A stretch of DNA of 64,000 nt from NCBI GenBank assembly GCA_947495795.1, contig CANMAI010000004.1, positions 186,001-250,000 on the forward strand, read 5' to 3'. Origin of the DNA: an uncultured Paracoccaceae bacterium. GTDB lineage: Bacteria > Pseudomonadota > Alphaproteobacteria > Rhodobacterales > Rhodobacteraceae. The notes below the pieces were generated by a model. The model saw nothing but the letters and a program-made list of their open reading frames with translations, did not search any database and was not told the origin of the DNA. Numbering within the stretch: the stretch's first letter is position 1; each line of letters starts with the position of its first letter. This document shows positions 1-64,000 of this stretch, one piece after another. The position numbers and the translations under genes were made by a program.

Positions 1-1
1 C

Positions 2-1114
2 GCGGCCACCCTCACCCGCCAGCCGGGGCAGGCGCTGATCCAGTTCCCCAACCCCGATCACGCCACCCTTCAGGCCGCCATCAACGCTGTGGCGCCTCTG
101 GGCGGCATCGTGGAAATCACCACCAACGATGTCCTCACCGGCAACGTCACGCTCTCCGCCACAGAACGCACGGAGCTTGTGCTCCGCGCCGCCGATGGCG
201 TTCGCCCGATCCTCCGCCCTGCTGGCCCCATCCAGATTCAGGGCGGCACGGATGCCCGCGTCATCCTCGATGGCCTCACCGTCGATGACGCCCGCGTCAA
301 CATTCGCCCGAACGGAGATGGCATCTCGCTGAACGAAGTCACGCTCCGCCACTGCACCCTGATCCCGGGCCGCGCCTTCACACCCGAAGGCGCTCCGCAA
401 AACCCCAACAGCTCCAGCCTTACGGTCAATACAACCGGCCTCGAACTTTATATCGACAAGTCCATCACCGGCCCGATCTTCATGGACGAGACCACGAATG
501 CGGAAATCCGCGACAGCATCGTCGATGCCGCCTCGGCAGACCCTTCCAGCAGCGCACAAGCCCGCGCCATCCGCGGCACCAGTGGTGCCACCTCACCCGC
601 CGGTGCGCTTACCATTATCGCCAGCACCATCATCGGGCGGATCACCGCCCGCGCCTTCCCTCTCGTCTCCAATTCCATCCTGTTCGCCCGGTCTCCGGGC
701 ACAGGCGCACCCATCCGCGCACTCCGCCGTCAGGAAGGCTGCATGCGCTTCTCATGGGTGCCGCAGGATGCCATCACACCCCGCCGCTACCGCTGCCAGC
801 CACAACTGGCCATAGATCAGGCTATCACCATCGCAGAGGCGGGTGGCCCGATCACGCAGGCCATGCGCAACCTCATCACCCGGCGTATCACCCGCTGGCT
901 GCGCCCCAGCTTCACCGCCCTTTCGGCCAGCCATCCCGCTTACGTCCAATTGCGGCAGGCAGCACCACTGGAGGTTCGCACGGGCGCCTCAGATGAAAGC
1001 GAGATGGGCGCATACCACCTCCTCTTCGCCCCCCAGAGGGAGACAAACCTCCGCATCCGCCTTGAAGAGTATCTCCGCTTCGGTCTCGAAGCCGGAATTT
1101 TCTACGAAACATGA
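2..1114 (+). CDS. Beta-helix-like protein, 5' end cut by the window edge
   Basis: The reading frame is open from base 2, so the gene starts to the left of the window; the first in-window ATG (position 89) lies inside the protein. The visible part opens with a pattern (FPNPDHATLQAAINAV, then GGIVEI) that is typical of the first turn of right-handed parallel beta-helix proteins, where a segment for surface or carbohydrate contact follows. The middle has short repeated beta-strand motifs (for example GLELYIDKSITGPI, NAEIRDSIVDAAS, ALTIIASTIIGRI). It ends 18 bases before the DUF6519 gene, behind a good Shine-Dalgarno sequence, so both are probably cotranscribed. Exact function is unknown; a structural or fibre role in a tail-like particle is inference from the neighbours. 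Confidence 0.7.
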   Translation, partial: AATLTRQPGQALIQFPNPDHATLQAAINAVAPLGGIVEITTNDVLTGNVTLSATERTELVLRAADGVRPILRPAGPIQIQGGTDARVILDGLTVDDARVNIRPNGDGISLNEVTLRHCTLIPGRAFTPEGAPQNPNSSSLTVNTTGLELYIDKSITGPIFMDETTNAEIRDSIVDAASADPSSSAQARAIRGTSGATSPAGALTIIASTIIGRITARAFPLVSNSILFARSPGTGAPIRALRRQEGCMRFSWVPQDAITPRRYRCQPQLAIDQAITIAEAGGPITQAMRNLITRRITRWLRPSFTALSASHPAYVQLRQAAPLEVRTGASDESEMGAYHLLFAPQRETNLRIRLEEYLRFGLEAGIFYET

Positions 1115-1132
1115 TTTTAAAGGAGCAACCCC

Positions 1133-4100
1133 ATGTCTGGTGACTATAGCAGAGACAGTTTCGATGCCCTGCGGGATTACGCCGGGGTCTTCCTTCAACA
1201 GGGCCGTGCGGTTCTGGATAGCGACTGGAACGAGATGGTCGAGATGTTCGAGCGGCGCATCCGCACGGGCACCGTCGATACCATCGGGCGGGCCGCGGTG
1301 CCGCGAGAGACCATCGAGGGCTTCGAGATCCGCTTCGCCGCAGCAGGCGGGCTGGAGATCGGGCGCGGTCGCAAATATCTCGACGGTATGCTGCTCGAAT
1401 GCCACGGCTCGGCGAACTTCACCGGCGCAGAACCTGCCCTTCCGGACCCGGTGTTTGACAGGGGCCGCCCCAACACCACCAACCCGACGGAAGACGGCCC
1501 CGAAGGCGTGCTGAATGAGATGATCCCGCCGCCCGAAGGCGATTTTCTCAATTATCTCAACCAGCCCTACTGGCCAGAGCCGGATCCGTTGGTCGAGGAA
1601 GGCACCGCCATCGCCTATGTCGTCGCCTGGCAACGCGAGATAACACCCATCGAGATGCCCGATCTGCTGGAACCGGCGATGGGTGGCATAGATACAACCA
1701 CCCGCTGGCAAACCGTCTGGCAGGTCCGCACATTCGAGGCCCCCCGCACCACCACCTGCACCACGCCCGATCAGGATATCCCTGGTTGGCAGCAGGAGAT
1801 CGCCCCCTCCACCGCCCGCCTTACCACGGCAACAGTAGATATCGAGGATCCGGAAGACCCCTGCCTCGTTCCGCCGACGGAGGGTTACTCGGGCATCGAA
1901 AACCAGTTCTACCGCGTGGAACTCCACAGCGTGGGCGAAACGGGACCGGACGGAAACCCGCCTACGCAAACAGACGCCCGCTTCAAGTTCAGCCGCGAAA
2001 ACGCCTCCGTCGTCAGTGCCGTGGAAAGCATCAGCAGCACGAACGATAGCGTCTTCGTAGGCCGCATCGGGCGCGATGAGATCCTGCGCTTCCGGGAAGG
2101 CGATTGGGTCGAACTCACCGACGACAGGCGCGAGCTGAACCACGGCTCCGGCGAAATGCTCCGCGTCGCCCACGTTTTCGAGGATACGCGCGAGATCGAG
2201 CTTGAAAGCGCCATATCGGACCCGGACCTCATCCCTTCCGGCGTCGGCGATGATACCACAACCAACCGCCGCACGCGCCTTATCCGCTGGGATCAGCAGG
2301 GCGTAATCCGGCTACCGGATGGCACCGACTGGGTGGATCTCAATGCGCCGGGTTCCGATGGTCTCATCCCCGTGCCGCCGCCGGGCACAGCCCTTGTGCT
2401 CGAAAACGGTATCACCGTGGAATTCAGCACGGCCCCCGGGCAAGGCCGTTTCCGGGAAATGGATCACTGGCGCTTTGCCGCCCGCACCGCCGGTACCCAA
2501 ATCGAGGAACTGCGCGACGCCCCGCCCGACGGTATCCAGCGCCACTATTGCCGCCTCGCCGTCGTGCGCTTCGGCACGCCAAACACACAAGGCTCCATCC
2601 TCGATTGCCGCACCTTCTGGCCGCCGCAATTCGAGGCGGGAGACGAAGGCTGCTACTGCACCGTCTGCGTCACGGCCGAAGAGCACAATTCCGGCACCCT
2701 CACCATTCAGCAGGCGATAGACCAGATCCCCGATGCGGGCGGCACCGTCTGTCTCGAAGCGGGCAACTACATCCTGCCCGAGCCCATCATCATCGCCAAC
2801 CGCAACGCCCTTAAGGTCAGCGGGCAGGGCCTCGGCACCATCCTTCTCTATCAGGGCGCAGGCGGGGCAATACAGATAGACACCGCAAACGATATCCAGC
2901 TCGAACGCTTCACCGTCTTCGCCTTCCCGGGCGAAGATCCGACAGGCAACATCCCCATCGTCCACGGGATCGCAGCCGAAAACACAACACTTCTTGCCCT
3001 TCGCCGCCTCGCTGTGCTCGTCGCATCTCCCAACCCGGAAGACCGCTTCGATTTCGGCATAGCCCTCGATGGCGTGCAGATCGGTATCAAGATCGAGGAA
3101 TGCGTGATCGTCGCCCCCCACGCACTTGGCTCCCGCTCCACCTACGGGCTGGATGAGGATGGTGATCTCACCTTCGCCGCCTTCGCGGAACTCCGCGTGC
3201 TCGATTGCATCCTCTTCGGAGGACGCGTCGGCATCCTGATCGACCGTGTGGCCTTCAACATCTCCGCCGCACTTCTTTCGCGCAATCTTGTCTTCTCCAA
3301 CGAAACGGGGATCCGCCTCAACTGGTTCGAAATCCCGGCAGGAAGCCTCTCGATAGAGACAAGTACCGTGGTGGCAGACCGCACGGGCCTCCGTCTTGGG
3401 GCCACAACCACCCGCGTGCAGGATTGCGAGATCTCGGGCGGCGATGGCTTCGGGGACGGTATCCGCCTCGTGGCCAATATCGCCCCCGAAACGCTGACGG
3501 ACGCCCAACTGATCGGGAACACGATCTTCGATTTCGCAGGCGCGGGTATCCGCATCGATGGCCAGCACGATACGGTTCTGATCAAGCGCAACATCATCCG
3601 CGATGTCGGGATCGCAGGGATTGCCACAGACGTCGATGCCTCCATACGCCATCTCGCGATAGACAATAACGCGATTGAGGGTGTCGCCCAAACGGGCGGC
3701 GCAGAAACGGCAATGGGTATCGCTGTGAACTCGGTGGAGTCGGGCCAGATCATCGGTAACTCGATCCGCGATGTGGGCGAAGAAAGTGGCAGTGGTCAGG
3801 CCTATTCCGGTATCTATGTGCAAGGCAGCGGCAGCGTGGATGTCTCGTCAAACGTGCTGTCGGAGATCGGCAGCGACGGCGTTGAAAGCAGTGCTACGGG
3901 CATCCTCGTGCGCCCGCCCTATCTTGGCATCACCGTCACGGGCAACCGCATCTTCGGCGATCTCGATGGCGGGGAAGGGCCTGTCAACTGGACGGCGCTC
4001 GACATCGGATCATCGTTCAATCCCGACAACACCCTTCCGCCCGTATTCACGGGGGAGGTTGCACGCATACCTTCTGTGGAAGGTGCCACGCTTGCCTATT

Positions 4101-4507
4101 TCGCTGTAGATAACCAGATCTACCGCGCCTCAACGGCAAGCTTTGCCATCGCCCTGCCCAATGTCCCGGGCCAGATCACGGCAACCGGCAACCAGATGCG
4201 CACAGGCCGGGAGATATTCGACGGGCTGATCCGGATTGTCGATGGCAGCGCCACGGGCGTCTCACTTTCCAACAATGTCTGCGATCATTCCGCAGAGGCC
4301 GGGCTCGACGACATGGTGCTGATCTCCAGCCCCCGTATCAGCGTGTCCGGCAACACTGTCACCCACCGCGCCGATGCGCTGACGATGCGGCTTTTCACCG
4401 GAGAGGCCGGAGCCGCCACCGTCATTGGCAACATCACAACAGGCAGGATCCTGCTGAACGGGAGCGGCCTGCCCGCGCCCTTCGGCGCGCTCAACCTGCA
4501 AGCCTGA
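1133..4507 (+). CDS. DUF6519-type N-terminus with long beta-helix repeat region
   Basis: A 1124-residue protein. The start (GDYSRDSFDALRDYAGVFLQ, then GRAVLDSDWNE) matches the hallmark of DUF6519 proteins as I know the family. From about residue 510 on it changes to a parallel beta-helix region: an opening AINAA-like turn (TLTIQQAIDQIPDAGGTVCL), then many coils of the form xxVxGNxIxxxxxxGI (for example QLIGNTIFDFAGAGIRI, QIIGNSIRDVGEE, VSSNVLSEIGSDGV). No signal peptide is visible. The start is backed by AAAGGAG 7 bases upstream of the ATG. DUF6519 proteins often occur beside phage-tail or contractile-injection genes, so a structural or adhesive role is plausible but not shown here. Confidence 0.8.
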   Translation: MSGDYSRDSFDALRDYAGVFLQQGRAVLDSDWNEMVEMFERRIRTGTVDTIGRAAVPRETIEGFEIRFAAAGGLEIGRGRKYLDGMLLECHGSANFTGAEPALPDPVFDRGRPNTTNPTEDGPEGVLNEMIPPPEGDFLNYLNQPYWPEPDPLVEEGTAIAYVVAWQREITPIEMPDLLEPAMGGIDTTTRWQTVWQVRTFEAPRTTTCTTPDQDIPGWQQEIAPSTARLTTATVDIEDPEDPCLVPPTEGYSGIENQFYRVELHSVGETGPDGNPPTQTDARFKFSRENASVVSAVESISSTNDSVFVGRIGRDEILRFREGDWVELTDDRRELNHGSGEMLRVAHVFEDTREIELESAISDPDLIPSGVGDDTTTNRRTRLIRWDQQGVIRLPDGTDWVDLNAPGSDGLIPVPPPGTALVLENGITVEFSTAPGQGRFREMDHWRFAARTAGTQIEELRDAPPDGIQRHYCRLAVVRFGTPNTQGSILDCRTFWPPQFEAGDEGCYCTVCVTAEEHNSGTLTIQQAIDQIPDAGGTVCLEAGNYILPEPIIIANRNALKVSGQGLGTILLYQGAGGAIQIDTANDIQLERFTVFAFPGEDPTGNIPIVHGIAAENTTLLALRRLAVLVASPNPEDRFDFGIALDGVQIGIKIEECVIVAPHALGSRSTYGLDEDGDLTFAAFAELRVLDCILFGGRVGILIDRVAFNISAALLSRNLVFSNETGIRLNWFEIPAGSLSIETSTVVADRTGLRLGATTTRVQDCEISGGDGFGDGIRLVANIAPETLTDAQLIGNTIFDFAGAGIRIDGQHDTVLIKRNIIRDVGIAGIATDVDASIRHLAIDNNAIEGVAQTGGAETAMGIAVNSVESGQIIGNSIRDVGEESGSGQAYSGIYVQGSGSVDVSSNVLSEIGSDGVESSATGILVRPPYLGITVTGNRIFGDLDGGEGPVNWTALDIGSSFNPDNTLPPVFTGEVARIPSVEGATLAYFAVDNQIYRASTASFAIALPNVPGQITATGNQMRTGREIFDGLIRIVDGSATGVSLSNNVCDHSAEAGLDDMVLISSPRISVSGNTVTHRADALTMRLFTGEAGAATVIGNITTGRILLNGSGLPAPFGALNLQA

Positions 4508-4524
4508 CATTAAGGAGAAGGATA

Positions 4525-5070
4525 ATGCCTACAGCCATCGCAACCCTCGGCCGGGAAAAACGGATCGCAACGCTGGCGCGCAAAGTTTTCGTGCTGGAAA
4601 GAGGCGCAGACCCTGCCCTGCAACGCCGGGCTGAGGCGGCGCTTCTCAAGGCCAATCCACGCCTTGCGCGGCCGGAAGGCTACCGCGTGGGCGCGAAGGT
4701 GATCGTGCCACGCACCCCCGGCCTCAGGCGCACGCCCGACGTGGTTGTGGCGCGGGCCGAAGGCAAGGGGCTGACGGGCGAGACAGCGCTCCGCCTGCAG
4801 GCAGCGGCGAGCCAGATCGATGATAGATTTCAGCAAGCAACAGATAGAGCAGAGAAAGACCTCAGCCGCATTCAGGACAGGGAATTTCTCGCCTCTGCCA
4901 AGAAGGCCCTGCCCGAAAGCACCGACCTGCTGGCCAAAACAGAGGAACGCCTGAAACGGGAAATGGAAGAGAGCGGAGACAAAGCCGCCCGGTTTCAATC
5001 GGGGCTGGAAAAGGCGCTTGAGGCAGTGGATGTGCTGGAAAAGCTCGGAAACAGGCAACTCCCGAGGTAG
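4525..5070 (+). CDS. LysM-like protein with coiled-coil C-terminus
   Basis: A 181-residue protein, 17 bases after the DUF6519 gene and behind a TAAGGAGAAGG ribosome site, so it is the third gene of the same operon. Residues about 15-60 (RKVFVLERGADPALQRRAEA, ALLKANPRL, YRVGAKVIVP) have the order of a LysM-like or tail-protein-X-like module, in which an 'LxxANP...L..G..I.VP' core binds a partner or glycan. The remainder (about 85-175) is charged and predicted helical. No export signal is visible. LysM-like proteins are common in tail and contractile-injection clusters, where they sit at the tube or hub; assignment to such a cluster is inference. Confidence 0.65.
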   Translation: MPTAIATLGREKRIATLARKVFVLERGADPALQRRAEAALLKANPRLARPEGYRVGAKVIVPRTPGLRRTPDVVVARAEGKGLTGETALRLQAAASQIDDRFQQATDRAEKDLSRIQDREFLASAKKALPESTDLLAKTEERLKREMEESGDKAARFQSGLEKALEAVDVLEKLGNRQLPR

Positions 5071-5091
5071 TGCTTTGCCATTGACCAAAAG

Positions 5092-5142
5092 GAGGCGCGT
5101 TCCGCGCCATTCCTCCTAAGCCCTAGCGGGCAGATGGCAGCC
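5092..5142. repeat. Direct repeat copy 1 (flanks GNAT gene)
   Basis: This roughly 50-base stretch matches positions 5986-6034 in the same orientation with a few substitutions and two one-base gaps. Both copies contain two small inverted repeats: a GGCGC..GCGCC type hairpin and a GCCCGC..GGGC type hairpin. The copies bracket the acetyltransferase gene. They could be a dispersed palindromic element, duplicated terminator DNA, or scars of insertion of the gene. Confidence 0.7.
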
Positions 5143-5145
5143 TGC

Positions 5146-5970
5146 TCACAAGCTGCGGAGAAGCTCCAGCTGCGAGAGTGTCCGCCGTGCGCCAATGTTC
5201 ACCATGAACGCGGCGAAGCCCTCGTCCCGGGCATCTGCATTGATCAGCCGAAGAGCAGGCGCCGCTTCACCGAGATGCGCCAGCATGGCGCTGCAGAGGC
5301 CTTGCCGGCGGTGCAGAGGATGCACACCAACCTGCGCGACCGTACCACTTTCGGCGAAGAGAACAGCAGCAGCGACGAGACGGCCTTCCGTAAAGCAACC
5401 AACACACCGCGTGGTTTCAGCCACGGCTGTAATCGCGTCATCGCTGTTCTGCCAGGATGGCTTCCAGTCTCTGAGCGTGGGCATCTCTTCGACGATGCTG
5501 CTCCACTCAACGGATCTCACCATGGCATCAGAGCAAAGACGTGGAGCCTTCAATGCGTAACAATCGAGGCGGCGATGAACCTTCATCCCAAGGCTTTCGT
5601 AAAGACGCGTTGCCGCAGTGTTTCCGTCAATTACTTCTGTTTGAAAGCTGTCAGCGCCCCGTTCCAGAACCCGTTCTAAACTGGCTTCGGCAAGCTTGCG
5701 AGCCAAGCCTTTCCCCCGCGCCTCCGGTGCCGTTGCGCTGGCGATCAGGTAGGCCGCATTGCCGCGCAGGCTGACAAGCCAGAGCGCTGTGACCCTGCCA
5801 TCTTCCAGCGCTGCCATGGAGATGGAAGGATCCAGCCCCCTCTGCCTCATCATGAGCCGAAACTGGGCAAGGCTGGGGCGCATGGGCACGATGTAATCCG
5901 AGAAGCCCTCCACCATTCCGGCGTGCAGGGCCTCGTCGGAAAGCGTGACCGCGGAAACGATCTTCGTCAT
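5146..5970 (-). CDS. GNAT family N-acetyltransferase
   Basis: The protein has two acetyl-CoA-binding-like halves. The N-terminal half contains the GNAT motif A pattern ASATAPEARGKGLARKLAEA, followed by a motif-B-like NTAATRLYESLGMKVHRRL. The C-terminal half repeats the pattern weakly (AQVGVHPLHRRQGLCSAMLA), and ends with a degenerate 'GF..FMVNIGAR' segment. The substrate cannot be told. An upstream ATG at 6003 is in frame, but it lies inside the repeat at 5986-6034; the ATG at 5970 (MTKIVSAV) begins the recognisable domain and has a purine-rich stretch just upstream, so I use it. The gene stands alone between two similar repeats, which hints at mobility. Confidence 0.85.
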   Translation of the reverse strand: MTKIVSAVTLSDEALHAGMVEGFSDYIVPMRPSLAQFRLMMRQRGLDPSISMAALEDGRVTALWLVSLRGNAAYLIASATAPEARGKGLARKLAEASLERVLERGADSFQTEVIDGNTAATRLYESLGMKVHRRLDCYALKAPRLCSDAMVRSVEWSSIVEEMPTLRDWKPSWQNSDDAITAVAETTRCVGCFTEGRLVAAAVLFAESGTVAQVGVHPLHRRQGLCSAMLAHLGEAAPALRLINADARDEGFAAFMVNIGARRTLSQLELLRSL

Positions 5971-5985
5971 CTCTCTTATCCAATT

Positions 5986-6034
5986 GAGGCGCATTCGCGC
6001 CATTCCTATCAGCCCTTGCGGGCGGATGGCACCC
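5986..6034. repeat. Direct repeat copy 2 (flanks GNAT gene)
   Basis: This is the second copy of the element at 5092-5142, about 80% identical by eye. It lies between the start of the GNAT gene and the 3' end of mtgA. As it covers the possible upstream start of the GNAT ORF at 6003, it argues against that start. Confidence 0.7.
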
Positions 6035-6037
6035 GGC

Positions 6038-6928
6038 TCATCCGTAGCGAAAGCAGGCCGCGCGGCCGTCTGCCTCGATTGTTTGCGCGCCTGATGCGAT
6101 GGCCCGCGCCCGGCGTTTGAGAAACGCTGTCGGACGGCTGGCGGAGCGCTTCTTCGGGCTGGGCAGCACCGCCATCAGAGCTGCCGCACGCTGCGGCCCA
6201 AGCTCGGACGCAGGTATCCCGAAATAGTGCCGCGCAGCCGCCTCCACACCGAAGACGCCTGTGTCGAACTCCGCCACGTTGAGATACACTTCCATGATCC
6301 GCCGCTTGCCCCAAAGCCCCTCGATCATCACGGTAAAGCCCGCCTCCAGCCCTTTGCGCACCCAGCTCCGCTCCTGCCAGAGGAACACATTCTTGGCCAC
6401 CTGCTGTGAAATCGTGCTACCGCCCCGACGGGCCCCGCCATCGAGTGCGGCCTGAATGGCCTCGAAATCAAACCCGTAATGTTTGCAGAAATTCGCGTCC
6501 TCCGCCGCCGCCGCACTGAGGGAGAGATGGCGGGAGAGCCGCTCGATCGGTTCCCAATCGCGCTTCAGCTCGCCATGCCGAAACCACTCCGCCGCCTGAT
6601 AGTAATTGATCGGTGGGTTCACAAAGCGGAAAATGCCCACGAAAACCACCAGAAAGAGGCAAAACGCCAGAATACCGCCGCCCAGCCAGCGCAGGGCCCG
6701 CCGCCAGAGCGCAGGTTTCTTGCTCGCCTTCTTGGCCGGGCTCTTCTTGGCCGCAGTTTTCTTGGCGGCCTTCGCAGGGGCAGCTTTTTTAGCAGCCACC
6801 TTCTTTCTGGCCGTCACGCCGCGCACTCTCGCAATTCCCGCCAAATCAATCTGTCCCGCATCCCGCTCGATCTCTTTCTTCCGTTTCCGTCGCCAATAGG
6901 CCTTTTGGGCCAATCCGTTAACCGACAT
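6038..6928 (-). CDS. mtgA: Monofunctional peptidoglycan transglycosylase MtgA with Lys/Ala-rich tail
   Basis: The enzyme polymerises lipid II into glycan strands at the outer face of the inner membrane (GT51 family). Residues from about 75 on show one membrane anchor (GGGILAFCLFLVVFVGIFRF), then the GT51 motifs: AEDANFCKHYGFDFEAI with the catalytic Glu, RRGGSTISQQVAKNVFL, KGLEAGFTVMIEGLW and EVYLNVAEFDTGVFGVEAA. The size of the core fits MtgA. Unusual is the cytoplasmic N-terminus, residues about 40-75, an almost pure run of Lys, Ala and Pro (KKVAAKKAAPAKAAKK and similar), like the tail of histone H1. There is no close partner gene. Confidence 0.95.
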   Translation of the reverse strand: MSVNGLAQKAYWRRKRKKEIERDAGQIDLAGIARVRGVTARKKVAAKKAAPAKAAKKTAAKKSPAKKASKKPALWRRALRWLGGGILAFCLFLVVFVGIFRFVNPPINYYQAAEWFRHGELKRDWEPIERLSRHLSLSAAAAEDANFCKHYGFDFEAIQAALDGGARRGGSTISQQVAKNVFLWQERSWVRKGLEAGFTVMIEGLWGKRRIMEVYLNVAEFDTGVFGVEAAARHYFGIPASELGPQRAAALMAVLPSPKKRSASRPTAFLKRRARAIASGAQTIEADGRAACFRYG

Positions 6929-7022
6929 ACCAGCCTCTCTTCAAAGAGTCTTAACTTGGCCGCAATTTCTGGCAAATGGTGTGGCAGTAGCGTTGCAATA
7001 TGTGAATGTAGTTAGGTCTATC

Positions 7023-7910
7023 ATGTTTGTTGTGTACCGATTTGCCCGTGCTGTCTGCCTTGGCCTAATACTTCTGGCCACCCCAGTTGTCGCACAAAAT
7101 ACCCTCTCTCCGCTGATAACGGCGGAAACCCTTGCGAGACTGGTGGATGAGGGCGCGCCCCAGATAATTGACATCCGCAACAAGCGGGCCCTCCGCCCAC
7201 TCTACAGTTACAGTGCAGGCCATATTCCGGGGGCCGTGAATGTGCCACTCAAGGAATGGCGCGCAATCTGGGCCGATCCCGTGGCCCTGCCAAGCGCGCG
7301 GGATCTCACGATGCTGGTGCGTACATCAGGCCTTGTCAAATCACGCCCTGTTGTCATCGTCCACAGTTCCGCGGCCAAGGGCAATTTCGGCTCTGCGGCC
7401 TGGGTTTACTGGGTTCTGAAAAGCGGCGGCTTCACCGATCTCGCAATTCTCGATGGCGGCATTCGAGCATGGAAAACAGCGGGCCAGCCACTCACCCGTC
7501 TCGGCACCCCCATTCGCCGCTCGCGCGAGGTGGCGTTGCTGGATACAACATGGCTCGCCACCCATGAAGACGTGGACGCGGTGATCGCAGGCACCAGTAC
7601 CGCTCAGCTTCTCGATGCCCGCCCGATCCACCAGATCGCAGGCAGCGCCTCTCTCCCCAACTCCCGCTGGCTCGACAGCGGAGAGCTGATGAACGGCCCC
7701 GACGGACAGGCCGGAGACCAGCTCGCCATCTTCGAACGCCTCAAGTTCGCAGATGTGATGTGGGACAGTCAGGACACCATAACCTACTGCAACAACGGCC
7801 TTCTGGCCGCAGTGGATTGGTTCATGGCCAGCGAAGTTGCAGGCATCCCCAATGTCCGCCTCTACGGCCATTCCCTGAAGGCGCGGAAAGCAGCACGACC
7901 AGCGGGTTAG
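7023..7910 (+). CDS. Periplasmic two-domain rhodanese (sulfurtransferase)
   Basis: The start at 7023 gives a clean signal peptide (MFVVYRFARAVCLGLILLAT, cleaved after VVAQ). Two rhodanese domains follow. The first has the fold motifs (IIDIRNKRAL, YSAGHIPGAVNV) but lacks a Cys at the active loop (HSSAAKG). The second (LLDARP, then TITYCNNGLLAAVDWF) carries the only active-site Cys, in the loop C-N-N-G-L-L-A. This is the usual arrangement for thiosulfate or 3-mercaptopyruvate sulfurtransferases. A longer reading frame from a GTG at 6981 exists but would bury the signal peptide. It ends just before a region where DNA style changes, and the C-terminus is rather short (KARKAARPAG), so slight truncation cannot be excluded. 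Confidence 0.85.
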   Translation: MFVVYRFARAVCLGLILLATPVVAQNTLSPLITAETLARLVDEGAPQIIDIRNKRALRPLYSYSAGHIPGAVNVPLKEWRAIWADPVALPSARDLTMLVRTSGLVKSRPVVIVHSSAAKGNFGSAAWVYWVLKSGGFTDLAILDGGIRAWKTAGQPLTRLGTPIRRSREVALLDTTWLATHEDVDAVIAGTSTAQLLDARPIHQIAGSASLPNSRWLDSGELMNGPDGQAGDQLAIFERLKFADVMWDSQDTITYCNNGLLAAVDWFMASEVAGIPNVRLYGHSLKARKAARPAG

Positions 7911-8046
7911 AGCTCTGTATTGTCACAGTCTTGGTTGGAAGAAGCAGCCCTGCGAGGGAAGGCAACGTTAAAGGCCCACCGAGCATGAAGGCCAGCACAG
8001 GTAGAAGGCGACTGCGTCCGAGCTTTCGGTACGTATGAGAAGGCGA

Positions 8047-8175
8047 TCAGAAGAAGACAATCTGACCCAAAGGGGTCGCGTCGCTAGGCGCTTTCACACA
8101 GATGATCATTCCGGTGAACAACACGCCCGAAAGGATGCGCAGGCCGATCTCAAGTGTTGGATTGTCCGTGCGCAT
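8047..8175 (-). pseudogene. Truncated EamA/DMT transporter, N-terminal 42 residues only
   Basis: The frame starts with an ATG that overlaps the stop of the upstream permease (TGATG), so it was the last gene of the metal-uptake operon. It reads GLRILSGVLFTGMIICVKA and then PLGQIVFF, which is the first membrane segment and loop typical of EamA drug/metabolite transporters (about 290 residues when complete). It stops immediately after QIVFF, where the family normally goes on with RS or RN. About 85% of the gene is missing, so it is almost certainly non-functional. The break marks the edge of a rearrangement between 7911 and 8047. Confidence 0.7.
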
Positions 8176-8978
8176 CATTCCTTTGCGTCCTGTTCAGCGA
8201 GCGCATCTCGCAAGGCATCCCCCGCGAGGTTGATCGCAAGAACCGACAAGACGACCGCAAGGCCGGGCCAGATCATCTGCAAAGGGGTGGAGCGCATGTG
8301 AATGCGGGCATCCAGCAGCATCGTTCCCCATTCCGGCATCGGCGGTTGGACACCGAAGCCCAGAAAGCCAAGCGTGGAAATACCCAGGATTGCGCGGGCC
8401 AACATGCCGGTCCAAACCACGGTCAGCGATGGCAAGAGCGAGGGGAGATAGTGCCAACGGGCGATTGCCAGCGGAGACAGGCCGGCAAGTCGGGCTTGCA
8501 CGACGTATCCTCTGCTGCTGACCGACAAGCCGATACCTCGCGCGACGCGGGCATAGCGCATCCAGCCCGTCACTGTGAGCGCAAAGATCAGAGTCTCGGT
8601 TCCTGCACCGAGTACACCGGCGATGACAACGGCAGCGATGAGTTCCGGGAATGCCAGAAACGTATCCGTGGTGCGCATGGCAATCCAGTCTGCCAACCGA
8701 CCACCTTGGGCCGCAATCAGGCCTATGACTGTTCCGATGATGAGACCCAAGAGCGACACGACAAAGGCCAGCCCGAGGGACCAGCGCGCGCCGTGCAGAA
8801 GCCTCGACAAGATGTCACGGCCCAGGGCATCAGTGCCCAACAACCATGCCCCGCCGGGTGATCGCAGCCTGTTGGGAATGTTGATCGCAGTTGGGTCGTG
8901 CGGGGCAACCATCGGGCCGAACACCGCCAGAAGCAGACACACGACAACCAGGACGCCGACACTACGCATCGCGCCCAT
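8175..8978 (-). CDS. Metal/peptide ABC importer, inner-membrane permease (DppC/NikC-type)
   Basis: A 267-residue permease of the peptide/nickel group. It shows the DppC-type start (a membrane helix, then APHDPTAINIPNRL and HLLGTDALGRDILSR-like sequence), several membrane helices and the EAA loop (QARLAGLSPLAIARWHYLPSL) that contacts the ATPases. It overlaps the end of the DppB-type gene by 17 bases. Together with that permease it forms the channel for the solute bound by the 11296-12819 protein. The context suggests a metal or metal-chelate rather than a peptide. Confidence 0.92.
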   Translation of the reverse strand: MGAMRSVGVLVVVCLLLAVFGPMVAPHDPTAINIPNRLRSPGGAWLLGTDALGRDILSRLLHGARWSLGLAFVVSLLGLIIGTVIGLIAAQGGRLADWIAMRTTDTFLAFPELIAAVVIAGVLGAGTETLIFALTVTGWMRYARVARGIGLSVSSRGYVVQARLAGLSPLAIARWHYLPSLLPSLTVVWTGMLARAILGISTLGFLGFGVQPPMPEWGTMLLDARIHMRSTPLQMIWPGLAVVLSVLAINLAGDALRDALAEQDAKE

Positions 8979-9900
8979 CCATTCTTGGGTCGAGGATGCG
9001 ATAGATCAGGTCGATCAGCAGGTTGACAACCACAAAGATCACGGCCGCCAGGATCACCATTGCCTGCACCTTTGGAAAATCGCGCGCAAAGATCGCATTG
9101 ACCAGAAAACTGCCAAGACCTGGCCGAGCAAAGATCACCTCGACCACGACGAGGCCTTCGAGCAGGAACGCAAGCTCTAGACCTAGGACTGTGACAACAG
9201 GTACAGCCGCGTGCGGTGCCACATGGTCGCGGGCGATATTACGTTGCGCGACACCGCGCCTGTGAAATGCGGGTAGGAAGGACTGGCCGCGTGCTTCCAG
9301 GATGCCGGAGCGCAGGATGCGGGTAAGCGACGCTGCGAGGCCGAACCCAAGTGTCATCGCTGGCAGAATGCTGTGTGCTGTGCGCTCAGCACCCATCGCG
9401 GGCAACCATCCCAGTTGAACTGCAAAGAGCAGGATCAGCAGCTGGCCCAACCAAAACGCCGGGATGGCCACTCCGACCGAGGCGAGGGCCACGGCACTGC
9501 GATCCATCCAACTGCCGGGTCTGCGTGTGGCGATAAGTGCAAGCGGGACGGAGACGGCAAGTCCTAGCCCCAAACTGACGAGGGCAAGTGGAAAGGTATA
9601 GGACATTGCGGTCAAGAGATCGGGCCAGACATCTCGTCCGTTGACGGACGATTGACCGAAGTCACCTTGGATCAGCGGAGCGAGCCACGCCCAGAAGGCT
9701 GTCCAGAATCCATCGTCAAAACCGGCCTCGGCGCGGATGAAATCCAGCACTTCTTTGGATACAACCGTCCCATAGCGTGCCTGCGCAATCGAAAGCGCAG
9801 GGTCTCCCGGCGCGTGCCACAAAAGCGCAAAGGTGGCCAAGGCTGTACCGGTCAAAACCACGACAGCGCGCGCGAGAAGACCGGCGAAAATACGGATCAC
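8962..9900 (-). CDS. Metal/peptide ABC importer, inner-membrane permease (DppB/NikB-type)
   Basis: A 312-residue permease of the DppB/NikB group: N-terminal membrane helix followed by the family sequence ALLWHAPGDPA, a periplasmic loop, and five further membrane helices. The EAA-like loop (EARGQSFLPAFHRRGVAQRN) is somewhat divergent from the usual form but stays in register. Its start overlaps the stop of the upstream ATPase by four bases (ATGA), showing translational coupling. It pairs with the permease downstream. Confidence 0.92.
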   Translation of the reverse strand: MIRIFAGLLARAVVVLTGTALATFALLWHAPGDPALSIAQARYGTVVSKEVLDFIRAEAGFDDGFWTAFWAWLAPLIQGDFGQSSVNGRDVWPDLLTAMSYTFPLALVSLGLGLAVSVPLALIATRRPGSWMDRSAVALASVGVAIPAFWLGQLLILLFAVQLGWLPAMGAERTAHSILPAMTLGFGLAASLTRILRSGILEARGQSFLPAFHRRGVAQRNIARDHVAPHAAVPVVTVLGLELAFLLEGLVVVEVIFARPGLGSFLVNAIFARDFPKVQAMVILAAVIFVVVNLLIDLIYRILDPRMDGRDA

Positions 9901-10622
9901 GCGACACGCTCCAACGCACCAAGCGCAAAGGCGGCGTCACGCAGCGTGCGGCCGTAGTCAGTTTGGGGTTCCTCGACAAAGGCTTGTGCTGCCGCGAATT
10001 CCTCTATCTGCCCGGCGCGCAATACAGCAATCTCATCGGCAAAGGCTGCGGCATAGCCAAGGTCATGAGTTACGATCAGTGCCGCAAAACCCTCCTGAGC
10101 CTGCATATCGGCGATCAGACGTGCGGTATGTTTTTGCGTCACGGCGTCGAGCGCGGACAGGGGTTCGTCAAACAGCACCAAGGGTGGCGCGGCGATCAAG
10201 GCGCGCAGGATGCCCACGCGCTGCGCCTGCCCGATAGAGACCTGATCGGGGCGACGATCCAGCAGATCGAGATGCACTTCGAGCGACTGGCACAGGCGAT
10301 CCAGCCGACTCGCATCCATCACTAACTTCTGCGCCATAATGGGCTCCATCAGGGAGCGACAAAGTGAAAGGCGCGGGTTGAACGCCGCGCGCGGCTCTTG
10401 CATGACCAGCGCAGGACGGCACTTGCCAACAGGTTCGTCATTCCATGACACCCGGCCAGATGCGCACCGCACCAGCCCAAGGATTGCGCCGATCAACGTG
10501 GATTTTCCCGCACCGCTTTCTCCGACAACGGCCAAGGTGCGCTCTGCCGCAAGCGAGAAAGAAACGTCCTTCAACGTGGTTGCTCCACCTCGACGCACCG
10601 AGATGTTTTCGACCTTCAGCAT
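9897..10622 (-). CDS. ABC importer ATPase (second, DppF/NikE-type)
   Basis: The start at 10622 (MLKVENISVRRGG) is chosen because the longer frame to 10754 lies within the upstream gene; this start overlaps that gene by 7 bases. Walker A is GESGAGKST, the signature is VSIGQAQR, Walker B is LVLFDEPLSALD and the switch His is in IVTHD. It powers the same importer with the ATPase encoded just upstream. Confidence 0.93.
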   Translation of the reverse strand: MLKVENISVRRGGATTLKDVSFSLAAERTLAVVGESGAGKSTLIGAILGLVRCASGRVSWNDEPVGKCRPALVMQEPRAAFNPRLSLCRSLMEPIMAQKLVMDASRLDRLCQSLEVHLDLLDRRPDQVSIGQAQRVGILRALIAAPPLVLFDEPLSALDAVTQKHTARLIADMQAQEGFAALIVTHDLGYAAAFADEIAVLRAGQIEEFAAAQAFVEEPQTDYGRTLRDAAFALGALERVA

Positions 10623-11299
10623 GGCAGCTCCAGCCAATTGCGATGCGCGCACAAGGCTTTCGCCGCTTTCGTTTCCGGTGTGGAGAGAAGCCGCGGTGTT
10701 GGTGCATCCTCCACGATCCGACTGGCCTCCATCACCATCAGTCGGGAGACCCACCGCGCGGCAAGCCCCAGATCGTGCGTAATCAGCAAAAGTGCGGTTT
10801 GCCGGTCCCTCAGATAAGCATCCAGGAGACCCATGGTCCCGGCTGCGACCACCGGGTCCAAGGCAGAAGTGGGCTCATCCATGACCAACAAATCCGGCGT
10901 CCCGATCAGGGCCATGGCGATAACAAACCGTTGCTGCATGCCCCGACTCCAGCTCCAGGGACGTTTGCGCAGGTCACTGTCTGCGATTTGAAGGGCATTG
11001 AAGAGGTCCGCCCGGCGCGCATCGTCCGGAGATAGGCCCAAAGCTTGCTCTGCCTCCCGCCAATGGAACGCCATCGAACGGAGTGGATCAAGCGCCTCAT
11101 CCGGGCTTTGCGGCACATGTGCGACACTTGTGCCTCGTGCTCGCAGGGTGTCCACAAGCACGTGACCTAGCGTCGATTTTCCAGACCCTGAAGCTCCCAC
11201 AAGCCCGACGCGTTCGCCGGGCTTTAGGTTCACATTCGTAGGATGCAGAAGTGTGCGGCCCGAGCGTTCAGCGCTCAGGCCGTGAGCTGCGATCGTCAT
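10616..11299 (-). CDS. ABC importer ATPase (first, DppD/NikD-type)
   Basis: Walker A is GASGSGKST, the signature is an unusual WSRGMQQR where LSGGQ is expected (common in the NikD/DppD group as SxGMxQR), Walker B is LLVMDEPTSALD and the switch His is in LITHD. At 227 residues it is shorter than most DppD proteins (about 320) because it lacks the long C-terminal peptide-type extension, which matches nickel or metal importers better than peptide importers. Its start overlaps the substrate-binding gene stop by four bases. Confidence 0.93.
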   Translation of the reverse strand: MTIAAHGLSAERSGRTLLHPTNVNLKPGERVGLVGASGSGKSTLGHVLVDTLRARGTSVAHVPQSPDEALDPLRSMAFHWREAEQALGLSPDDARRADLFNALQIADSDLRKRPWSWSRGMQQRFVIAMALIGTPDLLVMDEPTSALDPVVAAGTMGLLDAYLRDRQTALLLITHDLGLAARWVSRLMVMEASRIVEDAPTPRLLSTPETKAAKALCAHRNWLELPC

Positions 11300-12819
11300 T
11301 CTGAAAAGCGTGTCTCATGCGTGATCCAATATGTCTCGGTCGGGTGTACCTGATAGCCTGTCAGGCCGGCACGCGCCACAACGGCCTGGCTGACATGAAA
11401 CACTGGTATCAGGGGCACATCCGTGGCGATGATCTGCTGCACCTGGTCGTAGATCACCTCGCGCTCGGCCCGTTCGAACGTGGTCCGTCCTTTCACCAGC
11501 AGGTCGTCCAAAGCGGGGTTCGCGTAGCGGCCCGCATTCGAGCCTCCGTCGCTGGCCAACAGGAACCCGAGGATCGAGCCAGGATCGCCTTGCGGAAGCA
11601 TTACCCAGGCTTGCAGGAACATGTCCCCGTCGCCCGCCAACATCGCGTCATTGCTGGCTCCGTATTCGCCGACGCTCACCGTCGCGGTGAGTCCAATCTG
11701 CTGCAGGAACGCTTGTGTGATCTCGGCCGTCGGCGGCAAGGCTGCACGAGAGGAATAGGTCAGGATTTCGATCTCAATCGGTGCGCCATCCAGCGTCCAA
11801 ACCCCGCCTTCCTTGACCGCACCGGCCTCGACGAGGAGCTCCCCGGCCCGCACAGGATCGTAGGTGGGCACGATGTTAGACGCCCAGCTTTTGCCCGCCG
11901 GATATATGGTCCCGGCTGGCACACCGCCGACCCCGGAGAGAACAGCCTCAACGATACCATCCCGATCAATCGCGAGAGACACCGCCTGACGGATCAGCGG
12001 GTTTGCCAGCGGACCTGATGTCGTGTTCATCGAGTAGAAGTAAAGCCGTGCCGTGGGGGCGGTGAACCCCTGCGCACCGGTTTCCTGAATACGGTCGAAA
12101 TCCGTTTCTGGATAGTTGATGACCATGTCAACGTCACCAGCTTCAAAGGCGAGTGCCGCAGTCGCAGGATCCGGAGACGCAACGACGCGGATTTCGTCAA
12201 AGCCGGGTTCGCCCAGACGATAATCCGCGTTCGCCTCTGCACGGTACAACTGCTCAGGCACAGCCTCGCGGAAGATGTAGGGACCTGTGGCATTGATTGA
12301 GAAGTCGTCCGAAGGCACACCGAGAATGGCGACACCCGGATCCGACAGGCCCCATTGGAATGCCGCATTCGGGGTGTTTGTCTCGAAGATCACGATGCGA
12401 TCACCGTCGGTAGATATGCCTGCCAGATCGAGCACACCGGCAATGCGCTTGTTGAAGGCGGGATCGTTTTCGTCCGAAATCGGTGCGATCGCGTCGATCA
12501 CAGCCTGCGCGGTCACTGGGGAGCCATCGTGGAATGTCAGATCTTCGCGCAGTGTCACGCGCCAGGTCGTTGGCGCCGTCTGCTCGATGCTTTCGGCCAA
12601 CCGTGGGTAGAGGTTGAGGTCATAATCAATGCCCATCAGCGTCTCAGTCACGCCGGTCTGGTTGGACATCCAACCATTGTAACCCACGCGTGGGTCGGGC
12701 ACTTCAGCGGTAGGGCCGAAGGTGACGGAAATTGTGAGCGTGTCGTCTTGGGCCGCGACGGGCAGCGTCATGCCGATTGCGATGGATGCGGCGGCGGCAA
12801 TTCGGATGAGTATCGACAT
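11296..12819 (-). CDS. ABC importer periplasmic substrate-binding protein (SBP_bac_5, NikA-like)
   Basis: The start at 12819 (MSILIRIAAAASIAIGMTLP, cut after VAAQ) gives a standard signal peptide; the frame up to 12873 adds 18 residues without it. The protein has the SBP_bac_5 family layout, including NLYPRLAESIEQTAPTTWRVTLRED, a FHDGSPVTA motif, and the late NTTSGPLANPLIRQAVSLAI segment. About 507 residues. In this family the ligand may be peptides, nickel, or metal-chelator complexes. The position behind a COG0523 GTPase and DUF1826 gene favours a metal or metallophore. The ligand itself cannot be read from the sequence. Confidence 0.93.
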   Translation of the reverse strand: MSILIRIAAAASIAIGMTLPVAAQDDTLTISVTFGPTAEVPDPRVGYNGWMSNQTGVTETLMGIDYDLNLYPRLAESIEQTAPTTWRVTLREDLTFHDGSPVTAQAVIDAIAPISDENDPAFNKRIAGVLDLAGISTDGDRIVIFETNTPNAAFQWGLSDPGVAILGVPSDDFSINATGPYIFREAVPEQLYRAEANADYRLGEPGFDEIRVVASPDPATAALAFEAGDVDMVINYPETDFDRIQETGAQGFTAPTARLYFYSMNTTSGPLANPLIRQAVSLAIDRDGIVEAVLSGVGGVPAGTIYPAGKSWASNIVPTYDPVRAGELLVEAGAVKEGGVWTLDGAPIEIEILTYSSRAALPPTAEITQAFLQQIGLTATVSVGEYGASNDAMLAGDGDMFLQAWVMLPQGDPGSILGFLLASDGGSNAGRYANPALDDLLVKGRTTFERAEREVIYDQVQQIIATDVPLIPVFHVSQAVVARAGLTGYQVHPTETYWITHETRFSE

Positions 12820-12829
12820 TTTAAGTCCT

Positions 12830-13102
12830 TCAGGTCGTCTTTGAGAAATGGTTGGAAATGGCAAAACGGTCACGCGCCAAGGTGCGCGCCTCTGCTTGCG
12901 ACAAAACCACCAGCGTATCTTCGGGGCTCAGGCCTCTTTTACAGGCGCGACACCACACTCGATGAGCCGAGGCTGGCGACCATGGCAGGGACGCCTCCGC
13001 CAACCAGCGGCGCAAGGGTACTGGCAAGGCGTCATAGCTGCGCATTGGATCAGCCGAGCGGCGTTTGCGGCGGAGGGAGGTCGATCCGAGATTTCGGATC
13101 AT
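12830..13102 (-). CDS. DUF6525 family small protein
   Basis: A 90-residue basic protein (SLRRKRRSADPMRSYDALPV, then LRRWLAEASLPWSPASAHRVW). I recognise this as the DUF6525 pattern seen in Rhodobacteraceae, of unknown function. Its start overlaps the DUF1826 stop by four bases (ATGA) and it precedes the substrate-binding gene by 10 bases, so it is an integral part of the operon. No membrane segment or signal is visible. It may be a small accessory or regulatory factor. Confidence 0.75.
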   Translation of the reverse strand: MIRNLGSTSLRRKRRSADPMRSYDALPVPLRRWLAEASLPWSPASAHRVWCRACKRGLSPEDTLVVLSQAEARTLARDRFAISNHFSKTT

Positions 13103-13734
13103 GCCTCATCCTCCGGCTCGTTGACAGCATCCAAGACGAGCACAAGACGCGTCTCGCCCGTCCCTTCGATGGGGGGAGAGCGGTGCAACAGGCCCGACGC
13201 TGGCCTCGGCGGCCATAACGTTCCGCGCAACAGGATCGGCGCGCCGGTGGCGACGGAGAAGACCCGCGCGGGGTCTTGACCGTCGGTCGACACCCCGTAC
13301 TGCGTGCCCTGACCACGATAGGTGCAGACAAGACGTGCCGTGATCGCATCGATATGGAACCTACGGCAGGCGTTCGTCGTCACCGCCTGAAGGCGCAATC
13401 GCAAATATGGCGCGCGCATCAAATCGGCGAAGACCTCAGCCAAGGCGCTGATATCATCGATCAGCAGATCGCGTTCGTTACAGTCTGGTGTCTGCGCGCT
13501 ATCGCAGAGTGCATTCACCGCGGAGGAGGCTGCGTCAGGGCGCAAGATGATGCGACCCTGTGGTAGCAGCGACGGATCAATTGCATCAATCCAAGACTGA
13601 AACTCTGGCATCGGTTGCCTGCGCCAGATCGCCGCCGCGCAGCCGGGCTGTAGAAATTTCTTCAGATCTTCAGGCTTGTCAGCAACCGCTACGCCTACGG
13701 CTGCATTTCTGACCAGCGCACGAGCGAGCATCAT
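13099..13734 (-). CDS. DUF1826 protein, zinc-homeostasis associated
   Basis: A 211-residue protein that matches DUF1826, with the core [22 protein letters not shown] and, near the end, [19 protein letters not shown]. Conserved H-x-D and a later His are arranged as in Fe(II)/2-oxoglutarate-like jelly-roll proteins, which is my inference only. In Pseudomonas aeruginosa a DUF1826 gene lies beside the zinc-responsive COG0523 gene zigA, the same pair as here. Translational coupling (ATGA overlap) to the GTPase upstream supports joint function. The biochemical activity is not known to me. Confidence 0.85.
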
Positions 13735-14942
13735 GCAGGTTCCTTCTGGCGTTCCCAGATCGGAAACGGATCGGGGTAGTCCGGTAGTTCATCTGGCACG
13801 CTGGCGACGGTTGCCGGTACGAGACACGCATCGAGCCGGGCTTTCAGAGCGGGCCAATCGATACCCGCACCGATGAACACGATCTCCTGACGGCGGTCAC
13901 CCCAGGGCTCTTGCCAATGCTCTTGCATGTAGGCCCGTGCGCCTTCGTCGTCTGGCCAGCGCTCCTTGGGTACCGAGGCCCACCAGGTGCCGAGCGGCTT
14001 GACGCTCGACAGCGCACCAGCCAGCGAGAACTCGGCTACCCAACCGGGGCGCGTCGAAATCCAGAAATGACCCTTCGCGCGGATCACGCCGGGCAGCTCA
14101 CAGTTCAGTACGCTCAGGACCTTTTCGGGAACGAACGGCAGGCGCGCGCGATAGACAAAGGAGGCCACACCGTATTCCTCAGTTTCTGGCGTGTGGTCGG
14201 CAAAACCATAAAGCTCCTTCGCCCACATCGGATGCTCATGCGCCCTCTCGAAATCGAACATACCGGTGTCGAGGATGGCTTCGGCGGCAACATCGGAATG
14301 ATCCGTTTCGATGATCTTTGCGTCCGCGTTCAGGCTGCGAATGATCTTGCGCGCAGCATCTGTGCGCTCCGGACCCGCATCCGTGACCTTGTTCAGGATA
14401 ACCACGTCGGCAAATTCGATCTGATCCGTCAGCAGATGGACAAGCGTGCGTTCATCCCCCTCACCTGTCGTTTCCCCCCGGTCGCGCAAGAAGTCGTGGC
14501 TGGAGAAGTCTTTCAGCAGGTTCACCGCATCCACAACCGTCACCATCGTATCAAGCCGGGAAACGTCCGAGAGGCTGTCGCCAAACTCGTCGCGAAAATC
14601 GAATGTAGCGGCAACCGGGAGAGGTTCTGAAATGCCGGTGGACTCGATTAGCAGGTAATCGAAGCGGCCTTCTGTAGCGAGGCGGCGTACTTCGTCCAGA
14701 AGGTCATCGCGCAATGTGCAGCAAATGCACCCATTCGACATTTCCACAAGCGTTTCGTCTGTACGGCTGAGTTCCGTGTCAGCCCGCACCAGATCGGCGT
14801 CGATATTGACCTCTGACATGTCGTTGACGATGACGGCGACGCGACGACCCTCACGGTTGTTCAGAACGCGATTCAGAAGCGTGGTTTTTCCAGCGCCAAG
14901 GAAGCCGGAAAGAACGGTGACGGGAAGTCGCTGATCTGGCAT
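13731..14942 (-). CDS. zigA: COG0523 (CobW/ZigA-type) metal-chaperone GTPase
   Basis: G3E-family GTPase that probably delivers zinc (or another metal) to target proteins during starvation. Seen are the P-loop FLGAGKTT, the metal-binding CxCC motif in [14 protein letters not shown], the ESTGISEP segment, the NKVTD guanine-specificity motif, and a C-terminal CobW domain with a His-rich stretch ([18 protein letters not shown]). The ATG at 14942, preceded by GGAG, is preferred to a TTG 12 bases upstream. It heads an eight-gene operon on the minus strand. The gene symbol reflects the neighbourhood with DUF1826; other COG0523 subfamilies are possible. Confidence 0.85.
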
Positions 14943-15047
14943 AAGGCGCTCCAATTCGGATCCGATAGATCACGCAACTTACGCAGTTACTTTACAAATG
15001 CAACCGCAAAAGTTACGAACGGTATTCTTTATGGAGTAAGCCCACCA
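14943..15047. promoter_or_regulatory. Divergent promoter region with AGTTAC repeats
   Basis: This 105-base gap separates the leftward metal operon from the rightward Rrf2 gene. AGTTAC occurs twice in direct orientation at 14985-14990 and 15011-15016, 26 bases apart, with an ACTTAC variant just upstream. The spacing would place the sites on about the same face of the helix, as for a dimeric regulator such as the adjacent Rrf2 protein. I see no convincing Zur palindrome. The GGAGTAAG at 15033 serves the rrf2 start. Confidence 0.45.
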
Positions 15048-15446
15048 ATGAAACGCAATTCGCGCTTGTCTCTTGCCTTGCATACGCTCGGACATATGGC
15101 GGGCGATCCCGATGAGATCCGCACGTCTGCGGATATCGCAGAACATGCCGGAACCAACCCCGTTGTGGTGCGGCGTGTCCTGGGAAAGCTTCGAGAGGCG
15201 GACATTCTCACCTCGGAAAAGGGTCATGCAGGTGGTTGGCGCCTCGCCCGTCAGCCCGACGAGATCACGCTGGCCGATGTCTATCTCGCACTTGATGAAA
15301 GCCTGATCGCGACCACCGCCGATGAGGAAAAGCCGAACTGCTCTATAGAGCAAGCGCTGCATAGCAAAGTGACATCGGTCATGGAAGAGATTGAACGCAG
15401 TCTGATTGAAAGACTTCGCGCAACGACAATTGCGGACGTGAGATAG
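15048..15446 (+). CDS. Rrf2-family transcriptional regulator
   Basis: A 132-residue DNA-binding protein with the Rrf2 winged helix (SLALHTLGHMAGDPDEIRTS, TNPVVVRRVLGKLREADIL, KGHAGGWRLAR, and LADVYLAL). Only one Cys follows (NCSIEQAL), not the three Cys of the Fe-S proteins IscR and NsrR, so it may sense a metal or stress in another way. It is divergent from the metal operon and probably controls it and itself. The start has GGAGTAAG upstream. Confidence 0.88.
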   Translation: MKRNSRLSLALHTLGHMAGDPDEIRTSADIAEHAGTNPVVVRRVLGKLREADILTSEKGHAGGWRLARQPDEITLADVYLALDESLIATTADEEKPNCSIEQALHSKVTSVMEEIERSLIERLRATTIADVR

Positions 15447-15454
15447 GAACCCAT

Positions 15455-15666
15455 AGAAGCACATCCGCACGCTCCAAAGCATTCCTCAACGCGTGATTTG
15501 AAACGCGCACATATGTCTCAGTTGTCTTGAGATTTGTATTGCCGAGTAGAGCCTGGAGCATTCTGATATCGATGCCTTCCTCGATCAGCAGCGTTGCAGC
15601 TGAATGCCGGAACCTTTGCGAGCTCAGGTGCGGTTTGATTAGCTGATTTCCCAATACATGCGCAGA
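15455..15666 (-). pseudogene. Tyrosine recombinase C-terminal remnant
   Basis: The peptide SSQRFRHSAATLLIEEGIDI, then MLQALLGNTNLKTTETYVRVS, is the C-terminal catalytic region of a phage/integron-type tyrosine integrase, with the Arg-His box and the final Tyr; the usual LGH is LGN. The N-terminal two thirds are missing and the frame runs on into unrelated sequence. It marks a past site-specific integration next to photolyase debris. Confidence 0.75.
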
Positions 15667-15701
15667 TTGTCGTGCATGTATCCCGCGACCAGCCATTGGC
15701 G

Positions 15702-16029
15702 TTAGGCGGCGTTCCGTGTCTCGTTCTCCGTTCGTCCGTACACTAGGTCGTCCAGCGTATGAAGAGCGGATCGCGGATCACCAACATGGTCACGCAGAGA
15801 CAGGCGCGGTCGTTCGGGAACGGTCTCAAAACTGTCTGCACACTCTGATCCATGTGCCAAGTCATGAAAATACGACCGCCATGTGAGCAATTCGTCAGGG
15901 TACTTCCATTTCGGATTGGCAGGAACGTCGGCCGCCCTGACCGCTGGTGCGACCGTGCGCGGCCCGATCAATCCGAAGTGCAAATAAGGTGACAAACGTG
16001 AAACGCCATCTTCTTCGGCGGGGTTGTTG
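15702..16029 (-). pseudogene. Class II photolyase fragment
   Basis: About 108 residues from the second half of a class II CPD photolyase: NNPAEEDGVSRLSPYLHFGL, then KWKYPDELLTWRSYFHDLAH, ending at RTENETRNAA. In full-length proteins (about 450 residues) these are the segments leading into the FAD-binding region, and the end is where WNAAQ is expected. The start and the C-terminus are absent, and integrase remnant DNA begins exactly at the break. It cannot encode an active enzyme. An intact cryptochrome-like gene lies nearby. Confidence 0.75.
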
Positions 16030-16040
16030 CGCTGATAGGG

Positions 16041-16420
16041 TTAGGATTTCTGCACGAGCTCCATAAAATCAGCCAGCGCCCTCTCAGCTGCAGCTGCGGT
16101 TGGTGGAAACTCGGGGCTGGGAATGGTCGATCGCGCAGCTGGCGATGATCTTTGACAGCTCAGCATCAGATTTTCTTCCCAAGGCCTCGTCTTCAAAACA
16201 CACGTTATCATCTTATCGTGGGACGGTCGGATCGAAGTCCCGCGCATGCGCCTCATATTCCGCCCGAAGCGCACCACGCGCTTTCCGAAACGTCGTGATA
16301 CACAAGCATCAGTAAGCCAAGAGCATTCCAAATTCGATGGCCGCATCTATGGTCGACTTATCCCATGCCCGCGGCGTCTGTTGCCGCCAGTAGAGCATTT
16401 AGGCCGTGTCGTTTGATGTC
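16041..16420 (-). other. Degenerate coding region, unrecognised
   Basis: On the minus strand this region has coding-like pieces in two frames (for example MLYWRQQTPRAWDKSTIDAA, then, after a stop and a frame change, ALRAEYEAHARDFDPTVPR). A 101-codon open frame crosses it but looks unlike a normal protein. It is best read as a decayed gene whose family I do not recognise. Confidence 0.4.
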
Positions 16421-16474
16421 TTGAACAGCGCTGCAGTCAGCAGGCGGACCCGATTGGCAATATCGATCGACCAG

Positions 16475-18073
16475 TTATGCATCTCCGGCGGCCCTTTTCC
16501 TTCGCGGCTGTCGCAGCTCGCGTGGCTTGCGACTCCCGTGTTTCTCGAACACGGCCTCTGCTTCCGCGCGGGCGTCACCGGTTCGGCGCAGCGCATAAAT
16601 GCGCTTTTTCGCCTCGTGTGCCGTCTGTTTATGATCCACGATAGGACTGGGGTAATCAGCCGATGGCTGATCCGTCGTCCAGGGCTCCTGCAATGCCTTA
16701 CCATCGAAGGCCGACAGCTCGTGCACCCAGCGGCGTGTAAAGTCTCCCGTGGGGTCCTGATCATACCCCTGCTTGACCGGAGAGTAGACCCGCACAGCGT
16801 TTATCCCGGTCTCACCCGCTTGCATCTGGCTTTGCGGCCAATGGATGCCCGGTTCGTAATCAGTGAAAAATCGCGCCAGCACTTCACCTGATTGCTGCCA
16901 AGGCAGCCAAAGATTGTAGGACGCAAACGACATCAGCATCGCGCGCATCCTAAAATTGATCCAACCCGTCGCCTTGAGATACCGCATGCAGGCGTCGACA
17001 AAGGGATACCCGGTTTGACCCGTTGCGAAGGCGGTCAGCGTAGCCTCATCACTCGGGGTGGGGCGTAGGCCTTCATACATGCGCGCCATTGGGAGCCATT
17101 CGATCTCCGGCTCTGCTTCGAGCTTTTGCATGAAGTGACAATGCCAGTGCAGCCGCCCGATAAAGGATCTCATTGCGCTTGGCCATGTGCCTCGCTCCGC
17201 TTTCGGAAGGGCCGCGATCTCCTCCTGCCGTGCCAGTGTGGCCTGATAGATCTCGCGCATCGATAAGCTACCGGCGACAAGGTGCGCCGACAGTCTGGAA
17301 CAGGCGGATTCCCCTGTGACGGGGCTCGACATGGCTTTCTGATAGGGCTCACCCCGGTCGTGAAGAAATGACCGAACCGTCTGAAGAGCAGCCGCTCGCC
17401 CAGATGGTTGAAGGTCAACGATGCCGTCGGGCTCAAGTTGAAGATCGGAGGACGTCGGAACGCGATCCGCCCCGTGATCGATCCATGAAATCCGCGATGG
17501 CACGGGCAAGAGTGGCTCGGACATCATTTTGTCCCAGCGTTTTGCCCATTGGTTCCGATTCAGGGAACTACCACGCCAGACCCCATATTGCTGGAACTCC
17601 TCGAAAGTGATATTTTGGTCGCTGCACCAGTCTCGCACGGCCTTATCGCGCTCAAAGGTCCAGGCATTCCCTGTTTCCATGTGAGCGACGAGACGAAACT
17701 TGCCATGAGTTGCGAGAATATCATCCAGCGCGTCTTTAACTGAACCCACCATGACGCAGAGCTTTCCGCCTCTGTCAGAAACGTCTTTTTTAAGGCTCTC
17801 AACCGCGCTGCGGAGAAACTCCCATTGACGGTAGCTGGTATCGGGAAGAGCCCAATATTCAGGTTCCGCGACATACAGAGGAAGAACCCGGCCGTAGTTT
17901 GCAGCTGCTGTCAGTGCGGCATGATCGTTGAGCCGAAGATCACGTTTGAACCAGATGACAGTCAGATTTACGGCGCCATCGGCACCACTAAGGTTTTTGG
18001 CTGTCACTTCATCGGCTTTCATCAGGTGCTGCGAGTATCGAACGTTCCACCCGTGGAAGTGTTCCATAAGCAC
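16475..18073 (-). CDS. Cryptochrome/DNA photolyase family flavoprotein
   Basis: A 532-residue protein with the N-terminal alpha/beta photolyase domain (LTVIWFKRDLRLNDHAALTA) and the FAD-binding helical domain. Motifs include TWPSAMRSFIGRLHWHCHFM, FVDACMRYLKATGWINFRMR, and WPQSQMQAGETGINAVRVYS. FAD-binding photolyases repair pyrimidine dimers with blue light; cryptochromes signal. The two cannot be separated by eye here. The open frame begins at a GTG (18073) with an ATG at 18067; 35 residues precede the core and no good ribosome site is visible, so the start is uncertain. It is the only intact gene in a decayed region and may have been acquired. Confidence 0.88.
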   Translation of the reverse strand: MLMEHFHGWNVRYSQHLMKADEVTAKNLSGADGAVNLTVIWFKRDLRLNDHAALTAAANYGRVLPLYVAEPEYWALPDTSYRQWEFLRSAVESLKKDVSDRGGKLCVMVGSVKDALDDILATHGKFRLVAHMETGNAWTFERDKAVRDWCSDQNITFEEFQQYGVWRGSSLNRNQWAKRWDKMMSEPLLPVPSRISWIDHGADRVPTSSDLQLEPDGIVDLQPSGRAAALQTVRSFLHDRGEPYQKAMSSPVTGESACSRLSAHLVAGSLSMREIYQATLARQEEIAALPKAERGTWPSAMRSFIGRLHWHCHFMQKLEAEPEIEWLPMARMYEGLRPTPSDEATLTAFATGQTGYPFVDACMRYLKATGWINFRMRAMLMSFASYNLWLPWQQSGEVLARFFTDYEPGIHWPQSQMQAGETGINAVRVYSPVKQGYDQDPTGDFTRRWVHELSAFDGKALQEPWTTDQPSADYPSPIVDHKQTAHEAKKRIYALRRTGDARAEAEAVFEKHGSRKPRELRQPRRKRAAGDA

Positions 18074-18255
18074 GCTCAGTCAAACATCGCCTTAAAGAAA
18101 TCGACTGCCCAATACGAGAGAGCTCCGGGATCAAGGCCATTCATCTCGTCCAAGCGGCACGTCAAGTTGGCCAAATATACATACCATGATGTCTGTCTGC
18201 GCATCCCGGATCGTCGTGACTGGAATGTTGAAAAAATACAGAAAGGAGCACCACG

Positions 18256-18405
18256 ATGAAGCACTTGAATCTACCGTCCGTCAGGCAAATCCAGACGAAC
18301 TCTGAAACCGTCTATGCATTCGAAGTTACCGGAGATGTATCGAAGGATGAGTTCATCCTATCGACGGCCGCCTCGATTAGGCTGGCATCAAATGCAAAGC
18401 CGTGA
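18256..18405 (+). pseudogene. SpoIIAA-like (STAS) gene start, interrupted by transposase sequence
   Basis: A clear AAAGGAG ribosome site precedes the ATG at 18256. The first residues (SVRQIQTNSETVYAFEVTGD, then VSKDEFI) resemble the start of SpoIIAA-like proteins (PF11964). At about position 18362 the sequence switches to the 3' part of an antisense transposase, and the frame stops at 18405 after 49 codons. It is most likely an ordinary small gene cut by an IS element. The family assignment rests on a short stretch. Confidence 0.4.
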
Positions 18406-18785
18406 CCACCAAGGGGACCCTCCGAAATGCAGCATGCAACGGCGGTCTCGAACACAGAGCGCAGCAGATCACTTTCCCGGAATTTACCATCGCGGTATCT
18501 GGAAAAGGTGCTGTGATCAGGCACTTTCTGGTCCAAGCTCAGGCGGTAAAACCAACGATACGCAAGGTTCAGATATCCCTCTTCACACAGGCGCCGCTCC
18601 GACCGGATATCCAAAACATATCCGATCACCAACATCCGCAGGATTAGTTCGGGATCAATTGAGGGCCGCCCAAGATGGCTATTATACTGCTTCGGCTGCT
18701 TACGGTTGGTCGCCACGTCCAAAAAGCGGTCAATCTCGCGCAGATGTTATCCACCGGGACATGCACCTCCATGTCAAAGTCGCAA
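18312..18785 (-). pseudogene. Frameshifted, truncated IS1182/IS5-type transposase
   Basis: The N-terminal half of a transposase: EVHVPVDNI, then (shifted by one base near 18745) LREIDRFLDVATNRKQ, and GRPSIDPELILRMLVIGYVL, LCEEGYLNLAYRWFYRLSLD, PDHSTFSRYRDGKFRESD. These are hallmarks of the DUF772/IS1182-type N-terminus. After FAFDASLIEA it changes to other DNA at about 18362. The missing DDE part and the frameshift show that it is dead. I saw no terminal inverted repeats. Confidence 0.8.
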
Positions 18786-18981
18786 AACAACCACGCCAAA
18801 GCTCACTGAACACCCATCATCGTCAAGTCTTCCCAAATTTTACAATACCGGGTGAAGCAAACGACTTGCCTCAAAGCAACAGAGACTTCTTCAACAAAAT
18901 AAGCTCGGAGCAGACGTTGCCCTAAAGCGCAGGATGATCCAGAACCAAACCATCTGTTGCCATCCCGGAGAGGCCCAAGAC

Positions 18982-19563
18982 ATGACAATCGCCATCGCCG
19001 CCATCCTAGGCTACCTCCTCGGCTCCGTCCCCTTCGGCCTCGTCATCGCAAAAGCCCTCGGTCTTGGCGATATCCGCAAGATCGGATCGGGCAATATCGG
19101 CACCACCAACGTGCTGCGCACCGGCAACAAGCCAGCCGCCCTCGCCACGCTTATTCTCGACTCCGGCAAAGGCGCCGCCGCCCTTCTGCTGGCCCGCTGG
19201 CTTCTGGGAGAGCCGGCAGCGCTGGCCGCTGGCCTCGGCGCCATCATCGGCCACCTCTACCCCGTCTGGCTCAATTTCAAAGGCGGCAAGGGTGTGGCCA
19301 CATGGCTCGGCCTCCTCCTCGCTCTCAACTTCATCGCAGGAGCCATCGCCTGCGCCACATGGCTCGCCATCGCCGCCCTCACCCGCATCTCGTCGGCCTC
19401 CGGCATGGCCGCCACAGCTTCCAGCCTCATCACCCTCCCCCTCCTCGGCCGCGCAGATGCACTGGCCATCGCCATCCCCATCACAGCCGTCATCTTCTGG
19501 AAACACCGCGCCAATATCACACGCCTCCGCGCAGGCACCGAACCAAAAATCGGCAAATCCTGA
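18982..19563 (+). CDS. plsY: Acyl-phosphate glycerol-3-phosphate acyltransferase PlsY
   Basis: Integral membrane enzyme that acylates glycerol-3-phosphate in the first step of phospholipid synthesis. Motifs are GYLLGSVPFGLVIAK, GSGNIGTTNVLRT and HLYPVWLNFKGGKGVAT, which correspond to the three conserved PlsY loops. The ATG at 18982 with GGAGAGG upstream is preferred to the in-frame 18934 start. Length (193) is normal. It marks the return to the ordinary chromosomal codon style. Confidence 0.96.
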   Translation: MTIAIAAILGYLLGSVPFGLVIAKALGLGDIRKIGSGNIGTTNVLRTGNKPAALATLILDSGKGAAALLLARWLLGEPAALAAGLGAIIGHLYPVWLNFKGGKGVATWLGLLLALNFIAGAIACATWLAIAALTRISSASGMAATASSLITLPLLGRADALAIAIPITAVIFWKHRANITRLRAGTEPKIGKS

Positions 19564-19669
19564 CGCGCCCTTAACCAAAACGTCATCAAACCAGACCTTC
19601 ACCACACACGCGCCAAATTTGCGCCACTCTTGCCCACCCATATCAGCCAGGTTGATTTACGAGGGCTCA

Positions 19670-20182
19670 ATGGAAATCCTGCGCCACTGTCAAAGGTGTC
19701 TAATAGGCTGGCGAACACTGCGCGGCCGTGCAACGCGCGGCGAGTTCTGGGTGTTTCACGCCATGCTGGTCGTGGTTCTCTTCCTCGTGGTCCTCGGCTA
19801 TTTCTTCACGCTCTCGGCCATGGGCGCGGATGTCGACTCTCCGATGCGCAAACCGATCACCATCACCTATATTGTATTGTCAGCCGGCCTGATGATCTTC
19901 CTCTTCATCGCCTCCGTCTCGGTCACGGTCCGCCGCCTCCATGATCGCAACCGCAGCGGCAAATGGTACCTTTTCTATGCCGTTCTCAGCGTGGTGCAGG
20001 CAGTATATTCGCAATTCGTGCCCACCAACGATACCGCCATCATGATCGGCGCGGGGCTCGCGGGCCTTGTGCTTCTCTCCACCCTGATCGGCTTCATCCT
20101 GATGTGCCTCAAGGGCACGGATGGCGTGAACAATTACGGCGCAGATCCCCAACGTCCGATAGATCTCAACGTCTTCGCCTGA
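19670..20182 (+). CDS. DUF805 family membrane protein
   Basis: The start at 19670 (MEILRHCQRCLIGWRTLRGR) is chosen since this is the usual DUF805 beginning; an in-frame upstream extension overlaps plsY in another frame. It has four membrane helices and the family motifs RATRGEFW near the N-terminus and VTVRRLHDRNRSGKW in the middle. It ends with GVNNYGADPQ, also typical. The function is unknown, it is in the inner membrane. Confidence 0.9.
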   Translation: MEILRHCQRCLIGWRTLRGRATRGEFWVFHAMLVVVLFLVVLGYFFTLSAMGADVDSPMRKPITITYIVLSAGLMIFLFIASVSVTVRRLHDRNRSGKWYLFYAVLSVVQAVYSQFVPTNDTAIMIGAGLAGLVLLSTLIGFILMCLKGTDGVNNYGADPQRPIDLNVFA

Positions 20183-20477
20183 GGCGATTTGCCCGCAAGC
20201 CACTATCCGCGGAGAGCGCTCCAAACCGAGCTGCCTGAGAGACGCTGCCGTTTGGCCCCGATACTCTCCTTCATCCAGCACTTCGAGCGGAAAAGACATA
20301 TGGTTTCGGCCAGAATCGTCTCCTCCACGTCCTCATCCCTAAAAGCACAGAGGGGGCCAACCGCGTCAGCCCGGATCCTCTGCAGCCACAAGATGACAAT
20401 TGGAAGACTTGTTCCGCTGGCACATCCATCCAACCCGGTGCGAAAGGTTTCCCTTGACGTTTCCGTTGCTTCATTTA
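20183..20477. other. Intergenic stretch without a recognised gene
   Basis: This stretch lies between the DUF805 gene and the GbsR-type regulator's operator. A minus-strand frame of 76 codons (20203-20433) exists but matches no family I know and lacks a good start. No RNA gene is apparent. Confidence 0.4.
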
Positions 20478-20495
20478 TTTCTGTTGTAACAGAAA
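20478..20495. promoter_or_regulatory. Perfect palindrome, probable regulator operator
   Basis: TTTCTGTTGTAACAGAAA has 8-base arms around GT, 15 bases before the ATG of the GbsR/MarR-type gene. Such dyads in front of a MarR-type gene usually serve autoregulation. The same protein could also control the membrane-protein genes downstream. Confidence 0.75.
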
Positions 20496-20510
20496 CAACA
20501 GGAAATTCCG

Positions 20511-21038
20511 ATGCACCTCACACCTGCCATGGAAAACTTCATCCTCCACTGGGGAGAAATGGGGGCAAAATGGGGGGTCAATCGCTCCGTCGCCCAGATC
20601 CACGCCCTTCTCCACCTCTCGCCAGAGCCACTCCCGGCCGATGTGATATCGGAACTTCTGGGTCTCGCCCGTTCCAATGTCTCCACCGGCCTCAAGGAAC
20701 TGCAAGGCTGGAAGCTGGTGCAGATAGAGCGCCGCCTGGGCGACCGCCGCGATCACTTCACCTCCGTCCGCGATATGTTCGATCTCGTCCATGTCGTTGT
20801 CGCAGGCCGGCGTGAACGCGAATACGTGCCCACGCTGGAGGCTGTTGCCACCACACTGGAAGACGCCAAAACCGATGGCACACCGGAAGCCTTCCGCCAG
20901 CGCATGAAAGAAACCTACGAGACGATGGCCCTCTTCGACCGATGGTACAGAGACGTCCAGCGCCTCCCCCGCCCCGTGCAGAAAAGCCTCCTCAAGCTCG
21001 GTGCAGGTATCACCAAGATCCTGCCCGGCATGAAGTAA
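20511..21038 (+). CDS. GbsR/MarR-type transcriptional regulator
   Basis: A 175-residue winged-helix protein of the GbsR group (MENFILHWGEMGAKWGVNRS, then ARSNVSTGLKELQGWKLVQI, and a beta-wing with RRDHFTS). The C-terminal half is helical and ends with PRPVQKSLLKLGAGITKILP. GbsR-type proteins often respond to osmolytes or repress membrane or choline/betaine genes. Here the gene is followed at 23 bases by three related small membrane-protein genes, which are its likely targets. Confidence 0.88.
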   Translation: MHLTPAMENFILHWGEMGAKWGVNRSVAQIHALLHLSPEPLPADVISELLGLARSNVSTGLKELQGWKLVQIERRLGDRRDHFTSVRDMFDLVHVVVAGRREREYVPTLEAVATTLEDAKTDGTPEAFRQRMKETYETMALFDRWYRDVQRLPRPVQKSLLKLGAGITKILPGMK

Positions 21039-21061
21039 AAATTTGCCCGGGAGTTTCTCTC

Positions 21062-21532
21062 ATGACAGAAAAAACTGGCAAAACCGCCGCACCCACAGCC
21101 AAATTGGCACAGCCTACAGCGCTCCGCCTCCTTGCCTGCGGCTTAAGGCTGGGCGTACGGCGCACCACACTCTTCGTGTTGCTGCTCGGCCTCCTGGGGG
21201 CTCCCTTCTCCTCGGGCCTCACCCTCTTAGCAGCATGCGGCTTTACCCTATACCAGATTGCCATCGGAACGCCGGTCTTCTTCCCCTACGGTGCCATCGC
21301 TCTCCGTCTCACTCCGGAAAAGATACAGCGTACGCCCCGCACCTTCGCCGCAATCGCCGCGATGTCGATGGCCATAACACTCCTCGCACTCACCGCCCTG
21401 TCTCTCAGCGCTTCAGGCTCCGTAAGCCCGAAAATACTCTGGGGCCTCGGCCTCCCCGCCCTGCTCATAGCTCCGGTCTGGGGCTACGCTCTCGGTCAGG
21501 TCTTCCGAGATCAGGGCATGGCAAACGGCTGA
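21062..21532 (+). CDS. Small multi-pass membrane protein, tandem family copy 1
   Basis: A 156-residue protein; the ATG at 21062 lies downstream of a GGGAG site, and the longer frame from 20942 overlaps the regulator. It is hydrophobic with about four membrane helices. It shares motifs with the next two products: IGTPVFFPYGAIAL about residue 80, and a terminal IAPVWGYALGQVF. I do not recognise a named family. Function unknown. Confidence 0.7.
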   Translation: MTEKTGKTAAPTAKLAQPTALRLLACGLRLGVRRTTLFVLLLGLLGAPFSSGLTLLAACGFTLYQIAIGTPVFFPYGAIALRLTPEKIQRTPRTFAAIAAMSMAITLLALTALSLSASGSVSPKILWGLGLPALLIAPVWGYALGQVFRDQGMANG

Positions 21533-21556
21533 CTCGATTTAGAAGGAAACTCTCTC

Positions 21557-22060
21557 ATGACACGCGAAACTGAGCGCACTTTCGGAGCGGTCGATGCAGC
21601 GGCGACAAACTCCAGCCCGTTTCACCTCCTCGCCGGGGGGCTCAAACTCGGCGCACTCCGCACAAGCAGTTTCTGGCTCATCCTCGGCCTCATCGGCACG
21701 CCTTTTACAGCGGGCATTACGCTGATCATTGCGATCTGCATCGTCGTGGTCCAACTCGCGATTGGTGCGCCCATCTACTTTTTCCTCGGAAGGGCCGCCT
21801 TACACCTTGAAGTGCCGCGCACCCCACTCGCCATGGCCTGCATCGCTGCAGTCTCCGTCGCCATCCCCCTGCTGGCCGCCGCAGCAATCCTTCTTCCCTA
21901 CGGCCCCTCTGGCACACCGTTCACCGACGCGCTCGTGGTTGGCGGCCCAGTCGCCCTCCTCACCGCGCCGATCTGGGGGCATGCTCTCGGGCAGGTCTGC
22001 ACCACCCAGAAGAAGGCCGCAGCGCAAAATACGCCCCGTCCAACATCAAACCCGGTCTGA
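21557..22060 (+). CDS. Small multi-pass membrane protein, tandem family copy 2
   Basis: A 167-residue protein clearly related to the product of 21062-21532: LLAGGLKLGALRTSSFWLIL and LIGTPFTAGITLI match the first copy closely, then IGAPIYFFLGRAAL and TAPIWGHALGQV. About four membrane helices, no signal peptide. It follows the first copy at 24 bases behind GAAGGAAAC. It looks like a gene duplication within the operon. Function unknown. Confidence 0.72.
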   Translation: MTRETERTFGAVDAAATNSSPFHLLAGGLKLGALRTSSFWLILGLIGTPFTAGITLIIAICIVVVQLAIGAPIYFFLGRAALHLEVPRTPLAMACIAAVSVAIPLLAAAAILLPYGPSGTPFTDALVVGGPVALLTAPIWGHALGQVCTTQKKAAAQNTPRPTSNPV

Positions 22061-22085
22061 CCTTTTTTGAGAGGAAATTTCAGTC

Positions 22086-22556
22086 ATGACAGAAACAAGC
22101 GAACCAACTGCTCCTGCCAGATATCCTATCGACACGTCAGCCTTCCTCTTCGCTCTGATCCTTGGCCCATTCTGGGGCACCCTGGTGGCAATTGCGATTG
22201 CTCTCATACCGATAGGTCTGCTGTCGCTAACCACCGGATCGGAAATTGGCGTCTACGCCCTGATACCCGTTTTCGGGATCGCATTTGGCGCCCCCCTCTA
22301 TCTCACGCTGGGCACGATTGCCTTCGTGTTGGCGGCTCGCGCCCGGGCAAACTCCGCATGGATCTATGCACTAGCCGCATTTCTGGCGAACCTCTTCTCA
22401 CCTCTTGTCTTGTACCTCTTCGCAAACGCAAGCCGAGTACCAGATCCGGCAAGCATATCCCTCTTCTACCTCGGCTTCGGCTCGGCGTGCGCCCCGATCT
22501 ACGGCTGGGGTTTCGGCAGCATCTATATCAACTTCACCAAAGGAGATGCCCGATGA
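22086..22556 (+). CDS. Small multi-pass membrane protein, tandem family copy 3 (diverged)
   Basis: A 156-residue hydrophobic protein with the same plan as the two upstream products. The motifs FGAPLYLTLGTIAF and CAPIYGWGFGSIY align with the G-[AT]-P and AP-x-[WY]-G motifs of copies 1 and 2. The remaining sequence is more diverged. Its stop overlaps the next start by four bases (ATGA). Confidence 0.7.
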   Translation: MTETSEPTAPARYPIDTSAFLFALILGPFWGTLVAIAIALIPIGLLSLTTGSEIGVYALIPVFGIAFGAPLYLTLGTIAFVLAARARANSAWIYALAAFLANLFSPLVLYLFANASRVPDPASISLFYLGFGSACAPIYGWGFGSIYINFTKGDAR

Positions 22557-22945
22557 CACTCTTTGAAATCCTCTACTTCAGCCTCGTATTCACCGGCCTT
22601 GGCCTTCTCTGCCTGATCGTCTGGAAAGTGGGGGAAGCCATGGCCGATTGCCCCGCAACAGGCCGCGCTGCCCGCGCAGGTGCGCTCACCATCATGACAG
22701 GTTTCGCAGCCCTCGGCTTTGGCGTGATCTCCCTCATCGCCGCCATCTTCCCGCTGCTGCAAGAGGGCAACCTCAGCCTGCTTTACACAGCCCTCGGCCC
22801 CGCCGCCATCGCCCTCGGCATCGGCTTCACCTTCGCCGCCGGCCAATTGCGCGCTGTCGTCCGCGACGCCGCAACCCGTGCAGCGCATGTCACACGGCAA
22901 ACCGCTGCCCCAGGCACCACAGGGACGGATCAGGCAACCGCCTGA
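22553..22945 (+). CDS. Small membrane protein, last gene of the regulator-membrane cassette
   Basis: A 130-residue protein with three hydrophobic segments (LYFSLVFTGLGLLCLIVW, LTIMTGFAALGFGVISLIAA, ALGPAAIALGIGFTFAAG) and a soluble tail with many Thr and Ala. It overlaps the previous gene by ATGA, so they are coupled. I do not recognise a family. It is followed by a terminator. Confidence 0.68.
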   Translation: MTLFEILYFSLVFTGLGLLCLIVWKVGEAMADCPATGRAARAGALTIMTGFAALGFGVISLIAAIFPLLQEGNLSLLYTALGPAAIALGIGFTFAAGQLRAVVRDAATRAAHVTRQTAAPGTTGTDQATA

Positions 22946-22962
22946 CCGCCCCAGAAAGAAAC

Positions 22963-22986
22963 AAAGGCTCCCGAAGGGGCCTTTTC
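22963..22986 (+). terminator. Rho-independent terminator
   Basis: AAAGGCTCC, loop CGAA, GGGGCCTTTT forms a stem (one T-G pair) with a short T run, 18 bases after the stop at 22945. It ends the GbsR-type operon. Confidence 0.7.
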
Positions 22987-23084
22987 ATTATGCCACCACT
23001 CACGGCCATCCGAACAGCATTCCAACATTCTAATTTCAACGAAAACGCTTTATCAGGAACCTCAAATCCGCAGGGGGCCAAAGC

Positions 23085-23789
23085 ATGAGTACAGAACCAA
23101 AGATAGATACATCCGGCCGATCCAGGCCAGCGGCCTCCGTGCAGGAGAGCCTGACTGTAGAGACACTCGAAAACATAGCACCGCTCGATGATCAATTCGG
23201 TGCAGCCAAGCCCAAAACAGTCCCGGAGGTACTCTTCGAACCCCTCTTCGGACAGCCCGATCAACCAGAGGCGCAAGGCACCATACTCCACACCTACGCC
23301 ATCCTCGATGCCGCCAAGGTCATCAATCTCGTCGAAACGCTGGAGATGTCCGGCCTCGATCATCGCTGCCTCTTCAAGGGCAAGGCTGAAGACGATCTGA
23401 AGAATGTCGCTCCATGGCTTGTAAAACTGAAAGAGGGAGAGCGCTTTACCCGCACGCTCTTCACCAAGGATGCGTCAGATGCCCCCTGGCATCTCTGGGA
23501 TAAGGAACCCGGCATCTACATCCGCTCCCCTGCTTCGCTCGATGCCCTCTGGCAGCATTTCCGCAAATTCACGCGCGTTCAGGCTAAAACCGGCAAATGG
23601 TTCTTTCTCCGCTTCTACGATCCTTCGTTTCTGCCCGCCTATCTCGGCGCGATGGACCCCAAGAAACAAAGGCTCTTCATGGGGCCCGCAGAAGCCATCA
23701 TTGCCATCACGGCCAACCGGGGCAGCCCCGGCTACAATTCCGTCTCGCTGTCAGTCCCACCGCCCGGAGAAGGCGCAGCAAACGGATAA
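23085..23789 (+). CDS. DUF4123 protein (type VI secretion adaptor-like), orphan
   Basis: A 234-residue protein. From about residue 70 it has the DUF4123 layout: HTYAILDAAKVINLVETLEM, then ACLKG-like DHRCLFKGK, a segment ending PWLVKLKEGERFTRTLF, and KTGKWFFLRFYDPSFLPAYL. DUF4123 proteins are chaperones that load effectors onto VgrG in type VI secretion. No VgrG, PAAR or toxin gene lies beside it in this window. The 80-residue N-terminus is disordered-looking. It may serve a system elsewhere, or be a remnant. Confidence 0.75.
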   Translation: MSTEPKIDTSGRSRPAASVQESLTVETLENIAPLDDQFGAAKPKTVPEVLFEPLFGQPDQPEAQGTILHTYAILDAAKVINLVETLEMSGLDHRCLFKGKAEDDLKNVAPWLVKLKEGERFTRTLFTKDASDAPWHLWDKEPGIYIRSPASLDALWQHFRKFTRVQAKTGKWFFLRFYDPSFLPAYLGAMDPKKQRLFMGPAEAIIAITANRGSPGYNSVSLSVPPPGEGAANG

Positions 23790-23987
23790 TCCAGCGCCTG
23801 AGTGTCTTTCTTCAATTAAAGATCGACTTAGCTCCCGCTTTTCACCGGAGAGCCTTCAGGATCCTGCACGAAAAGCTCAGTCCGCTGACAGCATTTTGCC
23901 CTGACCTGAGCCATCCGGCACCCGCTACCGCGTTGAAGTCTTTGATTTCAGCCAGCAACCGGCGGTCCATGTTCAAGGCGAAGTGCC

Positions 23988-25358
23988 TTAGTACGAATAC
24001 TCCGCATAAATCCGGCTCAAATCCCCACCCCACTCACCATGATATTTGGCCAACAGCTCATCCGCCGGGGTCATCCCGCTCTCCACGGTCTCCTGCAAAG
24101 CGTTCAGAAAATGCGTCTCATCCGGGATCAAACCACCAGCCCCCGCACGCCCCCGCGCGCGCAAACCGGCGTCCGCAATCCCCAGCACATCCCGCGCCAC
24201 ATCCCGCAAGTTGCGCCCGTCAACCTCCGCCTCAAGCCCCTTCACCGAAGCGTCCACATGCAAACGGGCGCGCGTCTCCGCATCCCAGCCCCTGCACACA
24301 TCCCATGCCGCATTCAAAGCGCCCTGATCATACATCAGCCCAACCCAGAACGCGGGCAATGCACATAAGCGCCGCCACGGCCCCCCATCGGCCCCCCGCA
24401 TCTCCATGAACTGCTTGATCCGCGCTTCGGGGAAAATCGTCGTCAGATGATCCGCCCAGTCGCTCAGCGTCGGCTTCTCCCCCGGCAACGCGGGCAACTC
24501 CCCCTTCAGAAAATCCCGAAACGATTGCCCCAAAGCATCCACATACACCCCGTCCCGATAGACAAAGTACATCGGCACATCGAGCGCGTAATCCACATAA
24601 GCCTCAAACCCGAACCCGTCTTCAAACACAAACGGCAGCATCCCCGTCCGGTCCGCATCCAGATCCCGCCATACCCGGCTCCGCCAGCTCTTGTGCCCGT
24701 TCACCTTGCCCTCAAAAAACGGCGAATTCGCAAACAGGGCCGTCGCCACCGGCTGCAACGCCAGCGCCACCCGGAACTTCTGCACCATATCCGCTTCACT
24801 GCCGAAATCGAGGTTCACCTGCACCGTGCACGTCCGCCGCATCATCACCCGGCCCATCGTACCGACCTTCTGCATATAGCCGTCCATCAGCTTGTATCGT
24901 CCCTTGGGCATCAACGGCATATCTTCGTGCAGCCAGTCCGGCGCCGCGCCGAGCCCGATGAATCCGGCCCCGATCTCGTCCCCCACAGCCTTCACCTCGG
25001 CCAAATGGGAGTTCACCTCATCGCATGTCTCATGGATCGTCTCCAACGGTGCGCCCGAAAGCTCCAGCTGCCCGCCCGGCTCCAGAGAGATATTCGCACC
25101 CCCCTTCACCAGCCCGATCAGCTTGCCCGCCTCCTCCACCGGCTGCCAGCCGAACCGGTCGCGCAGCCCGGAAAGCATATGATGGATGGATCGGTCCCCC
25201 GCGTATGGCAGCGGCGCATGCGTATCGAGGCAATACCCGAACTTCTCATGCTCCGTCCCGATCCGCCAATCCCCGGCAGGCTTGCAGCCAGCTTCCAGCA
25301 ATCCCGCCAGATCTTCATACCGCTCGATGGGCCCGCCACCCGACTGAGGAATAGACAT
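23988..25358 (-). CDS. gshA: Glutamate-cysteine ligase GshA
   Basis: Makes gamma-glutamylcysteine from glutamate, cysteine and ATP, the first step of glutathione synthesis. At 456 residues it has the alphaproteobacterial/plant-type layout: DWRIGTEHEKFGYC near the N-terminus, KGGANISLEPGGQLELSGAP, MMRRTCTVQVNLDF and FMEMRGADGGPWRRL. It stands alone in leftward direction. No short upstream ORF or riboswitch is seen. Confidence 0.96.
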   Translation of the reverse strand: MSIPQSGGGPIERYEDLAGLLEAGCKPAGDWRIGTEHEKFGYCLDTHAPLPYAGDRSIHHMLSGLRDRFGWQPVEEAGKLIGLVKGGANISLEPGGQLELSGAPLETIHETCDEVNSHLAEVKAVGDEIGAGFIGLGAAPDWLHEDMPLMPKGRYKLMDGYMQKVGTMGRVMMRRTCTVQVNLDFGSEADMVQKFRVALALQPVATALFANSPFFEGKVNGHKSWRSRVWRDLDADRTGMLPFVFEDGFGFEAYVDYALDVPMYFVYRDGVYVDALGQSFRDFLKGELPALPGEKPTLSDWADHLTTIFPEARIKQFMEMRGADGGPWRRLCALPAFWVGLMYDQGALNAAWDVCRGWDAETRARLHVDASVKGLEAEVDGRNLRDVARDVLGIADAGLRARGRAGAGGLIPDETHFLNALQETVESGMTPADELLAKYHGEWGGDLSRIYAEYSY

Positions 25359-25565
25359 GTCTGTAACTTCTCCAAAGGCCCATCAGAACGTCAATCGGTA
25401 GCGAAGCCCGGATGCGCTGGCAAGAGAGGAGAGGGAAACAAAGGGGTTCCCGATGCCCGACCGAACAATGGCCGGATCTCCGCTTGTTCTAGCCCCCTAG
25501 AGCTGTGCCACTACATATTTCTTGAGAGTGAGAGTTGGACGTAAGCGGCATTCAGTCGTGTACGC
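25359..25565. other. Intergenic stretch upstream of gshA
   Basis: This gap contains the gshA upstream DNA. A clear promoter box is not visible, and no gene is supported. Confidence 0.4.
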
Positions 25566-25700
25566 TCACACAACTGAGCAAAGTTTCATAAGACCCCATT
25601 CAAGCTCATCCTTACTGAGATCTTCTTCGATAGAGAGCTGCGTATCAAGCTGATCATCAGAAATGGTTGGATCGGCAAAGAAGATTGGATCCTCAATCAA
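25566..25700 (-). CDS. Possible small acidic protein (TTG start)
   Basis: A 44-residue reading frame beginning at TTG (AGGAAG upstream) and reading IEDPIFFADPTISDDQLDTQ, then LSIEEDLSKDELEWGLMKLC. It is strongly acidic and looks coding, though without ATG. It could also be a leftover piece of a longer gene, as there are only a few open codons upstream. No family match is known to me. Confidence 0.25.
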   Translation of the reverse strand: MIEDPIFFADPTISDDQLDTQLSIEEDLSKDELEWGLMKLCSVV

Positions 25701-25758
25701 GGAACTTCCTCGGAATAGCCATTCCTATCTAACTCCGATTTATTGAACAAAAGATATT

Positions 25759-25788
25759 GAGGACACCCTTTTCAATCTGAGTGTCCTC
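25759..25788. terminator. Hairpin behind gltB
   Basis: GAGGACAC and GTGTCCTC form a perfect 8-base stem with a 14-base loop, 19 bases beyond the gltB stop (minus strand), with a T-rich stretch following. It probably terminates the gltB transcript, though the T run is interrupted. Confidence 0.55.
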
Positions 25789-25806
25789 ATAGCTCTTGGG
25801 CAATGT

Positions 25807-28800
25807 CTACTCCGCTGGAATAGCCGCTTCCTCATCACTCAGAGGATGCGACAGCCTCGAGAGCATTTCGCGTGGACAGATCTGTACGAAATGGCCGATC
25901 TCATCGCCCCAGTTCCGCAGGATATCCGCACCGCGCGGGCTGCCGGTCTCGGCCACATGCGCCTCGATCAGGTCGCGCAGCACGGCCTCCCAATGCGAGG
26001 ATTGCACGGGCTGCGCCACGATTGTCTCCGCATTCAGCCGCACATCAGCCTCTCCCTCCGGATCGTAGAGATAGGCCATCCCGCCCGTCATGCCCGCGCC
26101 GAAATTATCACCAATTGCGCCCAGAATAACCGCCACACCGCCCGTCATGTACTCGCACCCGTTGGAGCCGCAGCCTTCCACAACCACCTGCGCACCGGAG
26201 TTCCGCACGCAGAACCGCTCACCCGCCTGGCCGGAGGCAAAGAGCTTCCCACCGGTTGCACCATAAAGCACCGTATTGCCGATGATCGTGTTTTCATGCG
26301 GCACCAGCGGAGAGCCGAGCGGCGGGCGCACCACAACTTTCGCGCCCGAGAGCCCCTTGCCCACGTAATCGTTCGCATCGCCGGAAACCTCAATCTTCAG
26401 CCCCGGCGCACCGAAAGCCCCCAGGCTTTGCCCGGCAGAGCCCTGAAGCTTCACCGTCAGATGATCGGGCTGAAGCCTGTTCTGCATCCCGAACCGCTGC
26501 ACGATATGGCTGGATACACGCGTCCCGATCGTCCGATGCGTGTTCTGCACAGCATAACTCAGCTGCATCTTCTCCCCGTCCTTGAAGAACGGCTCCGCAT
26601 CCGCCACGATCTGCGCATCCAGCGTGTCGGGCACCACCTGCCGGGGTTTCAACCGGTCATAGTGAATGTCTTCTGCCGCATCGACGGAGATGAGCAGCGG
26701 GTTGAGGTCGAGATCATCCAGATGCTCCGAACCACGGCTGACCTGCGTCAGCATATCCGCGCGCCCGATCACCTCATGAAGGCTCTTCGCGCCGATGCTG
26801 GCCAGAACTTCCCGCACCTCCTGCGCATAAAAGGTAATCAGGTTCACCACCTTGTCCGCATTGCCAGTGAACTTGGCGCGCAGATCGTCGCGCTGCGTAC
26901 ATACGCCCACGGGGCAGGTGTTGCTCTGGCACTGCCGCACCATGATACAGCCCATCGCGATCAGGGCGGCGGTGCCTATCCCGTATTCCTCGGCCCCCAT
27001 CATCGCGGCAATCACGATATCGCGCCCTGTCCGCAGCCCGCCATCCGTGCGCAGCGTCACCCGGTCGCGAAGCTTGTTCATCGCGAGCACCTGATGCGCC
27101 TCGGTCAGCCCCATTTCCCAGGGCAGCCCGGCGTATTTGATCGACGTCTGAGGGCTGGCGCCGGTGCCGCCATTATGCCCGGAAATCAGGATCACATCCG
27201 CCTTGGCCTTTGCCACACCGGCAGCAATCGTGCCGACCCCGGACTGTGAAACCAGCTTCACAGTCACCTTCGCCCGCGGGTTGATCTGCTTGAGATCATA
27301 GATCAGCTGCGCCAGATCCTCGATGGAATAGATATCGTGATGCGGCGGCGGGCTGATCAATGTCACCCCCGGCGTAGAATGCCGCAAACGCGCAATCAGA
27401 TCCGTCACCTTTATGCCGGGCAACTGCCCGCCCTCGCCGGGCTTGGCCCCCTGCGCCACCTTGATCTCCAGCTCCTCGCACTGGTTCAGATACTCCGCCG
27501 TCACACCAAACCGGCCGGAAGCCACCTGCTTGATCTTCGCAGAAGGATTATCCCCGTTCGGCTCCGGGTGGAAATGCGCAGGGTCCTCGCCGCCCTCCCC
27601 TGAATCGCTCTTCGCCCCGATCCGGTTCATCGCCACATTCAGCGTCTTGTGCGCCTCCGGGCTCAGCGCCCCAAGGCTCATCCCCGGCGTCACGAACCGC
27701 TTGCGGATGGAGGTGATGCTCTCCACCTCCTCGATCGGCACAGCCTTCTCAACCGGCTTGAAGTCCAGCAGATCGCGCAGATGGATCGGTGGGGCCGCCC
27801 GCATCATCTTGGAATACTGCTTCCAAAGATCAAACGAAGCCCGATCACACGCGCTCTGCAAAACGTGCATGGGCTGCGCACCCCAGGCATGCGTCTCGCC
27901 GGACCGGCGCGATTTGTAGAACCCGCCAATGGGCAGAACATCCTGCCCAAGCCGCCATCCCTTGGCATGCACGGCCTCAATCTGCTTCTTGATCCCCGAT
28001 ACCCCGATGCCCGAAATCCGGCTCAGCATGCCCGGAAAATACTCCGCAACCATCGCACGGCTCAGCCCCACAGCTTCGAAATTCAACCCACCCCGATAAG
28101 AGGAAATCACCGAAATTCCCATCTTCGACATGATCTTGAGCAAGCCCTGATTGACCGCCTCCCGATACCGCGCCACAGCCTCATCATGGCTCTGGTCCAG
28201 CAGCCCGCGGCCAATGCGGTCCGCCAGACTGTCCTCCGCAAGATACGCATTCACCGTTGTCGCCCCGCACCCGATCAGCACGGCAAAGTAATGCGGATCC
28301 ATACATTCGGCAGAGCGCACATTGATCGAACAGAATGTCCGCAGCCCCTTTCGCGTCAGCCAGGAATGCACAGCACTTGTCGCCAGGATCATCGGCATCG
28401 CCACGCGATCCGCATCCTGCCCGGCATCGGACATCAGAATATGCTTGGCGCCAGACCGCACAGCCTCCTCCGCCTCGGCCCGCATCGCCTCCAGCGCCTT
28501 GCGCAGCGAATCCCGCTTGCCGCCCGCAGGGAACGTACAATCCAGCACCACGGCATCGCCGCCAAAATAGGCCGCCATCGCATCAAACTGCGAGTTGGAC
28601 ACCACCGGACTTTCCAGCGTCACGATCTCGGTCTGGTTGTTATCCTCGTCCAGCACGTTTTTCAGATTGCCGAACCGCGTCTTCAGGCTCATCACCCGAT
28701 GCTCGCGAAGGCTGTCAATCGGCGGGTTCGTCACCTGAGAGAAGTTCTGCCGGAAGTAGTGGCTCAAGGGCCGATACTGCTCCGAAAGCACGGCAGAAGG

Positions 28801-30336
28801 CGTATCATCCCCCATGGAGCCGATGCTCTCCTTCGCGTCCTCAGCCATGGGAGCAAGGATCGTCTCCAGATCCTCGATGCTGAACCCGGCCGCAATCTGG
28901 CGCTTGCGCAATTCTCCACCGGAAAACCAGGCAGTCTCGCCCTGTGTTTCCAGCACATCCTCCAAAGCCCTGATGGAGCCGACCCACGCGCCAAAGGGCC
29001 GCGCCGCCGCCAGCTTATCCTTCAGCTCCACATCGTGGTAAAGCCGCTGCTCATCCATATCCACGGCCAGCATCTGCCCGGGGCCCAAGGCGCCCTTCTC
29101 CACCACGTTCATCTCGTCCATTGGCACCATTCCGGCCTCGGAACCGGCAATCACCAGTCCGTCGCCGGTCACCACATACCGCATCGGCCGCAGCCCGTTA
29201 CGGTCCAACCCCGCACACACCCAGCGGCCATCCGTCATCGCCAGAGCAGCAGGCCCGTCCCACGGCTCCATCACGGCGTTGGAATAGTTGTACATATCCA
29301 CCCAGGCATCCGGGATCTTGGTGGCCGTCTTGCTCCACGCCTCCGGGATCAGCATGGTTTTGGCCATAGGCGCAGAGCGCCCGGCCCGCACCATAGCCTC
29401 GAATACCCCGTCCAAAGCCGCGCTGTCAGAGGCACCGGCCGCCACGATCGGCTTGATATCCTCCTGATGCTCGCCAAAGGCATCCGAAGCCATGCGGATC
29501 TCATGGCTCTTCATCCAGTTCACATTGCCCTTCAGCGTGTTGATCTCGCCATTATGGGCCAGCATCCGGAAAGGCTGTGCCAGCCACCATTGGGGGAAGG
29601 TGTTGGTGGAATAGCGCTGATGATAGATCGCAAAGGCGCTCTCGAACCGCTCGTCCTTCAGGTCGGGGTAGAACTCCGCCACCTGCTCGGCCAGCATCAT
29701 CCCCTTGTAGATAATGGAGCGGCAGGAGAGGGACGCGAAGTACAAGTCCTTCATGTGCGATGCCTGCTTCTCTATCCGCCGGCGGATCACATAAAGCTCC
29801 CGCTCAAAACGTTCCTCATCCACACCTTTGGAATTGGAAATCAGGATCTGCTCAATCTCGGGCCGCGTCGCATTGGCCTTCTCGCCCAGCACAGAGATAT
29901 CCACCGGCACATGCCGCCACCCGTAAATGGTATAGCCCATGCGCAAAACCTCGGTCTCCACAATGGTCCGGCACGCCTCCTGAGCGCCAAAATCCGTGCG
30001 CGGCAAGAACACCATGCCCACAGCCAGGAGCTCATCGCCGGGTTCGTGCCCCGTGCGCCGCACCTGATCCTGAAAGAAGCTCACCGGGATCTGCACGTGG
30101 ATACCGGCGCCATCGCCCGTCTTGCCATCCGCATCCACAGCGCCCCGGTGCCAAATCGCCTTCAAAGCGGAAATCCCGGCCTCCACAACACTCCGCCGCG
30201 GTGCACCATCCACAGCCACCACAAGCCCAACCCCACACGAAGAATGCTCGTCCTCCTCCCGGTACATGCCGGTTTCCGCCAACGTCTTCCGCGCGGCGTC
30301 CATTTCCTCAGCCCAGTTCGGTGTAAGATCGTTCAT
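25807..30336 (-). CDS. gltB: Glutamate synthase (NADPH) large subunit GltB
   Basis: Makes glutamate from glutamine and 2-oxoglutarate with GltD. It is 1509 residues with the usual four parts. The N-terminal amidotransferase begins with a propeptide; Cys34 in HSSCGVG is the expected nucleophile after its removal. The central domain and the FMN-binding domain contain GEGGEDPAHFHPEPNGDNPS, KPGEGGQLPG, SGHNGGTGASP, and the [3Fe-4S] Cys cluster in RQCQSNTCPVGVCTQ. The C-terminal beta-helix includes GGVAVILGAIGDNFGAGMTG. Its ATG overlaps the stop of the small upstream gene by four bases, so it is coupled to it. gltD is separated from it by seven genes. Confidence 0.98.
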   Translation of the reverse strand: MNDLTPNWAEEMDAARKTLAETGMYREEDEHSSCGVGLVVAVDGAPRRSVVEAGISALKAIWHRGAVDADGKTGDGAGIHVQIPVSFFQDQVRRTGHEPGDELLAVGMVFLPRTDFGAQEACRTIVETEVLRMGYTIYGWRHVPVDISVLGEKANATRPEIEQILISNSKGVDEERFERELYVIRRRIEKQASHMKDLYFASLSCRSIIYKGMMLAEQVAEFYPDLKDERFESAFAIYHQRYSTNTFPQWWLAQPFRMLAHNGEINTLKGNVNWMKSHEIRMASDAFGEHQEDIKPIVAAGASDSAALDGVFEAMVRAGRSAPMAKTMLIPEAWSKTATKIPDAWVDMYNYSNAVMEPWDGPAALAMTDGRWVCAGLDRNGLRPMRYVVTGDGLVIAGSEAGMVPMDEMNVVEKGALGPGQMLAVDMDEQRLYHDVELKDKLAAARPFGAWVGSIRALEDVLETQGETAWFSGGELRKRQIAAGFSIEDLETILAPMAEDAKESIGSMGDDTPSAVLSEQYRPLSHYFRQNFSQVTNPPIDSLREHRVMSLKTRFGNLKNVLDEDNNQTEIVTLESPVVSNSQFDAMAAYFGGDAVVLDCTFPAGGKRDSLRKALEAMRAEAEEAVRSGAKHILMSDAGQDADRVAMPMILATSAVHSWLTRKGLRTFCSINVRSAECMDPHYFAVLIGCGATTVNAYLAEDSLADRIGRGLLDQSHDEAVARYREAVNQGLLKIMSKMGISVISSYRGGLNFEAVGLSRAMVAEYFPGMLSRISGIGVSGIKKQIEAVHAKGWRLGQDVLPIGGFYKSRRSGETHAWGAQPMHVLQSACDRASFDLWKQYSKMMRAAPPIHLRDLLDFKPVEKAVPIEEVESITSIRKRFVTPGMSLGALSPEAHKTLNVAMNRIGAKSDSGEGGEDPAHFHPEPNGDNPSAKIKQVASGRFGVTAEYLNQCEELEIKVAQGAKPGEGGQLPGIKVTDLIARLRHSTPGVTLISPPPHHDIYSIEDLAQLIYDLKQINPRAKVTVKLVSQSGVGTIAAGVAKAKADVILISGHNGGTGASPQTSIKYAGLPWEMGLTEAHQVLAMNKLRDRVTLRTDGGLRTGRDIVIAAMMGAEEYGIGTAALIAMGCIMVRQCQSNTCPVGVCTQRDDLRAKFTGNADKVVNLITFYAQEVREVLASIGAKSLHEVIGRADMLTQVSRGSEHLDDLDLNPLLISVDAAEDIHYDRLKPRQVVPDTLDAQIVADAEPFFKDGEKMQLSYAVQNTHRTIGTRVSSHIVQRFGMQNRLQPDHLTVKLQGSAGQSLGAFGAPGLKIEVSGDANDYVGKGLSGAKVVVRPPLGSPLVPHENTIIGNTVLYGATGGKLFASGQAGERFCVRNSGAQVVVEGCGSNGCEYMTGGVAVILGAIGDNFGAGMTGGMAYLYDPEGEADVRLNAETIVAQPVQSSHWEAVLRDLIEAHVAETGSPRGADILRNWGDEIGHFVQICPREMLSRLSHPLSDEEAAIPAE

Positions 30337-30743
30337 TGCGTTGTTCCTTCCTTCGCTGCCGCAGCCGCATCCACGCCCACTTCAGATGTGTCCTCTCCGC
30401 AGCCGTAGCGCGGTGTAATTTCAAGAAATCCGGCGTCGCCCGCGCTATCACGCTCCATGTCAGAGCCGTCCCATGAAGACGATGAAATCAGGTTCCCGTC
30501 CAAGGTTGTGCGGTCTTCCCCATGAAGCGCATCCAAACCGTCCCTGAGGCTGGCAAAGTGTTCATCTGGCGCGGAGCCGCAACGGGCGATGCTCGTTACC
30601 TCACACATTCCGCTTTGCGCCGTCAGAACCCGCACACACCCATTCGGAAACGGGGCGTTTTGCACATTTGCGCTTCCATATGGTGGGAAGAGTGCGCTCA
30701 AAGGCGCCGTTACGCCAAACACCCGGTTCGAAACAAGTCTCAT
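30333..30743 (-). CDS. Hypothetical small protein coupled to gltB
   Basis: A 136-residue frame starting at the ATG at 30743, whose first base is the last base of the upstream stop (TGATG), and ending in an ATGA overlap with gltB. The longer frame from 30788 lies within the upstream gene. The protein begins with a hydrophobic stretch (VFGVTAPLSALFPPYG), has several Cys (NGCVRVLTAQSGMCEVTSIARC) and a Gly/Asp/Ala-rich tail. The coupling to both neighbours supports it as real. Family and function are unknown. Confidence 0.55.
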   Translation of the reverse strand: MRLVSNRVFGVTAPLSALFPPYGSANVQNAPFPNGCVRVLTAQSGMCEVTSIARCGSAPDEHFASLRDGLDALHGEDRTTLDGNLISSSSWDGSDMERDSAGDAGFLEITPRYGCGEDTSEVGVDAAAAAKEGTTQ

Positions 30744-31195
30744 CACGGCTGGACCCCGGCCTCTGGCACAATCCCAAGCGCCATCCAATACGCCTCACCG
30801 GGCGCAACGGTGAAAAATCCGGCACCCTCGCCATCAAAGGCAGTCCGCCAGATCTGGTAGCCCTCCTGAAACGTCACCCCGTCCTGCAATCGCGATACGG
30901 AGCGGCTCTTATCACACCCCGCCAGAGCCTCGACATCAAACGGCATATGCCCGACCAGTCGGGAATCCTCCGCCTCTTCAATCCGCGCCTGCACATGCAC
31001 AATCGTAAACGCCGTATCCCTTTCCGGCACACCCAGTTCAGCCGATGTTTCCACACGCCCCACTTCCACCCGCACCGCAGGCAGGCCGCCTTGCGAGGGG
31101 CACACATAAACCGAGCCACCAACAGGCTCGGCAAAGGCACCCGAGCCCGCAACGAGCAGGGCGCAAATGGCTCCGAGGCCCGTGCGCCTACTCAT
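30743..31195 (-). CDS. Hypothetical exported protein
   Basis: A 150-residue protein with a signal peptide (MSRRTGLGAICALLVAGSGA, cut after AFA). A mature domain with two Cys (YVCPSQGG and LAGCDKS) and many beta-like segments follows, ending VAPGEAYWMALGIVPEAG. It overlaps the upstream gene by ATGA and the next by TGATG. No known family is recognised; periplasmic location is inferred. Confidence 0.7.
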   Translation of the reverse strand: MSRRTGLGAICALLVAGSGAFAEPVGGSVYVCPSQGGLPAVRVEVGRVETSAELGVPERDTAFTIVHVQARIEEAEDSRLVGHMPFDVEALAGCDKSRSVSRLQDGVTFQEGYQIWRTAFDGEGAGFFTVAPGEAYWMALGIVPEAGVQP

Positions 31196-31812
31196 TGCGC
31201 GTCCCCCTTGGCCAGATGGCCGCCCGCAGCATCGCGTGCAATCTCGAATTCGAATTTCAGCGGCCCGGTGGTGATCTGCGGATAGATGGTCGTGAAAAGC
31301 CTATGCCAGTCCGCGTTGCCGGGCAGCAGGATAACAACCGCCGTGTCATCGACAGAACCGGAGAAAACAGCCGTGGGCGGTGCTTCCGCAGCATTCGTGT
31401 CGGCTTCCTCCGCCAGCGCCCCCGAAACACTGAACACACCCGTGCTGTCATATAACCGGTAGGTTCCCAGCAGATCATATGCCGTCTCCGGACGCGCAAG
31501 ATCCACGCAATAGGTAAAATCGAAATCCAGCACGATCGCCGCATCACTCGCCGGCACGTCCACATCTTTCGGCACAAGCGTCACTTCCGTGCCACGCCGC
31601 ACAATAACCCCGCGGCTGCGGCGTGCCGAAGTGCGCTCAAGCGCCACCGCCTCCCCCTCCAGCCGCACCGCCACATCCAGCGGTGCCACACATCCCGCAA
31701 CCGGCTCCGCAAGGCTCGCAAAAACCCGGCCATCCTCCGCAGAGGCGGGTGCCGCCATAGCCAGAAGCCCAAACATCCAAACCTTGCACACAAGAAGAGA
31801 CAGGTAATTCAT
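31192..31812 (-). CDS. Hypothetical exported protein (paralog of the 33141 gene product)
   Basis: A 206-residue protein with a signal peptide (LLVCKVWMFGLLAMAAPASA). The mature part includes VAGCVAPLDVAVRLEGEAVA and RGVIVRRGTEVTL, then a segment ending FEFEIARDAAGG. The pattern of an early Cys, a V-R-x-x-G-E motif, an IRRG/VRRG motif and a long C-terminal beta region is shared with the protein from 33141-33716, though they have diverged. Function unknown. Confidence 0.72.
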   Translation of the reverse strand: MNYLSLLVCKVWMFGLLAMAAPASAEDGRVFASLAEPVAGCVAPLDVAVRLEGEAVALERTSARRSRGVIVRRGTEVTLVPKDVDVPASDAAIVLDFDFTYCVDLARPETAYDLLGTYRLYDSTGVFSVSGALAEEADTNAAEAPPTAVFSGSVDDTAVVILLPGNADWHRLFTTIYPQITTGPLKFEFEIARDAAGGHLAKGDAQ

Positions 31813-31815
31813 ATG

Positions 31816-32655
31816 TCAGGCCCTCTTCGCCAACGCATCCGGATGCGGTTCTTTCAGGATTTCCCGGCGGTACCAGTCATTCGGATGCGTCTCGAAAGTC
31901 TCACCCGGCTGCCGCAGCCGCCCCTTCACGCCCCAGATCACCTCCCGGAAGGCCTTGAAACGGTTCTCGAACGCGGCCTCGAAAAGCACCGGCAAAGCGC
32001 CCTCCGCCTTCAGCTTCTGTGTCACCGCATGGCCCACAAAGGGCACGATAAAATGGCGGATGTTCGGCGCCTGCGGAAAAAGCGACCAATGCAGAATATC
32101 GCAGCCCTGCCGCCCGTGCAGTAGGTAATAGGCCACATCCTCCCCCACCTCCTCGGTCACCGGCCCCAACGTATGCGCACCAATCGCCTCACGCTCGACA
32201 ATCCAGCGCGGATCGCCCGGCACCAGATCGAACGAAGGATGATACTGCGGCCCGAACGCCAGAACCGAGTTCACACCGATCCGCTTGGCCAGCCGCATCG
32301 CGCCGTAAGCCCCCATCGAATAGCCCACCGCCATGGAACGCTCCACGCCCCACTCCGATAGCCGCGCGCGCACCACCTCCACAATCCGGTCCGCCAGCCC
32401 CGGCGTCTGATACCAGCTCTGGGTCTTGTCGGTCACAAAGATGCAGGCGCGCGTCCCCCCCTTGGTCGCATTGCCGATGAATTCCGATTGCCCACCCCGC
32501 GCCGCATAATTGCCGTTGAGCGAGGTGAACACCACAATCGCCTCCCGCCCCGTGCCCTCAAGCGCACTGATGTACAGCGTCTCGTCCTCGAAAAGCTTTT
32601 CCGTCCGCACACGCTCCATCACGCGCTGTATGCCCTTGCGCAACTTCAGCATCAT
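31816..32655 (-). CDS. Alpha/beta hydrolase-fold protein
   Basis: About 279 residues, start chosen at the ATG at 32655 behind AAGGG (the frame goes to 32676). It contains the nucleophile elbow G-Y-S-M-G-A-Y-G-A (about residue 120), a late acidic loop and a His in PFVGHAVTQKL that could complete a Ser-Asp-His triad. It lacks a signal peptide. The substrate is unknown. It sits in the operon between two exported proteins and two GFA proteins. Confidence 0.7.
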   Translation of the reverse strand: MMLKLRKGIQRVMERVRTEKLFEDETLYISALEGTGREAIVVFTSLNGNYAARGGQSEFIGNATKGGTRACIFVTDKTQSWYQTPGLADRIVEVVRARLSEWGVERSMAVGYSMGAYGAMRLAKRIGVNSVLAFGPQYHPSFDLVPGDPRWIVEREAIGAHTLGPVTEEVGEDVAYYLLHGRQGCDILHWSLFPQAPNIRHFIVPFVGHAVTQKLKAEGALPVLFEAAFENRFKAFREVIWGVKGRLRQPGETFETHPNDWYRREILKEPHPDALAKRA

Positions 32656-32704
32656 TGCGCGGCACCCTTGCAGCAAGGGGCGTTATATGCGGCGGCAGCC
32701 ATCA

Positions 32705-33148
32705 TTACGCGTCGGGCGCCCCCATTCCGATGGATTTCAGAAACTCCGCTTCCGTCATCCGCCTGTGATCGCCCGCCAGCGTATAGCAGTCAGGTTTGTG
32801 ATCGACATAGATCTCGTCAGTCAGCGAAAGGCCGCTCTTGTCGTCCAACGAACCGGCCTCCATCACGTAAGAGCCTTTCATCGGCCCATCCATTGTGATC
32901 CGGTAGAAAACAGGGCTGCCACATGTCCTGCAGAACGCCCGCTCCGCCCACTCGGAAGAGGTAAAGATCGTCAGATTATCCTCCCCTTCAAATGCCACGC
33001 CATCCGCGCTCACGTTGAAGCCCACATGAATGCCGCCACTCCAGCGCTGACACATGTTGCAATGGCACACGCCCAGATCCGTCACGTCGTCCTTCACCGT
33101 AAAGCTCACGGCACCACACAGGCACCGCCCCGTCTTTCCCTCAGCCAT
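32705..33148 (-). CDS. GFA family zinc-binding protein (copy 2)
   Basis: A 147-residue protein beginning MAEGKTGRCLCGAVSFTVKD; the frame extends to 33211, but this start is supported by the 8-base overlap with the upstream stop. Zinc-ligand sets are CLCG, CHCNMCQRWSGG and FCRTCGSPV, the GFA (glutathione-dependent formaldehyde-activating enzyme) family signature. Members act on small thiol adducts or have unknown targets. The catalytic claim is not made here. The gene neighbours a second GFA gene. Confidence 0.85.
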   Translation of the reverse strand: MAEGKTGRCLCGAVSFTVKDDVTDLGVCHCNMCQRWSGGIHVGFNVSADGVAFEGEDNLTIFTSSEWAERAFCRTCGSPVFYRITMDGPMKGSYVMEAGSLDDKSGLSLTDEIYVDHKPDCYTLAGDHRRMTEAEFLKSIGMGAPDA

Positions 33149-33716
33149 TTTCCCCACCCTTTTTCTGAGTTGATTCCCCGGAAACCAAATGAAATTCGAA
33201 ATAGACCTCACTCACATCGAGATCATACGTCTCGGCCAACACCTCTCTCACATCCCAGGGAAAGGATATCGCCAGCAACCCATAGTTATGGTCTTTGCGG
33301 AAACGACCGTACCTTACGTTTATGCTCCACCTGCCGTAATCGGGATCGGCCACGTCGAATCCAAACCGGACGGAAAAGCTGGAATCATCCGAAACGACAA
33401 CTTCACCGGCCACTATATGCCGGCGATGTAACGGAGGTTGACAGAGAAGCAGATCAAATGAAGCTTGGAAGGCGATCGAGCCGATGGCCAACTCCTTCCC
33501 GAGATGATCAAGGCTTATGACCCCACCGCGACGTATTCTTGCCACTTCCCTGCCTGTTGCAGAACCAAGGGCGAGCTTTTCGCCCACAAAACGCACCGGA
33601 CGCTCAAGGCCCTCGCACCCCTCGTCAGGATAGGTCACTTCCACGGTCTGCGTCGGCAAGGACTCCTCAGCCAGCGCGAAAGTAGGGAAAAGCAGGCACA
33701 GCAGCAGCCACTTCAT
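33141..33716 (-). CDS. Hypothetical exported protein (paralog of the 31192 gene product)
   Basis: A 191-residue protein with a signal peptide (MKWLLLCLLFPTFALAEES). The start at 33716 overlaps the upstream GFA stop by ATGA; the longer frame lies inside that gene. The mature part holds YPDEGCEGLERPVRFVGEKL and ARIRRGGVISL, and resembles the product of 31192-31812. Function unknown; probable periplasmic. Confidence 0.72.
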   Translation of the reverse strand: MKWLLLCLLFPTFALAEESLPTQTVEVTYPDEGCEGLERPVRFVGEKLALGSATGREVARIRRGGVISLDHLGKELAIGSIAFQASFDLLLCQPPLHRRHIVAGEVVVSDDSSFSVRFGFDVADPDYGRWSINVRYGRFRKDHNYGLLAISFPWDVREVLAETYDLDVSEVYFEFHLVSGESTQKKGGENG

Positions 33717-34150
33717 GCGCCCGCCTCCTTGGCCAGAAACGCTTCCAGCTTGGCCATCTCCTCCGCCTCCGTGCTTTGAGAGGCACCTGCAATCGGCTGC
33801 ATCCACGGCGCACGATGATCGACGAAGATTTCGCTTGTTACCGCCAGCCCGCTCTGGTCATCCAGCAGCCCCAGCGGAAGGGAGGCTATGGGCCGCCCCT
33901 GCATCCGCCAGTAAAGCGTCGTGCCGCAGGTGCCGCAAAACGCCCGCTCGCCCCACTTGCTATGATGATAGGCCGTGACGGCGTCCGCGCCGGTCATCTC
34001 CGTCACGCGCACACCGACGGTGTAAAGCGGCCCGCCGCCCGTCCAGCGGCGGCACTGGCTGCAATGGCACGCATTTATCTCCGGTGCGCTCAGCGCCACC
34101 TGAAATTCCACCGCACCGCACAGGCAGTGACCGCGTCGTTCATCACTCAT
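33713..34150 (-). CDS. GFA family zinc-binding protein (copy 1)
   Basis: A 145-residue protein, with CLCGAVEFQ, CHCSQCRRWTGG and FCGTCGTTLYW as the zinc-ligand motifs. It is the first gene of the seven-gene set between gltD and gltB and overlaps the next gene by ATGA. The two GFA copies share the plan but differ in sequence, so they did not duplicate recently. Confidence 0.88.
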   Translation of the reverse strand: MSDERRGHCLCGAVEFQVALSAPEINACHCSQCRRWTGGGPLYTVGVRVTEMTGADAVTAYHHSKWGERAFCGTCGTTLYWRMQGRPIASLPLGLLDDQSGLAVTSEIFVDHRAPWMQPIAGASQSTEAEEMAKLEAFLAKEAGA

Positions 34151-34242
34151 TCATCGCCTCCCCGTCCAGATCCGGCACCAAATACGGAAACCAGGCTGAC
34201 CTGTTAACATTTGGAGGTTTCAGCGCGGAGTGAAATCCGCAT

Positions 34243-34275
34243 TACCAAACCCGTATCGAAACCATACCAAACCCA
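34243..34275. repeat. Three 11-bp iterons behind gltD (copy A)
   Basis: TACCAAACCCG, TATCGAAACCA and TACCAAACCCA follow one another with a period of exactly 11 bases, 7 bases beyond the gltD stop (minus strand). The same arrangement with few changes recurs at 54199-54231 behind rplT. One repeat per helix turn suggests a protein-binding array or a conserved 3' RNA element. Confidence 0.65.
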
Positions 34276-34281
34276 TATACC

Positions 34282-35757
34282 TTATTCTGCGGCCACTCTG
34301 GCCGCCGCCTTGGCGTTAAGATCTGCGATAATACTGTCCGCAGCCTCGCGCCCATCACGGATGGCCCACACCACAAGAGAGGCCCCGCGCACGATATCGC
34401 CCACGGCATAAACGCCGGGCAAAGCCGTCTCCTTTGTCGTGAAATCCGCCTTGATCGTACCCCAGCGCGTCACTTCCAACTCGGGCTCGCCCCACAGCTT
34501 CGGCAGCGGCTCCGGCTCAAAACCCAGCGCCTTGATCACAAGATCCGCTTCCTCCGTGTAATCCGCGCCCTCGATCTCCTCGGGGCTTTGACGTCCGGTG
34601 GCATCCGGCGGCCCAAGGCGCATTTTCGCGACCCGAACCCCGCTTACATGCCCGGCCTGCTCGGGCGGTGTTTTCGTGGTTGCCAGATCGCCGACAAAAC
34701 CCTTCGGAGCGGAAAGCCAAACGAATTCAACGCCTTCCTCTTCCGCATTTTCCACCTCGCGCTGGCTGCCGGGCATGTTCGCGCGGTCGCGTCGGTAGAG
34801 GCATTTGACGGATTTGGCACCCTGTCGGACAGAGGTACGCACGCAATCCATCGCCGTATCGCCACCACCAATCACCACGACCCTCTTGCCTTCGGCGTTC
34901 AACTCTCCGCTGTCAAACTCCGGCACCGCATCGCCGAAACTCTTGCGGTTGGACGCTGTCAGGAAATCGATGGCCCGGACGATACCATCCAGCCCCGCAC
35001 CCGGCCCGCCAAGCTCCCGCGATTTGTAGACGCCCGTGGCGATCACCACGGCATCATGCACCGCGCGAATATCGGCAAAGCTGATATCCTCGCCGATATT
35101 GCAGTTCAGCCTGAACGTAACGCCACCTTCGGCCAACTGATCGTTGCGCCGCGCAACGATATCTTTTTCCAGCTTGAAGCCCGGGATGCCATACATCATC
35201 AGCCCGCCCGCACGGTCATACCGATCGTAGATTGTCACCTGAAAGCCCTGCCGCCGCAGCACATCCGCCGCCGCCAGCCCGCCGGGGCCGGAACCGATGA
35301 TACCAATGCTTTCCGTGCGTTCCTCATGCGGCGAGATCGGCTTCACCCAGCCCTCTTCCCAAGCCGTATCGGTGATGTATTTCTCCACCGCACCAATGGT
35401 CACGGTCCCATGCCCGGATTGCTCGATCACGCAATTGCCTTCGCACAGCCGATCCTGCGGGCAGATCCGGCCGCAAATCTCGGGGAAGGTGTTGGTCAGT
35501 TGGGAAACCTCATAGGCCTCCTGCAACCTCCCCTCCGCCGTCAGCCTCAGCCAGTCGGGGATGTTGTTGTGCAAGGGGCAATGCGTCTGGCAATAGGGCA
35601 CGCCGCACTGGCTGCACCGCGCCGATTGCTCCGCCGCCTTTTCCGCCGCAAACTCCCGGTAAATCTCGCCAAAGTCTTCGCGGCGCTCGTCCACCGCCCG
35701 CTTCGGCGGCGTCGCACGCGCCACATCCACAAACTGCAACATCCTGTTCCGCGCCAT
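34282..35757 (-). CDS. gltD: Glutamate synthase (NADPH) small subunit GltD
   Basis: Passes electrons from NADPH to GltB for glutamate synthesis. The start at 35757 (MARNRMLQFVDVARATPPKR) is preferred to the frame start at 35904. It shows two Cys clusters for [4Fe-4S] centres (RCSQCGVPYCQTHCPLHN and ICPQDRLCEGNC), the FAD-binding IGSGPGGLAAADVLRRQGF, and the NADPH-binding VIGGGDTAMDCVRTS. Length about 491. The stop TAA is 4 bases from an iteron array. It does not directly border gltB. Confidence 0.97.
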   Translation of the reverse strand: MARNRMLQFVDVARATPPKRAVDERREDFGEIYREFAAEKAAEQSARCSQCGVPYCQTHCPLHNNIPDWLRLTAEGRLQEAYEVSQLTNTFPEICGRICPQDRLCEGNCVIEQSGHGTVTIGAVEKYITDTAWEEGWVKPISPHEERTESIGIIGSGPGGLAAADVLRRQGFQVTIYDRYDRAGGLMMYGIPGFKLEKDIVARRNDQLAEGGVTFRLNCNIGEDISFADIRAVHDAVVIATGVYKSRELGGPGAGLDGIVRAIDFLTASNRKSFGDAVPEFDSGELNAEGKRVVVIGGGDTAMDCVRTSVRQGAKSVKCLYRRDRANMPGSQREVENAEEEGVEFVWLSAPKGFVGDLATTKTPPEQAGHVSGVRVAKMRLGPPDATGRQSPEEIEGADYTEEADLVIKALGFEPEPLPKLWGEPELEVTRWGTIKADFTTKETALPGVYAVGDIVRGASLVVWAIRDGREAADSIIADLNAKAAARVAAE

Positions 35758-36096
35758 ATAATGATCTCCCAGACCAAGCGATTCGACAAAACAAAGCGAT
35801 TCGAGAGGGGCGCCCTCCAAACCGAAGCACCACACACAAGAACCGCCAAAAACACGTCCCAGAGCCAAAAAGCCTGAAAACAAGCCCAAAACCCTATGAG
35901 ACAAGTTGTATAGTACGGTCGAAAACGGAAATAAAGTCAGATATACTGACCTAATTGAGGATTAACTCGCGCATAGGTTGCATTTTTATCATTTTTCTGC
36001 GGGAAAAAGGTATTAAAGCGGACCTATCTGTATTTCTGGTCCTTCCAACATAGGAATGATAGCACGTCGACAACGTTCCTGTCAGAGTTTTTCCTT
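35758..36096. other. gltD/uppP intergenic region
   Basis: This divergent gap of about 340 bases is relatively A+T-rich around 35900-36050. It should hold the promoters of gltD (leftward) and uppP (rightward). No clear operator or gene is seen. Confidence 0.4.
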
Positions 36097-36900
36097 ATGA
36101 GCCTCGCACACCTACTTCTCCTCGCAATCGTGCAGGGCATCACTGAATTTCTCCCCGTCTCTTCCTCCGGCCACCTGATCCTGCTGCCCGAGCTAACGGG
36201 CCTCAAGGATCAGGGAACCATCCTTGATGTCGCAGTCCATGTCGGAACACTGGGCGCCGTAATGCTCTACTTCCGCGCAGATGTCCTGCGGCTCCTGCAG
36301 GGCATTTCACCTCTGCTCAAAGGCAATCTGAAAGATGAAAACGCCCGCCTCGCATTCCTCCTGATCATGGCCACAATCCCGGTCGTCATCGCAGGCGCAG
36401 CCCTCAAACTCCTTGATCTCGTTGAAGTTCTGCGCTCCCCGGTCGTCGTCGGCTGGGCCACGCTCGTCTTCGGCCTCATCCTCTATTGGGCAGACCGCAC
36501 CGGAAAGGAAACTCTTGCCGCACCGGATTGGAACCTGAACCACGCCGTCAAAATGGGCCTCTGGCAAGCCACAGCCCTCATCCCCGGCGCCTCACGTTCC
36601 GGTGTAACAATCACAGGCGCGAGGGCTCTCGGTTATTCGCGCTCAGAGGGCGCCCGCCTCGCGATGCTGATGTCAATTCCAACAATCATGGCATCGGGCA
36701 TACTTCTCGCAGGAGACGTCATCGCAGAAGCCAATTGGGCGATCGCGAAAGACGCGTCCATCGCCGCAGCATTCGCTTTCGCAGCAGCCCTCATAGCGCT
36801 CAGCCTGATGATGCGCCTTCTCAGAACAGTCAGCTTCACACCATACGTGATCTACCGGATTGCACTCGGAATGCTGATCTTGGGCTTTACCTATTTCTGA
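36097..36900 (+). CDS. uppP: Undecaprenyl-diphosphatase UppP (BacA)
   Basis: Inner-membrane enzyme that recycles undecaprenyl diphosphate for peptidoglycan synthesis; also gives bacitracin resistance. Motifs are GITEFLPVSSSGHLILL near the N-terminus and PGASRSGVTITGARALG, with the acid residues and Ser/Arg expected in the active site. Eight or so membrane helices, 267 residues, normal length. Its stop directly abuts that of the convergent NDUFA9-like gene. Confidence 0.97.
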   Translation: MSLAHLLLLAIVQGITEFLPVSSSGHLILLPELTGLKDQGTILDVAVHVGTLGAVMLYFRADVLRLLQGISPLLKGNLKDENARLAFLLIMATIPVVIAGAALKLLDLVEVLRSPVVVGWATLVFGLILYWADRTGKETLAAPDWNLNHAVKMGLWQATALIPGASRSGVTITGARALGYSRSEGARLAMLMSIPTIMASGILLAGDVIAEANWAIAKDASIAAAFAFAAALIALSLMMRLLRTVSFTPYVIYRIALGMLILGFTYF

Positions 36901-37896
36901 TCAGCTTTTCAAATGCTTGGCGGATTCGGTAATGTCCGAATACTGGCCATAAGGCCGGTAGCTGTAGAGATACTCATCCAGCACCGCCTCCATTGCCACA
37001 GGTTCGATACCAAGATCGCCAAACCCTTTGGCATCCTTCGAGACGACACTATCACGCGCCAAATTCTTCACTTGATCGCGCGTTACCAAGGCAGGCACCA
37101 GGCCACCCGAGAACCTGTTGGCCATATCAAAAAACCAACCCTGAATACGCGCCACAAAAAACGGGATGTTCACGATCAACCGTCGGCGACGAATGGTATC
37201 CAGCATCCGCTCCATCAAAGCACGGAAACTCTCAACCTCCGGTCCGCCCAGCTCAAAAACACCCGAACGGCTTTCACCCACGAGAGCGCTCTCAGCCACC
37301 GCCGCCACATCATCCACATAAACAGGCTGAAAAAGCGTATTCTCACCGATAACAGGTAAAATCGGCGATAGTCGTGCCATACCCGCAAACCGGTTAAAGA
37401 ACTCGTCTTCCGGGCCGAATATGATCGATGGGCGCAGGATGGTGGCCTCCGGCATTGCCTTCAGTACAAGCGCCTCGCCCTCTGATTTGGATCGTGAATA
37501 AGCACTGTCGCTGTCAGTATCCGCTCCAATCGCGGAAATATGCACGAAACGCTTCGCTCCGGCAGAAGCGGCCGCTTCCGCCACGCGCCCGGCGCCTTCA
37601 GCCTGAACAGCTTCAAATGTCTGCTTGCCAGATGGCGCCAGAATACCAACCGCATTCACAACGGCCGAAGCGCCCGCCACAGCGGCAGCCACGCTCGCGT
37701 CATCGCGTATATTCGCCAGCACCGGCTCAACCTGGCCAACAGTGCCATAGGTCCGCACAAACAAAGCTTCATTCGGTCGGCGTACAGCCACCCGTACGCG
37801 CCACCCCGCCCTGGCCATTCTGCGGGCGATATAGCGCCCCACAAAACCGGAACCTCCGAAGATCGTCACAAGGGGCGCTGGTGCTGACATGGCCAT
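36901..37896 (-). CDS. NDUFA9-like complex I-associated NAD(P)-binding protein
   Basis: A short-chain-dehydrogenase-like protein of 331 residues (atypical SDR). It has the GxxGxxG motif in TIFGGSGFVGRYIARRMARA, then KRFVHISAIGAD, SAYSRSKSEGEALV (Tyr/Lys-like positions) and ATILRPSIIFGPEDEFFNRF. These match the NDUFA9 subgroup found in alphaproteobacteria, related to an accessory subunit of respiratory complex I. The substrate is unknown; a structural NADPH-binding role is known for the mitochondrial relative. Confidence 0.88.
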   Translation of the reverse strand: MAMSAPAPLVTIFGGSGFVGRYIARRMARAGWRVRVAVRRPNEALFVRTYGTVGQVEPVLANIRDDASVAAAVAGASAVVNAVGILAPSGKQTFEAVQAEGAGRVAEAAASAGAKRFVHISAIGADTDSDSAYSRSKSEGEALVLKAMPEATILRPSIIFGPEDEFFNRFAGMARLSPILPVIGENTLFQPVYVDDVAAVAESALVGESRSGVFELGGPEVESFRALMERMLDTIRRRRLIVNIPFFVARIQGWFFDMANRFSGGLVPALVTRDQVKNLARDSVVSKDAKGFGDLGIEPVAMEAVLDEYLYSYRPYGQYSDITESAKHLKS

Positions 37897-38069
37897 GCTC
37901 TTTCTATAGCTCCGCTACGGATACTCCCCTCGCCCCAACCTAACAAGACAGAATTCCAACTAAAGAGATCGTTAAAGCGCCATTTGTCGGAAAGCCGGGT
38001 GCACCAACCGCCAAAACCACGTTGACAGCCCAGCGGACGACAGCTAAACGGCACTCTCCGAAAGCACCT

Positions 38070-38156
<87 letters not shown>

Positions 38157-38475
38157 AATTTCCAGAACATAACAATTAGAAGTGATTGAAAAACAGGCCT
38201 TTTTCGGGGTCTGAGAGAACGTAGCTGACCGCTATTACCCAACAAACAGCACCCATTTGTGGGTAACGAGCGCAAGTTTCCGAGTTCGGAGCATCATGAC
38301 CCAGATGCCACCAGGGTCAGGACCCATTGATTTCCTTTGTGCGACATGATTCATCGGTCGAAAATCGAGCGGTGATATGAGCGATCTATATTGGTTGGAT
38401 GATGCGGTTGACGGCGAAGCGATCAGTGAGGCAGTCACGCGTGCCACGATGCCTTTGTTGAGATCAAATCTGTCG
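38157..38475. other. Stretch behind tRNA-Leu without a recognised gene
   Basis: An 81-codon minus-strand frame (38235-38480) lies here, but it resembles no family that I know. A small inverted repeat GAAAAA/TTTTTC at 38188-38205 may help terminate the tRNA transcript. The area seems to be junk next to the integration end. Confidence 0.4.
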
Positions 38476-38479
38476 ATCA

Positions 38480-39010
38480 ACTGGCGCTGTCAACGGCGGC
38501 GTAAAAGTCGGCCATTGGTTGCCTTGCCCCAGTCCCAGGGCCGCCCCTTGTCGCGCGCTTCTATAGCGTTTCGACTTAAACTTGAATCGCTTTTCGCTGT
38601 CTCTCGCCTTTGGCTCGAATGCGAAAAGCGATGAGTGGTGTCTCAAGTTTAAGTCGAAGCGCTTCTAGTTGCAGATCACGCCGGGTGAGGTCAATGCCGA
38701 CACCTGCGCCCCACGGATGATCCGCGACATCGGTCTCCGCGATCTTCTGCCGCCCTTACCGATGGCGACGACAAGCTTGATCTCTTAGTGCAGGTTGTTC
38801 GTCTCTGGCAGGTAGGATGCGGTCGCGGGTGTGTCCACCACCGCGTCGGCAGACCTCGTAAAAAAGAACGATGGGTCGCGGTCGGGATCCGTGCCCATCA
38901 CATGCGAATGAGCAGCATCGTTGCGGCCCACGCAGCAGACGCGATGTACCGCAAACCGGTCATCGGACGGCGAGGTTCGCCTGCTGGGGCGGTTCGAAAA
39001 TGGAGATCAC
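38480..39010 (-). pseudogene. Fumarylpyruvate-hydrolase-like (FAH family) pseudogene
   Basis: Starts at a GTG overlapping the gentisate dioxygenase stop, then reads ISIFEPPQQANLAV, followed in shifting frames by VGRNDAAHSHVMG and DPSFFFTRSADAVVDTPAT, YLPETNNLH, EIKLVVAIGKGG, and finally EARDKGRPWDWGKA. These are segments in the order found in fumarylacetoacetate hydrolase-fold enzymes, which cleave fumarylpyruvate in gentisate breakdown. Several frameshifts, stops and a MITE-like insertion (38564-38665) destroy it, and the 3' third is missing. Confidence 0.75.
38564..38665. mobile_element. 102-bp MITE-like element inside the FAH pseudogene
   Basis: GCGTTTCGACTTAAACTTGA at the left end is matched by TCAAGTTTAAGTCGAAGCGC at the right end, an inverted repeat of 20 bases with one mismatch. 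Inside are further inverted repeats (ATCGCTTTTCGC and GCGAAAAGCGAT). A TA lies at each boundary (38562-38563 and 38666-38667). Removing the element plus one TA restores a readable peptide (RDLQLEARDKGRPW on the minus strand), so the site and the TA duplication are supported. This fits a non-autonomous element moved by an IS630/Tc1-type transposase, which is inference. Confidence 0.78.
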
Positions 39011-40056
39011 TGATTTCCCCTGTGGTCGCGGAAAAGACCCAGCTTTTCCTGAATGGGTCGGTCTGAGTACGAAAAAAGCACAGCATCTTCGTCCGTCTCA
39101 AAACGCAGCTCGTGCCACGAGGGTACGACGAAGACATCGCGAGGCTCCCAATCAACACGCAGGTCGCGGATATAGGCGCGGCCAGATCCTTCGACACCAA
39201 CGTAGACAGTTGCATCGGTTGATTTGTAAGGCGCCCCGTCGAAGCCCTTAGGCAGCAGTTGCAGGCAGGTGCCGATGGTGGGCATGGCCCAACCGCCGTC
39301 GACGGGATTGATATAGCGCATCTTCAGCCCGTGAGCCGGATCCCAGCCATCAGAACGGCGCATAACCTCCAGAGCCTCGCGCGAACGCGCGTATGGGTAA
39401 TTGAAGATCGGTGAAGTCGGGGCCGCTTTCTCATAGCCAAGCGGCAACATATTGGCGCCGTAGCGCGCGATGCTGTCGCCAATCGGCGTCGTGATCTGCT
39501 GCTGATCCTCGCCAAGTCCCTCGGCAAAGCTCGCATCGAGAAACTGAACGACCGGAATGTCCAGCCCGTCTAGCCAGAAGATCGGGGCGTCGCTGCTATT
39601 GCCGTGATCGTGCCATTCCCAGTTCGGCGTGATGACAAAATCCCCAAAGGCCATTTCTGTCTTTTCCCCGCCGACGGCAGTAAAGCCTCCCGCGCTTTCC
39701 AGCACGAAGCGCAGGGCGCTTTGCGTGTGGCGGTGGGCAGGGGCCACTTCGCCGGGCATAACGCATTGGATACCTGCATAAAGAGAGGTCGTGACCTTGG
39801 ACGTTCCCTTGAGCCCCGGATTTTCGAGGATCAGAACCCGGCGCTCGGCTTCCTTGGCGGTAATCAGGTCTGCGGCCTCCAGCAGGCGCGAACGCACGCT
39901 GTCGTAGGACCATTTGAAGGCCAGACAGTCGGATTTGGGTTCGGGCGTGATGATGCCCGACATGACCGACCAAAGCGCGCGCATACTTTCAGGTTCAATA
40001 GCGTCGTAGAACGCTTTGCGGGCAGGAGTGTCGTCGGGTTTTCCGGTTGGGCTCAT
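39007..40056 (-). CDS. Gentisate 1,2-dioxygenase
   Basis: Fe(II) bicupin enzyme that opens the ring of gentisate to maleylpyruvate. The start at 40056 follows a GAGGAA site and is 10 bases after the ligase stop; the longer frame overlaps the ligase. Visible are the cupin metal motif PAHRHTQSALRFVLE, EWHDHGNSSDAPIFWLDGLD, and a second cupin with a late SWHELRFE. 349 residues, the usual size. It is the third gene of the aromatic-acid operon. The next gene, for maleyl/fumarylpyruvate hydrolysis, is broken. Confidence 0.92.
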   Translation of the reverse strand: MSPTGKPDDTPARKAFYDAIEPESMRALWSVMSGIITPEPKSDCLAFKWSYDSVRSRLLEAADLITAKEAERRVLILENPGLKGTSKVTTSLYAGIQCVMPGEVAPAHRHTQSALRFVLESAGGFTAVGGEKTEMAFGDFVITPNWEWHDHGNSSDAPIFWLDGLDIPVVQFLDASFAEGLGEDQQQITTPIGDSIARYGANMLPLGYEKAAPTSPIFNYPYARSREALEVMRRSDGWDPAHGLKMRYINPVDGGWAMPTIGTCLQLLPKGFDGAPYKSTDATVYVGVEGSGRAYIRDLRVDWEPRDVFVVPSWHELRFETDEDAVLFSYSDRPIQEKLGLFRDHRGNQ

Positions 40057-40066
40057 CGGGGTTTCC

Positions 40067-41590
40067 TCATTCAGTGGCATCCATTGTGCGCAGACGCTGG
40101 CGGTCGATCTTGTCGGTTCCAGTTTTTGGCAGCGCGTCGAGAAAGACGATCTCGCGCGGGTATTTGTGGGGTAGCAGCATGCGCTTGGCATGGGCCTGAA
40201 GCTCGTCCTTCAGTGCTGGTCCCGCAACGCCGCGCGGTGTGACCCATGCTTTCAGCGTCATACGGCGGTCGGGCAACTCAACAGCCTGCACGCAGGCCTC
40301 GACCACCGAAGGATGCTCATTAAGGGCCAGTTCGATTTCCAGTGGATAGACCCATTGCCCCGATACTTTCACCAGATCGTCGGCGCGGCCTTTGAAGTAG
40401 TAAAAACCGTCAGCATCGCGCGCGAACCGATCGCCTGTGTCGATCCAGCCATCGCACATGGTTTCAGCGGTTTTCTCGGGGCGGTTCCAGTAATACTTCG
40501 CCCCGGAGACGCCTGCGACCTGCATCACCCCTTCCTGACCATCGGCGGCTTCGGTGCCATCTGGCAGCACAAGGCGCACACCGTAGCCCGGCACAACGCG
40601 TCCGGCGGAACCGGGGCGGCGTTGGGCCTCGGTGTTGGACAGGTAGATATGTAGCATTTCGGTCGAGCCGAGCCCCTCCACGATGGGCTTGCCAAAGCGA
40701 GCGATCCAATCTTCGGACAGATCGTTGGAGAGGATTTCCGCAGCGGATACAAAAAGGCGGACCGACGACATATCCGCGCCATCCAACCCATGCTTCTGCA
40801 GCATCGTGTAGACGGTTGGCAGAGCAAAGAAGATCGTTGGGCGGTACCGCGCAAGACAAGACAATACCCGCTCGGGCGTAGGCCGTCCGGTCAGCAGAAC
40901 CGCGGCGGCTCCCACGCTCATCGGGAAGGTAACCGAATTACCGAAACCATAGGCGAAAAAGATCTTGGGAACCGAAAAACAGATATCACCAGGGCCGATA
41001 TCAAGCACATGGCGGGCGTAGCTGTGCGCGGTGAATGCCGCATCCTCATGGCGATGTACAACGCCTTTTGGTTTGCCGGTCGAGCCGCTGGAATACATCC
41101 AGAACGCCATATCGCCCCGCGCCGTCTGGTGTTCGTTCAGCGTTGGTGCCTCAGCAGCCCACGGGCGGTCCGATACGATAATTACCGGCACAGTTGCGTC
41201 CGCGAAATGTGCCGCGTACTCAGCTCCGCTGACGATGGCCTTCGCGGCGCTGTCCTCAAGGTAGAATGCCAGCAATTCCGGCGGAGACAGCGTGTTGATC
41301 AGCATCGGCACAAGGCCCGCGCGCATCGCTCCCATGATGGCGGCAGGATAGGAGGGTTCGTCGTCGAGAAACAGCAGCACACGGTCGCCCGGGGCGCAAA
41401 AGCGGCTCAGGTGGTTGCCGATCCGCGCCGCTTCGGCTGCCAATTCGCCGTAGGTCACCACACCGTTATCGTGAAAGATCGCAGGATTATCCGCCCGCTC
41501 GGGCAGGTTGTCCCACAGCAATCGCGCGGCGTTGTACTGTTCGGGCAGATCGAAGCCAATCTCGTTGGGTGCAGCGCTGGGGAGGGTCAT
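40067..41590 (-). CDS. Benzoate-CoA ligase family enzyme (probable salicylate/hydroxybenzoate-CoA ligase)
   Basis: A 507-residue ANL-superfamily adenylating enzyme that forms an acyl-AMP and then a CoA thioester. The P-loop-like YSSGSTGKPKGVVHRHED, the DTGDRFARD hinge motif and the C-terminal catalytic Lys in PKTGTDKIDRQRL are present. The start (FDLPEQYNAARLLWDNLPER) and general form fit the benzoate-CoA ligase subgroup. With the neighbours, the likely substrate is salicylate, but anthranilate or another hydroxybenzoate is possible. It overlaps the monooxygenase gene by four bases. Confidence 0.85.
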   Translation of the reverse strand: MTLPSAAPNEIGFDLPEQYNAARLLWDNLPERADNPAIFHDNGVVTYGELAAEAARIGNHLSRFCAPGDRVLLFLDDEPSYPAAIMGAMRAGLVPMLINTLSPPELLAFYLEDSAAKAIVSGAEYAAHFADATVPVIIVSDRPWAAEAPTLNEHQTARGDMAFWMYSSGSTGKPKGVVHRHEDAAFTAHSYARHVLDIGPGDICFSVPKIFFAYGFGNSVTFPMSVGAAAVLLTGRPTPERVLSCLARYRPTIFFALPTVYTMLQKHGLDGADMSSVRLFVSAAEILSNDLSEDWIARFGKPIVEGLGSTEMLHIYLSNTEAQRRPGSAGRVVPGYGVRLVLPDGTEAADGQEGVMQVAGVSGAKYYWNRPEKTAETMCDGWIDTGDRFARDADGFYYFKGRADDLVKVSGQWVYPLEIELALNEHPSVVEACVQAVELPDRRMTLKAWVTPRGVAGPALKDELQAHAKRMLLPHKYPREIVFLDALPKTGTDKIDRQRLRTMDATE

Positions 41591-42729
41591 GCCACTTCCA
41601 GATCAATGTCGCGGCGGCGCAGTTCGTCTGTGAAGACCGGCGCCAACCGTTGCAGTCGCTCCGCATCGAGCCGCCCCGCCCGCCGGATATAACTCAGTGC
41701 AAATGGCCACGGCGCCATCGCCATATGCGCGTCGAATTCCTCGTACCAAGCGGCAGACCGCCTGGCGGCCTTGGTGATTTTCTCGAGGACTGGCTGGCGG
41801 GCAGATTGATAGGCGGGCAGCGCATGCCGGACATTCCAGTCTTGGTCGCGCAACGCGCAGACCAGTGCCATCACATCCTCCAACGCCAACCGCGTCCCTG
41901 ATCCGATGGAAAAGTGCGCGGTGTGCAATGCATCGCCCACCAACACCCGATTGCCGCTGTGCCAGGTGTCGCAAGACAGGTTCGGAAACTGACGCCAGTT
42001 TGAACCGTTGGGGATCAGCGATGCCCCTTCGAGGTATTCTGCAAAGAGCGCCGTGCATTTGGAGCGGTACGCGGCTTCTTCCATCTGGGCAAATCCCGTG
42101 CGCTCAAAGGTGTCAGGCCTCATCTCGATGATGAAGGTCGCACGCCCCGGCGCATAGCTGTAATGGTGCGCATTCATCGGGCCGTATTCCGTATCGATGA
42201 AGGTCTGCGTCAGCGCGTCGAATTCCCGGTCCGCACCGTACCAGACGAAGCGATTGCCGAGGTGGTCGATTCTCTCGCCATAGGCTTCCTGCTCTGCGGT
42301 GCGAAGCATACTGTTGAGACCATCCGCACCAATGACAAGATCGGTCGCAGGCAGATCGGCAAGCGTTGCCACACGGGTGTTATATCGCGGCACGATACCC
42401 ATATCGGCGGCCCGCGCCTGCAATAGTTTGAGCAGTTCCAAGCGACCTATGGCCGCGAAACCCACGCCGTCGATCACAATCCGCTCGCCCTTGTGATTAA
42501 TGACGATGTCAGACCAGCTCTGCATATGTGGCTCGATCAGATCCGCGGTTTCAGGGTCGCCGGCGCGCAAGAAACCAAGTGCTTGGTCCGAAAACACGAC
42601 GCCGAACCCGAAAGTGGCGTCAGGAGCATTCTGTTCGATCACTTCAATCTCAAGATCGGGGCGCGTGCGCCTGAGCAGGATAGCGGCGTAAAGGCCCGCA
42701 GGCCCCGCACCGAGAATGGCGATCTTCAT
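41587..42729 (-). CDS. FAD monooxygenase, salicylyl-CoA 5-hydroxylase-like
   Basis: The start at 42729 follows GGGAGGAG and the N-terminus is the FAD fold (MKIAILGAGPAGLYAAILLR). The middle and end contain the second FAD motif VLVGDALHTAHFSIGSGTRL. This TAHFSIGSGTRLALED pattern is typical of CoA-thioester hydroxylases such as salicylyl-CoA 5-hydroxylase and the monooxygenase half of 2-aminobenzoyl-CoA monooxygenase. Product would be gentisyl-CoA if the substrate is salicylyl-CoA. Length 380. It is the first gene of its operon. Confidence 0.85.
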   Translation of the reverse strand: MKIAILGAGPAGLYAAILLRRTRPDLEIEVIEQNAPDATFGFGVVFSDQALGFLRAGDPETADLIEPHMQSWSDIVINHKGERIVIDGVGFAAIGRLELLKLLQARAADMGIVPRYNTRVATLADLPATDLVIGADGLNSMLRTAEQEAYGERIDHLGNRFVWYGADREFDALTQTFIDTEYGPMNAHHYSYAPGRATFIIEMRPDTFERTGFAQMEEAAYRSKCTALFAEYLEGASLIPNGSNWRQFPNLSCDTWHSGNRVLVGDALHTAHFSIGSGTRLALEDVMALVCALRDQDWNVRHALPAYQSARQPVLEKITKAARRSAAWYEEFDAHMAMAPWPFALSYIRRAGRLDAERLQRLAPVFTDELRRRDIDLEVA

Positions 42730-43182
42730 GTCTCCTCCCTGCCGAAGTTCCAAAATATTCCATTGCGTAATTATTTCCTTTATACGTAAAATATGTAACT
42801 TTGAGAAGGAAGTCAAAATGGGTTTCACCATATGATGTCATGTAGACTGGTGGGGTGCGATGCAGCGGGGATCATCTTTATCTCAACTGTTTCAGATGGA
42901 TGGATGCGGCATTCCACGAGATGACGGACGCTTTCCGCTTTGATCAATGCAACTTGCAGGATCACAGCCTGTTTGCCACGCCATCACTCGATGCATGGCC
43001 GACCTTTCAGGCGCCAACGCAATTTGGTCAGCGACGCGAGCATTGGGCCGCGGTACGATTTTTCGCGGGATGACGTACCGGTTGCGGTGGGCCGCGAAGA
43101 CCGGATATGTGTGAAAAAGTCGAATGGCGGAATTGAAAAGCGGCGATGCCCGAGCAGATCCGTAGTTTGTTGGAGAGCTACC
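42730..43182. promoter_or_regulatory. Divergent control region of the aromatic operon and IclR gene
   Basis: This 453-base gap separates the leftward catabolic operon from the rightward IclR-family gene. TTCCAAAATATTCCA at 42748-42762 resembles the IclR-type operator TGGAAATnATTTCCA in part, 19 bases from the monooxygenase start. The A+T-rich stretch 42748-42810 should contain the promoter. The rest (42850-43180) shows no convincing gene. Confidence 0.45.
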
Positions 43183-43920
43183 ATGAATGATCAGAGCTCC
43201 ACACGCAGCCGCGGCGTTCAATCCGTTGAGATATCAGTCGGCCTGCTGAGCGCATTGGCCGCGCACCGGGGGCCGATGGCCCTGTCCGAGCTTGCAAATG
43301 CGGTGGGGATGGCCCCGGCCAAGGTGCATCGATACCTTGCCAGCTTTGTTGAAAGCGGCATGGTCGAGCATCGCCGGTCTGGCAGCTACGATCTGGGCCC
43401 GCAGGCTGCGCAGATCGGCTTGGCAGCAGTTGCACGGATTGATCCGGTTAACCGCGCAGCGGATGCGCTATCAGATTTGGTAGAGAACACCGGACTGACG
43501 GCGCTTTTGGCTGTTTGGGGCAATGCCGGCCCGACAGTGGTCCGTTGGGAAAGAGCCGTGACGCCACTGGTAACAACGCTCGGGCTCGGCTCAGTGTTGC
43601 CTGCCACCCGGTCCGCCACAGGACACGCCTTCATCGCCCATTTACCAGACCGGCTGGTGGTTCCAATGCTCGCGGAGGAGGCCCCGGACAAAACCCTCGC
43701 CGACTTTGCCGCCGTGCGCACACGTGTTCGCGAAACCGGTGTAGCGATCGCTGATCAGGACTTTATTCCAGGACTGTTCGCCCTGGCAGCCCCCATACTG
43801 GATTTTGATCATCACCCGGTGGCTGTCGTAACACTGATCGCCACTGCACCTGAGATAATCGAAGTCGGTCACACTGCCCGTGACCAACTTGTCAGCTTCA
43901 CCAGCGTAGGTTCCTCATAG
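43183..43920 (+). CDS. IclR-family transcriptional regulator
   Basis: A 245-residue regulator with the winged helix (RGVQSVEISVGLLSALAAHR, LSELANAVGMAPAKVHRYLA) and the C-terminal effector domain (ATRSATGHAFIAHL, VRETGVAIADQDFIPGLFAL). IclR proteins of this kind bind aromatic acids or CoA-linked effectors and control catabolic operons. It is divergent from the ligase-hydroxylase-dioxygenase operon, which it probably regulates. Start chosen at 43183 with a TTGGAGAG site upstream. Confidence 0.9.
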   Translation: MNDQSSTRSRGVQSVEISVGLLSALAAHRGPMALSELANAVGMAPAKVHRYLASFVESGMVEHRRSGSYDLGPQAAQIGLAAVARIDPVNRAADALSDLVENTGLTALLAVWGNAGPTVVRWERAVTPLVTTLGLGSVLPATRSATGHAFIAHLPDRLVVPMLAEEAPDKTLADFAAVRTRVRETGVAIADQDFIPGLFALAAPILDFDHHPVAVVTLIATAPEIIEVGHTARDQLVSFTSVGSS

Positions 43921-43966
43921 CAATTCGCCACATGTTTGCGAGCAAGCCGCTATCCTTGAAACCGGT

Positions 43967-44150
43967 CTGGTTCAGATGAACACCATACTTCTTGGACAGC
44001 TCCGCCAACGTCATCTCCTCGCGGAGCGCTTCAAGCGCAACACCGGCTTTGAATTCAGGCGAATGGTTCTTTCGTTTCTTCAATTCGGATCACTTCTCTC
44101 GTCATGCGATCCACCTTAGTGGTTGGTCCGAAATTCAGCGACCACCTCTG
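43967..44150 (-). pseudogene. IS3-family orfA fragment with an IS end
   Basis: The minus strand reads MKKRKNHSPEFKAGVALEAL, EEMTLAELSKKYGVH from 44083, the start of an IS3-type OrfA; after about 39 residues it changes into unrelated sequence. Sequence upstream (44085-44150) contains a TGGTCCGAAATTC-type end-like segment. The element is truncated and inactive. It lies at the far side of the aromatic-acid module. Confidence 0.72.
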
Positions 44151-44397
44151 TAACCGTGTTTTACCGGGCAGGAAAATCTTACCTTCGGCTGCAGAAACTA
44201 TACTCTCCCGATGAGCACATTCTGGAGTGCAATTGAACTATAAAGCCCGGCCACCTCGCATTACTTTCTCAACTTACGCATAGGTCCCAAAGCCGGAAAG
44301 CGCCACCGAAGCGGTGATTGTCGGTGACGTTGATGAGGTGCTTTCCGCAGTCTTCAGGTAATCGCCGGATCAGGGATGGCTCTCGGAAAAATGCGTT
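44151..44397. other. Intergenic stretch before the exbB operon
   Basis: No gene or conserved element is recognised in this stretch. Confidence 0.4.
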
Positions 44398-44426
44398 TTG
44401 ACTTACCTGAGTGAATCAGTCAGAAT
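44398..44426 (+). promoter_or_regulatory. Candidate promoter and iron-responsive operator for the exbB operon
   Basis: TTGACT at 44398-44403, a 17-base spacer, and CAGAAT at 44421-44426 resemble a sigma70 promoter. Inside is TGA-N9-TCA (44408-44422), the consensus of the RirA iron-responsive operator in rhizobia. A match of six fixed bases can occur by chance, so it needs support. Confidence 0.4.
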
Positions 44427-44630
44427 AAATCTACCTAGCGAGAATTGTTCCAGCCCGGGCCTCGGACGCAACCTGTGTCCCAGACATCTGACCCGGAGCG
44501 CGCACATGACCCTTACAAGCTGGCTGACTAGGTTTTCGAATTTTTGGGCCGAAACCTGCACACCGTCACCTTTTGCCGATTTGGCCATCCTGATCCCGGT
44601 GCGCGATCTCGCTGGGCAAGGGCCTCGGAA

Positions 44631-45116
44631 ATGAGCGTGCCGAACTCGACCCGTTGCTGTCGCCATGGCGCGTCGAACCAGTTGGCAGTGCGCGACGAGC
44701 GGCTGGACCGGTTCGAGCGCGGGGTGCTGGAGGTTATGCGGCACTATTTTTCCACCTTCGCGGTGCCGCAAAGTCAGGCCTGGATGCGTGCGATGGAAGT
44801 GGCGTTCCTGCACTTTCCGGAGAGCACCGCTGCCATGACGTCGCTGCGGGTGCTGGATGTGGTCCAGACGATGCGCCGCAGCCGCTCCTCTATCTTCAAT
44901 TTCTCCAGCCCGACCTGCCCCTATTGCGCGGGCCTGCTGACGGATGCGGAGCGGCACCTGATGGCAACGATCCAGTGTGTCCGGAGCGTCCGAATGGGGG
45001 AGGCTGAGACGCACGCGATGCTGCTGTGCGAGGGCAACGACGCGCGCGACTTCCTGACAGCGGTTGGCGTTCTGGTCAAAACCGCGTCTGACCGCGTGTT
45101 GTACCCGGAGGAGTGA
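44631..45116 (+). CDS. Hypothetical protein with CPYC motif, first gene of the exb operon
   Basis: A 161-residue protein; the start at 44631 is used, since the longer frame begins in DNA with no coding character. It is rich in charged residues and includes SSPTCPYCAGLLTDAERHL, a CxxC thioredoxin-like or metal-binding motif, and LLCEGNDARDFLTA. It ends 7 bases before exbB. Its placement as leader of a haem-uptake energising operon suggests an accessory or sensing role. Function is unknown. Confidence 0.6.
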   Translation: MSVPNSTRCCRHGASNQLAVRDERLDRFERGVLEVMRHYFSTFAVPQSQAWMRAMEVAFLHFPESTAAMTSLRVLDVVQTMRRSRSSIFNFSSPTCPYCAGLLTDAERHLMATIQCVRSVRMGEAETHAMLLCEGNDARDFLTAVGVLVKTASDRVLYPEE

Positions 45117-45123
45117 CGGTTTG

Positions 45124-45786
45124 ATGGATCTCTTATCTCTCCCCGGCGTAGCACCTATAGTTGCCTTTCTGGATCGGGGCGGACCGGCGATGTGGGCGAT
45201 TTTCGCACTGTCGGTGATCACGCTCGCGCTGATCCTCTGGAAGGAATGGAGCCTGTGGAGCATGGGCAGCGGCGGGCGTCCGCCGGAGGAAGCACTTGCG
45301 CTCTGGCGCACGGGCCTTGTGGATCGGGCCGTCGCCTTTGCCGGGCAGTCGGGCACAGCGCGGGGGCGGCTTGCTTTCGCAGCGATGCGCAATTGTCTGG
45401 ATGAGGGCCTGAACGACGTCACTGCTGCAGAGGAAACCAAGCGACATGCCAAGGGCTTGCTGGCCAAGGCGGAGCAGGGACTACGCAGCCTGGAATTGAT
45501 CGCGACTATTGCGCCATTGCTTGGCCTGTTCGGTACGGTGCTGGGGATGATCGCGGCCTTTCAAGCTCTGCAGGAGGCGGGGGCGCGGACGGACCCTTCT
45601 ACTCTTGCCGGCGGGATCTGGGAGGCCCTTTTGACAACGGCGGCGGGCATGGGTGTGGCGATACCTGCGGCCGCAGCTCTGACATGGTTTGAGAGCCGGG
45701 CGGATCACCTGCGTCACGATCTGGAAGATATCGCGACCCGCATCCACACCCGCGCGCCTGTAGCTCTCCTGCGGGCGGCAGAATGA
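45124..45786 (+). CDS. exbB: ExbB-type proton channel of the TonB system
   Basis: MotA/TolQ/ExbB family inner-membrane protein. The start at 45124 begins MDLLSLPGVAPIVAFLDRGG; the first membrane helix is MWAIFALSVITLALILW. Later helices include IATIAPLLGLFGTVLGMIAA and LLTTAAGMGVAIPAAAALTW with the conserved Thr and Gly-rich segments that line the channel. 220 residues. It drives TonB for haem uptake with the ExbD and TonB genes that follow and overlaps exbD by ATGA. Confidence 0.92.
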   Translation: MDLLSLPGVAPIVAFLDRGGPAMWAIFALSVITLALILWKEWSLWSMGSGGRPPEEALALWRTGLVDRAVAFAGQSGTARGRLAFAAMRNCLDEGLNDVTAAEETKRHAKGLLAKAEQGLRSLELIATIAPLLGLFGTVLGMIAAFQALQEAGARTDPSTLAGGIWEALLTTAAGMGVAIPAAAALTWFESRADHLRHDLEDIATRIHTRAPVALLRAAE

Positions 45787-46169
45787 CAGCGGTCAGCTTG
45801 ACACCCCGGCGCCGTTCCCGCAGGCCCAGCCTGACACCGATGATCGACGTGGTGTTCCTGCTGCTGGTCTTTTTCATGCTCGCGGCCCGGTTCGGCACTG
45901 ACTTGGCGTTGGAGACGCGGCTTGGCGGCGGAGGCGGCGATGGCTATTCCGGTCCGCCGCGGCTGATCAGCGTGACGGGTGAGAAGCTCCAACTCAACGG
46001 GTTTCCCATTCAGCTGGACCAGCTGGCAACCAATCTGCAACTGCTGATGTCCGATCCTTCTGATGTGATTATCCTGCGCCCTCGTGAGGGCGCCACGACG
46101 CAGGCGCTGGTCGATGTCATCGCAGCGTTGCGTGCCGCGGGCCTCACCTCTGTCGCGATTGTTGATTAA
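45783..46169 (+). CDS. exbD: ExbD-type protein (first copy, Asp present)
   Basis: A 128-residue protein with one membrane helix. The TPMIDVVFLLLVFFMLAA segment holds Asp22, the protonatable residue that is essential in ExbD/TolR (Asp25 in Escherichia coli ExbD). The rest is a periplasmic domain. It forms the motor with ExbB and probably with the second ExbD encoded 3 bases downstream. Confidence 0.92.
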   Translation: MTAVSLTPRRRSRRPSLTPMIDVVFLLLVFFMLAARFGTDLALETRLGGGGGDGYSGPPRLISVTGEKLQLNGFPIQLDQLATNLQLLMSDPSDVIILRPREGATTQALVDVIAALRAAGLTSVAIVD

Positions 46170-46172
46170 CCG

Positions 46173-46559
46173 ATGGAGTTCGACCGCCCTCAGCGCCGCC
46201 CAAGAAGCGAGAGCATCGTACCAATGATCAACGTTGTGTTCTTGCTGCTGATCTTCTTTCTGATGACCGCCCAAATTGCCCCACCGGATCCATTTGAGGT
46301 GACACCACCGTACGCTGTCAACGATGCAGAAGGGAAGGGCGCGAACATCCTATATCTTGGGCGGGATGGTGACATTGCCTTTGAGACTGCGCGCGGGGAA
46401 GCAGCGATCCCAGCCGCTGTTGCGCGCGCGGAGGAACTGGACGAACCTCTCTTCATAAGGGCCGACAGACAGGCCTCGGGCATCGATCTCGCGCGTCTTC
46501 TGGCCGCGATCAGTGTCGCGGGCGGGCGCGACGTGCGGCTGGTGACGGTGGGCGATTGA
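46173..46559 (+). CDS. exbD: ExbD-type protein (second copy, Asn instead of Asp)
   Basis: A 128-residue protein of the same fold; the membrane helix is PMINVVFLLLIFFLMTAQ. Asn20 (codon at 46230-46232) stands where the essential Asp is expected. The periplasmic domain (DEPLFIRADRQASGIDLARL) is otherwise normal, so the gene looks maintained. It may pair with the first ExbD in a mixed dimer. Its stop overlaps the tonB start (TGATG). Confidence 0.9.
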   Translation: MEFDRPQRRPRSESIVPMINVVFLLLIFFLMTAQIAPPDPFEVTPPYAVNDAEGKGANILYLGRDGDIAFETARGEAAIPAAVARAEELDEPLFIRADRQASGIDLARLLAAISVAGGRDVRLVTVGD

Positions 46560-47557
46560 TGCGCTGGGGCGTCTATCCAGTGTGTTTGATCGCTGCCTTC
46601 GGGCTGCATGTCCTTGGCTTTGCCGTCAGGTCGCCGGACGGGGCCGATGCTGCCGGGGCGGGCGGGGATGCGACGGTAACATTGGTCGGTTCGGCCGGCG
46701 CGATGGCCGCAATGCTCGAGAGTTGGGAAACACCGCCGGATGTTGCTGCGGATGTTGAGCAGGCAACGCCAGTCGATCCGCCCGAGGATAGGCTGCAGGT
46801 TCCTCAGACAGCGGATAGCGACATCGCGCAAACCGTGCCGAAGCAGGCCAGTCTTGCCCCTTCGGAAGCTGATCAGCTTGCCCCGGTGCCGAAGGTGGCT
46901 GTGCCACCGGCGACTATGCGCGCTGTGACCGGATTTCAACCACTCTCGGCACCTGGCCCAACCCTCGCACCCGCAACATCCATGACGCGCCCTCACCAAA
47001 CCGCGTTCGCACCGACCACGAAAGCTGTCACGCCGCCTGCGATCGACACGTCACCTGCCGCGCGAACCCAGCCACTGAAAACGGCGCGACGGCCCATGCC
47101 GCGCCAGATCCGGCAAACAGCAGCGCCTGCGCCTCAACCAGCGAAGCGAGCACGGCCTGCCGCAAAGCCGGCCCCTGCAGCCATGGCAAGGGGCCGTGGC
47201 GCCGACAATCAGGCCGGGCAGCAGGGGCAAACGCGGGTGGCTGCCCTCAACCCGGGCCAGATTGCCAGTGCCAAACAGGTCTGGGGCAGTCAGATCCAGC
47301 GAAGCCTGCAGCGCGCGCTCGTCTACCCGAACGCGGCTCGCACCAAACGGCAACAAGGGGCCGCGACGGTTGCACTTTCGCTATCGCCCGGCGGCGTGCT
47401 GCGGGGCGTGCGGCTGGTGCGGAGTTCGGGCAACCCAACGCTGGATCAGGCCGCCCTGAAAACGGTGCAGCGGGTGGGGCGCTATCCCAGAGCACCGGAG
47501 GGTCTAACTGCAGCCAGCTACGCTTTCCAGATTCCGGTGCAATTCAAGACGCGCTGA
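46559..47557 (+). CDS. tonB: TonB family energy transducer
   Basis: A 332-residue protein. It has a short cytoplasmic N-terminus and a membrane anchor (VCLIAAFGLHVLGFAV), a long Pro/Ala/Thr-rich linker with Lys/Arg (periplasm-spanning), and a C-terminal TonB domain ending in IQRSLQRALVYPNAARTKRQ, GAATVALSLSPGG, SSGNPTLDQAALKTV and FQIPVQF. It energises the HmuR receptor. The start at 46559 is used, 3 bases after a TTG alternative. Confidence 0.92.
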   Translation: MRWGVYPVCLIAAFGLHVLGFAVRSPDGADAAGAGGDATVTLVGSAGAMAAMLESWETPPDVAADVEQATPVDPPEDRLQVPQTADSDIAQTVPKQASLAPSEADQLAPVPKVAVPPATMRAVTGFQPLSAPGPTLAPATSMTRPHQTAFAPTTKAVTPPAIDTSPAARTQPLKTARRPMPRQIRQTAAPAPQPAKRARPAAKPAPAAMARGRGADNQAGQQGQTRVAALNPGQIASAKQVWGSQIQRSLQRALVYPNAARTKRQQGAATVALSLSPGGVLRGVRLVRSSGNPTLDQAALKTVQRVGRYPRAPEGLTAASYAFQIPVQFKTR

Positions 47558-47584
47558 ATACTTCAGAGGACGAGATCCCTGTCT

Positions 47585-48418
47585 TCAGCGACCGGTCGAG
47601 AGCCGTTCGTTGCGCCATGCAATATCGGCAACCTCCTGCCTCAAGTGGTAGTCGGGGATCACGCGGGGGCGGTTCATCGGACCGGGTTCCGCCGTGAACG
47701 AGATGCCGTAGATCTGCCCCAGCTGCGCTGCTGTCAGAACGTCCGACGGCGAACCATCGGCGGCAATCAGTCCGGCAGACAACAGGACAATTCTGTCGGC
47801 AAAGGCGCTCGCAAGGTTGAGGTCGTGCAGCACGACAAAGACACCCACGCCCCGCCGCGCGAAATGCAGCGCCTGCCGCATTACGGTGACCTGATGCGCG
47901 ATATCAAGGCTCGCCGTCGGCTCGTCGAGAAAGAGCGCATGGCCACGGCCCAGCCTGCGGCCCGCTTCCAACTGAACAAGGACGCGGGCGAGATGCACGC
48001 GGTGCCGCTCTCCGCCCGACAGCTCGGGCACGGGGCGGTGCCGGAAGGCGTGCAGGTCCAGTCGAGTCAGAACATCCTGCGTCAGTGCAGCGGCGTCAGC
48101 CGGGGAAATCTCCTGAGGGAGGCCGAGGGAGGCAAGCTCCGCGACGGTGAACGCCACGCTGAGGTTCGGAGATTGTTCCAGCACAGCGCGGCCGAGGGCG
48201 AGATCGGCGGGGCTCTGGCCGGACAGAGAGTGCCCCGCCAATTGGACGTCACCTGCGACCAGCCTCGCGTCGCCGGTAAGGGCAGCGAGCAGCGTGGATT
48301 TTCCCGCGCCGTTCGGACCGCAAACAACCACCAGCTCACCCCCGCGGACCGTAAGGTTGACGTTGTCCAGCGCCAGCCTGTTACCGTATCGAACGCTTAC
48401 CCCGCTTGCCTCAAGCAC
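47585..48418 (-). CDS. hmuV: Haem ABC importer ATPase HmuV
   Basis: ATPase of the haem importer. Walker A is GPNGAGKST, the signature is LSGGERHR, and Walker B is ALFLDEPTASLD; the switch His is in VLHDLNLA. 277 residues. Its start overlaps the permease gene by 8 bases. It converges with tonB across 27 bases. Confidence 0.95.
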   Translation of the reverse strand: MLEASGVSVRYGNRLALDNVNLTVRGGELVVVCGPNGAGKSTLLAALTGDARLVAGDVQLAGHSLSGQSPADLALGRAVLEQSPNLSVAFTVAELASLGLPQEISPADAAALTQDVLTRLDLHAFRHRPVPELSGGERHRVHLARVLVQLEAGRRLGRGHALFLDEPTASLDIAHQVTVMRQALHFARRGVGVFVVLHDLNLASAFADRIVLLSAGLIAADGSPSDVLTAAQLGQIYGISFTAEPGPMNRPRVIPDYHLRQEVADIAWRNERLSTGR

Positions 48419-49469
48419 CGATCCGCCCCCGCTTCAAGCCCGTCAACAGAAGCCACAGGAAGAACGGCCCTCCGATCAGGCTGGTCGCGATCCCGATAGG
48501 GGGCTCCGCAGGTGGGACAGACAAACGGATGGCGAGGTCTGCCGACATGACCATCACCACGCCGATCAGTGCAGAACCGGGCAGCAGCAACCTGTGTGCG
48601 GGCCCAAGGATCAGGCGCGCCATATGGGGGGCGACCAAGCCGATGAAGCCGATGGGGCCGGCGGCGGCAGTCACCGTGCCAACGGACAAGGCGGTCAGCA
48701 GACCAAGGCGCAGCTTCGCTCGCTCCACATCCAGCCCGGCGTGAAACGCCGCCCGCTCCCCTATCTGGAACAGGTCAAGGTCGCGGGCATAACGCAGCAT
48801 AAGGATCGAGGTCAGTGTGACCACGGCACAGCATATGATCACCAGCGTCCAGTTCGCCCCGCCAAGCGCGCCCATCGACCAGAAAGTCAGGCTGCGCAGT
48901 TGCTCGTCATCGCTGATGAACGTCATCGCTCCGATGAAGGCCCCGGCCACCGCGTTGACGGCAACACCCGCAAGAATAAGTGTGGCGACAGACAGCGTGC
49001 CGCCGCGCCGTGCCAGCGTGAAGATGAAAGCGGTCACGAAAACAGCACCGAGAAACGCCGCCAAGGGCAGGAGATAGGGGCGCAGGACATCCGGCACGCC
49101 AGAGAACAGCACATCGCCGAGGACCAGAACCAGCACTGCCCCCAGTGAGGCCCCGCCCGTGATCCCGATCAGGCCGGGATCAGCCAGCGGGTTGCGCAGG
49201 ACGCCCTGCATCGCAGCCCCACCCAGGGCGAGTGCCGCGCCGACGGCGATCCCGGTCAGCACACGCGGCAGGCGGATCTGCACAAGGATCGCGGTTGTGG
49301 CCTGATCGGCCTGACCGACAACTGCGCTGAAGACATCGCCAAGCGGCACCGCAACGGGGCCAAGCACCAGTTCCGCCAGTATGGTGGTCACTGTTGCCAG
49401 CGCCAGCAGCGCCATCAGGATCCGCGCCCGTGGTAAGGGCCGCGCCCGCAAGGGTGCCGTTGTGTCCAT
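48411..49469 (-). CDS. hmuU: Haem ABC importer permease HmuU
   Basis: FecCD/BtuC-type permease with about ten membrane helices, 352 residues. Typical segments are IRLPRVLTGIAVGAALALGG, LADPGLIGITGGASLGAVL, and GPIGFIGLVAPHMARLILGP. It imports haem across the inner membrane with HmuV and HmuT. The gene starts 3 bases after the hmuT stop. Confidence 0.95.
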   Translation of the reverse strand: MDTTAPLRARPLPRARILMALLALATVTTILAELVLGPVAVPLGDVFSAVVGQADQATTAILVQIRLPRVLTGIAVGAALALGGAAMQGVLRNPLADPGLIGITGGASLGAVLVLVLGDVLFSGVPDVLRPYLLPLAAFLGAVFVTAFIFTLARRGGTLSVATLILAGVAVNAVAGAFIGAMTFISDDEQLRSLTFWSMGALGGANWTLVIICCAVVTLTSILMLRYARDLDLFQIGERAAFHAGLDVERAKLRLGLLTALSVGTVTAAAGPIGFIGLVAPHMARLILGPAHRLLLPGSALIGVVMVMSADLAIRLSVPPAEPPIGIATSLIGGPFFLWLLLTGLKRGRIGA

Positions 49470-49472
49470 CCG

Positions 49473-50327
49473 TCAGAGGCCGAGCTTCCCGGCATCCTCG
49501 GGGTGCAGTTCCCGCGCCAGAAGTCGCACACCTTCGGCCGTTCGGGGGCCAAGACCCAGGAGCAGCATTGCAGGCATCATGACCGCCGCGTCGTTCTGCC
49601 CGGCGGGGGTCAGGCTGATTTCGGGTCGTGCCAGAACCTGCTCGATGCCGCCCAGACGCCCCGCATGGGCATCGGTCATCAGCACCAGATCGGGTGCGGC
49701 TGCGAGGATCGCCTCCCGGTTCATGGGCTTGTAGCCCTCAAAACCCGCCGCCACGTTCTCTCCTCCCGCCAATGTGATCATCGTATCAGCGGAGGTGTTC
49801 GTGCCGCCAACAAGCGGAGCGCCGTCCACAACCGACAAAACAAACAGCACGCGCGGGCGGGTGGTGACACCGGCGATGGCTCCGGCGATCTTCTCCATAT
49901 CCGCAGCGTGCCGCGCCACCATGTCGGCGGCCTCAGTCTCCAGCCCCAGCACCTTGCCCACAAAGGCGATCTTGGCCGTCACGCTCGCGACATCCGAGCC
50001 TTCCGGCGCCAGCGCCACCTTCACCCCCGCCGCATCAAGCTGTTCCAGCACCACGGGCGGGCCAGCATCGCCTGCGCCGATCAGCAGATCGGGCGTCAGG
50101 GATAACAGGCCCTCCGCCGCCAACCTCCGGACATAGCCAATGCTGTCGAGCGCCTTCACCTCTTTAGGGTAGCCCGAGGTACTGTCCACCCCAACCAGTC
50201 GGTCGCCTGCACCAAGGGCCACGATGATCTCGGTGATGTCACCACCGGCCGAGACGATACGTTTGTAGTCTTCCGCCGATGCCGTGCCCGCAAAGGCCAG
50301 AACCAGCGCCGGGACCAGCCATTTCAT
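49473..50327 (-). CDS. hmuT: Periplasmic haem-binding protein HmuT
   Basis: A 284-residue protein with a signal peptide (MKWLVPALVLAFAGTASAED). It has the class III binding fold with RIVSAGGDITEIIVALGAGD, GYVRRLAAEGLLSLTPDLLI and VLFVLSVVDGAPLVGGTNTS. It hands haem to HmuUV. Its start overlaps hmuS by four bases (ATGA). Confidence 0.95.
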   Translation of the reverse strand: MKWLVPALVLAFAGTASAEDYKRIVSAGGDITEIIVALGAGDRLVGVDSTSGYPKEVKALDSIGYVRRLAAEGLLSLTPDLLIGAGDAGPPVVLEQLDAAGVKVALAPEGSDVASVTAKIAFVGKVLGLETEAADMVARHAADMEKIAGAIAGVTTRPRVLFVLSVVDGAPLVGGTNTSADTMITLAGGENVAAGFEGYKPMNREAILAAAPDLVLMTDAHAGRLGGIEQVLARPEISLTPAGQNDAAVMMPAMLLLGLGPRTAEGVRLLARELHPEDAGKLGL

Positions 50328-51388
50328 TGCGCCCCCTCCAATACCAGATCATCCAGAATGTCCCGCCAGCCTTCGAGTTCCGGGATGCCGGGCTTTCGCT
50401 CGCCGAAGAACATTGCGAAGCACTCGCCATCGGTATCGAACACTTCCAACGCAGAGACGATTCCGTCATCGGTGGGTTTGCGCACGATCCAGGCCTCGGC
50501 CACGCGATCTGTGCGTAGGTGCAAGTTGAATTCTGGGTCAAGGACGTTGATCCACGGCCCCATTGGCGCGACTCTCTTGATCGGCCCGCTGTGGATCTGG
50601 ATGCAGCCCCGGTTGCGCACGAACACCATGATGGGCGTGGATTTCGCAGCCGCCCGTTCCAGCATCCGGGTGACACTGGCGGGATCGGTGCGAAAGGCCA
50701 TGTCGTCGCCCACAAGGCGCATGGCCTGCCTCCGGGTAACGCCGTTCTGCCGGAGCAAGCCGAAGAATTGATGCGTGTCCCGAAGGGCCAGCCAATCACG
50801 GCGCAACCGCTCCAGATTGATCTCGCTGTCAGGTTTTTCCAGGGGCGGTGTCGCGGGCGCCTCCAGCATCATCTCTGGCACCCTATCGCCCTTCCATTCG
50901 GCAATCACCGCGTCAAAGGCCGCGCGGTCCGTTGCCGCGGTGGCATAGATCTTGTGCACAGCAGTGCCGCTTGCGTCGAAGAACTGCAACGACAGGCGTT
51001 TGCCGCTTTTGACCTCTTCCTCCAGCGCAAAGGCATGGCACCAATGCGACATGAACAGGCGCAGGTCGATGGTGTGGTTGGCGACGATCCCCATCTGCTT
51101 GCCTATGCTGACGTGATCAAAAATGCCGTGGCGTTCGTGCACGGCATGGGCGTTGCGGGTCAGAACCATGACCTCACCGACGCCCGGCATCGCTTCCAGC
51201 ACAGGGGCGAAACCGCGCTCAGGCTCCGGGACCAACGGCTTGGCCCAGCCCGGCACCGTCTTGGCCGCGACCAGCTCCGCTTCCGACACGCCTAGCTGAT
51301 CGGCGGCATCGCGGGCGCGCAAACCGGGGGCTCCAGCGCACAGAGTTTCAAATCGTGAATATAGGTCTGTCCATCGCGTCTCTGGCAT
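50324..51388 (-). CDS. hmuS: Haem-degrading/trafficking factor HmuS (ChuX/HemS fold)
   Basis: A 354-residue cytoplasmic protein. It has two similar halves, each with the HemS-type fold (LTRNAHAVHERHGIFDHVSI, and MVFVRNRGCIQIHSGPIKRV, the latter holding the haem-ligand-type His region). The start at 51388 is preceded by GAGGAG and lies 10 bases after the receptor stop. It binds incoming haem and may release iron. Confidence 0.94.
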   Translation of the reverse strand: MPETRWTDLYSRFETLCAGAPGLRARDAADQLGVSEAELVAAKTVPGWAKPLVPEPERGFAPVLEAMPGVGEVMVLTRNAHAVHERHGIFDHVSIGKQMGIVANHTIDLRLFMSHWCHAFALEEEVKSGKRLSLQFFDASGTAVHKIYATAATDRAAFDAVIAEWKGDRVPEMMLEAPATPPLEKPDSEINLERLRRDWLALRDTHQFFGLLRQNGVTRRQAMRLVGDDMAFRTDPASVTRMLERAAAKSTPIMVFVRNRGCIQIHSGPIKRVAPMGPWINVLDPEFNLHLRTDRVAEAWIVRKPTDDGIVSALEVFDTDGECFAMFFGERKPGIPELEGWRDILDDLVLEGAQ

Positions 51389-51398
51389 CTCGATCTCC

Positions 51399-53414
51399 TC
51401 AGAAAGTTTGGGCAAGGCTCACCCGAAAGGTGCGCCCGCGGGCTGGATCGCTGGAAAGATGGGGGGTGTACTGGGCATCGAGGACGTTCTCGACACCGAA
51501 GCGAAACTCTGCGCCGCCAAACGGTCCCTTTTCGGGCTTCCAACTGGCGAAGACGTCATAGACGGCATAGCCCGGGGTCGTATCTTCGTCTGCGGGCAGA
51601 TCGTTCTGGTCAAAGGCAAAGATGCCTTTCACGCCGAACTCCAGGTTCTGCTGCGGCAGGCGCGTGCCAAGCGTCAGGGCGATTTCATCCGCCGGGATGG
51701 ATGTAAGGGGGGCCACCGGGCCGCCCGCAACCTCCCGCCCTTCGCCCCGGATCAGGGTGTAGGCCATGTTGCTGAAGAAGCGTTCGCTGTCGTAAGCCGC
51801 CTCGAACTCCAGCCCCTGAAGGGTCGCGTCGGCGACGTTGGTGAAGGGGTCGTCTTGCGTTTCGCGCGTGATCAGATTGTCGACCTCGTTGCGAAAAAGC
51901 GTTGCCTTGGCCACAAAAGCATCGCCGGGTTGGAACAGCCCTGTGTCGCTGTAAGACGCGCCGATCTCGTAGTTCAGCGCGGTCTCGGGCTCAAGGTTCA
52001 GGCTGCCACTGGTGCCGTCAAACAGCTCGTCCAGCACCGGCAACCGCTCCGTATAGGCGATGGAGCCGAAAACGTTGATCGTATCGGTCACCTCGTAAAG
52101 CGCTGCAATCTTGGGCGAAATCGCCGTGTTGGAGACGGTTTCGGTAAACGCGGTGTTCAGGCTATCCGGCTCCAGCTCCGCATATTCATAGCGCACGCCG
52201 GGGATCAAGGTCAGTCCGAACGGGAAGACCACTTCCGCCTGAGCATAGGCCGCGAACTTGGTATCCGTGCCTCCGGGCTGGAAGCGGATGAAGCCGCTTT
52301 CCGCCTCCCCCGTCCGGGTCTGGCGGCTGGCCTGAACCCCGTAGATGAGATGGGCCTCCGTTTCTCCGAAACTCAGGCTGGAGCGGTTCTCGGCGTTCAG
52401 CTGCACGGTCTCGTAGGAGTAGGAACTGTCCTCGAACAACACACTCGGGATGGGGCTGGAAGCGTTTTCCTGCTCCACAAGTGTATCGGAATAGGAGAAG
52501 CTCAGCTTGAAATCGACCAGTGGATTGCCCGCAGGTTCAAAGTCATAGGCCAGGATCGCCGTCTGATCCGTAACTTCCCGGTCCACCGTGCCGAAGACGG
52601 GGTTGCCGGTGCTGGTCTGCTCGTAATCCGCATCATCCTCCTGCGTGGTCCAATACTGATAGGATCCGGTGATCTTGTGCGATCTGTTCTGCCCGAACGT
52701 GTAGCCCCCCTTGATCAGGGCAGAGGGCGCATCGAAGGCAGAACCGCTTATATCATTGCCATCCCCATCCCGGATCGTGCCGGTGTTGCGGTAGACAAGG
52801 GCGCCCAACAGCTCGAAGTTGTCCGTTGGGCGGGCGGCGATGATAGTGCTGGTCGTCCCGCCGAGGCCATTGTCCGTCAGCTGAAATTTCTGGCGCAGCG
52901 CGAAGCGATCGTCACCTTCCAGAAAATCCGCCGCATCCCGCGTCTCCAGTGTGATCACCCCGGCCAGCGCGCCGGACCCATAGAGCGTGGAGGATGCAGG
53001 CCCCCGCAAGACCTCCACCCGCTTGTAGAGATCAGGCTCCGTGAACAGCGACCCCATGCGGTATTGTTGGAAAAACTTGGTCGTACCGTCGATTTGCAGG
53101 ATCAGGCGGTTTTCGCCACCTGCCAGATCCGAGCCAAAACCGCGAATGTTAAATCCCTCGCCCAGCACCCGGTCTGACCCGATGGTCGTGACCCCTGGCA
53201 GATCCTGAAGCGCGTCGCCAATTGTCGTCGGCTGCTCCCGCTCCAGCCCTTCGGCACCGACAACGGATACAGATTGCGGTGTGTCGCTGGCGACGTTGTC
53301 CTGACCGGACGATACCACAACGGGATCGAGCAGAAACGGGACGTCCTGAGCGTTGGCGGACGTGGCGACCAGTATGAGGGCGAAGGTGAATGGTGTGGAG
53401 GCAAGCTTTGACAC
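51399..53414 (-). CDS. hmuR: TonB-dependent haem receptor HmuR
   Basis: An outer-membrane beta-barrel of about 671 residues; the GTG at 53414 gives a signal peptide (SKLASTPFTFALILVATSAN, AQ). Next come the plug domain (PLLDPVVVSSGQDNVASDTP, DLPGVTTIGSDRVLGEGFNIRG) and a C-terminal barrel that ends with Phe (RTFRVSLAQTF), as needed for outer-membrane insertion. FRAP/NPNL-like motifs are not obvious by eye. It heads the hmuRSTUV operon. Confidence 0.9.
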   Translation of the reverse strand: MSKLASTPFTFALILVATSANAQDVPFLLDPVVVSSGQDNVASDTPQSVSVVGAEGLEREQPTTIGDALQDLPGVTTIGSDRVLGEGFNIRGFGSDLAGGENRLILQIDGTTKFFQQYRMGSLFTEPDLYKRVEVLRGPASSTLYGSGALAGVITLETRDAADFLEGDDRFALRQKFQLTDNGLGGTTSTIIAARPTDNFELLGALVYRNTGTIRDGDGNDISGSAFDAPSALIKGGYTFGQNRSHKITGSYQYWTTQEDDADYEQTSTGNPVFGTVDREVTDQTAILAYDFEPAGNPLVDFKLSFSYSDTLVEQENASSPIPSVLFEDSSYSYETVQLNAENRSSLSFGETEAHLIYGVQASRQTRTGEAESGFIRFQPGGTDTKFAAYAQAEVVFPFGLTLIPGVRYEYAELEPDSLNTAFTETVSNTAISPKIAALYEVTDTINVFGSIAYTERLPVLDELFDGTSGSLNLEPETALNYEIGASYSDTGLFQPGDAFVAKATLFRNEVDNLITRETQDDPFTNVADATLQGLEFEAAYDSERFFSNMAYTLIRGEGREVAGGPVAPLTSIPADEIALTLGTRLPQQNLEFGVKGIFAFDQNDLPADEDTTPGYAVYDVFASWKPEKGPFGGAEFRFGVENVLDAQYTPHLSSDPARGRTFRVSLAQTF

Positions 53415-53513
53415 AGGGGATCTCTCTCTGATGGGCGAACGCAAGATGCGTGCTGCCGGGGAGATCCACGGTGGCTGGCTACTCCACACCCATGTCAAAC
53501 CTTACTAAAAAAA
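53415..53513. promoter_or_regulatory. hmuR leader region
   Basis: This part of the hmuR upstream gap holds the ribosome site (AGAGAGATC ahead of GTG) and a likely promoter that cannot be assigned with confidence. Confidence 0.35.
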
Positions 53514-53529
53514 TCAACAATATTCTTGA
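53514..53529. promoter_or_regulatory. Near-perfect palindrome, candidate iron/haem operator
   Basis: TCAACAATATTCTTGA is a 16-base dyad with only the fifth position from each end unmatched, 100-115 bases upstream of the hmuR start. It shares the AATATT/ATTCT core style of alphaproteobacterial Irr/ICE boxes. It is a candidate operator; no known consensus is met in full. Confidence 0.5.
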
Positions 53530-53697
53530 CCCACTACATTATGGCCTGATGTCTGGCTTCATTGAGGTGAAATGACGTTTGATATCAGCGCTTATTGCAG
53601 GGAGCTTCTCGCCAGACCGATCACTCTGCAAGTCCGTCGCTCGGATGCGCAAGCTTCTGGCGTGTGTGAATGACAGCCTGACGGAGCGCCCCGGCTG

Positions 53698-53985
53698 TCA
53701 GGTTCTGGGCTTTAGATAGGTCAGGCTTTCTTTGAAGATCCGCTTGTCCAGCTCAAGCTCGGCCACGATCTCTTTGAGCCGCACGTTCTCTTTCTCCAGG
53801 CCGCACATCTCAGACAGTTGGGGCCGCCCCATCCCACCGAACCGTTTGCGCCAGTTATAGTACGTTGCGTCGCTGATACCCACACTGCGAGAGGTCGAGG
53901 CGACATCACTGCCCGACGTCAACTGCAGGCCAATCTCACGCAGCAACTTCAATACATCCTATTCTGAATGCCGTTTCCGCCCCAT
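53698..53985 (-). pseudogene. IS3-family orfA with premature stop
   Basis: From the ATG at 53985 the minus strand reads MGRKRHSE, then a TAG stop (53959-53961), then DVLKLLREIGLQLTSGSDVA, SVGISDATYYNWRKRFGGM and LEKENVRLKEIVAELELDKR. These are an IS3-type OrfA helix-turn-helix and leucine-zipper region. OrfB is missing. The stop codon (most likely GAG to TAG) and missing partner indicate a decayed insertion sequence. Confidence 0.85.
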
Positions 53986-54198
53986 TCCGACGCCCACCCT
54001 CAAGAAATAAATCGTGGCACAGCTTTAGGACGCCAGGACAAGGCTCTGGATAACAAAAATTACTTCAAGAAAAAGGGTTACGGAAAGTAAACAGAAATAT
54101 CGGAAACCCATTTCCTTCAAGGTAATCAGTCATACTACCTGCCCTTTCAAATCCTCCCAAACACCCTCAAGCTCGATACCTGACAAAACAGGTCACAT
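53986..54198. other. Intergenic stretch
   Basis: Low-complexity and A+T-rich in part; no gene is recognised. It contains DNA between the IS3 remnant and the rplT 3' region. Confidence 0.4.
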
Positions 54199-54231
54199 TA
54201 CCAAACCCATACCGAAACGGTACCAAACCCA
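54199..54231. repeat. Three 11-bp iterons behind rplT (copy B)
   Basis: TACCAAACCCA, TACCGAAACGG and TACCAAACCCA, with a period of exactly 11 bases. The central TACCGAAACGGTA is a palindrome. The array matches positions 34243-34275. Here it lies 3' of rplT, just beyond the terminator. Confidence 0.65.
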
Positions 54232-54235
54232 TAAA

Positions 54236-54263
54236 CGAAAAAACCCGGCCAAAAGGCCGGGCT
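54236..54263 (-). terminator. Rho-independent terminator of rpmI-rplT
   Basis: On the minus strand the stem CCCGGCC-TTTT-GGCCGGG is followed by a run of T. It lies about 100 bases beyond the rplT stop and is the strongest hairpin-plus-T-run in the window. Confidence 0.9.
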
Positions 54264-54367
54264 TCCATCATTCGGGGCACCCCGTCAGCTTTTTCACTTC
54301 ACCACACCATCTAGCCCAACCAGCTACTCTTGAGCCGAACTGCGCTTCATATGGTATGCAAATATGA

Positions 54368-54730
54368 TCAGGCGAGGGCAGCCTTCGCCTGGTCCACAAT
54401 CGCGGCAAATGCGTCGGGTTCATGCACAGCCAGATCGGCCAGAACCTTACGGTCCACCTCGATACCGGCAAGGCTCAACCCGTTGATGAACTTAGAATAA
54501 TTCAGGCTCTCGTCATGTGCCCGAACGCCCGCATTGATCCGCTGGATCCAGAGCGCGCGGAAGCTCCGCTTCTTCGCCGCCCGATCCCGCGTCGCATATT
54601 GCATAGCCTTATCAACGGCCTGCGTCGCAGTCCGGAAGTTCCGGCTCCGCGCCCCATAGTAACCCTTAGCGGCTTTAACCACTTTCCGGTGCTTCGCATG
54701 AGCTGCTGCACCGCCTTTAACACGTGACAT
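54368..54730 (-). CDS. rplT: 50S ribosomal protein L20
   Basis: A 120-residue protein with the L20 family sequence ([60 protein letters not shown]). It binds 23S rRNA early in large-subunit assembly. It lies 11 bases after rpmI in one operon. Confidence 0.98.
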
Positions 54731-54741
54731 CTCAGCTCTCC

Positions 54742-54942
54742 TTAACGATCATAGGGCATATAGCCCTTGACGATTTTTTCGTCTGCAGAACAAAGGGTTG
54801 TAGTGCCCCGAGCCGTGCGGATGAACTTGTTGGAGCGCTTGATCATGCCGTGGCGCTTACCGGCTTGCGCCGCCAGCACGCGGCCCGTCGCCGTCACCTT
54901 GAAGCGCTTCTTCGCGCTCGATTTCGTCTTCATCTTGGGCAT
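54742..54942 (-). CDS. rpmI: 50S ribosomal protein L35
   Basis: A 66-residue basic protein ([40 protein letters not shown]), clearly L35. The start at 54942 is chosen because the longer frame to 55161 is not L35-like. infC, which often precedes it, is not in the window. Confidence 0.97.
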
Positions 54943-55175
54943 TTTCGTCTCCGTAAAAAACGTTCCAGTAAGACACGACTCGGCAGCCCTTCCAGCCGGA
55001 CATGTCATTCGAAGCGTCCTTCTACCGACACCATTGCAGACGCGCAACCCAAAACATTCAGATCGCCCAAGTATCGGAAATCGAAGCAAAACAAGGGTTT
55101 GAACGCAAAGATTGTGCGCGAATCTCTGTATGGCAAAGCGCGTTAAGGTTGTAGTAACCAAGGCTTGAAACTACA

Positions 55176-57473
55176 GTGTCAGAAACTTTTTTTTCGGATC
55201 CTGCGCACCTTATGCAAAACAAGTCACTCAGCACTTTCTTCGCAACGCAAAAGCCGACCGATCTCACAAGCTGCGACCGGGAGGAAGTGCATCTCAGCGG
55301 CCTGATCCAGAATGTCGGCGCGTTGATCCTCATCGACCCCGCAACCCGAGACATTACCGCCTGCTCTGAAAACGCGCCGGAACTTCTCGGCCTGACCGAA
55401 CTGACATTTGCGGCGCTCGCCGAAACAATGCCCGAAGTCGCCGACGCCATCCGGACCATCGGACAAGGCGACGATGTCTTTCCGAAACGACAGATCCTGG
55501 ATTATCAAAGCCCCGGAAACGGCAATGCCTACAATGCCATAGTGACCGGCGGGGTGGATCAGATCCTGCTGGAATTCACACCGGCGGGCAAACTGACGCC
55601 CGAGGCCTTCCGAAAGCAGCTTCGCCGCCTGCGCGAGGGTTGCGCACGGATCATGGCAAGCGAAACCTTCAGAGATGCACTGCAGGTCAGCGTTGATCTC
55701 GCGCGCGAGATCACAGGGTTTTCCCGCGTGAAGATCTATCAGTTTCTTCCGGACTGGTCGGGGCATGTCATCGCGGAATCGCGCACGCCGAACATGGACA
55801 GCTTCGTGGGATTGCACTTTCCCGACACGGATATCCCCAAACAGGCCCGCGCCCTGTTCGATATGCTGCCCTATCGGATTGTCGCGACAGTGAAGGACGA
55901 CACGGTACCGCTGATCCCCGTTTCTGCATCGGCAACCTCCCCTCAGCCTCCTCCAGACCTCTCCTGGTCCATCCTGCGGTCCTGTTCCAAGATGCACACG
56001 GAATACCTGCGGAACATGGGGGTGGAGGCCACTTTCAGCACAGCCATCCACCATCAAGGGGAGCTCTGGGGTCTGATTGCGTGCCACAACGATAAACCAG
56101 GCTTTGTGCCCGTCGATAACTGGGATCTCATCCGCGATATCGCGGAAACTCTGTCCGCCAAGCTGATTGAGGTCACATCCAAAGAGACCTCCGCCATGAT
56201 GTCCGAGATGCGGGTTATAGAGTCCTCGATCGCGAGCAAGCTTCGCAGCAAGGGCAGTGTCGATGACGTATTGCAGGAATTTGCGCCCGTAATGCGAAGA
56301 TTTCTGAAGGCAGACGGATTTGCCTTCCAATATGGAGGAACGATCTTCGGCGACGGAAAGCTGCCGCCCGCAGGCTTCATAAAGGAGCTTATTTCTTCGC
56401 GCGAGCTTGATCCGAACTCGAACGACTATTTTCAGACCACAGCATTGCACAGACATGTTCCGGAAGCCGCGCAATACAAGGACTCCGCATGCGGGGTTCT
56501 CATCCAGCCCATTCAGGCTCACAGGACATGCCAGCTTATCTGGTTCCGCGGGCCTGCGTCCGGAAAAGTAAACTGGGCGGGAAATCCGCAGAAGCAAAGC
56601 GTCGTTGATAAGGACGGAGTTGAAACGCTCAGCCCCCGCAATTCCTTCGAGACCTGGGTTGAAAAGCATTCGGAGCACGCCCTTGCCTGGACACCGGCCG
56701 AAATCAACGTCGCGCGCGAAGTTCTGAAGGAAATACTGGATATTGTTGCCACGCAACTTATCCTTGGAGAGAAGAACTTCACGCTTCGCACGTTTGCGCA
56801 TGCAGCCGCGCACGATATCAAATCGCCGCTTCGCACAATTGATTTTGCCCTCGATCTGATCTCCGAGGATCAGACTCTGGCACGCAATCCTCTGGTCATT
56901 GAGGCCATGGAAATCGCATCCACATCATCTGATCGGCTTCGAAAGCTCGTGAGCCAGATGACGGAGCACTCAATTCTTGAAGACAAACTTCCCGAGACGG
57001 TGCCTCTGGATTTGGTTGGCATCATCGCCGATGTCAGAAAAATGGTGCATGCTGCGGAAATCGAGAGCGGTGCCACCTTTGATGTCCAAGAAGAGTTTCC
57101 GAGGGTCACTGGTCGCACGGAGCTGATCACCACACTCCTTCTCAACCTTATTGGCAATTCCATCAAATATCGATCGCCTGAGCGACCACTGAAAATCTCC
57201 ATCGGCGCAAGAGATGAGGGCAAGGCCGTCTCTTTATGGGTGAGAGACAACGGAACGGGCATCGAACCCCAATATGCCCGGCAAGTCTTTGAGCCGTTCA
57301 AGCGTTTGGTGGGTTATGACGAAGTAGAAGGTTCCGGCCTCGGGCTCTCCATTTGCCGGCGTATCGCAGACCTGCATGACGGAGAGATCGCCGTGAATTC
57401 CGACTATCCCGGCCCCGGAACGGAAATATTGATCACGCTGCCCAAGGCAGCAATCAGGCTGGAAAACCGGTGA
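55176..57473 (+). CDS. bphP: Bacteriophytochrome histidine kinase BphP
   Basis: A 765-residue red/far-red photoreceptor with PAS-GAF-PHY-HisKA-HATPase. Cys33 (in LTSCDREEVHLSGLIQNVGA) fits the biliverdin-binding Cys. In GAF are Asp219 in the PDTDIP motif, His274 (CSKMHTEYLRNMGV) and His304 (IACHN), which match the family pocket. PHY has the PRNSF tongue motif (487-491), followed by FETWVE. The kinase has His546 (AAHDIKSPLRTI), the N box NLIGNSIKYRSP and the GSGLGLSI motif. No receiver domain is fused and no response regulator lies next to it. It overlaps the haem oxygenase gene by ATGA. Confidence 0.95.
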   Translation: MSETFFSDPAHLMQNKSLSTFFATQKPTDLTSCDREEVHLSGLIQNVGALILIDPATRDITACSENAPELLGLTELTFAALAETMPEVADAIRTIGQGDDVFPKRQILDYQSPGNGNAYNAIVTGGVDQILLEFTPAGKLTPEAFRKQLRRLREGCARIMASETFRDALQVSVDLAREITGFSRVKIYQFLPDWSGHVIAESRTPNMDSFVGLHFPDTDIPKQARALFDMLPYRIVATVKDDTVPLIPVSASATSPQPPPDLSWSILRSCSKMHTEYLRNMGVEATFSTAIHHQGELWGLIACHNDKPGFVPVDNWDLIRDIAETLSAKLIEVTSKETSAMMSEMRVIESSIASKLRSKGSVDDVLQEFAPVMRRFLKADGFAFQYGGTIFGDGKLPPAGFIKELISSRELDPNSNDYFQTTALHRHVPEAAQYKDSACGVLIQPIQAHRTCQLIWFRGPASGKVNWAGNPQKQSVVDKDGVETLSPRNSFETWVEKHSEHALAWTPAEINVAREVLKEILDIVATQLILGEKNFTLRTFAHAAAHDIKSPLRTIDFALDLISEDQTLARNPLVIEAMEIASTSSDRLRKLVSQMTEHSILEDKLPETVPLDLVGIIADVRKMVHAAEIESGATFDVQEEFPRVTGRTELITTLLLNLIGNSIKYRSPERPLKISIGARDEGKAVSLWVRDNGTGIEPQYARQVFEPFKRLVGYDEVEGSGLGLSICRRIADLHDGEIAVNSDYPGPGTEILITLPKAAIRLENR

Positions 57474-58075
57474 ACGCACCTTTTGATCCTCCGGCGAAGA
57501 CAGTGCGCACGCAACTGGCAGAGCACAGCAAGGCCGCCCATCTTGCCCTCCACCAACACCCCGATCTCCTGTTGCTGGAGCGTCAGGGGCTGCATTTGGA
57601 GCATTACGCGCGTATCCTGACAGCCTATTTCCAGTTCCAGAACGCGGTTGAGGCCGCTCGCAATCGGCTCAATCTCTGGCCTGAATTGTCGTTGAGGCCG
57701 GGAATAGAGGCGCTCGCATCCGATATAGCGGCCCTCGCGCCGATACATCCGCTGCATCTGCCCCGCCTCGGGCGGATGGAAGAGCGAACCGGCACACTCG
57801 CGCTTCTCTATGTTTTCACCGGTGCCCAGTTTGGCGGCAAGGTCATCGCAAAGGCGCTTCAGAGCCAGAACCCGGCCGCGCCGGTTGGCTACTTCTCTCT
57901 TGGCTCTTCCCCGGAAAAGTGGCGCACTCTTTGCGCTATACTTGAGGAGGAGGGGCAGGACCCGGACGCATTGAAAGCTATGAAACATACAACTCGCAAC
58001 GGGTTCGAAACTTTCGGCGCCTATGTTTCGGCCTGCTGCGCAGATCGAAAAACCGCGCAAAGGCAAGCGATGTAA
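57470..58075 (+). CDS. bphO: Biliverdin-producing haem oxygenase BphO
   Basis: A 201-residue haem oxygenase of the BphO type. His24 (HSKAAHLALHQHP) is the expected proximal haem ligand, and the distal helix YVFTGAQFGGKVIAKAL holds the conserved Gly residues. It splits haem to biliverdin, the phytochrome chromophore. The coupling with bphP (ATGA overlap) shows joint use. The order is bphP first, which is inverse to many phytochrome loci. Confidence 0.92.
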   Translation: MNAPFDPPAKTVRTQLAEHSKAAHLALHQHPDLLLLERQGLHLEHYARILTAYFQFQNAVEAARNRLNLWPELSLRPGIEALASDIAALAPIHPLHLPRLGRMEERTGTLALLYVFTGAQFGGKVIAKALQSQNPAAPVGYFSLGSSPEKWRTLCAILEEEGQDPDALKAMKHTTRNGFETFGAYVSACCADRKTAQRQAM

Positions 58076-58146
58076 CGCAAGGCATCTGCAATGCGCATTC
58101 CGCTGACAGTGCGCACCTTTCAAACCAACATCAAATCACCAAATGC

Positions 58147-58174
58147 AAAACGGCGCGCCAAGGCACGCCGTTTT
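58147..58174. terminator. Bidirectional terminator between bphO and pyk
   Basis: AAAACGGCG and CGCCGTTTT form a perfect 9-base stem with A and T flanks on each side, so it can end transcripts coming from either convergent gene. Confidence 0.85.
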
Positions 58175-58195
58175 CCCAAAAGCTCAGAGCGCATC

Positions 58196-59644
58196 CTACT
58201 CCGGCCCGCCCTCAAAGATCTTCTTCTCGTCCAAAGGTGCCACACGTAGAATATTGGTGGAGCCTGGCGTGTTGAAGGGCACCCCGGCGGTTACGATGAT
58301 ATGATCATCCTCGGAGCCAAATCCATCGGCGCGCGCGGTTCGGGCGGCGGATACAACCGCCATCTTGAAGCGCTCCACTTCCGCCGTCACGGCACAGTGC
58401 AGCCCCCATGTCAGCGTCAACCGCCGCGCCGTGGCAGGCTTCGGCGTCAGCGCGATAATCGGCACGCGAGGTTTCTCCCGGCTCATCAGCACAGCAGTTG
58501 TACCCGAATGCGTGAAGCAACAGATCGCCTTCACATCCGTTGTCTCAGCCACTTCCCGTGCAGCGGCGGTGATTGCATCCGAAACACTGGTCTTCGAAGG
58601 CGTGCGCGAGGCTTCGATTACCTGGCGGTAGATCCCATCCGCTTCCACACTCTCGGCCACGTTGTTCATCACGGAGACGGCTTCAATCGGGTAATCTCCG
58701 GCAGCGGACTCGGCCGAAAGCATCACAGCATCCGCCCCCTCATAGATCGCCTGCGCAACATCGGAAACCTCTGCCCTTGTGGGCACGGGGCTGGAGATCA
58801 TGCTCTCCATCATCTGGGTTGCCACAATCACGGGCTTGCCCACCTTCCGGCATCCGCGCACCAGCCGCTTCTGGATGGGCGGCAACTCATGCACCGGCAG
58901 TTCCACGCCAAGATCACCGCGTGCCACCATAATCCCGTCCGCCGCCGCCAGAATCTCATCATATGCCTTCACGGCGGCAGGCTTTTCCACCTTCACCATA
59001 ATCGCGGCGCGGCCATTCACCAGAGGCCGCGCCTCTTCCACATCCGCTGCGCGCTGCACAAAAGAGAGCGCCAGCCAGTCCACGCCGAGATCGCAGGCAA
59101 ATTCCAGATCCTTCAGATCCTTCTCCGTCAGCGCTGTCAGCGGCAGCACCACATCCGGCACGTTCACACCCTTGCGGTTGGAAATCTCGCCGCCCACTTC
59201 CACCTCGCAGGTGGCATGCACGTCGGAACGATCTGTCACCTTCATACGGATCTTGCCATCGTTCACCAGAAGCGTGGAGCCCACTTCCAATGCGCCAAGA
59301 ATTTCCGTATGCGGCAGCCGCACCCGGCGCGCATCGCCTTCCGCTTCATCAAGATCAAAGGTGAAACTCTGCCCCTCTTCCAGCATCTCAGAGCCGTTCT
59401 TGAACACGCCGCACCGCAGCTTTGGCCCCTGCAAATCCGCCAGAATACAGATCGGCCGCTCCATCTCCATTTCGAGATCCCGGATAATCGCATGGCGCTC
59501 CCGGATGTCTTCATGCGTGCCGTGGCTCATATTCAGCCGAAATACATCCGCGCCTGCCAGAAAAAGCGATTTTATCATGTCATAGGTGTTGGAGGCGGGG
59601 CCCAGCGTAGCCACGATCTTCACATTACGGTTGCGTCTCAGCAT
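58196..59644 (-). CDS. pyk: Pyruvate kinase
   Basis: Converts phosphoenolpyruvate and ADP to pyruvate and ATP. 482 residues, with the motifs NRNVKIVATLGPASNTYDMI, MVKVEKPAAVKAYDEILAAA, IMVARGDLGVELPVHELPPI, and LVNDGKIRMKV. Length is normal. It is transcribed singly, convergent with bphO. Confidence 0.97.
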   Translation of the reverse strand: MLRRNRNVKIVATLGPASNTYDMIKSLFLAGADVFRLNMSHGTHEDIRERHAIIRDLEMEMERPICILADLQGPKLRCGVFKNGSEMLEEGQSFTFDLDEAEGDARRVRLPHTEILGALEVGSTLLVNDGKIRMKVTDRSDVHATCEVEVGGEISNRKGVNVPDVVLPLTALTEKDLKDLEFACDLGVDWLALSFVQRAADVEEARPLVNGRAAIMVKVEKPAAVKAYDEILAAADGIMVARGDLGVELPVHELPPIQKRLVRGCRKVGKPVIVATQMMESMISSPVPTRAEVSDVAQAIYEGADAVMLSAESAAGDYPIEAVSVMNNVAESVEADGIYRQVIEASRTPSKTSVSDAITAAAREVAETTDVKAICCFTHSGTTAVLMSREKPRVPIIALTPKPATARRLTLTWGLHCAVTAEVERFKMAVVSAARTARADGFGSEDDHIIVTAGVPFNTPGSTNILRVAPLDEKKIFEGGPE

Positions 59645-59918
59645 ATATCTATCTCGTCTTATCGGGTGAGGCCTTGCGCGCCTCTATAACGAAGCAATTG
59701 CGCAATGTCCGGGAAAAAGGCGGCAATTTCCTGTCTTTTTGAGAGGGATTGGCGCGCTTTTGCGCAGTTTGGCATGGCCCCGCCAAACTATGCACACTAT
59801 CACTGCCCAAAGCGTTTTGCGCAGTAACGAAGGCCCGGGCCGTTGAATCCCTTACTCCGGAGGCGATATCCAATCGCCCTTCGGCACATGGCACGGAAAA
59901 AACATGGAAGAGAGACGA

Positions 59919-60686
59919 ATGACGACGCGCGCGCCAGCATATGATGAAATAGAAGGCAGCGCCGAAAATTCCGCCCTCCTCCTTTGCGATCACGCCTCCA
60001 ATAACGTGCCCGAAAGCGTGGCAGGCGGCGATCTCGGCCTCTCGCCCGAAGACATGGCGCGCCACATCGCCTGGGATGTCGGCGCCGCCGCAGTGACGCG
60101 GCTGATGGCCGCCGAAATGCAGGCCCACGCCCTTCTCAGCCGCTTCTCGCGCCTCGTGATAGATCCCAACCGCGGCCAGGATGATCCCACACTTCTGATG
60201 AAGCTTTATGATGGCTCCATCATCCCGGCCAACCGCCACGCCGATGCGGCGGAAGTGGAACGACGCAAGGCTCTCTTCTACACACCCTACCACAACGCCA
60301 TTACAAAGCGGATTGACGGGATGCAGGCCAATGGCCTCACCCCGCATCTCATCTCCATCCATTCCTTTACACCCCAATTCAGAGGCCGTGCGCTCCGCCC
60401 ATGGGATGTGGGCATCCTCTGGGATAAGGATGCCCGCCTCGCCGTGCCCCTTATCAAGGCGCTGGAGAATGAGGACGGCCTGATCGTCGGCGACAATCAG
60501 CCCTATTCCGGCCAACTCCAGGGCGATTGCATGTACCAGCACGGCACGGTGCGCGGCCTCCCCCATGTCTTGATAGAAGTGCGAAACGATCTGATATCAG
60601 AGGAGGAGGGCCAGCAGGCCTGGGCCACCCGGCTCGCCCGCCTGCTCTCACCACTGATCGAAACCACCACGAAGGAACCCGCCTGA
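59919..60686 (+). CDS. N-formylglutamate amidohydrolase family protein
   Basis: A 255-residue protein; the ATG at 59919 follows GGAAGAGAG and starts MTTRAPAYDEIEGSAENSAL. Motifs are LLLCDHASNNVPESVAG, HIAWDVGAAAVTRLMA, RLVIDPNRG, and PHLISIHSFTPQFRG, which carry the Zn-type His/Asp residues of the family. The classical reaction is hydrolysis of N-formyl-L-glutamate in histidine breakdown, but no hut genes are adjacent, so another N-acyl substrate is possible. Confidence 0.88.
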   Translation: MTTRAPAYDEIEGSAENSALLLCDHASNNVPESVAGGDLGLSPEDMARHIAWDVGAAAVTRLMAAEMQAHALLSRFSRLVIDPNRGQDDPTLLMKLYDGSIIPANRHADAAEVERRKALFYTPYHNAITKRIDGMQANGLTPHLISIHSFTPQFRGRALRPWDVGILWDKDARLAVPLIKALENEDGLIVGDNQPYSGQLQGDCMYQHGTVRGLPHVLIEVRNDLISEEEGQQAWATRLARLLSPLIETTTKEPA

Positions 60687-60982
60687 TGAATACTCAGACA
60701 GAACTAGAAATCGAAGCCGCCGCCTTCCGCCGCCTCCGCGATCACCTCGCCAGCCGCACGGATGTTCAGAATATCGACATGATGAATCTCACCGGTTTCT
60801 GCCGCAACTGCCTCGCCCGCTGGTATCAGGAAGCCGCTGCGGAGAAGGGGATCGAGATGAGCAAGGAAGATGCCCGCGAAGTCTACTACGGCATGCCGTT
60901 TGCGGATTGGAAGGCAAAGTACCAGACAGAGGCAAGCGCCGCGCAGAAAGCTACTTTCGATGCCACCCCGAAAGATCACTGA
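60686..60982 (+). CDS. DUF1244 family protein
   Basis: A 98-residue protein that overlaps the upstream stop by one base (TGATG). Its core, VQNIDMMNLTGFCRNCLARW, then YGMPFADWKAKYQ, matches DUF1244 (two Cys of a CxxC). It has unknown function and is common in alphaproteobacteria, often next to N-formylglutamate amidohydrolase. Confidence 0.92.
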   Translation: MNTQTELEIEAAAFRRLRDHLASRTDVQNIDMMNLTGFCRNCLARWYQEAAAEKGIEMSKEDAREVYYGMPFADWKAKYQTEASAAQKATFDATPKDH

Positions 60983-60983
60983 G

Positions 60984-61418
60984 ATGCGGCGCACCTGCGC
61001 TCTGCTCGCCTGCATGCTCTGCCTTCCCGTCGCTGCCAACGCGCAGGAAGGGCCGGAGCAACAGCTCTACGCCTTTGTCACAAGCGCCTATGGCGCGCGG
61101 CTCGCGGAGGTTCGCAAGGGGATTTTCGAGGCGGAGCTTCTCAACGCATGCGGCAGCGAAGAGGCGGCCCGGCTGGCAGATATCATTCTCCCGCTGGAGC
61201 TTCTGGCCCGCAAGTCAATCCTGGATGACGTTGCCGATCTGGAACTCAAAGGGCTTGAGGATGATACCAGGCGCCGCAGCCTCGCCACCCTCTATCTCGA
61301 TGGGTTTGCCTATGTAGATGCCACGCAGCGTCAGGCCGTGCTCACCGCAATCGGCACACCACCTCCGGCCGTGCTCTGCACGGCAACCGAGGCGGTGATG
61401 CCAAAGCTCGAAGAATAA
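60984..61418 (+). CDS. Hypothetical exported protein
   Basis: A 144-residue protein with a signal peptide (MRRTCALLACMLCLPVAANA). The mature part is helical (YAFVTSAYGARLAEVRKGIF, LADIILPLELLARKS) with a few Cys (AELLNACGS and AVLCTATE). It starts directly after the DUF1244 stop, so the three genes probably form an operon. No family is recognised. Confidence 0.7.
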   Translation: MRRTCALLACMLCLPVAANAQEGPEQQLYAFVTSAYGARLAEVRKGIFEAELLNACGSEEAARLADIILPLELLARKSILDDVADLELKGLEDDTRRRSLATLYLDGFAYVDATQRQAVLTAIGTPPPAVLCTATEAVMPKLEE

Positions 61419-61439
61419 GTCGAACCGCGATAAAAGCCC

Positions 61440-62294
61440 TCAGCGCGCCGCTTTCAGGCTCTCCTCGATATAGATCTCGCGCAACCGCCGCGCCATGGGC
61501 CCGGGCGTACCATCGCCCAACACCACGCCATCAATCTCAACCACCGGGCACACAAAGCTGGAAGCCGCGGTCGCAAAAGCCTCCCGCGCCCCCAGCGCCT
61601 CTTCCACGCTAAAGGCCCGTTCTTCCACCCGGATCTGCGCCTCGGCCGCAAATCGCAGCACGGCCGCCCGCGTGATCCCGTGCAGGATCCGGTGCGAAAG
61701 ATCACGCGTCACCAGCGCGCCATCGGCCGTCACGATATAGGCGTTGTTGGAAGTGCCCTCGGTCACCATCCCGTCCTCCACCATCCAGGCATCATCCGCA
61801 CCCTCCGCCCGCGCCGCCATCTTGCACATGGAAGGCGCCAGCAGCTGCACCGTCTTGATATCCCGCCGCCCCCAGCGGATATCCTCAACCGTCACCACCT
61901 TGATGCCGTCGCGCGCCGCCTTGGTATCCCGCAACGGCTTGGCCTGCGTAAACATCACCAGCGAAGGCGTGGCATTCTCGGGATACGCGAAATCCCGGTC
62001 CGCAGCCCCGCGCGTCACCTGCATGTAGATCATTCCCTCATCCACCCCATTCCGCGCCATCAACGCGCGATGGATAGCCTCCAGCTCTGCATCATCGGCG
62101 GGCGAGGCCATGTCCAGCTCCGCAAGCGAGCGCCTGAGCCGCACCATATGCGCGGCAAAATCAATCAGCTTTCCCTCCAGAACGGAGGTCACCTCATACA
62201 CCCCGTCCGCCATCAAAAACCCGCGATCAAAAACGGAAATCCTGGCCTCTTCCTCGGCCAGGTACTCTCCGTTCACATACACAATCCGGCTCAT
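61440..62294 (-). CDS. dat: D-amino acid transaminase (fold IV)
   Basis: PLP enzyme that moves an amino group between D-amino acids and 2-oxo acids. The start at 62294 (MSRIVYVNGEYLAEEEARIS) is preferred to a longer frame. Motifs are VFDRGFLMADGVYEV, the probable PLP Lys in WGRRDIKTVQLLAPSMCKM, and MVTEGTSNNAYIV. 284 residues, normal. It is close to dgcA (63347-62385) and points to D-amino acid metabolism. Confidence 0.9.
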   Translation of the reverse strand: MSRIVYVNGEYLAEEEARISVFDRGFLMADGVYEVTSVLEGKLIDFAAHMVRLRRSLAELDMASPADDAELEAIHRALMARNGVDEGMIYMQVTRGAADRDFAYPENATPSLVMFTQAKPLRDTKAARDGIKVVTVEDIRWGRRDIKTVQLLAPSMCKMAARAEGADDAWMVEDGMVTEGTSNNAYIVTADGALVTRDLSHRILHGITRAAVLRFAAEAQIRVEERAFSVEEALGAREAFATAASSFVCPVVEIDGVVLGDGTPGPMARRLREIYIEESLKAAR

Positions 62295-62384
62295 CTCAAA
62301 ATCTCCCACCAGAAGGGCACGAAGCCCCAGATTTCATCTTTCCCCAAATATCCTCGCCGAAGGCTCCGGGATCCACCCAAGGCG

Positions 62385-63347
62385 CTAACCCCACAAACTC
62401 CGGGCAGGCGGCAACACATCGGAACCTTCAAACCCCAAAGGCGGCACGCGATCCTCCGCCAGCAAAAGCGGTCCATCCAAGTCCACGAATGCAGCCCCTT
62501 CGGCCAAAAGAACGGCAGGCGCCATCGCAAGGCTCGTGCCTACCATGCAGCCCACCATTACAGAAAATCCGGCATGCAGCCCCGCATCCCGCAATGCCAG
62601 GGCCTCCGTCAGCCCACCCGCCTTGTCGAGCTTGACGTTGATCATGTCATATTTACCTGCAAGCCCGGGCAAAGAGGCCCTGTCATGGCAGCTTTCATCC
62701 GCACAGACTGGCAGCACCCGTTCCATATCCGCAAGCGCCTCATCCGCCCCAACCGCAAAGGGTTGCTCTACCATTTCAACGCCCAACTCCACCAATACAG
62801 GTGCAAGCTCGCGGTACATCTCCGCCGTCCAGCCCTCATTGGCATCCACGATGATCCGGGCCTTGGGCGCTCCTCGCCGCACCGCTTCAATCCGGGGCAC
62901 GTCGCCCTCACCGCCAAGCTTTGTCTTCAGCAGGGGCCGCGCCGCCTCCCGCCGGGCCTGCGCCTCCATTGCGTCGGGCGTGCCGAGCGAAAGCGTAAAG
63001 GCCGAAGTCACCCGCTTCGGCGCGGCGATCCCTGCCAAGTCCCAGGCCCGCTTGCCCGCAACCTTCGCTTCCAGATCCCACAAAGCACAATCCACCGCGT
63101 TCCGCGCAGCCCCGGCAGGCAGCGCCTCCTGCAAATCCACCCGCGAAATATCACCTGGCAGCGCCTCAATCGCCGCTGCCACGCTCTCCATGCTCTCACC
63201 ATAGCGCGCATAGGGCACGCACTCCCCGCGCCCTGCAAAGCCATCCCGCTCCACCGTCACCGTCAGCACATCCGCATGCGTCTTGGAACCGCGCGAGATC
63301 GTGAAGACCTCTGCAAGCGCAAACCGCTCTGCCGCCACCCGGATCAT
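62385..63347 (-). CDS. dgcA: DgcA, enolase-superfamily epimerase (dipeptide/N-acyl-glutamate racemase)
   Basis: A 320-residue enzyme of the muconate-lactonising subgroup. The catalytic KxK is in LLKTKLGGEG, metal ligands are in IIVDANEGW, EQPF and CADESCHD, and the second Lys is in INVKLDKAGG. This is the usual sequence of L-Ala-D/L-Glu epimerases. Paired with dgcN it fits the DgcN-DgcA route in which N-acetyl-D-glutamate is racemised. Its start shares a base with the dgcN stop (TGATG). Confidence 0.85.
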   Translation of the reverse strand: MIRVAAERFALAEVFTISRGSKTHADVLTVTVERDGFAGRGECVPYARYGESMESVAAAIEALPGDISRVDLQEALPAGAARNAVDCALWDLEAKVAGKRAWDLAGIAAPKRVTSAFTLSLGTPDAMEAQARREAARPLLKTKLGGEGDVPRIEAVRRGAPKARIIVDANEGWTAEMYRELAPVLVELGVEMVEQPFAVGADEALADMERVLPVCADESCHDRASLPGLAGKYDMINVKLDKAGGLTEALALRDAGLHAGFSVMVGCMVGTSLAMAPAVLLAEGAAFVDLDGPLLLAEDRVPPLGFEGSDVLPPARSLWG

Positions 63348-64000
63348 CAGCGCAGCGCGTCCACAAGGCGGGCCGCACCCTGCCGGAACGGGTCCACCGT
63401 CGGCAGGCCCATCCGCGCCTCCAACCCTTCAAGATACTCCAAAGCCTCAGCTTCTTCCAAGGCCGCCGTGTTCACGGAGATCCCCGCCACATACACATCC
63501 GGGTTCACCACCTGCGCCAGCCTGAGGCCGATATCGCGCAAATCCTCAAGCGAAGGCAGCGTATAGTCCGGCAACCCCCGCATATGCGCCCGCGTCGGCT
63601 CGTGGCTGAGGATCAACGCATCCGGCTGCCCGCCATGCACCAGCGCCATTGTCACGCCGGAATAAGAGGCATGAAAGAGGCTCCCCTGCCCCTCGATCAA
63701 ATCCCAGTGGTCGGCATCATTGTCGGGTGTCAGCACCTCCACCGCCCCCGCCATGAAATCTGCAACCACGGCATCCAAAGGCACGCCCGCCCCGGTAATC
63801 AGGATGCCCGTCTGCCCCGTGGGCCTGAACGTGGCTTTCATGCCCCGGTTCAACATCTCGCGCTCCATCGCGATGCCGGTATACATCTTGCCCACACTGC
63901 AATCCGTGCCAATCGCAAGGCAGCGCTTGCCGCTGCGCTTCTTCCCGTTTGCAATCGGGTAGGGATGCGGCGGAATGCGCACATCATGTAGCATCCGCCC
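63347..64000 (-). CDS. dgcN: DgcN, DUF1611 protein, N-terminus cut by the window edge
   Basis: The frame is open to the right edge, so about one third of the protein lies outside. Visible parts are RCLAIGTDCSVGKMYTGIAM (P-loop-like), FRPTGQTGILITGAGVPLDA, HWDLIEGQGSLFHASYSGVT and LILSHEPTRAHMRGLPDYTL, which are typical of DUF1611 proteins. In marine bacteria a DgcN of this type acetylates D-glutamate before racemisation by DgcA. This role is assigned by family and gene pairing. Confidence 0.85.
   Translation of the reverse strand, partial: GRMLHDVRIPPHPYPIANGKKRSGKRCLAIGTDCSVGKMYTGIAMEREMLNRGMKATFRPTGQTGILITGAGVPLDAVVADFMAGAVEVLTPDNDADHWDLIEGQGSLFHASYSGVTMALVHGGQPDALILSHEPTRAHMRGLPDYTLPSLEDLRDIGLRLAQVVNPDVYVAGISVNTAALEEAEALEYLEGLEARMGLPTVDPFRQGAARLVDALR

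Follow-up and report, generated by a model that had tools for sequence, protein, structure and literature searches.

The window (the whole stretch of DNA analysed, 64,000 nucleotides) carries on its plus strand a gene for a GbsR/MarR-type regulator (A), followed by genes for four membrane proteins (B to E). These genes, three predicted operators and the flanking signals are listed in Table 1. B, C and D can be aligned with one another (identity to B is 46% for C and 25% for D) and share two motifs, which read GTP, GAP and GAP, and APVWG, APIWG and APIYG, in the three proteins respectively; the first-pass annotation, which had described three tandem genes with common motifs, is borne out on this point. 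The fourth membrane gene had been described as coupled by ATGA, and the start of E indeed overlaps the end of D at this sequence. A terminator had also been proposed, and E is indeed followed by a terminator-like hairpin that has a short run of T, but this hairpin is absent from the output of a consensus scan. The description of the unit as a self-contained cassette is supported. A photolyase gene (16475–18073, minus strand) was considered as a part of the unit and rejected, there being no photolyase match among 97 loci.

Table 1. Genes, predicted operators and signals of the cassette (window positions).
Feature	Positions	Strand	Description
-35-like TTGACG	20454..20459	+	begins 23 bases before O1
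O1, predicted operator	20477..20496	.	ATTTCTGTTGTAACAGAAAC; 15/16 consensus positions; overlaps expected -10 region
A	20511..21038	+	GbsR/MarR-type regulator, 175 aa; placed as sister clade of CydE
O2, predicted operator	21053..21072	.	GTTTCTCTCATGACAGAAAA; 13/16; includes start codon of B
B	21062..21532	+	D-family membrane protein, 156 aa; N-terminus MTE
C	21557..22060	+	D-family membrane protein, 167 aa; N-terminus MTR
O3, predicted operator	22077..22096	.	ATTTCAGTCATGACAGAAAC; includes start codon of D
D	22086..22556	+	membrane protein, 156 aa; four modelled helices
E	22553..22945	+	membrane protein, 130 aa; three modelled helices
Terminator-like hairpin, short T run	22963..22984	+	-13 kcal/mol, z -2.7

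The assignment of A to the GbsR type was confirmed by a match to Pfam MarR_2 (PF12802; 32.9 bits, cut-off 27) and by a profile match of 25 A-family rows (positions 8–153, E 3e-21) to MJ223 (1ku9), the structural template for GbsR models. In a regulator tree, 47 rows including the window separate from five cydA-linked rows with support of 99/99, and A does not fall inside the CydE clade as these five rows represent it. The tree is midpoint-rooted, and under that root the cydA-linked rows are not one clade; it was built without the experimentally studied CydE and CioR, and L047, L049 and L076 were also left out. Judged from the tree, the operator type and the cargo, the clade of A is the sister of CydE.

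An osmotic role, which had been suggested for this regulator, would make the unit a stress cassette like GbsR/OpuAR, sensing choline or betaine. GbsR, OpcR and OpuAR of Bacillus and CudC of Staphylococcus are repressors, as A is predicted to be, and share with A the MarR superfamily and an MJ223-like profile, and several relatives of the cassette belong to genera that are marine by name. Against this, A scores 47.2 bits with the CudC choline equivalog model (cut-off 218), no osmolyte gene is seen among the identified neighbours, and both tree and operator place A beside CydE, outside the choline/osmotic group. The osmostress-associated members reported in an excerpt of PMC6207618 are all from Firmicutes, the aromatic cage being absent in the other groups. 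An osmotic role is therefore not indicated, and a choline- or betaine-sensing cassette is very unlikely.

The sequence upstream of A had been called a perfect 18-base palindrome. The palindrome TTTCTGTTGTAACAGAAA is present at 20478–20495, ahead of the regulator, but it is palindromic at 16 of 18 positions, with 8 + 8 base arms around GT. Taken alone, it is no rarer in the window than expected by chance, as there are 10 inverted repeats of this kind (8-base arms, spacer 0–4, some overlapping), compared with 5–14 in 10 Markov controls; the chance of finding one inside the 80 bp upstream of the regulator is 0.0135. Conservation across loci, which had been set beforehand as the test, argues that the site is real: the consensus ATTTCTGT-N4-ACAGAAAT precedes the regulator at 13/16 positions or better in 46 of 48 loci, other phyla included, a score that 0.03% of 7243 background stretches equal. 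The window's own locus (L001) and L049, where the regulator match begins at residue 15, were excluded from the operator counts. A hexamer resembling TTGACA (5 or 6 of 6) starts 23–25 bases ahead of O1 in 23/32 in-family loci; the corresponding TTGACG of the window is absent from the output of a strict sigma-70 scan.

O1 is the sole match to the 14 arm positions without mismatch in the genome. Of 100 family genomes, just two contain the full 20-base site (all 16 positions), and the window's own genome is not one of them. Of three sites with one mismatch in 14, the cassette holds two and contig C2 the third. With up to two mismatches allowed there are 12 sites, compared with 11 for the reversed control, and so a regulon outside the cassette is unsupported.

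The two cassette sites with one mismatch in 14 are the cores of O2 (21054–21071) and O3 (22078–22095). Both were missed in the earlier reading, and the window total is three operators. Downstream of the regulator, an O2 above the 99% background level is present in 39 of 47 loci (L047 has no sequence beyond the regulator); at the 13/16 cut it was not found in L018, L022 and L023, which score 12, 11 and 10. The distance from O1 to O2 is 570–640 bp and shows no 10.5-bp helical phasing (R 0.06, n 30), leaving DNA looping at a fixed phase between the two sites unsupported. In 25/29 loci within the family, an ORF of 80 or more codons has its start codon inside O2; the figure for random 20-mers is 27%. 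This count covers L002–L032 and the window, because three further loci, L064, L066 and L099, share their N-termini with L009, L014 and L019 and seem to duplicate them. Outside the family only 2/15 O2 sites overlap such a start, so the arrangement is not general.

Of 21 proteins that begin M-T-E no more than 90 bases from the regulator stop, 20 have ACA GAA as second and third codons; at these loci the share of ACA among Thr codons is 13% for the regulators and 7% for gshA. The DCC1-like protein of L009 starts MTEIT, and second D-family copies outside the window have an MTE start in 0/6 cases (starts chosen by script). By these counts MTE follows position and not protein family. Since O2 usually holds the start codon of the next gene, MTEI N-termini probably reflect the operator rather than a protein signal. 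C, which begins MTR, has no recognisable operator at its start (8/14).

The same site could be read as RNA, a hairpin with AUG in its loop setting the translation of the cargo, with no regulator bound there; as read from the sites, ATTTCTGT-CATG-ACAGAAAT could give a stem of eight pairs with AUG in the loop. The same sequence is nevertheless found at the promoter (O1), with its left arm at the expected -10 position, and variants of the form TTTCAG...CAGAAA, which break a pair of the stem, occur at both O1 and O2 (e.g., L002, L006 and L007). TTTCAG is a half-site of the CydE footprint in the excerpted account (PMC6096048), the O2 sites outside the family mostly lack a start codon, and the two D genes found without a regulator also lack the operator. 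A purely RNA-level role for O2 is thus quite unlikely, and binding of A to DNA is the preferred reading.

D is the nearest of B, C and D to the family profile, and its structure model (pLDDT 88.4, pTM 0.81) has four helices; the alignment behind this model excludes L018 and L025, and L007 and L049 are also out of alignment A2. The membrane proteins had been called undescribed, and nothing stands out in family or fold databases. B, C and D have no Pfam or NCBIfam match above cut-off, only DUF2673 for D (11.8/20 bits) and PRK12674.1-2 for C (11.7/102 bits). Among 36 D-family members, any one Pfam hit is common to at most two members (best E 0.01), and the five NCBIfam hits concern one member each (best 0.00091). 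Foldseek returned no match to D at E ≤0.001, the best VIA-align scores (Z 5.2, then 4.9, 256 chains) lie within the range of that tool's common arrangements, and hhalign of D with DUF2269 gave E 0.08, i.e., no homology.

E belongs to a family with a nearly invariant Cys-Pro (structure model pLDDT 78.0, pTM 0.50). It likewise has no Pfam or NCBIfam match above cut-off (only Fig1, 11.5/25.3 bits) and no Foldseek match at E ≤0.001. The 23 members of its family give isolated hits only, the best being T4SS_pilin (0.00041, one member) and 0.036 in NCBIfam, and hhalign with D shows no homology (E 0.13). Comparison of E with the small membrane protein encoded next to this type of regulator in L038 and L040 gave E 0.021 and 0.0034 (probability 2.3 and 9.5%), a kinship to be taken as a lead only. 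For D and E, no family, fold or motif in Pfam, NCBIfam, Foldseek or, for D, VIA-align indicates a biochemical role. 'Not described' is used here of the D and E families in the sense of not found in the literature searched; for the GbsR family in Rhodobacteraceae, PMC7393951, as excerpted, merely mentions the family.

The tandem of three D-family genes holds for the window but is not the rule: the first set of relatives carry one or two each, and three occur in one genome of the family sample (G063). The B/C type (query C) was unmatched in 30 other genomes, including two congeners, at E up to 0.001. Probably the cargo gene of the window was duplicated together with its operator, giving B, C, in which the operator was lost, and D, in which it was kept.

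Across the family sample of 100 genera, in which all candidates or as many as 40 were scored per genome, the D family is present in 8/8 genomes with a close regulator and in 2/92 others. Co-occurrence, the other test set beforehand, is strong (Fisher p 2e-10, unadjusted for relatedness), although such p-values are too small because close relatives are counted separately. In neither of the two genomes that carry D but no close regulator does the D gene have an operator. For the class sample, where scoring was limited to 14 candidates per genome, a weak relative of D may have been overlooked.

The loci share gshA as a flank, and at the plsY-gshA site the cargo varies between genera (L125 and L103 are the same place). 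Such variation would fit a regulator that controls itself alone, with the membrane genes as chance neighbours at plsY-gshA and O2 serving autorepression only, as would L031, which keeps an O2-like site with no cargo of the kinds searched for. The co-occurrence of 8/8 versus 2/92, the ATGA coupling and short gaps between genes, and the placement of O2 on the cargo start, together with the window's additional site at the start codon of D, all speak against it, and control of A alone is improbable.

Taken together, we hold with good confidence that the sequences describe an autorepressed, two-operator GbsR/MarR cassette, sister to the cydE/cioR cytochrome-bd systems, with swappable membrane or redox cargo. 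Its basis is comparative: O1 and O2 are conserved, the genes are linked and co-occur, the operator is missing in the two cases that lack the regulator, and A is kin to CydE; from these we infer that A binds the operators and represses. A dimer of A would probably occupy two sites: O1, over the -10/start region of the A promoter, and O2, where the regulator gene meets the cargo, in Rhodobacteraceae usually atop the cargo start codon. Bound in this way, A would silence its own gene and those of the membrane proteins, and an inducer would lift the block; O2 would presumably block transcription or an internal promoter, and the inducer may be a respiratory or membrane-redox stress. Duplication of the cargo with its operator would then have given B, C and D, followed by E. 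The weakest step, drawn from the cargo of sister cassettes, is that D and E help the cytoplasmic membrane to adapt to such stress, which is conceivable but doubtful.

More broadly, it seems reasonably likely that a multi-phylum repressor clade acts as a plug-in cassette with a second operator at the junction. In Rhodobacteraceae the cargo start codon would have moved into this operator, so that the first codons (ATG ACA GAA ATN) are retained for DNA binding irrespective of the protein encoded. A tandem copy of the cargo would bring the operator along, and D and E would be new membrane-protein families under this control. A hitherto unnamed sister group of CydE thereby has its operator defined, its two-site architecture described and its cargo genes listed, making inducer and binding directly testable. 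A conserved N-terminus (MTEI) becomes a probable DNA site and not a protein function, and two unannotated membrane-protein families are tied to one regulator.

Sister cassettes sharing this operator occur in beta-, gamma- and alphaproteobacteria, Verrucomicrobiota and Planctomycetota. They resemble the window in having a regulator 36–56% identical, an O1 and often an O2, and differ in that their cargo comes from other families: fatty-acid desaturase, DCC1-like thiol oxidoreductase, DoxX, DUF2269, NAD-binding protein (NAD-binding/DoxX) and DUF4166. The DCC1-like and DUF4166 cargo was confirmed in L006/L009, and a literature search on such cargo (DUF2269, DoxX, DUF393, DUF4166) found no paper.

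The closest known systems are CydE of Alishewanella (cydEAB) and CioR of Chromobacterium violaceum (cioRAB), described in excerpts of two reports (PMC6096048, PMC11837568) as autorepressors encoded by the first gene of their operons. As in the window, a GbsR-type regulator gene thus comes first in an operon for membrane proteins. A search of 127 loci with a cydA seed confirmed by Pfam gave no match in L001–L049, the window cassette included, and matches only in L071–L075 and eight class-sample loci. Five family loci directly upstream of cydA have the CydE-type operator or near variants. In the class sample, the CydE-type operator (15/18 or better) is present in 8/8 cydA loci and the type-1 operator (14/16 or better) in 10/10 loci with recognised other cargo, the latter score being reached also in 2/8 class-sample cydA loci and in L073 of the family sample; eight further loci have no recognised neighbour. 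O2 is found in 8/10 of the other-cargo loci and 0/8 of the cydA loci, and the second operator downstream of the regulator is new here. CydE, the cytochrome-bd repressor, protects two sites according to the same excerpt (PMC6096048), the second being unlike the palindrome. The first, TATTTCAGAAATTTCTGAAAGTTCA, shares with the cassette operator an 18-base framework, TTTC[AT]G-N6-C[AT]GAAA. The window site TTTCTGTTGTAACAGAAA does not match the CydE operator TTTCAGAAATTTCTGAAA: the framework is the same but the arms differ, reading ACAGAAA in the cassette operator and CTGAAA in CydE. The cargo differs likewise, being cytochrome bd in CydE/CioR and other membrane proteins in the window cassette.

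The palindrome upstream of the GbsR/MarR-type regulator gene (A) consists of 8-base arms flanking GT. Alone it is unremarkable, with 10 such matches in the window against 5–14 in ten Markov controls. A regulator search over a genome collection of 84,980 species gave 48 loci: 31 from Rhodobacteraceae and relatives (62–71% identity), 16 from other groups or phyla (36–56%) and one partial locus (L049). The palindrome singled out by the first-pass annotation proved to be conserved 5′ of the regulator: 46 of 48 cases (47 loci and the window) agree with a 16-position consensus, ATTTCTGT-N4-ACAGAAAT (operator 1, O1), at no fewer than 13 positions, compared with 0.03% of 7243 background stretches. The two lower-scoring loci are L043 (12) and L048 (10). 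The window site scores 15/16; perfect 16/16 sites are scarce, occurring in 2 of 100 genomes of the family sample. In 23 of 32 in-family loci a hexamer matching TTGACA at five or all six bases starts 23–25 bases 5′ of O1, placing the left arm of O1 at the expected -10 position. The list from a strict promoter scan contains no TTGACA-like site before the window O1.

A second operator (O2) was sought in the 220 bases past each regulator stop, using a matrix built from the first sites, and 39 of 47 loci gave one scoring above the 99% level of the background. Among L002–L032 and the window, 29 of 32 loci carry a site of at least 13/16 after the regulator. Twenty-five of the 29 sites hold the start codon of an ORF spanning 80 codons or more, versus 27% of random 20-mers (binomial 6e-11, ignoring relatedness). 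The ATG lies at the centre or right edge of the site; L013, L015, L031 and L032 have O2 without such a start codon. Outside the family, only 2 of 15 such sites overlap a start, both TTG; start overlap is thus characteristic of the family, whereas the second site extends beyond it. Locus L031 retains the regulator, O1 and an O2-like site, with none of the searched cargo found downstream, and is possibly an emptied cassette.

Features of the cassette, its flanks and related loci
Feature	Locus	Position	Strand	Remarks
DUF772 transposase-domain ORF	window	18312-18722	-	adjoins plsY
plsY	window	18934-19563		flank on regulator side
DUF805 membrane gene	window	19670-20182	+	between plsY and regulator
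A, regulator	window	20511-21038		
O2	window	21053-21072		
B, membrane gene	window	21062-21532		
C, membrane gene	window	21557-22060		
Site at D	window	22078-22095		
D, membrane gene	window	22086-22556		
E, membrane gene	window	22553-22945		
DUF4123 gene	window	23085-23789	+	Pfam 8.7e-29; between cassette and gshA
Small membrane protein	L038	3614-4009		beside same regulator
Small membrane protein	L040	5748-6146		beside same regulator
Small membrane protein	L105			beside same regulator

The conserved MTE N-terminus of the cargo probably reflects the DNA site and not the protein. With third codon positions left free, the search found 21 starts encoding M-T-E no more than 90 bases past the regulator stop, and 20 of them, all but that of L008, read ACA GAA; the share of ACA among Thr codons is 13% for these regulators and 7% for gshA. 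None of six second membrane-gene copies outside the window starts with MTE (starts picked by script), and the L009 protein behind the same site, which is DCC1-like (Pfam 5.9e-25), begins MTEIT. In the window, the third copy, D, carries its own site and C has none, which fits a putative duplication of gene with operator, followed by operator decay at C.

The proposed pairing of regulator and membrane genes holds for the D family. Among 100 family genera, a close regulator (63–100% identical) is present in eight genomes and D in ten, and the two co-occur on the same contig in 8/8 (Fisher p 2e-10). D lies immediately 3′ of the regulator in seven; in G079 it lies about 1 kb further, in agreement with L009, where DCC1-like genes intervene. 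Genomes with only more distant regulators lack D (0/9), and G056 and G096, the two that have D but no regulator, show no operator at D (best 11/16 and 10/16). E was found in 4/100 genomes, always with D (one match partial). Of 289 genomes sampled across the class, 27 have the regulator and at least 2 have D, the two detected both being from the window's family; the regulator thus occurs widely, and D seems to be local.

The regulator is followed by D, with or without E, in the majority of the 31 in-family loci. Other cargo includes a desaturase (L007, L013, L018, L023), DCC1-like proteins (L006, L009) and DUF4166 (L006); other groups carry NAD-binding/DoxX, DUF2269, DCC1 or DUF4166 proteins. 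The motifs said to be shared by three membrane genes are present on alignment of B, C and D (B is 46% identical to C and 25% to D). Their tandem arrangement stands for the window and not as a rule, D copy number being one to three among relatives, and a search with C found nothing of the B/C type among 30 other genomes. The operators are accordingly of more interest than the tandem genes.

Window proteins B–E met no Pfam or NCBIfam model, and matches among their relatives were isolated and weak. The D model has four helices (pLDDT 88, pTM 0.81) and the E model three (pLDDT 78, pTM 0.50), with no outstanding match for either in fold searches. The small membrane proteins of L038, L040 and L105, spanning Verrucomicrobiota, Planctomycetota and an alphaproteobacterium, could be remotely related to E by profile alignment (hhalign E 0.0034, probability 9.5%). 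A doubtful guess from neighbouring company is that D and E serve membrane adaptation.

The cassette is flanked by plsY and the DUF805 gene on one side, and by the DUF4123 gene and then an opposite-strand glutamate-cysteine ligase gene (here gshA) on the other; a hairpin with a short T run lies 3′ of E. L002, L030 and L049 likewise have a match to the DUF805 gene close to the cassette. The DUF4123 gene, of what we take to be a type VI secretion adaptor family, has a Tla1-like NCBIfam match under cut-off and no match in L002–L049.

Comparison ties two conserved putative operators to this regulator and its cargo. A regulator dimer would bind them, repressing its own gene by covering the promoter; the second block, at the cargo start, could act as a roadblock or control an internal promoter. 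An inducer of respiratory or redox-stress kind would release the regulator. CydE is released by sulfate, according to the accessible text of PMC6096048; cioRAB is cyanide-induced, and its authors, in the portion available, doubt direct cyanide sensing by CioR.

In five family genomes (L071–L075) a 37–43% identical relative directly adjoins the cytochrome bd subunit I gene, the same adjacency as in cydE and cioR operons. The 47 regulators including that of the window split from these five at 99/99 in a midpoint-rooted tree. The available text of Xia et al. (PMC6096048) describes CydE footprints on two sites, TATTTCAGAAATTTCTGAAAGTTCA and one unlike it; L071–L075 carry GTTTCAGAAATTTCTGAAAT or near variants. 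The CydE-type and window sites are equal in framework and length but differ in their arms. Among 26 class-sample loci besides our own (8 without a recognised neighbour left uncounted), a CydE-type site (at least 15/18) was found in 8/8 with cydA, two of which also score 14/16 for the window type, and a window-type site (at least 14/16) in 10/10 with other recognised cargo; a second site occurs in 8/10 of the latter versus 0/8 cydA loci. No description of the cassette was found in the literature searched; it is a genuine conserved variant of the CydE/GbsR kind.
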